The notes under the pieces: generated by a model
Seen by the model: only the letters and a program-made list of their open reading frames with translations
Database searches by the model: none
Told to the model about the DNA's origin: nothing
Translations under genes and position numbers: made by a program
In this document: piece by piece, positions 1-64,000 of the stretch
How positions within the stretch are numbered: the stretch's first letter is position 1
How the letters are laid out: each line of letters starts with the position of its first letter
NCBI RefSeq assembly: GCF_000255295.1
Contig: NC_017030.1
Coordinates: 4,402,001 to 4,466,000, forward strand
Origin: Corallococcus coralloides DSM 2259
GTDB lineage: Bacteria; Myxococcota; Myxococcia; Myxococcales; Myxococcaceae
DNA length: 64,000 bases
Direction of reading: 5' to 3'

Positions 1-11
1 TGCCGCCGGGG

Positions 12-2030
<2,019 letters not shown>

Positions 2031-2063
2031 GCTCACGCCTGCCTGCCCTCCGGGCAGCCCTTC

Positions 2064-2103
2064 GCCCACCGGATCCACCGCCAGCCTGCGGTGACCGGTG
2101 GGC
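2064..2103 (+). terminator. Long GC-rich hairpin between ftsH and the next gene
   Basis: GCCCACCGG (2064-2072) pairs perfectly with CCGGTGGGC (2095-2103). Inside it CACCGC (2076-2081) pairs with GCGGTG (2088-2093) around a 6-nt loop, giving a 15-bp composite stem with one small internal loop. No T tract follows, so this could be a terminator without a U run, an attenuator or an mRNA processing/stability element. It ends 20 nt before the AAGGAGG ribosome binding site of the next gene. Confidence 0.5.
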
Positions 2104-2136
2104 GAAATTACTTTCCAACGACAAGGAGGCGTCGCC

Positions 2137-2385
2137 GTGGAGAACCGGATCGGAAAGAGCTACGTCGCGCGGAAAGCGTTGTTCGCCAAGGGCCTGAAGG
2201 ACGGCCGGCTCACGGTGCAGGAAATCGAGGAGGCGCTCCCCGCGGGGACGCTGACGGCCGCCGAGCGGTGGCTCCTCTACTACTCCCTTCGCGCCGCCCA
2301 GGTGGAGATCATCGACGAGGTGACCGGGCAGGTGGATCACGGCTTCATGGCGGAAGCGCCGCCCCAGGCCCCATCCAACCACTAG
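2137..2385 (+). CDS. Small stand-alone protein resembling sigma-70 region 1.1
   Basis: This 82-residue protein starts at GTG 2137, chosen because a full AAGGAGG (2123-2129) lies 7 nt upstream; upstream in-frame starts lack such a site. The segment around residues 11-55 (LFAKGLKDGRLTVQEIEEALP followed by an amphipathic helix ending in VEIIDE) has the pattern of region 1.1 of primary sigma factors: a Lys/Gly-rich start, a 'G-x-L-T-x-x-E-I-x-x-x-L-P' turn and a final 'V-x-I-I-D-E'. No other sigma regions are present. In housekeeping sigma factors this domain blocks premature DNA binding. A free copy could act on a sigma factor or polymerase, but that is inference. It sits between ftsH and the heat-shock gene grpE. 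Confidence 0.75.
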   Translation: MENRIGKSYVARKALFAKGLKDGRLTVQEIEEALPAGTLTAAERWLLYYSLRAAQVEIIDEVTGQVDHGFMAEAPPQAPSNH

Positions 2386-2390
2386 CCGCG

Positions 2391-2418
2391 TTGACAGGAC
2401 CGTCCTCGCGGTTACGTT
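2391..2418 (+). promoter_or_regulatory. Putative sigma-70-type promoter of grpE
   Basis: A perfect TTGACA (2391-2396) is followed after 16 nt by TACGTT (2413-2418). It lies about 50 nt upstream of the grpE start and directly after the stop of the preceding small gene. The -10 box is a weak match, so this is only a candidate. Confidence 0.4.
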
Positions 2419-2469
2419 CGCGCCGCTCATCGAGGTTCGCTTCTTCCAACCCCTGGCGCAGGTTCGACA

Positions 2470-3060
2470 ATGGACGGCAATCCCCGCAGCGACGAGACCC
2501 CGGAGACGCAGGCCCCCTCCGACACCGAGGTGGAGGCGGCTGACTCCGATACGCAGGCCGAGGCCGCCCAGGATGGCGAGGTGGCGCGGCTCCAGGCCGA
2601 GCTGGAGGCGGCGCGCCGCCGGGTGAACGAGCTGGCCCGGGGGCTCCAGGACCTCACCAAGGACCGCGAGGAGTTCAAGCAGCGCATCACCCGCGAGCGC
2701 GAGCGCATGCTCGACGTGGAGCGCGGCAACGTGGCCCGCACGCTGCTGGAGGCCATTGACGAGCTGGACCTGGTGCTGAACGCCAGCCAGCAGGACACGT
2801 CCCCCGTGGTGCAGGGTGTGCGGATGATCCGCGACAGCCTGCTGTCCAAGGCCCAGGCCACCGGCATCGAGCGCCTCCAGGTGGTGGGGCGCCCCTATGA
2901 TCCGAACCTGGCCGAGGCGGCGGACATGGAGGTCACGCCCGTCCCCGCGGACGACCAGAAGGTGGTCGCCGAGTTCCGCGCGGGCTACCGCCTGAAGGAC
3001 CGCATCATCCGCCCCGCCCGGGTGAAGGTGGCCCGGTACGTGGCCCCGGCCGAGGCCTGA
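2470..3060 (+). CDS. grpE: Nucleotide exchange factor GrpE
   Basis: GrpE releases ADP from DnaK in the Hsp70 chaperone cycle in the cytosol. The 196-residue protein has an acidic, disordered N-terminus (about 1-38), a long coiled coil (about 39-90, with EVARLQAELEAARRRVNELARGL and KDREEFKQRITRERERM), a four-helix region, and the C-terminal beta wing with the family pattern GYRLKDRIIRPARVKVA at about 170-186. Length and domain order are normal. dnaK and dnaJ are not in the window, so this copy is separate from them. A sigma-70-like promoter lies just upstream and a hairpin just downstream, suggesting its own transcript. Confidence 0.95.
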   Translation: MDGNPRSDETPETQAPSDTEVEAADSDTQAEAAQDGEVARLQAELEAARRRVNELARGLQDLTKDREEFKQRITRERERMLDVERGNVARTLLEAIDELDLVLNASQQDTSPVVQGVRMIRDSLLSKAQATGIERLQVVGRPYDPNLAEAADMEVTPVPADDQKVVAEFRAGYRLKDRIIRPARVKVARYVAPAEA

Positions 3061-3070
3061 CGTCCCCTCG

Positions 3071-3099
3071 GGCCCGCGACCCCCTGAGCGTCGCGGGCC
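3071..3099 (+). terminator. GC hairpin after grpE
   Basis: GGCCCGCGAC (3071-3080) and GTCGCGGGCC (3090-3099) form a perfect 10-bp stem with a 9-nt loop, starting 10 nt after the grpE stop. A purine-rich run follows rather than a T tract. A terminator role is likely but not certain. Confidence 0.5.
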
Positions 3100-3166
3100 G
3101 GGAAGGGGGGCGGCCACCGGTCTGTTGGGCCCTGACGCCATGGCCCGCCGTGTAAGCTGCCACCCC

Positions 3167-4675
3167 GTGTCCGTCCGACTGTTCAGCGTCCTTTGCGCGG
3201 TGGCGCTCGCCCCGGTGGCGGGAGCCGCCGAGGATCCGCTCAAGCCCTGGCTCCAGGCCCGGGTGCGCGAGCACCTGGCCTGGTTCGCTTCCCCGGCGCC
3301 CTCGGCGGTGGATGCCCCGGTCACCGCGGGCGTGTCCTCACTGTGGCGCGAGCGCCCCGCGGGCTACTCGGGCCTGCCCCACTTCACGCCCCCCACGTCG
3401 CTGGCGCCGCTGATCCGCGCGGTGGAGGCGGGCGTGGTGAACATCACCACGGTGGGGCCCGGCGCGGTGGCGGGCGCGGTGAAGCGCTCCACCGGCTCCG
3501 GCTTCGTGCTGACGCCCGACGGGCTCGTCGTCACCAACAACCACGTGGTGGCCAACGCGCAGGGCCCGGCGGTGAACCCCACGGGCTCCGGCGTCAGGCC
3601 GGGCAAGGACGGCCCCCGCGAGGTGCCCGTGCAGCAGGTGTCCGTGCGGCTGGCGGACGGCCGCGAGTTCCCCGCGGAGGTGGTGGGCCGCGACGCGTCC
3701 ACGGACGTGGCGCTCCTCAAGCTGAATGGTGCCGGGCTGGGGACGCTGCCCGCGGTGTTCCTGGGCGACTCGGACGCGCTGGAGGTGGGGGACTGGGTGG
3801 TGGCCATCGGCAACCCGTTCGGCCTGGACCACTCGGTGGCGCACGGCATGATTTCCGCGAAGGAGCGCGTGCTGGGCGTGGGCCAGTTCGACGACTTCAT
3901 CCAGACGGACGCGCTGATCAACCCCGGCAACTCCGGCGGCCCGCTCTTCAACATGAAGGGCGAGGTGATTGGCGTGAACACCGCCATCATCAGCGAAGGG
4001 CAGGGCATTGGCTTCGCGGTGCCCATCAACCTGGTGAAGGACCTGCTGCCCAACCTGCGGGAGAACGGGAAGCTGGAGCGCGGCTGGCTGGGCGTCGTCA
4101 TCAACGAGGACGGCGCGGACGCCACTGCCACGGCCCCGGTGGTGAAGGACGTCTACCGCGGCAGCCCCGCCGCCCAGGCGCACATCCGCCCCGGGGACCG
4201 GCTGGTGGCGGTGAACGGCCGGCCCATTGGCAGCTACCTGCAGCTCTTGCGCAAGGTGGCGCTGCTGGCCCCGGGCACGGAGGCGAAGCTGACGCTGCTG
4301 CGCGACGGCGGCACCCAGGAGGTGGCGGTGCGGCTCGTCGCCCGGCCCGCCCAGGAGGCCACCGAAGGGCTCTCCAACCGGGGCGGCAGCAGCGCCAACG
4401 ACCTGGGGCTGGTGCTGCGGGATTTGACGCCGGAGGTGGCCGCGCCCCTGGGCTACGAGGCCTTCCTGGGCGCGCTCGTGTCCGGTGTGGTGCCGCGCAG
4501 CCCGGCGGAGCAGTCCGGCCTGCGCGCGGGCGACGTCGTCATGGAGGTGAACCGCCGCCGCGTGAAGGATGCCGCCGCGGTGAAGGCCGCCCTGGAGCGG
4601 GGCAGCGCCGGGGCCAGCATCCTCCTGCGCGTCCAGCGGGGCGACGCGCTCCAGTACATCGCCATCGCCCGCTGA
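3167..4675 (+). CDS. HtrA/DegP-family periplasmic serine protease
   Basis: This trypsin-like protease would degrade or refold damaged envelope proteins. From the GTG at 3167 it has 502 residues and begins with a signal peptide (VRLFSVLCAVALAPVAGAAE). Upstream TTG (3125) and ATG (3140) starts would add charged residues before the signal and lack a clear ribosome site, so GTG 3167 is preferred but unproven. The catalytic triad is visible: His126 in TNNHVV, Asp180 in STDVALLKL, Ser256 in NPGNSGGPLF. Two PDZ domains follow (about 300-385 and 405-495), the DegP/DegQ layout. It closes the ftsH-grpE proteostasis run. Some annotators would choose the earlier ATG. Confidence 0.92.
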   Translation: MSVRLFSVLCAVALAPVAGAAEDPLKPWLQARVREHLAWFASPAPSAVDAPVTAGVSSLWRERPAGYSGLPHFTPPTSLAPLIRAVEAGVVNITTVGPGAVAGAVKRSTGSGFVLTPDGLVVTNNHVVANAQGPAVNPTGSGVRPGKDGPREVPVQQVSVRLADGREFPAEVVGRDASTDVALLKLNGAGLGTLPAVFLGDSDALEVGDWVVAIGNPFGLDHSVAHGMISAKERVLGVGQFDDFIQTDALINPGNSGGPLFNMKGEVIGVNTAIISEGQGIGFAVPINLVKDLLPNLRENGKLERGWLGVVINEDGADATATAPVVKDVYRGSPAAQAHIRPGDRLVAVNGRPIGSYLQLLRKVALLAPGTEAKLTLLRDGGTQEVAVRLVARPAQEATEGLSNRGGSSANDLGLVLRDLTPEVAAPLGYEAFLGALVSGVVPRSPAEQSGLRAGDVVMEVNRRRVKDAAAVKAALERGSAGASILLRVQRGDALQYIAIAR

Positions 4676-4699
4676 CCTTCGCTTCCGGCGCCGGGCGCG

Positions 4700-5335
4700 T
4701 TACTTCGCGCCCGCGTCCTTGCCGTTGAGCCACAGCCCCAGCTGGTTGCCGGTGCGGCCCTCGGTGACGAGGACGGCCTCGATGCGCGCGTTGACGCCGT
4801 AGTTCTTCCCGCCGCCCTTCTTGGGCAGCGACCACACCGACTGTGGGGTGAAGACGACCTGCGCGCGCACGCCCCGCGCCATGAACATGCGGTTGAACGT
4901 GCCGCCGTTCCACATGTCCGGCGCCGTGCCGCTCACCGTGAGGTAGTTCATCACCGGGTTGCCCTGCGCGTCCGTCTTCTTCGGCGCGCCGTGGCAGAGG
5001 CCGTACTTCCCGCCCGAGAAGAAGGGCGTGATGTTGATGGTGTACTCGTTGGTGCCGGGGTTGAAGTCGCCCGGGGACAGCATGCCCGCGTCGTCCTCGG
5101 TGACGATCATGTACAGGCGCTTGCCCGTGTACTTCTTGCGGAAGGCCTCCGCCTGCTGCTTGCACTGCGGATCCACGAGCGCCCCGTCACACTCGCCCAC
5201 GTACTTCTCCAGGAAGGCCCCCAGCCCGCCCAGGGGCTCGGACTCGTCACGCAGCTTCGCGAAGCGTGAGTCGACGTCGGCCAGGGCGAGCGTGGGCACA
5301 AGGAGGGCGAAGGCGGCGGCCAGGATGCGATTCAC
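4700..5335 (-). CDS. Secreted protein of unknown function
   Basis: I do not recognise the family. The 211-residue protein starts at GTG 5335, where a signal peptide (NRILAAAFALLVPTLALADV) begins 8 nt after a CCGGAG ribosome site; the longer open frame adds 32 unlikely residues. The mature part is compact, with at least three Cys (ECDGALVDPQCKQQ and GLCHG), predicted beta strands and no membrane segment, so it should be periplasmic or secreted. It faces the HtrA gene tail-to-tail and diverges from the PilZ gene, sharing a 198-bp upstream region with an 8-bp inverted repeat. No catalytic motif is visible. Confidence 0.85.
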   Translation of the reverse strand: MNRILAAAFALLVPTLALADVDSRFAKLRDESEPLGGLGAFLEKYVGECDGALVDPQCKQQAEAFRKKYTGKRLYMIVTEDDAGMLSPGDFNPGTNEYTINITPFFSGGKYGLCHGAPKKTDAQGNPVMNYLTVSGTAPDMWNGGTFNRMFMARGVRAQVVFTPQSVWSLPKKGGGKNYGVNARIEAVLVTEGRTGNQLGLWLNGKDAGAK

Positions 5336-5455
5336 GGCGGGAAACTCCGGAAAAAGAGGGGGGAAGGACAGCCCGGGGATGGTGCCACTCCCGCCGCGCC
5401 GGGGGCAGCGCTTTCCCGTGAACCGGAACATGGTGAGTCACAGTGCGTCAGGGTG

Positions 5456-5481
5456 GATGTAGGTGATTATTTGCCTACATC
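5456..5481. promoter_or_regulatory. Inverted repeat in a divergent promoter region
   Basis: GATGTAGG (5456-5463) and CCTACATC (5474-5481) are perfect complements separated by a 10-nt AT-rich spacer, so centres are 18 bp apart. It lies 121 bp upstream of the secreted-protein gene and 53 bp upstream of the PilZ gene. This is a plausible operator for a dimeric regulator of one or both genes. Confidence 0.45.
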
Positions 5482-5533
5482 TGGCTACCGTGTAGTTTGC
5501 CCCTGTCCCCACCTGTTTCGGAGCCCTCCCCGC

Positions 5534-5893
5534 ATGAACACGCAGCCCCAGGAACGCCGCTCCCACCTGCGCTTCGACAAGATCTTCACCGTGTACCTGT
5601 CCACCCAGGACGGGATGATGCGGGGCATCGGCCGCAACATCAGCGCGCGGGGCATGTTCATCGAGGTGCGCGACTCGCTGGGGCTGGGCGAGAAGCTGAA
5701 GGTGACGTTCGCGGGCGAGGACGGCACGGAGATGACGTGCCTGTGCGAGGTCCGCTACCAGGTGGCGCTGGCCTTCGGCCGCAAGGACGGGCGTCCCGGC
5801 AACAGCCGCGGCGTGGGCCTGCGCATCGTGGCCTACGAGACCATGGACGACGCGCCGCTGCTCCTGGTGGACCGCGAGCGGGTGATGCACTGA
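5534..5893 (+). CDS. PilZ-domain protein (probable c-di-GMP receptor)
   Basis: This single-domain PilZ protein of 119 residues should bind cyclic di-GMP in the cytosol. Both binding motifs are present: RxxxR as RSHLR near residue 10, and (D/N)xSxxG as NISARG near residue 37. The ATG at 5534 starts immediately before the conserved QERRSHLRFD segment; upstream in-frame codons belong to the promoter region. Small PilZ proteins are numerous in myxobacteria and are linked to motility and polysaccharide control, but the partner here is not known. A hairpin terminator follows. Confidence 0.9.
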   Translation: MNTQPQERRSHLRFDKIFTVYLSTQDGMMRGIGRNISARGMFIEVRDSLGLGEKLKVTFAGEDGTEMTCLCEVRYQVALAFGRKDGRPGNSRGVGLRIVAYETMDDAPLLLVDRERVMH

Positions 5894-5900
5894 AACACCA

Positions 5901-5946
5901 CGGGGCACGGCCCTTCCCCCATTGAGCGGGAAGACACCGTGCCCCG
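5901..5946. terminator. Bidirectional hairpin between PilZ and dehydrogenase genes
   Basis: CGGGGCACGG (5901-5910) pairs perfectly with CCGTGCCCCG (5937-5946), and CTTCCC/GGGAAG pair inside the loop. It sits between two convergent genes and could end both transcripts. It lacks a clear T tract. Confidence 0.55.
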
Positions 5947-5975
5947 GGGGGCGACGCAGGAATCGGTGAGGCCGG

Positions 5976-7526
5976 TTACTGCGAGAAGCCTTCCAGCAGG
6001 TAGTGGGCTTCGATGCGCTTGAGCGCGAGGATCATCGCGGCGCAGCGGCTGTCCACCGGCTTCCCGATGCAGTACGGGCGGCTGTCGTGCATCTCCGTCT
6101 TGCGCGGCTGGTTGCGCGAGATGTCCCGGATGATGCGGTAGTTGCGCTTCATGGCGCGCTCGAGGCGCTGATCGACTTCCGCCTCGCTCCAGCGCTCCAT
6201 GCGCTTGTTCTGGATCCACTCGTAGTAGGACACCGTCACGCCGCCGGCGTTGGCGATGATGTCCGGGATGAGCTCGATGCCGCGCTTCTGCAGGACGCGG
6301 TCGGCCTCCGGAGTGGTGGGGCCGTTGGCGCCTTCGGCGATGAGCTTGACCTTGAGGCGCTCCGCGACGTCCGCGGTGATCTCACCCCCCAGGGCCGCGG
6401 GGACGAGGATGTCCGCCTGCACGTCCCAGAGGTCCTTCTTCTCGATGCGCTGGGCGCCGGGGAAGCCCACGACAGAGCGCTTGAGGTTCTTGGGGTCCGC
6501 CACGTACGCGGACAGCGCGTTCACGTCGATGCCGTCGCCGTTGAAGATGGAGCCGTCGGCGTCGTTCACCGCGAGCAGGCGCGCGCCCATGTTCGCCAGG
6601 ATGTTGGCGGCGTGGCTGCCCACGTTGCCGAAGCCCTGGAGGACGAAGGTCTTGCCCTTCACGCTCTCGCCGCGGTCGGCGTAGTAGTCCTCGATGCAGA
6701 ACGCGACGCCCTGGCCGGTGGCCTTGCCGCGGCCTTCCGAACCACCGATGCGCACGTCCTTGCCAGTGACGATGCCGCGCAGGTTGTGGCGCTCGCGCTC
6801 ACCGTCGGAGAACTGGCGGTACAGGAGCGCCATGATCTCCGGGTTGGTGCCCACGTCCGGCGCCGGGATGTCGATGTTCGGCCCGATGAGGCTCTTGAGC
6901 CGGTACATGAAGCGCAGGGTGATGGCCTCCAGCTCCTCGCGGCCGTACTCGCGCGGATCCAACTGGATGCCGCCCTTGCCGCCGCCGAACGGGACCTCCG
7001 CGATGGCCGTCTTCCAGGTCATCTCCGCGGCGAGCGCCTTGAAGAGATCCAGGGACACCTCGCGGTGGTAGCGCAGACCGCCCTTGTAGGGGCCACGGGC
7101 CTGGTTGTGCTGGACGCGGTAGGCCTTGAAGCGCTGCGACTCACCGGGGACCAGCTGGTACACCAGACCGTCCGGCAGCCGCAGGTGGCCGTGGCGGATG
7201 GCGACGTCCGAGCCCAGCAGGGCGCGGCCGTTCAGGATGAGGTTGCCGTTGGCCAGGCGCTCCAGGCCTTCGGGGTTGCGCACCTGGGTGACGGAGAGGT
7301 CGGCGAAGGACTTCGCCGCCTCCGCGGACAGCGGCACGAGCCGGTCCTTGAGCTTCGCGGTGACGTAGAAGATGTGCTCGTAGTCGGGCTCTTCGAGCTC
7401 CAGACGCACCCGCTTGTCCAGGCCGATGAGATCCGCCGCGTAATTAAAGATCTCCATCGCCTCGGTGTAGATGGTGCGCTTGGGCGTAGGGGCCGGGGCG
7501 CGCATGAAAGTCTCTTCGCTGGCCAT
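5976..7526 (-). CDS. Glu/Leu/Phe/Val family NAD(P)-dependent dehydrogenase (glutamate-dehydrogenase-like)
   Basis: This enzyme would catalyse reversible oxidative deamination of an amino acid, most likely glutamate, to the 2-oxo acid and ammonia. The 516-residue protein starts at ATG 7526, with AAGGAG 11 nt upstream; a longer frame to 7604 reads through the leader. Landmarks include YKGGLRYH and the substrate-site segment VPFGGGKGGI at about 200-220, PAPDVGTN, and the nucleotide-binding GFGNVGSHAA at about 340. It is somewhat longer than the common 420-residue form, with an extended N-terminus. Substrate choice within the family cannot be settled from sequence by eye. A palindrome and a weak promoter lie upstream. 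Confidence 0.93.
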   Translation of the reverse strand: MASEETFMRAPAPTPKRTIYTEAMEIFNYAADLIGLDKRVRLELEEPDYEHIFYVTAKLKDRLVPLSAEAAKSFADLSVTQVRNPEGLERLANGNLILNGRALLGSDVAIRHGHLRLPDGLVYQLVPGESQRFKAYRVQHNQARGPYKGGLRYHREVSLDLFKALAAEMTWKTAIAEVPFGGGKGGIQLDPREYGREELEAITLRFMYRLKSLIGPNIDIPAPDVGTNPEIMALLYRQFSDGERERHNLRGIVTGKDVRIGGSEGRGKATGQGVAFCIEDYYADRGESVKGKTFVLQGFGNVGSHAANILANMGARLLAVNDADGSIFNGDGIDVNALSAYVADPKNLKRSVVGFPGAQRIEKKDLWDVQADILVPAALGGEITADVAERLKVKLIAEGANGPTTPEADRVLQKRGIELIPDIIANAGGVTVSYYEWIQNKRMERWSEAEVDQRLERAMKRNYRIIRDISRNQPRKTEMHDSRPYCIGKPVDSRCAAMILALKRIEAHYLLEGFSQ

Positions 7527-7585
7527 GATGGAACGTGCTCCTTGAGGGCCCACCCGGATGGGGGCCACTGGGGAAAGCGGCGCCC

Positions 7586-7614
7586 TTATGAGCACAGCCG
7601 CCACGGGGATTCAA
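7586..7614 (-). promoter_or_regulatory. Candidate promoter of the dehydrogenase gene
   Basis: On the minus strand TTGAAT (7614-7609) is followed after 17 nt by TCATAA (7591-7586). It lies 60 nt upstream of the start codon and just downstream of the 21-bp palindrome. The -10 match is poor. Confidence 0.3.
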
Positions 7615-7633
7615 CCAGTCTGGCGGCAGGCCA

Positions 7634-7654
7634 TTTCTCCAAATTATGGAGAAA
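7634..7654. promoter_or_regulatory. 21-bp palindrome upstream of the dehydrogenase gene
   Basis: TTTCTCCA (7634-7641) and TGGAGAAA (7647-7654) form a perfect 8-bp inverted repeat around AATTA. It is AT-rich in a GC-rich genome and lies 108 bp before the dehydrogenase start, upstream of the candidate -35 box. This position suits an activator, or a repressor acting with other sites. Confidence 0.55.
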
Positions 7655-7777
7655 AGTCGCGGGCTTAGCCGACGCGGTGTGTCACCCCAACGAATGCGCC
7701 GTGTCATGAATGTCAGGGCTTCTGGGCCTTAGAAGCGGGCGTGGGGGAGGGCGCTTGAAAAGTCGCGGAGAAACTCC

Positions 7778-7806
7778 TTGCCGGGTCCGGATACGGATGG
7801 TACTTA
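7778..7806 (+). promoter_or_regulatory. Putative tRNA-Thr promoter
   Basis: TTGCCG (7778-7783), a 17-nt spacer and TACTTA (7801-7806) end 16 nt before the mature tRNA 5' end, a normal distance for a tRNA promoter. The -10 box matches only partly. Confidence 0.4.
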
Positions 7807-7822
7807 CGCGCCGCCTCGGTGC

Positions 7823-7898
<76 letters not shown>

Positions 7899-7908
7899 AG
7901 AAGAAGAA

Positions 7909-7940
7909 GGCCGGTTGCCCCTGTGGCAGCCGGCCTTTTT
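7909..7940 (+). terminator. Rho-independent terminator of tRNA-Thr
   Basis: GGCCGGTTGCC (7909-7919) pairs with GGCAGCCGGCC (7925-7935), with one G-T wobble and a 5-nt loop, followed by TTTTT (7936-7940). It begins 11 nt after the tRNA CCA end. Confidence 0.9.
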
Positions 7941-7964
7941 CATTTTCGCGCTCCGGAGATTCGC

Positions 7965-8993
7965 ATGCGGCTGCCATGGCTGGTGCTGGCCCTGTTCTGG
8001 GTGCTGGCCGGGTGTGGCGGTGGGGCGAAGGTCGTCCGGCTCGACACGGGGCGCGGTGCGCCGGTCGTCCAGGTGCCTCGTGCGGATGGATCCACCCCTC
8101 GGGTCGCGCTCGGTGGGGCTGCTCTGAAGGAGGCGGTGGCCCGGCTGGCCCCGGGGCTTCGGCTGTCGCCGCGAGCCCAGGAGGCGGCACGGCGCCTCTT
8201 TGAAGTGGAGCCTCGGAGCGGTTCGTATCTGGTGGATCTGGAGCGCCGCCGCATCACGCCGGTCGGGGCTGGGGATCAACGTGCGGCTGAGTTTTCGCCG
8301 CCCGATGTGGAGCTGACTCGCGCGTATCTGCGTTGGTGTGGCCGGACCGGACGGACGGGTGACTGTCTGGGGCTCCTGAAGGAGAGCCCGGTCGTCGCGG
8401 GGGATGCGCGCTTCGCCCTGGCGCTCGCGCTGGCGAAGGGGGCGGTGCTGGATGAGCTGTGGGACGCCGTGAAGGACATGGCGAATCCCGAGGCGCTGAT
8501 GCAGGCCGCACTCTGGACTGCGGCCACATATGCGTTGCTCTGGACCGTGCCAGAGCCCGCGACGAAGGGCGTGGCGGCGGTGCTCACGGCGGCGCTCATT
8601 GGCTACGTGGGCATCGATACGTTCTGGGCGCTCATCCAGGGCTTCCGGCACCTGATGGCCGAGTCGGATGCGGCGCTGACATTCGACGCGCTGCGCGGGG
8701 CGGGGGAGCGGTTCGGCAAGGTGATGGGCCGGCAGGCGGCGCGCGCGTTCGTGATGCTGGCGACGGCTGCGATTGGGAGTACAGGCGCGACCCTGGGCGC
8801 GAAGCTCCCGGGCTTGCCAGGGGCGGCTGGGGCCGCTGTCCGGGTCGAAGCGGAAGCCGGCGTTGTCTATTCAGCGGTGGGGCAGGTTGAAACCGTGGCC
8901 GTGGCGGCGGACGGATTCACGTTCGGCCTCGCGCCTGGCGCCGTGGCCATGTCCACGCGCGGCACGGGATCCAGCACTGGCCGTCTGGTCTGA
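7965..8993 (+). CDS. SitA-like polymorphic toxin lipoprotein, N-terminal part (frame-disrupted)
   Basis: SitA proteins of myxobacteria are lipoprotein toxins passed to kin cells by outer-membrane exchange; each has a shared N-terminal region and a swapped C-terminal toxin. The 342-residue frame starts at ATG 7965 with GGAG 6 nt upstream (a longer frame would begin inside the tRNA). It has a lipoprotein signal ending in LAGC (Cys17), a conserved-looking body, and hydrophobic stretches at about 185-225 and 260-280. The Gly/Ala-rich tail (GAVAMSTRG) is where the toxin domain would begin, but the frame stops 12 residues later. Out of frame by -1, a nuclease-like domain follows directly, then an immunity gene. 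Assignment to SitA is by recalled similarity and locus layout, not a search. Confidence 0.75.
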   Translation: MRLPWLVLALFWVLAGCGGGAKVVRLDTGRGAPVVQVPRADGSTPRVALGGAALKEAVARLAPGLRLSPRAQEAARRLFEVEPRSGSYLVDLERRRITPVGAGDQRAAEFSPPDVELTRAYLRWCGRTGRTGDCLGLLKESPVVAGDARFALALALAKGAVLDELWDAVKDMANPEALMQAALWTAATYALLWTVPEPATKGVAAVLTAALIGYVGIDTFWALIQGFRHLMAESDAALTFDALRGAGERFGKVMGRQAARAFVMLATAAIGSTGATLGAKLPGLPGAAGAAVRVEAEAGVVYSAVGQVETVAVAADGFTFGLAPGAVAMSTRGTGSSTGRLV

Positions 8994-9028
8994 AGGCGTG
9001 GAAGTCCTTCAGTGGATTCAAGAAAGCA

Positions 9029-9298
9029 ATGGGCCCGGCGGGCAGCGGCAAGCAGTGGCACCACATCGTCGAGCAGACGCCCGGGAACGTGCAGCGTTTT
9101 GGGGCCGAGTCCATACACAACACGGAGAATGTCATTGCCGTTGATGCGAGAATCCATGAGCGGCTCAGTGCGTATTACTCCTCCAAGCAGCCCTTTGCTG
9201 GAACAGGGACCGTTCGTGAATGGCTTCGTGGGCAGTCTTACGCGCAACAGAGGGAGTTTGGCATCCGGCAGCTCAAGAGATTTGGAGCGATTCCATGA
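9029..9298 (+). CDS. Detached toxin domain of the SitA-like gene (His-rich nuclease-like)
   Basis: The 89 residues from ATG 9029 begin inside what should be the C-terminal toxin: the same frame is open upstream and reads SGLKAWKSFSGFKKAMG before QWHHIVEQ. The WHHIVEQ motif, a conserved Asn-rich HNTENVI segment and a later His (RIHERLS) suggest a His-metal nuclease fold of the HNH type; this is inference. No good ribosome site precedes ATG 9029, so independent translation is doubtful. A single-base deletion near 8981-8992 (or a sequencing error) would explain the split. The stop overlaps the immunity start as ATGA. Confidence 0.55.
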   Translation: MGPAGSGKQWHHIVEQTPGNVQRFGAESIHNTENVIAVDARIHERLSAYYSSKQPFAGTGTVREWLRGQSYAQQREFGIRQLKRFGAIP

Positions 9299-9705
9299 AG
9301 GCAGATGCTTGGAAGAAGCTCTCCATTGAGGAGTTGATGGAGAAGTTTCAAGAGGCCTCCGCGAAACACGGACGCCTTCTGGATGCGCTGAAGACGCGGG
9401 CCGCGAACAAGGAGTATGACCGAGTCATTGCCATAGAAGCGGAGCTGAGGGGGCGCGGTGAGAAAGCGCAGGGCGGAATCCTGTCGCTGCTGGGCGACCC
9501 AGAGCCGGGGACCCGGTTCTGGGCGGCGACGTCCGCTCTGGGGTTCTCCTCCGCGGAGGCGGAGCGAGTCCTTGCCGAACTCGCGAAGCCACCCCTGAGC
9601 CAGGTTGGCCTCAGTGCCGCGGTGCTACTGGATGCGTGGAGAGACGGGAGCTATACGCCCAAGTGGGGACAGCCGGTGTCACCTGGAAACCTGGACCCGG
9701 GGTAA
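9295..9705 (+). CDS. DUF2019-type immunity protein for the SitA-like toxin
   Basis: This 136-residue cytosolic protein starts at ATG 9295, overlapping the toxin stop by four bases (ATGA), the usual coupling of toxin and immunity genes. The pattern (LDALKTRAANKEYDRVIAI, then ELRGRGEKAQ, LLGDPEPGTRFWAATSAL, and LSQVGLSAAVLLDAWRDGSY) matches the DUF2019 family as I remember it, an all-helical repeat-like fold found next to toxins. It would bind and neutralise the cognate toxin domain. The gene is intact even though the toxin frame is broken. Confidence 0.8.
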   Translation: MKADAWKKLSIEELMEKFQEASAKHGRLLDALKTRAANKEYDRVIAIEAELRGRGEKAQGGILSLLGDPEPGTRFWAATSALGFSSAEAERVLAELAKPPLSQVGLSAAVLLDAWRDGSYTPKWGQPVSPGNLDPG

Positions 9706-9925
9706 CGAGCTCGCGCCCCCCTCGAAGGACGGCTCCAGGGCTCCCGGGGGAGGGTGGCCCTGGCCGGCGCACCCCCTGGAGACCTGAACCCGCCGATAAG
9801 CGCAAGGCTGCCCGCCGGGCTTCTTCCTCTGGTACGGAGGGGGGAATCTGTCGCACAACGTCGCCCGTTAACTGGCGCGTTCGGGTGGTCTAGAACACCG
9901 CCGGCCCTCTTCTGGAGCAACAACC

Positions 9926-10699
9926 GTGAGCAGTCTCATGAAGGAGTCCGTGCTGCGCGTGCACCACTGGACTGACACCCTCTTCAGCTTCGTCACCACG
10001 CGGGACCCGGGTTTCCGCTTCGCCAGCGGCCAGTTCACGATGATCGGCCTGGAGGTCGAGGCCCGCCCGCTGCTGCGCGCCTACAGCATGGTGAGCGCGC
10101 ACTATGACGACCACCTCGAGTTCCTGAGCATCAAGGTGCCCGGCGGGCCCCTGACCTCCCGGCTGCAGCACCTGAAGGAGGGCGACAACATCCTGGTCAG
10201 CAAGAAGGCGACCGGCACGCTCGTCCTCAAGCACCTGCTCCCCGGCAAGAACCTCTACATGCTGAGCACCGGCACGGGCCTGGCTCCCTTCCTCAGCCTG
10301 GTGAAGGACCCGGAGATGTACGAGCAGTTCGACCGCGTCATCCTCACGCACACCTGCCGCCGGGCCGAGGAGCTGGCCTACCACGACCTCTTCCTCCACG
10401 AGCTGCCCCACAACGAGTTCTTTGGGGAGCTGGTGAAGCAGAAGCTCACGTACTACCCGAGCGTCACGCGCGAGGACTTCCGCAACACGGGCCGCATCAC
10501 CGACCTCATCCGCAGCGAGAAGCTGTTCAACGACGTGGGCCTGCCGCCGCTGAACCCGGAGACCGACCGGGTGATGCTCTGTGGCAGCCCCGGCATGCTC
10601 TCGGACCTCACGACCATGCTGGAGGAGCGCGGCTTCCGGGAAGGCACCCCCGGAGAGGCCGGCCACTACGTCACGGAGAAGGCCTTCGCGGAGCGCTGA
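9926..10699 (+). CDS. fpr: Ferredoxin/flavodoxin-NADP+ reductase
   Basis: This FAD enzyme of 257 residues transfers electrons between NADPH and ferredoxin or flavodoxin in the cytosol. The start is GTG 9926 with GGAG about 9 nt upstream. The FAD-binding RAYSM motif is near residue 52 and the NADP-site GTGLAPFLS near residue 114. The C-terminal YVTEKAFAER matches the bacterial Fpr class, which ends soon after a conserved EKAF. No operon partner is evident: it lies 220 bp after the immunity gene and faces the tautomerase gene tail-to-tail. Confidence 0.93.
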   Translation: MSSLMKESVLRVHHWTDTLFSFVTTRDPGFRFASGQFTMIGLEVEARPLLRAYSMVSAHYDDHLEFLSIKVPGGPLTSRLQHLKEGDNILVSKKATGTLVLKHLLPGKNLYMLSTGTGLAPFLSLVKDPEMYEQFDRVILTHTCRRAEELAYHDLFLHELPHNEFFGELVKQKLTYYPSVTREDFRNTGRITDLIRSEKLFNDVGLPPLNPETDRVMLCGSPGMLSDLTTMLEERGFREGTPGEAGHYVTEKAFAER

Positions 10700-10717
10700 G
10701 CGGCCACGACCCGCGGA

Positions 10718-10951
10718 CTACTTGAGCGGGTTGTAGCCGGGCTTCTTGTAGAGGCGGTCCCACTGGCCGGCGATCTCCGGCCGGTAGACCGTCTCCGCCC
10801 AGTCCGTCGGGGAGACCTCCTCGATGGCGACCGAGATGGAGCCCTCCGCGCTGCCGAGGGCCTCCATCACGTCCTTCACGATCCGCTCGGCGAGCTGGGC
10901 CTTCTGCTGCTCGGACTTGCCAGGGTAGAGCTTCACGGTGACGTGGGGCAT
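10718..10951 (-). CDS. 4-oxalocrotonate tautomerase family protein
   Basis: The 77-residue protein begins MPHVTVKLYPGKS, so after Met removal Pro1 is the N-terminal general base of this superfamily. The pattern AERIVKDVMEALG followed by VSVAIEEV-like strands (here SISVAIEEVSPTDWAE) is typical; these enzymes interconvert enol and keto forms of small oxo acids. It is slightly longer than the 62-residue archetype, with a C-terminal tail resembling the E. coli PptA group. It follows the cupin/decarboxylase gene by 11 bp on the same strand, so the two are probably one operon acting on related oxidised small molecules. Confidence 0.92.
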   Translation of the reverse strand: MPHVTVKLYPGKSEQQKAQLAERIVKDVMEALGSAEGSISVAIEEVSPTDWAETVYRPEIAGQWDRLYKKPGYNPLK

Positions 10952-10962
10952 GCGCCGATCCT

Positions 10963-11811
10963 CTACTTCTGGGACGGGTCCTTCGCGGGGGCTGGTGTCT
11001 TGAACGTCTCCTTCGCGACGTTCATCGCGGACAGGGCCTTGGGCCAGCCGCAGTAGAAGGCCAGGTGCGTGAGCGCCTCGACGAGCTCCGGCTCCGAGAC
11101 GCCGTTCTCCCGGGCCTTCTTCAGGTGGAAGGGCAGCTGTTCCGTGTTGCCGCCCATGGTGAGCGCGGCGACGGTGACGAGGCTGCGGTCGCGGGGCGCG
11201 AGCTCCGTGCGCTCCCAGACGTCGCCAAACAGCACGTCATCCGTGAGCTGCACCATCTTGGGCGCGAAGTCGCCCATCTGCTGCTTCAACGCGGAAGGTT
11301 CCTTCTTCATGGTCATGGCTCCCTGTGGCGCGGATGCGCCCTTGGCGTATTGCGTGTCGCTGACCTTCTCCAGCCAGGTGACGGCCTTGCCGTCGCTCTC
11401 CTCCTGGACGGCGATGTGGGTCATCCGGGTGGTCGCCGTGGCGCCGTGCCAGTGCTTGACGCCCGCGGGGATGCGCACGACGTCGCCCTCCCGGAACTCT
11501 TGAACGGGGCCGTCCCAGCGCTGGATCCACCCGGTGCCACCCGTGACGATGAGGGTCTGTCCCAGAGGATGGACATGCCACGCGGTGCGGGCGCCGGGCT
11601 CGAAGGTGACGGAGCCACCGGTCGCCCGCCCGGGCGGCATCGCTCCGAAGAGGGCCTGCCGGTGCACGGTGCCGGTGAAGTGCTCGGCCTCCGCCAACTC
11701 CACGGGCCGTGAGCCTCCGCGCGAGATGGCGATCTCCTGGGGCGGTGTCGCCGCCACTGGGGCCCCCAAGGGAAGGGCCAGGGCGAAGAGGAAGCATGAC
11801 AGAGGTCTCAT
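10963..11811 (-). CDS. Secreted cupin-carboxymuconolactone decarboxylase fusion
   Basis: The 282-residue protein has a signal peptide (about 1-21), a cupin domain (about 60-150; metal-type residues in [28 protein letters not shown] and [11 protein letters not shown]), and a C-terminal carboxymuconolactone decarboxylase/AhpD-like domain (about 185-270; [22 protein letters not shown] and [13 protein letters not shown]). The second domain retains the helix with Cys but lacks a CxxC pair, so peroxidase activity is unlikely. Such fusions occur widely beside tautomerases and are often annotated as dehydrating or decarboxylating enzymes of unknown substrate. Periplasmic location follows from the signal peptide. 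It is the upstream gene of a probable two-gene operon. Confidence 0.9.
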
Positions 11812-11881
11812 GCCTGGAGGGGTACGCCCGTCGCCCGCCGGTGGCCAGGAGGCCGGGCCTGAATGGGCTTTGAACCCAGGT

Positions 11882-11911
11882 TTGACAATGAGGGCGATGT
11901 GAAGCTCTACA
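11882..11911 (+). promoter_or_regulatory. Candidate promoter of the small lipoprotein gene
   Basis: A perfect TTGACA (11882-11887) is followed after 18 nt by TCTACA (11906-11911). This leaves about 110 nt of leader before the small lipoprotein start. The -10 box is weak. Confidence 0.3.
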
Positions 11912-12025
11912 CCCGGGCTTCAATCCCTTTGCAACGGGATGGTTCGCTCGCAAGGCATTGAATTGCACGCGCAGGCTTGTTTTCGATATTCAGACAGGCG
12001 CGGTACTCACCGAGAGGAGCTCCCG

Positions 12026-12289
12026 ATGCTGACGCGTGTCGTGAAGAGTGCTTTCGTCGTGATGGGGCTGTCCCTGGCGCTGGCCTGCGGTGGAACGGAG
12101 GCGGCGGACGCCGAGCAGACGGAAGGCATCTCCGCCGATGTCCAGGCGCCCACGACGGAGGCGGTCTCGGATGACGTCTCCGCCCAGAACAAGCCGGGCT
12201 GCGGCGCCTGGAAGCAGCCGTGTTGCGAGTTGAAGTACTGCAACTCCGGGCTCGAATGCGATCCCTCGACCCTGAAGTGCCTGCTCTAA
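12026..12289 (+). CDS. Small Cys-rich lipoprotein of unknown function
   Basis: The ATG at 12026 follows AGAGGAG by 7 nt and gives 87 residues. The signal ends in LALACGG, a lipobox with Cys near residue 20. An acidic linker follows, then a compact C-terminal module with six Cys: one, then a CC pair, then three singles (motifs GCGAW, PCCEL, YCNSG, LECD, LKCLL). That spacing suggests three disulfides in a knottin-like or Dickkopf-like mini-domain outside the cytoplasm. I cannot name a function. A stem-loop closes the gene. Confidence 0.85.
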   Translation: MLTRVVKSAFVVMGLSLALACGGTEAADAEQTEGISADVQAPTTEAVSDDVSAQNKPGCGAWKQPCCELKYCNSGLECDPSTLKCLL

Positions 12290-12302
12290 AGCCATTCCGG
12301 CT

Positions 12303-12330
12303 GCTGGCCACCTGTGTTCTGGTGGCCGGC
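12303..12330 (+). terminator. Hairpin after the small lipoprotein gene
   Basis: GCTGGCCACC (12303-12312) pairs with GGTGGCCGGC (12321-12330), one G-T wobble, 8-nt loop. It begins 13 nt after the stop. No T tract follows and the next gene starts 18 nt later, so read-through or attenuation is possible. Confidence 0.5.
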
Positions 12331-12347
12331 AAATGGAAGGGCTGCGA

Positions 12348-13556
12348 ATGAGATACCTGCTGCTCCTGATTCCTCTGCTGTCGAGCTGTGCCTCGTCACC
12401 CAGAAGCGAAGCCCCTCCGGTTTCAGACGCCGACCGGATCGTCCGGGAACTCTGCGACAAACAGATGGCGTTGCTGGGGGAGGAATCCCACCACGGCAGT
12501 GCCAGGACCGTGGCCTTCAAGGCGGAGTTGACCCGCCGGCTGGTGGAGGAGTGCCAGTACGACGCCTTCTTCATCGAGACAGGCACCTACGACTTCCTCC
12601 ACATCCAGACGCTCTTGAAAGCGGGCCAGCCCGTCAGCGATGACATGCTCGTGGCTGCCATTGGCGGGATGTGGGCCAGTCCGGAGATGGCGCCCCTGAT
12701 TCCATTCCTGGCCGGGCGGCTCCGGGCGGGGACCCTCGCGGTCGGTGGAATCGATGATCAGATCAACAGTGGCACCTGGGCGCAGAAGGAGATGGCGCGT
12801 GAGCTCATCCCCTGGTTCAACGGCCTGGGGCAGGCGGAGTGCGGCGAGGCCTTCGATTGGCACCTGGCCTGGCGGTACGACGAAGCCCGCCCGTACACGG
12901 CGGAGACCCCGAAGGTCCTCCTGGGCTGCGCGAAGGCGTTGGAGTCGGCGTTCTCCAAGCCCGGAGCGTCAGCGACGCAAGAGCAGCTGCAACTGGCCCG
13001 CAATCTGGTGCGGAACCTCACCCGTGAGGCCGCCGCGCGGGCCCGGAAGCAGGCGCAGCCGGATGGGCCCAGGGACTGGGGTTATGACATTTCACGAGAT
13101 CGCTCCATGTTCATGAACCTGGAATGGCTCCTGTCCCAGTCCCCCCAGCCCCGGAAAGCCATTGTCTGGACTGCCACCGTTCATGCCGCGAAGGACATGT
13201 CGAGCCTGGAGTCGGACGACCGGCAGCGGATCCCCCTCGGCACCTATGTCCGTGAGCGGTTCGGGGACCAGTCCTTCGTGCTGGGGTTCTCCGCGAGCTC
13301 CGGGCGCTATTCCATCGGAACCAGTCCCCACACGTTTGACCTCGCACCCGCGACGCCCGATTCGCTGGAGGGCCAGGCGTTCTTGAACCACGCCGCGGAC
13401 ACCCGGTATCTGGATGGGCGCCAGCTTCGTGAGCTTGGGCCCAGGGTGGCCCGTCCCCTGACCTATTCGGCGTGGACGAAGGCCCCCTGGGCAACGGTCA
13501 TGGATGGGCTGCTGATCGTCCGGGAGGAGTCCCCTTCGCGCAAGGCGGCCCGCTAA
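12348..13556 (+). CDS. Erythromycin-esterase-family lipoprotein
   Basis: The ATG at 12348 is preferred over the one at 12333 because GGAAGG lies 7 nt upstream and the lipoprotein signal (RYLLLLIPLLSSC) begins there; the product has 402 residues. The family signature GEESHHG is near residue 46, the Glu of FFIETGTYDF near 78, and a later His in the TATVHAAK segment. Erythromycin-esterase homologues include true macrolide esterases and many proteins of unknown substrate. The lipoprotein anchor places this one in the envelope. Resistance function should not be assumed. Confidence 0.85.
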   Translation: MRYLLLLIPLLSSCASSPRSEAPPVSDADRIVRELCDKQMALLGEESHHGSARTVAFKAELTRRLVEECQYDAFFIETGTYDFLHIQTLLKAGQPVSDDMLVAAIGGMWASPEMAPLIPFLAGRLRAGTLAVGGIDDQINSGTWAQKEMARELIPWFNGLGQAECGEAFDWHLAWRYDEARPYTAETPKVLLGCAKALESAFSKPGASATQEQLQLARNLVRNLTREAAARARKQAQPDGPRDWGYDISRDRSMFMNLEWLLSQSPQPRKAIVWTATVHAAKDMSSLESDDRQRIPLGTYVRERFGDQSFVLGFSASSGRYSIGTSPHTFDLAPATPDSLEGQAFLNHAADTRYLDGRQLRELGPRVARPLTYSAWTKAPWATVMDGLLIVREESPSRKAAR

Positions 13557-13953
13557 CGCCCCCTCCGTACGACCCGGAGGTGAACGCGGTGAACGACGCC
13601 GGGGCGGAACGTCGTTCTCCATCGACGGTAGGACAGCCTTGGGGGAGGGGGCGTCACGTGCGCCCTCCGCCCGTCAGACATCGCCATGCACCCAGGGGCG
13701 GCTCTCCCTGGAGGGATGGGCATGCATAGCGTGCGTCTCCCTGCCCGGAGGCCGGCGATGGCTCGACCGCCCAGACCGAAGACGCCGCCCCCCCGCTGCC
13801 TCCCCCTGAGCGCGCCCATGTCCCCGCGCTTCCGTCGACGCTGTCTCGCGGCCCTGCTGGTGCTGTTCGCGGGTGCCCTGGCACTCATTCCCTTGCGTGC
13901 CAGGGCCCAGGCTGATGCCCCGGTCATCCTGCGCTGAGGACGCTGTCGCGGCG
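13557..13953. other. 397-bp intergenic stretch with inverted repeats
   Basis: No secure gene is seen. An 11-bp inverted repeat ACGCCCCCTCC (13556-13566)/GGAGGGGGCGT (13644-13654) spans 99 bp. A 10-bp hairpin GCCCTGGCAC (13875-13884)/GTGCCAGGGC (13897-13906) lies near the right end, without a T tract, and may serve the convergent genes as a transcription end. A short open frame with a signal-like helix overlaps the hairpin and is listed separately. Confidence 0.5.
13818..13937 (+). CDS. Possible 39-residue membrane or secreted peptide
   Basis: From ATG 13818 the frame encodes an Arg-rich start, one hydrophobic helix (LAALLVLFAGALALIPL) and a short tail after an Ala-rich cleavage-like site. 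It looks like a signal peptide with almost no mature part. There is no strong ribosome site, and a hairpin lies within the frame, so it may be chance. Confidence 0.2.
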   Translation: MSPRFRRRCLAALLVLFAGALALIPLRARAQADAPVILR

Positions 13954-15096
13954 TCAGAGCACGCTCTTGCCGAGCGCCAGCACCACCTCGATGAAGCGCC
14001 GGTCGACGAGGAGCAGGGGCACCATGGGCGCCATGGCCGCGGCGACGACGGCCAGCGCCGCGCGGATGTCCACCGGGAACCAGCGCATGCCGCGCGCGAC
14101 GTTGAAGGACGTATTCAGGTCCGTCTGCGAGGAGAACTCGGGCGCGCCCAGCGGCTCCAGTCCCTTCGGTACCTCGTGGTGGAACCACCGCTGCTCGAAA
14201 CGCCGCGAGTGCCAGGACGCCACACCCGAGTAGGAATGGTCCCCCCTTCGCTTCGCCAGCAAGAGCTGACGGAAGAAGAACATCAGCGGCGAGAAGACGA
14301 CGGCGAGGCAGATGAGCGCGAAGGCGAACAGGTGAAGGGCGTAGCCGGAGAGGTTCGCGCTGGAGGCGTGCACCAGACGCTGCGCGGTGAGCGTGGAGGA
14401 CAACGCGAGGACGATGACCGAGAAGCTGGCCTGGGATGTGCCCAGGAAGCCCAGGCCGCCCGTCGAGTCCGGATGGGTGGGCACGAAGGCGAGCGGCAGC
14501 CTGGAGACCTTGAACAGGAACATCGCCCACAGGATCGCCCGCCACAGCCAGCGCAGGAGCAGGAACCGGATGATCGGCATGCTCACCGCGAGGTACCACC
14601 ACCCGGCCAGGGTGAGCGGGCCCCCGGGCTCCGCATGGAGCCAGGCCGGACGGTTCGGCAGGTAGGGCAGGTGCACGAAGGACGGGGCGAAGGCGATGAC
14701 CATCAACCCGGCCTCGATAAGGCCGTTTCGCCGCCTCCGCATTGCGTCGCGAGCAATGGCCTCGTAGCGGGGCAGGTGCTTCGCATCAATCAGCTCCGAG
14801 ATGACGAAATGGCGCACGGCCGCCGCGAGGCGCATGTCGATGTATCCGTCGGCCGCGACGAGCAGCGGTAGGGACACCAGGAACTCGACATGGGTCGCCA
14901 CGTTGCGCAGGAAGGCGTGTGCCAGCTGCCCGCCCTCCAGGAGCGACAGGACGAGGAGCGGCAGCCAGCTCACCAGCACCAGGATGGCGATGCGCACGGG
15001 CAGCGAGACCCGGTCGAGACGGGGGAAGCGGTGCCGCCGGTCGAGCGAGGTTTCCTGGACCAGCGAGAAGTCGAGCAGCGAGGCGGGGACGTCCAT
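13954..15096 (-). CDS. Polytopic membrane protein of unknown function
   Basis: The 380-residue protein has about six hydrophobic segments: near 34-52 (VRIAILVLVSWLPLLVLSL), 66-82, 127-145, 165-182, 220-240 and 255-285, with a last pair near 345-370. The middle contains HPDSTGGLGFLG and a long basic loop. I do not recognise a catalytic motif or named family. The ATG at 15096 is the first plausible start. It is the last of a run of minus-strand genes, 71 bp after the PaiB-like gene, and could be cotranscribed. Confidence 0.85.
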   Translation of the reverse strand: MDVPASLLDFSLVQETSLDRRHRFPRLDRVSLPVRIAILVLVSWLPLLVLSLLEGGQLAHAFLRNVATHVEFLVSLPLLVAADGYIDMRLAAAVRHFVISELIDAKHLPRYEAIARDAMRRRRNGLIEAGLMVIAFAPSFVHLPYLPNRPAWLHAEPGGPLTLAGWWYLAVSMPIIRFLLLRWLWRAILWAMFLFKVSRLPLAFVPTHPDSTGGLGFLGTSQASFSVIVLALSSTLTAQRLVHASSANLSGYALHLFAFALICLAVVFSPLMFFFRQLLLAKRRGDHSYSGVASWHSRRFEQRWFHHEVPKGLEPLGAPEFSSQTDLNTSFNVARGMRWFPVDIRAALAVVAAAMAPMVPLLLVDRRFIEVVLALGKSVL

Positions 15097-15167
15097 GGTC
15101 CTCCCAAAGCTGTGCCGTGGGGGTGGCTCCCGCCAGTCGGTGAGGCAACCAGGCTGTCAAAGGCAGG

Positions 15168-15788
15168 TCACCTGCCGCGCTGACGCATCAATTCGAGCAG
15201 GGCCAGCGCATCGCCGCCCTGACCCGCGAGCGCTTCCATCATCCCCGCCTGGTCTTCCGCGGAGCGGTTCTGGCCCAGCTTGAACTTGCCCTGCAATTCC
15301 TCGATGGGCAGCTCGAAGCCGACGATGTGCTCCAGCAGCTGCGCGCGGACCTCCTCCGGCAGGTGGGCCGCGTGGCCGGGGGCTCCGCTCGCGGGCTCGT
15401 ACTGCGCCAGCATCAGGTCGATCAGCTTCGACAGCTCCGCCTGCGTGTCGAAGATTCGCGGACGCCCGAGCGCGTGCACCACCGCGTAGTTCCACGTCGG
15501 CGCGGAGGGCTGCACCTTGTACCAGGTGGGGGAGATGTACGCGTGGGGCCCATGGAAGACGCAGAGGGCCGGCCGCTCGCCGTCGAAGTCCTTCCAGTGC
15601 GGGTTGGCGCGCGCCAGGTGCCCCAGCAGCGTGCCCTTGTCGCCCCGGTCCGGTATCAGCATGAGCGGCAGGTGCGAGACGTTGAGCCCCGAGCCGTGCG
15701 AGATGACCGTGCTGAAGGCGTGCTGCTTCATGAACGCGTGCAGCGTGGGGAGGTCCGACTCCTGGAAGCTTCGGGGCGTGTAGAGCAT
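15168..15788 (-). CDS. FMN-binding PaiB-family protein
   Basis: The 206-residue protein starts at ATG 15788 (MLYTPRSFQ), matching the conserved start of the family; a GTG seven codons upstream is possible. The pattern LGHLARANPHWK, HGPHAYISPTWY and VPTWNYAVVHA-like segment (here APTWNYAVVHALG) is the PaiB flavin-binding split-barrel signature. Bacillus PaiB was described as a negative regulator of sporulation and protease genes, but homologues are better viewed as FMN proteins of uncertain role. It lies 48 bp after the DUF3014 gene on the same strand. Confidence 0.93.
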   Translation of the reverse strand: MLYTPRSFQESDLPTLHAFMKQHAFSTVISHGSGLNVSHLPLMLIPDRGDKGTLLGHLARANPHWKDFDGERPALCVFHGPHAYISPTWYKVQPSAPTWNYAVVHALGRPRIFDTQAELSKLIDLMLAQYEPASGAPGHAAHLPEEVRAQLLEHIVGFELPIEELQGKFKLGQNRSAEDQAGMMEALAGQGGDALALLELMRQRGR

Positions 15789-15836
15789 GCGGTCCGGACA
15801 GCCTTGCACGCCCCCGAGGGTGGGAGAAGCAGCTCG

Positions 15837-16634
15837 CTACGGTCCGCGGGCCTGCTCCTGCGACGGCAGGCCCAGGGCGGCCGCCAGCTCCGTGAGCTTC
15901 GCCTGCACCTTGCGCATGTTGTCCGGGCCCATGCGCAGCAGGTGCTTCTCGGCCGCGCCCAGCGCTTCCAGGTTCGGATCCGCGTAGACGTAGAGCGCGC
16001 CCTTCGGCGTGAGCTCGGGAGGCGTCTTGGGGACGGGGACCCGGGTGAGACGTCCAATGGCTTGCGACAGGGTCGTCTCCAGGCTCCGGCCCGGTGGGGC
16101 CAGCTCCGCGTGGGCGGCGTCCAGGAGCGGCTTGAGCTCCTGATACACCTGTCCCGCCTTCTTCGTGTCCAGGGAGGTGATGACGCGGGCCACTCCGTCG
16201 TAACGGGTATGGCTTTCGGGCGCCGTCACCGTGTGGCCGTGACGCTTTGTCACGCGGAAGGTCCCGGCGGGCGCCATGAAGGACAGGGGCATGCGCGGGC
16301 TCTGGCCTTCGGCGATCAGGTTCACGGACGCGGCGAAGCGGCGGGCCAGGTCCTCGGAGGACAGCCAGCGCGCGGAGTCCGCGTCAGTGGAGAGTCCCTT
16401 CAACAAATCCCTCACGCGAGCGTCGGTGCCGGAGAGCTGCACCGCCGGGGGCGCGGGCGGCGCCGGGGGCGTGGGCTCCGCGATTGCCGGCGCAGGGGCG
16501 GGAGGCGGCTCCGACGTGCGCAGGAGGAAGTAGCTTGAACCGCCCAGGAGCGTCACGACGGCGGCGATGCCCAGGGGCCAGCGCAGGGAACGGGCAGGAG
16601 ACGGCGGAAGGGGGGCGTTTTCGCTGGGGCTCAT
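15837..16634 (-). CDS. DUF3014 membrane-anchored protein
   Basis: The 265-residue protein has a short cytosolic start, one membrane helix (about 20-40, WPLGIAAVVTLLGGSSYFLL), a Pro/Ala-rich linker (about 43-66) and a C-terminal domain that fits DUF3014 as I remember it: WLSSEDLARRFAASVNLIAEG, FMAPAGTFRV, ESHTRYDG, and near the end YADPNLEALGAAEKHLLRMGP. Function is unknown; the domain should lie in the periplasm. It is 35 bp downstream of the OmpA lipoprotein gene, so both may act at the envelope in one operon. Confidence 0.88.
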   Translation of the reverse strand: MSPSENAPLPPSPARSLRWPLGIAAVVTLLGGSSYFLLRTSEPPPAPAPAIAEPTPPAPPAPPAVQLSGTDARVRDLLKGLSTDADSARWLSSEDLARRFAASVNLIAEGQSPRMPLSFMAPAGTFRVTKRHGHTVTAPESHTRYDGVARVITSLDTKKAGQVYQELKPLLDAAHAELAPPGRSLETTLSQAIGRLTRVPVPKTPPELTPKGALYVYADPNLEALGAAEKHLLRMGPDNMRKVQAKLTELAAALGLPSQEQARGP

Positions 16635-16669
16635 GTGGATGGGGACTCGGTGGGAGGTCGAAGAAGGGT

Positions 16670-17194
16670 CTACAGCTCGCCAGCGCGGGCCTGTTCGGCC
16701 AGGCGGAAGGAGAACTCCGCGCGGCGGTTCTTCTCAGGCGTGTTCGCGTCCGCGGGCCGCTCCTCTCCGTAGGAGATGACGGAGATGCGGCCGGGCTCGA
16801 CACCCAGGTTCACCAGGTAGGCGCGCACGCTGGCGGCGCGGCGCTGGCCCAGCGCGATGTTGTATTCGGTCGTGCCCAGCTCGCAGGTGTGGCCCGCCAC
16901 CGTCACCTTCGCGAGGCTGCGCTGACGCAGGGCCTGGGCGATGCGCGACAGCTCGTCGGTGGCCTCGGACGGGAGCAGGGAGGAGTCGAGCGGGAAGTAG
17001 ATGGGCGCGGCGTTGAGCGCCGCGAGCGCCTGCTCCGTGTCGTCAGGCGTGGGCTGCGCCGCGTTGCCACGGTCGCTGGCGGTGGGGGCCGGCGTGTGGG
17101 TCGCCGCGTCGGCGGTGCTGGTGTTGGCCGCGCGCCTGGCGCAACCAGAGAGGCCAATGACTGACATCAGGAGGAACAGGTGGGTTCGGTTCAT
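16670..17194 (-). CDS. OmpA/Pal-family peptidoglycan-associated lipoprotein
   Basis: From ATG 17194 the protein has 174 residues: a lipoprotein signal ending in LSGC, a Thr/Ala/Pro-rich linker and an OmpA-like domain (about 80-165) with IYFPLDSSLL, VAGHTCELGTTEYNIALGQRRA and ISYGEERP. These residues bind diaminopimelate in peptidoglycan, tethering the outer membrane. Upstream in-frame sequence to 17410 does not look coding. No Tol genes are adjacent, so this is likely one of several paralogues rather than the main Pal. Confidence 0.92.
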   Translation of the reverse strand: MNRTHLFLLMSVIGLSGCARRAANTSTADAATHTPAPTASDRGNAAQPTPDDTEQALAALNAAPIYFPLDSSLLPSEATDELSRIAQALRQRSLAKVTVAGHTCELGTTEYNIALGQRRAASVRAYLVNLGVEPGRISVISYGEERPADANTPEKNRRAEFSFRLAEQARAGEL

Positions 17195-17282
17195 GCCCTG
17201 ATACATGAGCAAGGGCTGTGCCGCGGTCCCTCCGTCTGGCGTCTCGCGCGGGGTGGCGCGATGACTCGCAAAGCGCGTCGTC

Positions 17283-18656
17283 CTAGCGTTGCGAAACGCC
17301 GCTGTCCGTCTTCTCCCGACGGTGGATGGTGGAGACATCAATCCCCAACAGCTCCGCCGCGCGCGTCTTGTTGCCTCCACAGCGGGCGACCACCCACGCG
17401 ATGTATTCACCCTCCAGCTGTCTCAGCGGCACCACCTGTCCGTGGGCCGCGGCCAGCGGGTGGACCTCTGGCGCTGCGTCCGCGGTGTGCAGGCGCAGCT
17501 GGGCCAGGTCCACGGTGGGCTGCGCGCCCAGGACCACCAGCCGCTCCACCAGGTTCTCCAGCTCGCGCACGTTGCCGGGCCAGGGCATGCGCGCGAGCGT
17601 GGCCACGACCTCCGGGGACAGGGCGGTGACGGCGGAGCGCGGATTGCGGGCGCGGGCCTGCGCCACGAAGTGCTCCGCGAGCTTCGGGATGTCCTCCATG
17701 CGCTCGCGCAGCGGCGGCACCCGGAGCGAGACGACGTTGAGCCGGTAGAAGAGGTCCGCCCGGAAGCGGCCTTCCTTCACGCGTGCGTCCAGGTCCTGAT
17801 GCGTGGCGGCCAGGATGCGCACGTCCACGCGGCGTGAGCCATCCGCGCCCACGGCGCGCACCTCGCCGTCCTGGAGGACGCGCAGCAGCTTCGCCTGGAG
17901 CTCCGGGGGCATGTCCCCGATTTCGTCGAGGAAGAGCGTGCCTCCGTCCGCCTCCACGAAGAGGCCCCGGCGCGTGGTGGTGGCGCCGCTGAAGGCGCCC
18001 TTGATGTGGCCGAACAGCTCGCTCTCCAGCAGGGCGTGGGGCAGGGCGGTGCAGTTGACCGCCACGAAGGGCGCCTGGCTCCGGGGCCCCTCGGAGTGGA
18101 GCGCCCTGGCCACCAGCTCCTTGCCGCTGCCGCTCTCGCCGCGGATGAGCACCGGCGCCTCCGAGGCCGCCACGCGGTCGATGAGCTCATAGAGCGTCCG
18201 CATGGGCACGCTGTGGCCCAGGAGCGAGCCCAGGCCGCCGCGCTGGGCCACCTGGCGCTTGAGGTCGCGGTGCTCGGTCCGCAGGCGCCGGGACTCCAGC
18301 GCGCGCCCGACGTGGAGCAGGACCTCGTCCAGGCGGAAGGGCTTGGTGAGGTAGTGGTAGGCGCCGCGCCGCATCGCCTCCACGGCGCTCTCCACCGCGC
18401 CGAAGGCGGTCATCAGGAGCACCGGAAGCTCCGGGTCGTGCCGGCGCGCCGCCGCGAGCACGTCCAGCCCGTCCACCTCCTCCATGCGCAGGTCGCACAG
18501 GACGACGTCGTAGACGCGGGCCCGCAGCTGCGCGATGGCGTCCGCGCCGCCCGTGGACAGGTCCACGCGGTAGCCCGCGTCCGTGAGGGGCTCCTTCAAC
18601 ATCTGTCCCATCTCCTCGTGGTCATCCACCACGAGGATGCGCGCGCTAGACGGCAT
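17283..18656 (-). CDS. NtrC-family sigma-54-dependent response regulator
   Basis: The 457-residue protein has a receiver domain (about 5-120; DD at 11-12, phospho-acceptor Asp55 in VVLCDLRM, Lys in YLTKPF), a sigma-54 AAA+ domain (about 145-380; Walker A GESGSGKE, the sigma-54 contact loop as GAFSGA, and PWPGNVRELEN) and a C-terminal Fis-type helix-turn-helix (NKTRAAELLGIDVSTIHRR). It activates sigma-54 promoters when phosphorylated. The GAFSGA variant of GAFTGA is common in active regulators. The ATG at 18656 overlaps the kinase gene by 11 bp, so the pair is cotranscribed. Targets are unknown. Confidence 0.95.
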   Translation of the reverse strand: MPSSARILVVDDHEEMGQMLKEPLTDAGYRVDLSTGGADAIAQLRARVYDVVLCDLRMEEVDGLDVLAAARRHDPELPVLLMTAFGAVESAVEAMRRGAYHYLTKPFRLDEVLLHVGRALESRRLRTEHRDLKRQVAQRGGLGSLLGHSVPMRTLYELIDRVAASEAPVLIRGESGSGKELVARALHSEGPRSQAPFVAVNCTALPHALLESELFGHIKGAFSGATTTRRGLFVEADGGTLFLDEIGDMPPELQAKLLRVLQDGEVRAVGADGSRRVDVRILAATHQDLDARVKEGRFRADLFYRLNVVSLRVPPLRERMEDIPKLAEHFVAQARARNPRSAVTALSPEVVATLARMPWPGNVRELENLVERLVVLGAQPTVDLAQLRLHTADAAPEVHPLAAAHGQVVPLRQLEGEYIAWVVARCGGNKTRAAELLGIDVSTIHRREKTDSGVSQR

Positions 18657-20763
18657 GCCGTTCCTCCCAGCCGGAAGCGGCGGCCACCGGCCACCGCAAC
18701 GTGACGACGGTGCCGCGGCCGGGCTCGCTTTCGACCCCCACCTGGCCACCGTGGTTGCGGACAATCTGTGCCACCACGCTCAGCCCCAGGCCCGTGCCCT
18801 GGCCCCGCTTCTTGGTGGTGAAGAAGGGGTCGAACACCTGGTGCAGGTGCTCCGGCGCGATGCCCCGCCCATCGTCCTGGACGCGGATCTCCACCGCCTG
18901 GGCGTCTGCCGCCATGCACGCCGTGGCGCTCAGCCGCACGTGGCCTCCGGCGCTGCACGCGTCACAGGCGTTGAGGGTGAGGTTGAGCAGCACCTGCTGG
19001 AGCTGATCCGCGTCCGCCGCGAGGCTGGGCAGCCGCTCGGGCACGTCCAGCTCGAAGTGGACGTGCCGGCGCTCGGCCTCCACGTCGAGCAGCTCCTGGA
19101 GGCCTCGCACGAGAGGCGCCAGGGGGACGACGCCGGCCCGCGCGGGCTGGAGCCGTGAGAGGTCCAGCAGCTGGCGGATGATGCGGCTCACCCGGTCGAT
19201 CTGCGTGACGATGGCGTTGAGGCCCCGGCCCTGCGGGTGCTCCACGCCGCCCACCTTCTGGAGCATGTATTCGGCGTGGCCCCGGATGATGCCCAGCGGC
19301 GTGCCGATTTCATGGGCCACGCCCGCGGCGAGCACGCCCACCGTGGCCAGCTTCTCCGCGCGCAGGAGCTGGTCCTCCAGCATGCGCACGTTGCTCAGGT
19401 CCTCCAGCACCAGCAGCGTGCTCGCCTCTCCGTCGCCGTGCTCCAGCGGGACGGCGTGGACGTTGAACTGATCCTTCTCGTTGAAGAGGCTGAGCGGCTC
19501 GCCGTGCAGGCTGCGCACGGCGCCCTTGTCCCGCGCGGCCAGCACCAGCGCCGTCAGCCGCTGCACCGCGGCCGTGGGCGCGGTGGGGAAGGCCTCCGGC
19601 AGGGTGCTCCCCACGGCGGTGGCCGGCAGGCGCGCGCGCAGGGCCTGGTTCACGGCGCTGATGCGGCCCTCGCGGTCGAGGGCCAGGATGCCCGTGGGGA
19701 TGTGGTCGAGGATCTTCTGCGTCTTCTCGTGCAGGTGCGCGAACCTCGCGGCGTGGCGCAGGGTCTCCCGCAGCGCCACCTCCCGGCGGTTGGCGAGCAC
19801 CACGTAGGTCCCGAACGCGACCAGGAACACCGCCACCAGCAGCGCCGCCAGCGACAGGCGCAGCACCAGGGTGCGCTCGTGGGCGCGCAGGGCGCTGGTG
19901 GAGGAGAGCGTGGCCACCGACCAGGAGGCCTCGCCTCGCATGCGCAGGGGGCGGAACGTGGCCACCGCGTCCGCGGACCCCAGGCCCAGGCGCGTGGCCT
20001 CCGCCTCGTTGAGCCGCAGCGTCCCGGCCGCGCCCGCGCGCATCCGCGCCACCAGGGTGCGCAGGCCCGGCACGAGCTTGCCTTCGGGTTCATCCAGCCG
20101 CCGGTGCCAGGACGCGAGCGCCGGGTCGCTCATGGGCGCGGGCGTGCCGTGGGCGCCCAGGAGGAGCACGCGCGTGTTCTCCTCTACCGTCACCATGCGC
20201 AGCGGCGCGAAGAGCGGTTCGGTGTCCACGAGGATGGCGACGGCGCCTCCGCCCCCGGGTGTATCGGAGTCGATGCGGATGGCGAAGACGCGCATCCACC
20301 CGGAGGACGCGGCGCCTTCAATGGGGTACGAGGGAATGACGTGCCCCGGCGGGGCCGTGAGTGCCTGCCGCGCGGTGTCCGTGAGCGCCGGAGGATGGAC
20401 GGCCTCCCTCGGCAGGTGGCGCGACTTGTGGTCGACCAGGAAGAGCCGCTCCTCGCCGTCCGGCCCCAGCACGGCGATGGCCCGGTACTGGCCCACGGCC
20501 TCCAGCAGGGCGCGCAGCTCGTTGTGATGGTCTCCAGCGGAGCCGGGCTGGGCGAGCAGCTCGCTTGCGAAGCGCAGGTTGTCCCCCAGGTCCTCCAGCG
20601 ACCGGGCGACACCGCTGGCGGCCTCCTCCAGCTGGGCCTGCCGGTCGCGCCCGAACTGTTCCACGAGCGCCTGCCGGTCGCGCTGGATGAACCACACGGC
20701 TCCGCCCGCCACGCTGGCCAGGGCAACGAGCAGGAGGACGAGGGGGACGAGGAGCCGGTGCAT
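18646..20763 (-). CDS. Membrane sensor histidine kinase
   Basis: The 705-residue kinase has two membrane helices (about 5-25 and 299-323) around a large sensor region of about 270 residues, then a PAS-like domain (about 345-455; ILDHIPTGILALDREGRISAVNQ), a HisKA domain with the phospho-acceptor His near 484 (VAHEIGTPL) and an HATPase domain (LNACDAC, DDGRGI, TGLGLSV). ATG 20763 is chosen because the first membrane helix starts there; the open frame extends 25 residues further. It is upstream of, and overlaps, the NtrC-type regulator, its obvious partner. The PAS type and sensor domain give no clear ligand. Confidence 0.94.
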   Translation of the reverse strand: MHRLLVPLVLLLVALASVAGGAVWFIQRDRQALVEQFGRDRQAQLEEAASGVARSLEDLGDNLRFASELLAQPGSAGDHHNELRALLEAVGQYRAIAVLGPDGEERLFLVDHKSRHLPREAVHPPALTDTARQALTAPPGHVIPSYPIEGAASSGWMRVFAIRIDSDTPGGGGAVAILVDTEPLFAPLRMVTVEENTRVLLLGAHGTPAPMSDPALASWHRRLDEPEGKLVPGLRTLVARMRAGAAGTLRLNEAEATRLGLGSADAVATFRPLRMRGEASWSVATLSSTSALRAHERTLVLRLSLAALLVAVFLVAFGTYVVLANRREVALRETLRHAARFAHLHEKTQKILDHIPTGILALDREGRISAVNQALRARLPATAVGSTLPEAFPTAPTAAVQRLTALVLAARDKGAVRSLHGEPLSLFNEKDQFNVHAVPLEHGDGEASTLLVLEDLSNVRMLEDQLLRAEKLATVGVLAAGVAHEIGTPLGIIRGHAEYMLQKVGGVEHPQGRGLNAIVTQIDRVSRIIRQLLDLSRLQPARAGVVPLAPLVRGLQELLDVEAERRHVHFELDVPERLPSLAADADQLQQVLLNLTLNACDACSAGGHVRLSATACMAADAQAVEIRVQDDGRGIAPEHLHQVFDPFFTTKKRGQGTGLGLSVVAQIVRNHGGQVGVESEPGRGTVVTLRWPVAAASGWEERHAV

Positions 20764-20955
20764 GAAGTGCGAGGGAGTCCCCACAACGCAAGGCCCGGGC
20801 CAGCCGTTCCCTCCAGGGGCCGGCGCCTTGCATTGCACCGCGACCGCCGCAATTCACCACACCGGGGCTGGCACTTTGCCGGACCTGTCCGGGGCCACCC
20901 CCTGGCGGGCCTGGGCTAGAGTGGCCGCCCCCCCAGACGGAGACCGAGCCTGAAC

Positions 20956-21507
20956 ATGAGCCAGAACCTCTACGACATCCCCCTCACCGGCATCGACGGC
21001 GCTCCCCGGACGCTCGGTCAGCACAAGGGCAAGGTCCTGCTGGTGGTGAACGTCGCCTCCAAGTGCGGCCTGACGCCCCAGTACGAAGGCCTGCAGAAGC
21101 TCTACGCGAGCCGGCAGGGGCAGGGCCTGGAGGTGCTGGGCTTCCCCGCGAACAACTTCATGGGGCAGGAGCCGGGCAGCGAGGCGGAGATCCAGCAGTT
21201 CTGCACCTTGAAGTACGACGTGACCTTCCCGCTGTACTCGAAGATCTCCGTGGTGGGGCAGGACAAGCACCCGCTCTACCACGCGCTGACGGGCGCCATC
21301 CCGGACGCCACGGGCGAGGGGCCCATGCGCGCGAACCTCAAGGGCTACGGCATTGAAGCCAACCCGAAGCCGGAGGTGCAGTGGAACTTCGAGAAGTTCC
21401 TCGTCAGCCGGGATGGCCGCGTCGTGGGCCGCTTCGCTCCGGACGTGACGGCGGAGGATCCGCGACTGGTCCAGGCCATTGACGCGGAGCTGGCGAAGCC
21501 GGCCTGA
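20956..21507 (+). CDS. Glutathione peroxidase family protein
   Basis: The 183-residue thioredoxin-fold peroxidase carries the active-site Cys37 in NVASKCGLTPQY, the Gln-containing GFPANNFMGQEPG segment and the Trp-Asn pair in WNFEKFLV. Bacterial members usually use thioredoxin rather than glutathione to reduce hydroperoxides. Start ATG 20956 has no strong alternative. It diverges from the histidine kinase gene (192-bp gap) and is convergent with the persulfide dioxygenase gene, two bases apart. The neighbours suggest thiol/redox stress. Confidence 0.94.
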   Translation: MSQNLYDIPLTGIDGAPRTLGQHKGKVLLVVNVASKCGLTPQYEGLQKLYASRQGQGLEVLGFPANNFMGQEPGSEAEIQQFCTLKYDVTFPLYSKISVVGQDKHPLYHALTGAIPDATGEGPMRANLKGYGIEANPKPEVQWNFEKFLVSRDGRVVGRFAPDVTAEDPRLVQAIDAELAKPA

Positions 21508-21509
21508 GC

Positions 21510-22211
21510 TCAGGCCTCCGGCGCGGGGACTTCAGTCCGTCCGCAGGCGCGGTTGGCCGGGACGGCCAGGTCGATCTTCTTGGGGCGGGGCAGGTGGAGG
21601 TTGTTCATCACCTCGATGAACTCCTCGCGGCTCCGTCCCGCGACCCGCGGGTTGTGGCGCTTCTCCTCGCCGATGCTCGTCACCGTGTTGCCGTGGTAGT
21701 CGTGCGCGGGAAAGACGAGCGTCGCGTCCGGGAGCTGGAAGAGGACGCGGGTGATGGAGTCGTAGAGCTGGCTCGCGCTCCCGTTCTGGAAGTCGGTGCG
21801 GCCATTGCCGCGCACCATCAGGGCATCCCCGGTGAACACGCGGTCGCCCAGCAGGTAGCTCACGCTGTCGTCCGTGTGGCCCGGCGTGGCGAGCACCTGG
21901 AAGGCGCACTGTCCGACGTGCACCGTGTCGCCGTGCCGCACCTGGAGGTCCGCGCATGGGGCCCCGCCCGTGCCGGCCACCACCTGGCACCGCGTGCGCT
22001 CCCGCAGCGTGCCGGACGCGGTGACGTGGTCCGCGTGCACGTGGGTGTCGAAGACGTGGGAGAGGACGAGCCCCAGCTCACCGACGAGCTTCAGGTCGCG
22101 GTCCACCTGCTCCAGCACCGGATCGATGAGGACGGCCTGGCCCGTGGCCTCATCCCCGATGAGGTACGTGTAGGTCGAGGACTCGGAGTCGAAGAGCTGG
22201 CGGAAGAGCAT
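21510..22211 (-). CDS. ETHE1-like persulfide dioxygenase (metallo-beta-lactamase fold)
   Basis: The 233-residue protein starts at ATG 22211, with GGAG 8 nt upstream. It shows the family residues: THVHADH at 56-62, the GHTDDSVSYL segment with His, and FTGDALMVRGNGRTDFQNG, typical of ETHE1/Blh enzymes rather than plain lactamases. These mono-iron enzymes oxidise glutathione persulfide to sulfite. It is divergent from the YeeE/YedE-SQR genes across 82 bp, which suggests a shared regulator for sulfide disposal. Only the first HxHxDH metal residues are needed for the class. Confidence 0.92.
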   Translation of the reverse strand: MLFRQLFDSESSTYTYLIGDEATGQAVLIDPVLEQVDRDLKLVGELGLVLSHVFDTHVHADHVTASGTLRERTRCQVVAGTGGAPCADLQVRHGDTVHVGQCAFQVLATPGHTDDSVSYLLGDRVFTGDALMVRGNGRTDFQNGSASQLYDSITRVLFQLPDATLVFPAHDYHGNTVTSIGEEKRHNPRVAGRSREEFIEVMNNLHLPRPKKIDLAVPANRACGRTEVPAPEA

Positions 22212-22293
22212 GTCGAAGTCTCCGGTCCATGGGGCCATGATACGGGGAGCGGTTCATCGGGCTCACGGCATCCCTGAATTCTTTGACAAAGAT

Positions 22294-22719
22294 ATGTCTT
22301 CTTCAATCGTCCTTCCGCTCGTGGGTGGAGTTCTCATCGGACTGAGTGCCTCGCTTCTGCTGCTCGCCCATGGGCGCGTGGCGGGCATCAGCGGTGTCGT
22401 GGGGGCGATGCTCGGCCCCATCCGGGGGGATGCCGCCTGGCGGGTCCTCTTCCTCGGGGGCCTGCTCACGGGGGGCCTGGTGCTGGCGTGGCTGCGTCCG
22501 GGCGGGCTCCCTGCCTCCGTGCCCCTGTCCCTGGGGCACCTGTCCCTGCTGGGGGGCGCCGGGCTGCTGGTGGGCTTCGGCTCCCAGCTGGGCAATGGCT
22601 GCACCAGCGGCCACGGCGTCTGTGGCATCAGCCGGGGCTCCGTGCGTTCCATCGTGGCCACGCTCACGTTCATGGCCACCGGGGCGCTCACCGTCTTCTT
22701 CGTCCGCCACGTGTTCTGA
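22294..22719 (+). CDS. YeeE/YedE-family membrane protein, first half-size subunit
   Basis: The 141-residue protein has about four hydrophobic helices and the family signature [15 protein letters not shown] near residue 105, with two Cys. YeeE/YedE proteins move thiosulfate or other sulfur species across the inner membrane. This half-size form pairs with the next gene. ATG 22294 has a weak ribosome site. It opens a probable operon with the second half, SQR and perhaps carbonic anhydrase. Confidence 0.92.
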
Positions 22720-22722
22720 CCC

Positions 22723-23178
22723 ATGCGTTCTTCTCTCTTCGCGTTCCTGAGCGGATTGCTCTTCGCCCTCGGGCTGGAGCTGGGCGGCATGACGGACCCG
22801 GCGAAGGTCCTGGCCTTCCTCGACGTCGCGGGCGACTGGGACTTCCGGCTCGCGCTGGTGATGGGCGGTGCCATCGCCGTGCACGCGCCGCTGCGGCGCC
22901 TCATCCTCCGTCGCGAGCGGCCCCTGTTCGCCGCGACGTTCCCGTCCTTTCCCCGTCAGCGGGTGGAGGCCGGGCTCGTGGGCGGCGCGGCGCTCTTTGG
23001 CGTGGGGTGGGGGCTCGCTGGCTACTGCCCCGGGCCCGCGCTCACGTCGCTCACGAGCGGTGCCGTGGGGGCGTGGGTGTTCGTGCCGGCCATGCTCGTG
23101 GGGATGGCCGTGGCCCGGCGCCTGTCCGCGTGGCGGCGGGTGAAGCCCGTGGATCCGCCAGAGGCCGTGCGCGCGTAG
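22723..23178 (+). CDS. YeeE/YedE-family membrane protein, second half-size subunit
   Basis: This 151-residue partner starts 3 bp after the preceding stop. It has about four helices and the complementary signature [14 protein letters not shown] near residue 100, with Cys, as in PmpB-type proteins. Together the two halves reproduce a full YeeE-like sulfur transporter. A basic C-terminal tail follows the last helix. Tight spacing implies translational coupling. Confidence 0.92.
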
Positions 23179-23292
23179 TCGCGACCTGCCGCCCGCTGGG
23201 GACGCCCACGATGTGGACCCGGCAACGTGCGTTCGCCTCGCAGGGCAGCTGGCGCGGTGGGGGGGTCGTGGGCAGGCTCGCGGCTTGCCCTT

Positions 23293-24555
23293 ATGAACGC
23301 TCCCTCATCCACACGGCGCGAGGCGTCTCCCTCCCTCAAGCCTTCCTCCGCCTCCGAGCACCACCGCGTGCTGATCATCGGCGGCGGCACCGCGGGCCTC
23401 ACGGTCGCGGCGCGGCTGCGGCGCAAGGGCGTGCGGGGCGTCGCCGTGATCGAGCCCTCGGCGCAGCACTTCTACCAGCCGCTGTGGACGCTGGTGGGCG
23501 CTGGCGCCGCGGACATCGCGAGCACCGTGCGGTCGGAGGCGGACTACATCCCGAAGGGGACGCGGTGGATCCAGGACCGCGCGGAGGAGGTGGACCCCGT
23601 CCGTCAGCAGGTGCTCACGCGGGGCGGCGCGCGGCTGACCTATGACTTCCTGGTGGTCGCTCCCGGCATCCAGCTGGACTGGGACCGGGTGCGCGGCCTG
23701 CGCGAGGCGCTGAAGACGCCGTACGTGTCCAGCAACTACGACTTCCGGCTCGCGCCGAAGACGTGGGAGATGGTGCGGGCGTTCCAGGGGGGCACGGCCC
23801 TGTTCACCCATCCGGCCACGCCCGTGAAGTGCGCGGGGGCGCCGCAGAAGATCATGTACCTGGTGGCGGACCACCTGCGCCGCAGCGGGCTCACCGGGAA
23901 GTCGCGCGTCGTCTTCGGCTCGGGGGCCAAGGCGCTCTTCGGGGTGCAGCCCTACGCGCGGGTGCTGGAGGGCGTCGTGGACCGCTACGGCATCCAGACG
24001 CACTTCAGCCACGACCTGGTGGAGGTGCGCGCGCACAGCCGTGAAGCGATCTTCGCGGTGACGCGCGACGGGCGCCGGGAGTGGGTGACGCTGGGGTATG
24101 ACCTCCTGCACGTCACGCCGCCGCAGAGCGCGCCGGACTTCATCAAGCGCAGCGCGCTGGCCCATCAGGACGGCCCGAACGCAGGCTGGGTCAAGGCGCA
24201 CAAGCACACGCTCCAGCACCCCGACCATCCGAACGTCTTCGCCATTGGAGACGCGAGCGACCTGCCCACGTCGCGCACGGGCGCCGCCATCCGGGCGGAG
24301 GCGCCGGTGCTCGTGGAGAACCTGGTGGCCGTGATGGAGGGGCGCGAGCCCACGGCCCGGTACGACGGCTATGCGTCCTGTCCGCTGGTGACGGGCTACG
24401 GGCGGATGCTGCTCGCCGAGTTCGACTATGACGGCCGGCCCGCGCCGAGCCTGCCGTTCATCAACACGTTCGTGGAGCGCCGCGACCTGTGGCTGCTCAA
24501 GAAGTACGGCCTGCCGCGCCTGTACTGGGACTGGATGCTCCGTGGTCGCGCGTGA
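23293..24555 (+). CDS. sqr: Sulfide:quinone oxidoreductase
   Basis: The 420-residue flavoprotein oxidises sulfide to persulfide or polysulfide and passes electrons to membrane quinone. It has the FAD motif [17 protein letters not shown] (about 28-44), the [12 protein letters not shown] segment, a redox-type Cys in [12 protein letters not shown] (about 180) and the second FAD motif [17 protein letters not shown] (about 318). The usual third Cys near the C-terminus appears in [14 protein letters not shown] 23293 gives a 25-residue Ser/Arg-rich start before the FAD fold; a later start is possible. Neighbours support the role. Confidence 0.93.
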
Positions 24556-24611
24556 ACACTGGTGGAAGTGAGCGCTCGACGGTGGGGCCCCTGCGTGCGA
24601 GCGTCACGGCC

Positions 24612-25250
24612 GTGACGCCCTACGACAAGATCTTCGAGAACAACAAGGCCTGGGCGGAGGAGCAGCTCCGCTCGGATCCGGACTACTTCACCAAGCTGTC
24701 GGTGTCGCAGCAGCCGGACTTCCTCTACATCGGGTGCTCGGACAGCCGCGTGCCCGCGAACCAGATCATGGGGCTGGCGCCAGGTGACGTCTTCGTTCAC
24801 CGCAACGTCGCCAACCTGGTCAACAACGTCGACCTGAACGTGATGTCGGTCATCAACTACGCCGTCCGGCAGCTGGATGTGAAGCACATCATCGTCTGCG
24901 GCCACTACGGCTGCGGCGGCGTCCGCGCGGCGATGCAGCCCAAGGACCTGGGCATCCTCAACCCCTGGCTGCGCAACATCCGGGACGTGTACCGGTTCCA
25001 CAAGCAGGAGCTGGACGGCATCGCGGACGAGACGAAGCGCTACGAGCGGCTGGTGGAGCTCAACGTCCTGGAGCAGAGCATCAACATCATCAAGACGGCC
25101 GCCGTGCAGAAGTCCTACCTGACACGAGGCTTCCCCATCGTGCACTCGTGGGTGTTCGACCTGCGCAACGGCCTCATCCAGGACCTGAAGCTGGACTTCG
25201 TCCAGACGCTCCACAACATCCAGGAGGTCTACGACCTCACGAAGGAGTGA
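24612..25250 (+). CDS. Beta-class carbonic anhydrase
   Basis: This zinc enzyme of about 212 residues interconverts CO2 and bicarbonate. Zinc ligands are visible in GCSDSR (Cys, with the Asp-Arg pair) and GHYGCGG (His and Cys). GTG 24612 is chosen because the conserved family start PYDKIFENNKAWAEEQL follows at once; GTG 24552, overlapping the SQR stop as GTGA, and GTG 24582 are alternatives. It is the last gene of the sulfur group, 56 bp or less after sqr, and may be cotranscribed without being part of sulfur chemistry. Confidence 0.92.
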   Translation: MTPYDKIFENNKAWAEEQLRSDPDYFTKLSVSQQPDFLYIGCSDSRVPANQIMGLAPGDVFVHRNVANLVNNVDLNVMSVINYAVRQLDVKHIIVCGHYGCGGVRAAMQPKDLGILNPWLRNIRDVYRFHKQELDGIADETKRYERLVELNVLEQSINIIKTAAVQKSYLTRGFPIVHSWVFDLRNGLIQDLKLDFVQTLHNIQEVYDLTKE

Positions 25251-25300
25251 GACTCCGGGGCTGACGACAGCGCCGGGGAGCGCGGCCTAGACCCGCGGAG

Positions 25301-27346
25301 ATGATGACTCCGCGGCTCAGGGCATGGGTGTTCTCGCTCAACACCTTCGCCGCCGCGATGGCAGCGCTGTTCCTCGGCCTGCGCTTCTCCCTGCCCAGGC
25401 CGTACTGGGCGATGATCACCGTCTACGTCGTCAGCCAGCCGCTGTCCGGCACGCTGCGCTCGAAGGCCGTCTTCCGGCTGCTGGGCACGGTGCTGGGCGC
25501 GGGGATGGCGTGCGTGCTCGTCCCCCACCTGGTGAACTCGCCGGAGCTGCTGTCGCTCGCGATGGCGCTGTGGGTGGGCTGGTGCCTGTACCTGGCGCTC
25601 CTGGACCGCACGCCGCGCAGCTACGTCTTCATGCTGGGCGGCTACACCGCGGCCATCATCGGCTTTCCCGGCGTCTCCTCGCCGGGGGCCCTCTTCGACA
25701 CGGCGCTGGTGCGGGTGGAGGAGATTGGCCTGGGCATCGTGTGCGCCACCGTCGTGCACACCGCGTTCTTTCCGCGTCCGGTGGGACCGGTGCTGCTGGA
25801 CCACATCGATGGCTTCCTCGCGGACGCGGGCCGGTGGGCCCGGGACGCGCTCGCGGGGCGGAGGGACGCGCGCACCCGGCGGGAGTGGCACCGGCTGGCG
25901 GAGGACGTCACCGCGCTCCACCTGCTGGCGACGCACCTGCCGTTCGACACCGCGGGCCTGCGTCCCCGGGCCGGCGCCGTGCGCGCGCTGCACGAGCGCA
26001 TGTCCATGCTGCTGCCCATCCTCTCCAGCATCGAGGACCGGCTCGCCGTCCTCCAGGCTTCGGGCCGGGGGCATGACGCCCGGCGGGACACACTCCTCCA
26101 GGCGCTGAGCGAGTGGATCCAGGCGGGGCCCGACGCCTCCCGCGCCGAAGGCCAGCGGCTCTCCGAGGCGTGCGCCGCGCTCGCGCCGCCGCTGGACGCG
26201 AAGGCGGACTGGAGCGCGCTCGTCACCACCAGCCTCGCCGTGCGCCTGACTGAATTGGTGGACACCGTCCAGGACTGCCGCGACCTGCGCGCCTTCATCC
26301 GCGACCCCACCGGGCCCGCGCCGGAGCGCCTGACGCCGCTCCTGCTCGCGCGCATCCAGCGCCCGCTGCACCGCGACCGGGGTCTGGCGCTCATGTCCGG
26401 CATCGCGGCGGCGGCGGCCGTGCTGCTCTGCTGCGCCGTGTGGATTTCGCTCGCGTGGCCGGAGGGCAGCGCGGCGGCGATGATGGCGGCCGTCTACAGC
26501 TGCCTCTTCGCGACCCAGGATGATCCGGTGCCGGCCATCCTGTCCGCGCTGGCCTTCACCGGGGTGTCCTTCGTCGTGGGCGGGGTGTACCTGTTCGGCA
26601 TCCTGCCCGGCATCGACGGTTTTCCCCTGCTGGTCGTCGCGCTGGCCCCCATGCTCCTGGGCGTGGGGCTGTTGCTGGCGGATCCGCGGTGGGCGGGGCG
26701 CGCGAGCATCGCGGTGCTGGGCCTCCTGGGGACGCTGTCGCTCCAGGAGCGCTACACCGCGGACCTGGCGGAGTTCGTCAACAGCTCGCTGGCGCAGGCC
26801 GCGGGCTTCATCGCCGCCGCGCTGTCCACCCGCTTCCTGCGCTCCGTGGGCACGGACTGGAGCGCGCACCGGCTCTTGCGCACCGGGTGGCGGGAGCTGG
26901 CGGGCCTGGCCTCCGCCGAGGGCGTGCCGGACCGCCTGGGCTGGACGAGCCGCATGTTGGATCGGCTGGGCATGCTCACCCCGAGGCTGGCGCTGGCCAC
27001 GTCCCGCGACGAGGCGCTGGAGGCCGCGGATGCGCTGGCGGACCTGCGGCTGGGCTTGAACGTCGTGGACCTTCAGCGGATCCGCCCGCACGTGGGGACC
27101 GCCGCGAGCCTGTCCGCGCGGCTGTTGCTCCAGCGCATCTCCGGGCACTTCCGGGCGCGCTCGCAGGGGCGGGTGACGGCGCCACCGGTGGAGCTGCTCG
27201 GGGCGCTGGACGCGACGTTGGGCCGCGTCGCGGACGCCCCGCCTTCCGCGGAGAAGCGTGACGGGGTGCTCGCGCTCGTGGGGTTGCGGCGCGCGCTGTT
27301 TCCGGACGCGGCGCCGTACCGGGCTGTGCCCCTGGATGCGGCGTGA
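25301..27346 (+). CDS. FUSC/AaeB-like inner-membrane efflux protein
   Basis: The 681-residue protein has the duplicated layout of AaeB: an N-terminal block of five or six helices (about 10-155, starting LNTFAAAMAALFLGLRFSLPRPYWAMITVYVV), a soluble middle (about 165-355), a second helix block (about 358-500, with PEGSAAAMMAAVYSCLFAT) and a soluble C-terminus. E. coli AaeB exports aromatic acids with AaeA. Start ATG 25301 or 25304; GCGGAG lies just before. It leads a four-gene operon with DUF1656, a membrane fusion protein and an outer-membrane factor. Confidence 0.93.
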   Translation: MMTPRLRAWVFSLNTFAAAMAALFLGLRFSLPRPYWAMITVYVVSQPLSGTLRSKAVFRLLGTVLGAGMACVLVPHLVNSPELLSLAMALWVGWCLYLALLDRTPRSYVFMLGGYTAAIIGFPGVSSPGALFDTALVRVEEIGLGIVCATVVHTAFFPRPVGPVLLDHIDGFLADAGRWARDALAGRRDARTRREWHRLAEDVTALHLLATHLPFDTAGLRPRAGAVRALHERMSMLLPILSSIEDRLAVLQASGRGHDARRDTLLQALSEWIQAGPDASRAEGQRLSEACAALAPPLDAKADWSALVTTSLAVRLTELVDTVQDCRDLRAFIRDPTGPAPERLTPLLLARIQRPLHRDRGLALMSGIAAAAAVLLCCAVWISLAWPEGSAAAMMAAVYSCLFATQDDPVPAILSALAFTGVSFVVGGVYLFGILPGIDGFPLLVVALAPMLLGVGLLLADPRWAGRASIAVLGLLGTLSLQERYTADLAEFVNSSLAQAAGFIAAALSTRFLRSVGTDWSAHRLLRTGWRELAGLASAEGVPDRLGWTSRMLDRLGMLTPRLALATSRDEALEAADALADLRLGLNVVDLQRIRPHVGTAASLSARLLLQRISGHFRARSQGRVTAPPVELLGALDATLGRVADAPPSAEKRDGVLALVGLRRALFPDAAPYRAVPLDAA

Positions 27347-27552
27347 TGAGGGGTGAGCTGGACTTCCAGGGGGTCTTCGTCCCCGCGCTCCTCGTCTGGG
27401 CGCTGGTCGCGGTGGCGCTCGGCGTGCCCCTGCGGTGGGGGCTGGCCGCGCTCCATGTCTACCGGTGGGTGTGGCACCCGGCGCTCTTCGACCTGGCGCT
27501 GTTCGTCCTCCTCTGGTTCGCGGTGACCTTCATTGCCTCTCGGGGCCCCTGA
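27346..27552 (+). CDS. DUF1656 small membrane protein (AaeX-like)
   Basis: The 68-residue protein has two hydrophobic helices (about 12-32 and 47-63) and starts at ATG 27346, sharing one base with the stop of the preceding gene (TGATG). GELDFQGVFVPALLVWALVA is the typical DUF1656 start. These proteins accompany AaeA/AaeB efflux pumps; their job is not established. GTG 27343 is an alternative start. Confidence 0.9.
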   Translation: MRGELDFQGVFVPALLVWALVAVALGVPLRWGLAALHVYRWVWHPALFDLALFVLLWFAVTFIASRGP

Positions 27553-27558
27553 GCCGCC

Positions 27559-28467
27559 ATGAAACCCTCGCGCCCGCAGCTCATCCGGATCGGCGTGACG
27601 GTGGCCGTCGTCGTGCTGGCCCTGCTCGCGGGCTGGTGGATGTGGCGGCACTACGAAGTCGAGCCGTGGACGCGAGACGGCCGCGTGCGGGCGGACGTGG
27701 TGCAGCTGGCGCCGGATGTGTCGGGCGTCGTCACGTCGGTGGAGGTGCGGGACAACCAGCGGGTGACCCGGGGGCAGGTGCTCTTCGTCATCGACCGCGC
27801 CCGGTTCGAGCTCGCGCTGCGGCAGGCGGAGGCGATGGTGGCGAGCCAGCAGGCGGAGCGGGCGCAGGCGCAGCGTGAGGCCGAGCGCAACCGGAGCCTG
27901 GGCAAGCTGGTGTCCCAGGAGGCCCGCGAGCAGGGTCTGTCCCGCGCGGAGCAGGCAGAAGGGGCGCTCCAGCAGGCGCTGGCCAACCGGGACATCGCCG
28001 CGCTGAACCTGGAGCGCTCCACGGTGCGCGCGTCGGTGAACGGCATCATCACCAACCTGGAGTTGGAGGCGGGCGACTACGCCACCGCCGGGCGGCAGAT
28101 GGTGGCGCTGGTGGACAGCGACTCCTTCCGCGTGGAGGGCTACTTCGAGGAGACGAAGCTGCCGCGCATCCGCATTGGCGCGCCGGTCACCATCCGGCTC
28201 ATGGGCGAGCCGGCCCTGTTGCGCGGACACGTGGAAGGGATCGCCGCGGGCATCGAGGACCGGGAGCGCGCCGCGGGCCCCAGCCTCCTGCCCAACGTGA
28301 ACCCCACCTTCAGCTGGGTGCGTCTGGCCCAGCGGGTGCCCGTGCGCATCGCGCTGGACGTGGTGCCCGAGGGAGTCCGGCTCGTGTCCGGACGCACCGC
28401 GACGGTGACGGTGCATGAGGAGGGGGACGGAGCTTCGGCCGCGCGCACCGGGGACGTCCGTCCATGA
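27559..28467 (+). CDS. HlyD/AaeA-type membrane fusion protein
   Basis: The 302-residue periplasmic adaptor has one N-terminal membrane helix (about 10-29), a lipoyl-like half (VQLAPDVSGVVTSVEVRDNQRVTRGQVLFVID), a short coiled coil (about 85-145) and the second half (VRASVNGIITNLELEAGDYATAG), then a beta barrel. It bridges the inner-membrane AaeB-like protein to the outer-membrane factor. It starts 6 bp after the DUF1656 gene and overlaps the next gene by four bases (ATGA). Confidence 0.94.
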   Translation: MKPSRPQLIRIGVTVAVVVLALLAGWWMWRHYEVEPWTRDGRVRADVVQLAPDVSGVVTSVEVRDNQRVTRGQVLFVIDRARFELALRQAEAMVASQQAERAQAQREAERNRSLGKLVSQEAREQGLSRAEQAEGALQQALANRDIAALNLERSTVRASVNGIITNLELEAGDYATAGRQMVALVDSDSFRVEGYFEETKLPRIRIGAPVTIRLMGEPALLRGHVEGIAAGIEDRERAAGPSLLPNVNPTFSWVRLAQRVPVRIALDVVPEGVRLVSGRTATVTVHEEGDGASAARTGDVRP

Positions 28468-29885
28468 GTACGCGGAGGCCGCGCGGGTGGGTGGGCCTGG
28501 CGCTGCTGGTGTCCGCCTGCACGACCGTGGGGCCTGACTACCGGGGACCGCCGCCGTCCGCGGTCGTCCATATGCCCGAGGCCACCGGGGCGTTCCTGGG
28601 CGCGGTGGAGCCGCATTACTCGGCGGAGCCCGTCCCGGGTGAGTGGTGGCGGCTGTACGAGGACCCGCTGCTGGAGGGGTTGGTGCAGCAGGCGCTGAAG
28701 TCGAACGTGGACCTGCGGGTGGCGGCCGCGAACCTCGCGCGGTCGCGGGCGCTGCTGGCGGAGGTCGGGGCCGCGAAGTTGCCCTCCACGGGGGTGGACG
28801 CGTCGGTGGGAGTGGGCAGGGTGGCGCCCCTCCCGTCGTCGGTGACCTACGGCCTGGGCTTCGACATCTCGTATCAGGTGGACCTGTTCGGGCGGATCCG
28901 CCGGGGCATCGAGGCGGCGCGCGCGGACACGGAGGCGGTCCAGGCCGCGCTGGACCTGACGCACATCACGGTGGCCGCGGAGACGACCCGGGCGTACGCG
29001 AGCGTCTGCTCGGTGGGCAACGAGGTGTCGGTGGCGCGTCGCGTGCTGGCGCTGCAGGAGGAGAGCCTTTCGCGGACGCGGCGGCTGGTGGAGGCGGGGC
29101 GGGGGACGGCGTTGGACTTGAGCCGGGCGCGAGCGCAGGTGGAGGCGCTTCGCGCGAACGTGCCTCCGCTGGTGGCGCAGCGGCGCATCGCGCTGCTGCG
29201 GCTGGCGGTGCTCAGCGGCAGGCCGCCCGCGGCGTTTCCTCCGGACGTGGAGGCGTGTGAGACGCCGCCACGGCTGAGCTCGCCCATCCCGGTGGAGGAT
29301 GGCGCCGCGCTGCTGCGCAGGCGTCCGGATGTCCGGCAGGCGGAGCGGACGTTGGCGGCGGCAACCGCGCGCATTGGCGTGGCGACGGCGGACCTCTATC
29401 CCACGGTGAGCTTCGGATTGTCCGCGGCGTCCGGAGGCCTGCTGGAGTCCTTCGGGCAGGAGAGCACGCTGGGCTGGAGCCTGGGGCCGCTGCTGTCCTG
29501 GACGTTTCCGAACACCCGCGTCGCCAGGTCGCGCATCGCCCAGGCGGATGCGGCCGCGCAAGGGGCGCTCGCGCAGTTCGACCGCGTGGTGCTCAACGCG
29601 CTGCTGGAGACGGAGAGCAACCTGACGCAGTACACGCAGGACCTGGAGCGCGTCACCGCGCTCACGGCCGCCCGGGACTTCAGCGCCCAGGCCGCGCGCG
29701 AAGCGGACGCGCTCTACCGCGGAGGACGGGAGGACTTCCTGACGGTGCTCGACGCGGAGCGCACCCGGGCCAACGCCGAGGCGTCGCTGGCTTCCGCGCA
29801 GACCCGGCTGGTGTCCGATCAGATCGCCCTGTTCCTGTCGCTGGGTGGGGGATGGGAGGAAGCGCCGCCCGCGGGTGGACCGTAG
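28464..29885 (+). CDS. NodT-family outer-membrane efflux lipoprotein
   Basis: The 473-residue TolC-like channel has a lipoprotein signal ending in LVSAC (Cys about 19), the TTVGPDYRGP start of the NodT family, and two OEP repeats, each with long coiled helices (about 60-260 and 270-460; e.g. LRRRPDVRQAERTLAAATARIGVATADLYP). It completes the tripartite pump. The start overlaps the adaptor gene by ATGA. A stem-loop follows before the GNAT gene. Substrate is unknown. Confidence 0.94.
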   Translation: MSTRRPRGWVGLALLVSACTTVGPDYRGPPPSAVVHMPEATGAFLGAVEPHYSAEPVPGEWWRLYEDPLLEGLVQQALKSNVDLRVAAANLARSRALLAEVGAAKLPSTGVDASVGVGRVAPLPSSVTYGLGFDISYQVDLFGRIRRGIEAARADTEAVQAALDLTHITVAAETTRAYASVCSVGNEVSVARRVLALQEESLSRTRRLVEAGRGTALDLSRARAQVEALRANVPPLVAQRRIALLRLAVLSGRPPAAFPPDVEACETPPRLSSPIPVEDGAALLRRRPDVRQAERTLAAATARIGVATADLYPTVSFGLSAASGGLLESFGQESTLGWSLGPLLSWTFPNTRVARSRIAQADAAAQGALAQFDRVVLNALLETESNLTQYTQDLERVTALTAARDFSAQAAREADALYRGGREDFLTVLDAERTRANAEASLASAQTRLVSDQIALFLSLGGGWEEAPPAGGP

Positions 29886-29908
29886 GATGCGCGCGGATGC
29901 GCTTCTTC

Positions 29909-29955
29909 CCGGGCTGGGAATCGCCTGTGCGCACTGACGCGGAGGCCCAGCCCGG
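29909..29955 (+). terminator. Stem-loop after the efflux operon
   Basis: CCGGGCTGGG (29909-29918) and CCCAGCCCGG (29946-29955) are perfect complements around a 27-nt loop. It lies between the channel gene and the GNAT gene, ending 5 nt before the latter's ATG. No T tract; it may end the operon or mask the GNAT ribosome site. Confidence 0.4.
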
Positions 29956-29960
29956 TGTAA

Positions 29961-30794
29961 ATGGGGCGGATGAATGACGTGAACCTGGTGGAGATTGCCC
30001 GGCGGTTCGAACGCAAGCTGGCCACCTCCGCGGTGGCGATTGCGACGGCCTCCGCGCCGCTCGCGGACGGCTGGATGACGTTCGGCGGCGTGGGGTCCTA
30101 CATCAACAAGTCGTCCGGCTACGGCTTCGATCGTGACGTCACGGACGCGGAGCTGGATGCGCTGGTGGACTTCTTCGCGTCGCGTGGCGTGGAGCCCAAG
30201 GCGGAGCTGAGCCCCTTCGCGCCCCAGTCCCTGCTGAAGGGGCTGGCGGACCGGGGCTTCGTGCTGCGCGAGTTCGAGACGGTGCTGTACCGGCCGCTGC
30301 AGGCGGGAGAGGACCTGTCGCGGCTGACCCAAGGCACTCCCGCCGGGCTGCGCGTCGAGCGGGTGGACCCGTCCGACGACGTGGCGGTGCGCAGGTTCGT
30401 GGAGGTCGCCGGCAGCGGCTTCGTCCCGGAAGGCGAGTCGATGCCGGAGGTCTTCTGGGAGATGGGCCTGAAGGCCGCGCGCAACCCCGGCTCGGACTCG
30501 TATGTCGCGTGGATCGATGGTGTGGCGGCGGGGGCCGGGAGCTGCGAGGTGGGCGACGGGCTCACGTCCCTGTTCGGCACGTCCGTGCTGCCGGCGTACC
30601 GGCGGCGCGGCGTGCAGCAGGCGCTCATCGCCGCTCGGCTGGCGCGGGGGCTGGAGAAGGGCAGTGACCTGGCGGCCATCATGTCCTCGCCGGGCATCCC
30701 CACGGAGCGCAACGCCATGCGCCTGGGCTTCCAGATGGCCTACTCCCGCGCCGTGCTGGTGAAGCCCGGAGCGGGGCTGGTGCCGTCACCCTGA
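29961..30794 (+). CDS. GNAT-family N-acetyltransferase-like protein
   Basis: The 277-residue protein has an N-terminal half without clear motifs and a C-terminal GNAT domain: GVAAGAGSCEVGDGLTSLFGTSVLPAYRRRGVQQALIAARLARG carries the acetyl-CoA motif (R-R-x-x-G-V) near residue 210. SSPGIPTERNAMRLGFQMAYSR is the usual end. Start ATG 29961 or 29970; neither has a strong ribosome site. It converges with the giant NRPS gene, 29 bp apart. Substrate unknown. Confidence 0.85.
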   Translation: MGRMNDVNLVEIARRFERKLATSAVAIATASAPLADGWMTFGGVGSYINKSSGYGFDRDVTDAELDALVDFFASRGVEPKAELSPFAPQSLLKGLADRGFVLREFETVLYRPLQAGEDLSRLTQGTPAGLRVERVDPSDDVAVRRFVEVAGSGFVPEGESMPEVFWEMGLKAARNPGSDSYVAWIDGVAAGAGSCEVGDGLTSLFGTSVLPAYRRRGVQQALIAARLARGLEKGSDLAAIMSSPGIPTERNAMRLGFQMAYSRAVLVKPGAGLVPSP

Positions 30795-30823
30795 GCGGGT
30801 AGGGCGCCATGGAGGGGGCGCGG

Positions 30824-63376
<32,553 letters not shown>

Positions 63377-63518
63377 GGGCCAGAGACTCCTTGGGAGGGG
63401 GTCTTGCGAACGCTCGGGGAGGAGATGTGACGGGTTCCCGGACTCGCGAGCGCGCGGGATAGTAGACAGGCACTCCGACATGGCCGCAGCGATTTGCTCG
63501 AGAGGGCCTGGCTGTCAG

Positions 63519-63562
63519 CCCGCTCGGGTGCGCGGCCGTGCGGGCGGTGGGGCCCGAGCGGG
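63519..63562. promoter_or_regulatory. Inverted repeat upstream of the NRPS gene
   Basis: CCCGCTCGGG (63519-63528) and CCCGAGCGGG (63553-63562) are perfect complements, 34 bp centre to centre. Each is itself nearly palindromic (CCCG-NN-CGGG). They lie in the 283-bp divergent region, 143-186 bp before the NRPS start, and could be paired operator sites. Confidence 0.35.
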
Positions 63563-63593
63563 AATTCCGCTCCACGCCCGGTCGCTGGTGACA

Positions 63594-63615
63594 TGTTTCA
63601 GCGGTGTTTCACCGT
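63594..63615. promoter_or_regulatory. Tandem 11-bp direct repeat in the divergent promoter region
   Basis: TGTTTCAGCGG (63594-63604) is followed directly by TGTTTCACCGT (63605-63615), 9 of 11 positions identical, i.e. one helical turn apart. It is 45 bp before the GNAT start and 218 bp before the NRPS start. Confidence 0.3.
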
Positions 63616-63659
63616 GGTGGTGGAACGCCCGCGCCTGACGTTTCCACTAGACTTCGGGA

Positions 63660-64000
63660 ATGCCCGAGTCCTTCCGGATCCGCGAAGCCGTGCCCACCGA
63701 CGCCGAGCGGATCGCCCAGGTGCTGCGCGACGCCTTCGAGGAATACCGCGGCCGACTGGATCCGCCCTCCAGCGCGCACGACAAGACGGAGGCCGTGGTG
63801 CGGCGCGAGCTGTCGGACGGCGGCGCCTTCGTCGCGGAAGCGGACGGCATCCTCTTTGGCTGCGTGTTCTTCCACCCGAAGGGAGACCACCTGTATCTGG
63901 ACCGGCTCGCGGTGCTGCCCTCGCACCGGGGGCAGGGCGTGTCGCTGCGCCTCATGGAGGCCGTGGAGTTCCGAGCGCGCGAACTGGGCCAGACGCGCGT
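63660..64000 (+). CDS. GNAT-family N-acetyltransferase (3' truncated by the window)
   Basis: From ATG 63660 the open frame continues past the window end (113 complete codons visible). MPESFRIREAVPTDAERIAQVLRDAF is a typical GNAT start, GAFVAEADGILFGCVFFHP gives the central strands, and LAVLPSHRGQGVSLRLMEAVE carries the acetyl-CoA motif R-G-Q-G-V. Substrate unknown. It is divergent from the NRPS gene, sharing a 283-bp upstream region. A GGGA just before the ATG is a weak ribosome site. Confidence 0.85.
   Translation, partial: MPESFRIREAVPTDAERIAQVLRDAFEEYRGRLDPPSSAHDKTEAVVRRELSDGGAFVAEADGILFGCVFFHPKGDHLYLDRLAVLPSHRGQGVSLRLMEAVEFRARELGQTR

Follow-up and report, generated by a model that had tools for sequence, protein, structure and literature searches.

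Region 1.1 is normally understood as a gate which a primary sigma factor inserts into the channel of the polymerase. An 82-aa protein encoded in the 64-kb stretch of DNA analysed here (the window) raises the question of what such a domain does as a separate protein. The preliminary description had claimed a stand-alone protein like sigma-70 region 1.1 between ftsH and grpE. This protein, hereafter R1.1, was confirmed by a PF03979 score of 24.8 bits, above the family cut-off of 22.5 bits, and by FtsH and GrpE as its neighbours.

Gene and sequence context

The R1.1 reading frame was located at 2137-2385 on the + strand and encodes 82 aa followed by a stop codon. It uses a start codon of GTG and is preceded by a Shine-Dalgarno sequence AAGGAGG (2123-2129, + strand) 7 nt ahead of the GTG, with similar sequences in the alignment rows of relatives. 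A longer reading frame was possible from a GTG at 2098; in loci L003 and L010, the sole start codon listed was the equivalent of 2137. The dN/dS ratio over the first 70 codons was 0.02-0.11 among the 8 homologues compared. The start codon, the Shine-Dalgarno sequence and the dN/dS values together showed that R1.1 is a real gene under strong purifying selection. The genome that holds the window consists of one contig of 10.08 Mb, and its closest relatives in the public set are Corallococcus.

Upstream of R1.1 is an ftsH paralogue (12-2030, + strand) with FtsH_ext, AAA and M41 domains, referred to here as FtsH-B and putatively the FtsH-D (MXAN_4333) of M. xanthus. The downstream neighbour is grpE (2470-3060, + strand), assigned with Pfam and the probable orthologue of the heat-induced MXAN_4331. 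The next conserved neighbour after grpE encodes an HtrA/DegP-type serine protease with PDZ domains (3140-4675, + strand). Further downstream (4700-11811), Pfam matches were found for DUF6066, PilZ, Glu/Leu/Phe/Val dehydrogenase, FAD/NAD-binding oxidoreductase, tautomerase and cupin with carboxymuconolactone decarboxylase, while 2 of the 8 proteins scanned there had no Pfam match. The sole tRNA gene found in the window was a tRNA-Thr (anticodon CGT) at 7823-7898 on the + strand.

The leader between ftsH and R1.1 had a minimum free energy of -55.9 kcal/mol (z -5.56) and contains a stem-loop (2061-2106, + strand) with a 12-bp outer stem and a 6-bp inner stem. Among 19 relatives, changes on both sides of the stem were seen in 7 of 18 pairs (18 cells), with 74.8% of the cells paired. 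The covariation score was equalled by none of 500 shuffles and the pair count by 23 of 500. By eye, the stem-loop is gone from L012, L025 and L026. It may be a terminator or an attenuator; a search of Rfam gave no match within 1900-2700. Two candidate promoters were recognised by eye on the + strand: CTGCGG - 17 nt - TACTTT for R1.1 (2086-2114), which is conserved (TAtCTT in relatives), and the sigma-70-type TTGACA - 16 nt - TACGTT for grpE (2391-2418), just past the R1.1 stop. Sequences like the latter were seen by eye at the same place in most of 31 loci compared, L034 and L036 being exceptions. A consensus scan of 1900-3200 found no promoter and no terminator.

Domain identity and relation to SigA

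The profile search proposed in the preliminary description matched PF03979 (Sigma70_r1_1) to residues 13-66 of R1.1 (E 2.1e-5), and this was the only Pfam family above its own cut-off. PF03979 also matched all 31 members of the R1.1 alignment (the window protein plus 30 sequences drawn from the 41 loci of a peptide-pattern scan) at E up to 1, with a best value of 1.4e-6. Alignment of the R1.1 family with SigA region 1.1 by hhalign gave a probability of 96.2, for which 57 of the 60 SigA rows were used, as in the column comparison below. Identity between R1.1 and the SigA of its own genome was 15 of 51 aligned residues.

The structure prediction that had likewise been proposed gave two AlphaFold models, both of which matched sigma-1.1 chains best. 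For the model of the window protein (pLDDT 83), the fold search placed four sigma-1.1 chains first, with Z of 7.9, 7.6, 6.5 and 5.7, followed by an unrelated row at 3.5; the best row had 61 aligned residues at 3.4 A. For a distant member, modelled from 14 distant sequences only (pLDDT 79), the top eight rows were sigma-1.1 chains with Z from 8.4 to 4.8, the next row (4.4) was unrelated, and the best row had 61 aligned residues at 3.3 A. The case for the fold rests on profile and fold together, because the Foldseek E-values for the window model were weak (best 0.1), the fold-comparison tool warns that Z under 8 can reflect a common arrangement, and the best fold row, 9a58, is an integrative model. 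Overall, R1.1 is identified by profile, profile-profile and fold comparison as a stand-alone sigma-70 region 1.1 fold. The protein may already carry a region 1.1 label in automatic annotation. Its tail was of low confidence in the window model (pLDDT 44-55), is probably flexible and is otherwise poorly conserved. Histidine was the last residue in 30 of 47 distinct R1.1 C-terminal tails, even in unalignable ones (residue 82 in the window protein).

The SigA of the window genome carries its own region 1.1 (C1:2774320-2774559, 84.6 bits with PF03979). On sequence grounds, R1.1 is thus an extra, stand-alone paralogue of SigA region 1.1, and a split sigma factor, with region 1.1 moved out of SigA, was ruled out. 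Regions 1.2-4 of a primary sigma factor are absent from R1.1, of which the 82-aa ORF ends at 2385, and SigA is a separate gene. Within the window genome, the R1.1 protein was the only strong match to itself. A third and weak PF03979 match was observed in a 320-aa frame of that genome (G000:C1:7160150-7160242, 12.2 bits, below the cut-off).

R1.1 and SigA have the scaffold positions L15, G19, G23, E29, L34 and P35 in common and share the motif L..G...G.LT..E....LP. Helix 3, at codons 43-51 (2263-2289, + strand), reads ERWLLYYSL and was invariant in all 31 R1.1 sequences. At the same site, the 57 SigA rows compared carry QIDDVMSMF with hardly any variation; all nine R1.1 residues differ from it, the DD of SigA being replaced by WL. 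The net charge of the R1.1 core averaged +0.2 (range -5 to +4, 31 of 31 sequences), against -9.0 (range -10 to -8) in the SigA core for the 38 of 60 rows counted, the other 22 being outside the pattern used. In the polymerase channel, region 1.1 is described as mimicking DNA by its negative charge (PMC4598750). The core of R1.1 has a charge of about 0, and an acidic DNA mimic was rejected on this difference from SigA. Since the scaffold is the same and each family is strictly conserved yet different in the same helix, the sequences point to a change of the partner of the region 1.1 scaffold in R1.1. The protein would originate from a sigma factor, and its spread on the SigA tree suggests that it has been present since early in its order of Myxococcota.

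Distribution and linkage with FtsH-B

In a search with the family profile, strong R1.1 matches came from 103 of the 145 genomes that belong to the order of the window genome and from none of 50 genomes of other Myxococcota, some of the Myxococcota genomes searched being incomplete. The search listed 106 genomes, of which G013, G184 and G194 were dropped (E 4e-4 to 8e-4, in frames of 655-978 aa); the matches in G013 and G194 sit at the place of SigA. With SigA and stand-alone proteins counted together, PF03979 scored above the cut-off in 178 of 195 genomes of the phylum. A scan of genome contigs with short peptide patterns of the window protein yielded 41 R1.1 loci. Their records are labelled Myxococcota or 'Deltaproteobacteria', except for L015 (Comamonas, probably a label error) and L039 (Proteobacteria); outside Myxococcota these short patterns were the only search, by which distant relatives could be missed. 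A phage or plasmid origin of R1.1 was rejected: tblastn for such relatives gave only two plasmid records (E 4 and 5) and one unannotated phage record (E 0.05), a scan of viral contigs showed no R1.1 relative, no PHROGs family was found for R1.1 and BFVD had no match to it at E up to 0.001.

A different region 1.1-like domain was observed in locus L236 (G156:C1215:16884-17060, minus strand), with 35.9 bits and over the cut-off. It lies at the very end of a 288-aa frame, with a stop 6 residues later and no sigma regions behind, and is possibly another stand-alone region 1.1 judging by this arrangement. Second genes for region 1.1-bearing sigma factors were observed at G003:C27:4328-4495, G005:C356:15069-15221 and G187:C308:29165-29338; the additional PF03979 matches in G003, G005 and one in G187 were ruled out as stand-alone proteins since their frames continue into sigma factor sequence. 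The preliminary premise that region 1.1 normally occurs only as part of a primary sigma factor was slightly too strong, given the non-sigma frame in G156 and the N-terminal domain of delta, which is described as resembling region 1.1 (PMC7749165).

FtsH was found directly upstream of R1.1 in all 41 scanned loci. In the same loci, GrpE was detected downstream in 34 and HtrA in 40, the single HtrA miss being a contig end, and FtsH was kept in all seven loci where no GrpE was detected. The gap between FtsH and R1.1 was 15-31 bp in L036-L038, and the two genes overlap by one base in L041 if the first ATG is the start. For the twelve most distant loci (L030-L041), conservation over the aligned part was 59-71% for R1.1 and 56-69% for FtsH, with GrpE (39-46%, 5 loci) and HtrA (39-47%) both below R1.1.

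The window genome has two FtsH genes, which are 53% identical. In a quick tree of 51 chosen FtsH rows with SH-aLRT support only, those beside R1.1 (FtsH-B) formed a single clade of 26 rows (SH-aLRT 100), apart from the other FtsH. Within the order, 102 of 145 genomes had FtsH-B in a search of the 195 genomes (E up to 1e-190); outside the order, it was found in G164 and doubtfully in G018, which was not counted (55% identity). The G164 contig ends just after FtsH and is uninformative on R1.1. Across the 145 genomes, 101 had both R1.1 and FtsH-B, two had R1.1 only, one had FtsH-B only and 41 had neither. The two with R1.1 only were G020, which is 61% complete, and G026, where R1.1 lies on a 3.9-kb contig with no FtsH within 1.2 kb upstream. 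The genome with FtsH-B only, G140 (L139, G140:C42:1-8000), is a natural loss of the R1.1 gene: ftsH-B is followed directly by grpE and htrA and R1.1 is missing, which indicates that FtsH-B can do without R1.1. In three later genomes (G155, G056 and G026), R1.1 was not adjacent to FtsH. G155 and G056 have both R1.1 and FtsH-B, and in G155 R1.1 sits with grpE and htrA, away from FtsH. Two further apparently unlinked cases, G028 and G030, are best read as contig breaks.

On the SigA tree, a quick tree of 60 of the 195 genomes with SH-aLRT support only, R1.1 and FtsH-B each change at least 10 times. Among five independent pairs on supported branches, FtsH-B followed R1.1 in 4.4 on average and never showed the opposite; a sign test with these five pairs was not significant (median p 0.0625). 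Joint loss of R1.1 and FtsH-B through one deletion of neighbours is an alternative account of this pattern. Overall, the genetic linkage and co-inheritance with the protease by which an FtsH adaptor or regulator may be recognised were found for R1.1, and the gene that accompanies it most steadily is a single FtsH paralogue, not the heat-shock genes in general.

Possible functions of R1.1

In M. xanthus, FtsH-D (MXAN_4333) is described as a protease important for the ppGpp-regulated degradation of PopD (PMC4320627, citing Konovalova et al. 2012). Strain DK1622 is described as having only two GrpE-type exchange factors, the heat-induced MXAN_4331 and MXAN_6672, which lies upstream of dnaK2 (PMC11019930). 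The window genome also has two GrpE genes. The one outside the window locus lies just upstream of a frame with the DnaK start motif IDLGTT. It thus adjoins a DnaK-like frame as MXAN_6672 adjoins dnaK2, so that the grpE of the window would correspond to MXAN_4331, and its FtsH and R1.1 to MXAN_4333 (FtsH-D) and MXAN_4332. Tag order, together with the locus of M. xanthus AM003 (L016), leads us to infer that FtsH-B is FtsH-D and R1.1 is MXAN_4332. A literature search of main texts found no report of MXAN_4332, of a stand-alone region 1.1 protein or of a protein adaptor of FtsH-D.

The reading that we tentatively favour is re-use of the sigma-1.1 scaffold as a small partner, either adaptor or regulator, of FtsH-B/FtsH-D. 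R1.1 has kept the first helices and the shared motif, lacks the acidic DNA-mimic charge and carries a helix 3 that is aromatic, hydrophobic and invariant. It would work in the cytoplasm as a small partner of the protease next to it, with the exposed face of helix 3 binding the protease or a client. In this way it may serve FtsH-D as substrate adaptor or as regulator, perhaps in M. xanthus when PopD is destroyed in a ppGpp-dependent manner. The PopD cascade may be narrower than the R1.1 family, in which case the general client would be another one. Counted against an FtsH-D partner were the exceptions in G140, G026, G020 and G155 and the non-significant sign test, as well as the fact that, to our knowledge, the well-studied sigma-1.1-like domains all belong to RNA polymerase. 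In a fuller scenario, a sigma region 1.1 was freed in the myxobacteria, acquired a new binding face and became dedicated to FtsH-D as its adaptor or regulator; it might then supply the missing connection from ppGpp and starvation through FtsH-D proteolysis to C-signalling. This scenario is unlikely to hold in its entirety.

Nearly as likely as the partnership with FtsH-D, though doubtful in itself, is an RNA polymerase-binding regulator of the delta type. Helix 3 would then dock on the polymerase surface or on SigA and alter sigma use or promoter opening under stress, at a level maybe set by FtsH-D. The two well-studied holders of such a domain, primary sigma factors and delta, are polymerase subunits, and the N-terminal domain of delta, which resembles sigma-1.1, is described as binding outside the main channel, in the space between the beta' shelf and the jaw (PMC7749165). 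In addition, three of the 31 members (L030, L032 and L034) have longer acidic tails of 35-65 aa with a charge of -9 to -11, which are faintly delta-like. However, the tail of the window protein has only 20 residues after position 62 and a charge of -2, compared with -47 given for delta (PMC7749165). The steady association with one FtsH also argues against this role, as does the distribution of R1.1, which was not seen in 42 of the 145 genomes of the order or in any of the 50 other Myxococcota, some of these genomes being incomplete. The two readings could also combine, with R1.1 regulating polymerase and FtsH-D controlling the amount of R1.1.

R1.1 could also be a client of FtsH-D, a short-lived stress regulator with the flexible tail as degron, whose destruction would be the point of the pairing. 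Adjacent genes and the probably flexible tail, so often ending in histidine, would agree with this; the tail is otherwise poorly conserved, and the role is improbable. A role as heat-shock co-factor of GrpE/DnaK and not of FtsH is more improbable still. In its favour, grpE comes directly after R1.1 in 34 of 41 loci, MXAN_4331 is described as heat-induced (PMC11019930), and G155 has the arrangement given above; against it, grpE appears to have its own promoter-like sequence past the R1.1 stop, seen by eye and absent from the consensus scan, and the seven loci with no GrpE detected near R1.1 all have FtsH. Finally, R1.1 might work in trans as an ordinary region 1.1 does, mimicking DNA by acidic charge or inhibiting the DNA binding of sigma. 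The fold is the same, but a charge of about 0 instead of -9 and WL in place of the DD of helix 3 are very hard to reconcile with this role, which would be the least expected of all.

For function, the preliminary description had left a choice between modulation of sigma factor or polymerase and a domain reused for something else. The latter fits better than modulation of polymerase in the way of region 1.1, because the charge is absent, helix 3 is rewritten and the companion is one FtsH. The domain itself and, in delta, a precedent for a stand-alone sigma-1.1-like protein were already known. What appears new is the R1.1 family itself, together with the altered helix 3 and the association with FtsH-D, none of which was found in the literature searched. 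As a neutral paralogue under strong constraint and tied to one membrane protease, R1.1 would be a case of this fold re-used outside the holoenzyme. R1.1, putatively MXAN_4332, would also be a concrete candidate for the control of M. xanthus FtsH-D, which makes a question in starvation-induced proteolysis and development testable.

Compared with known systems, R1.1 is closest to sigma-70 region 1.1 (PF03979; B. subtilis 5mww and integrative model 9a58, E. coli 4llg and 6psr) in profile, helix order, motif and best fold matches. It differs in being an 82-aa stand-alone protein without regions 1.2-4, neutral and not acidic, with ERWLLYYSL in place of QIDDVMSMF in helix 3 and FtsH as usual neighbour. 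The delta subunit (RpoE) of Firmicutes RNA polymerase is also a small protein in its own right, and its globular domain is described as resembling sigma-1.1 (PMC7749165). Delta chains did not appear among the fold-search rows listed for the two models, which does not speak against a likeness to delta. Unlike delta, the window protein lacks a long, strongly acidic C-terminal region, and its Pfam assignment is to Sigma70_r1_1 only. The third related system is the PopD/PopC cascade of M. xanthus with FtsH-D, which would be the same FtsH as the neighbour of R1.1; FtsH-D has no protein adaptor in the literature searched, while the R1.1 family spans the order.
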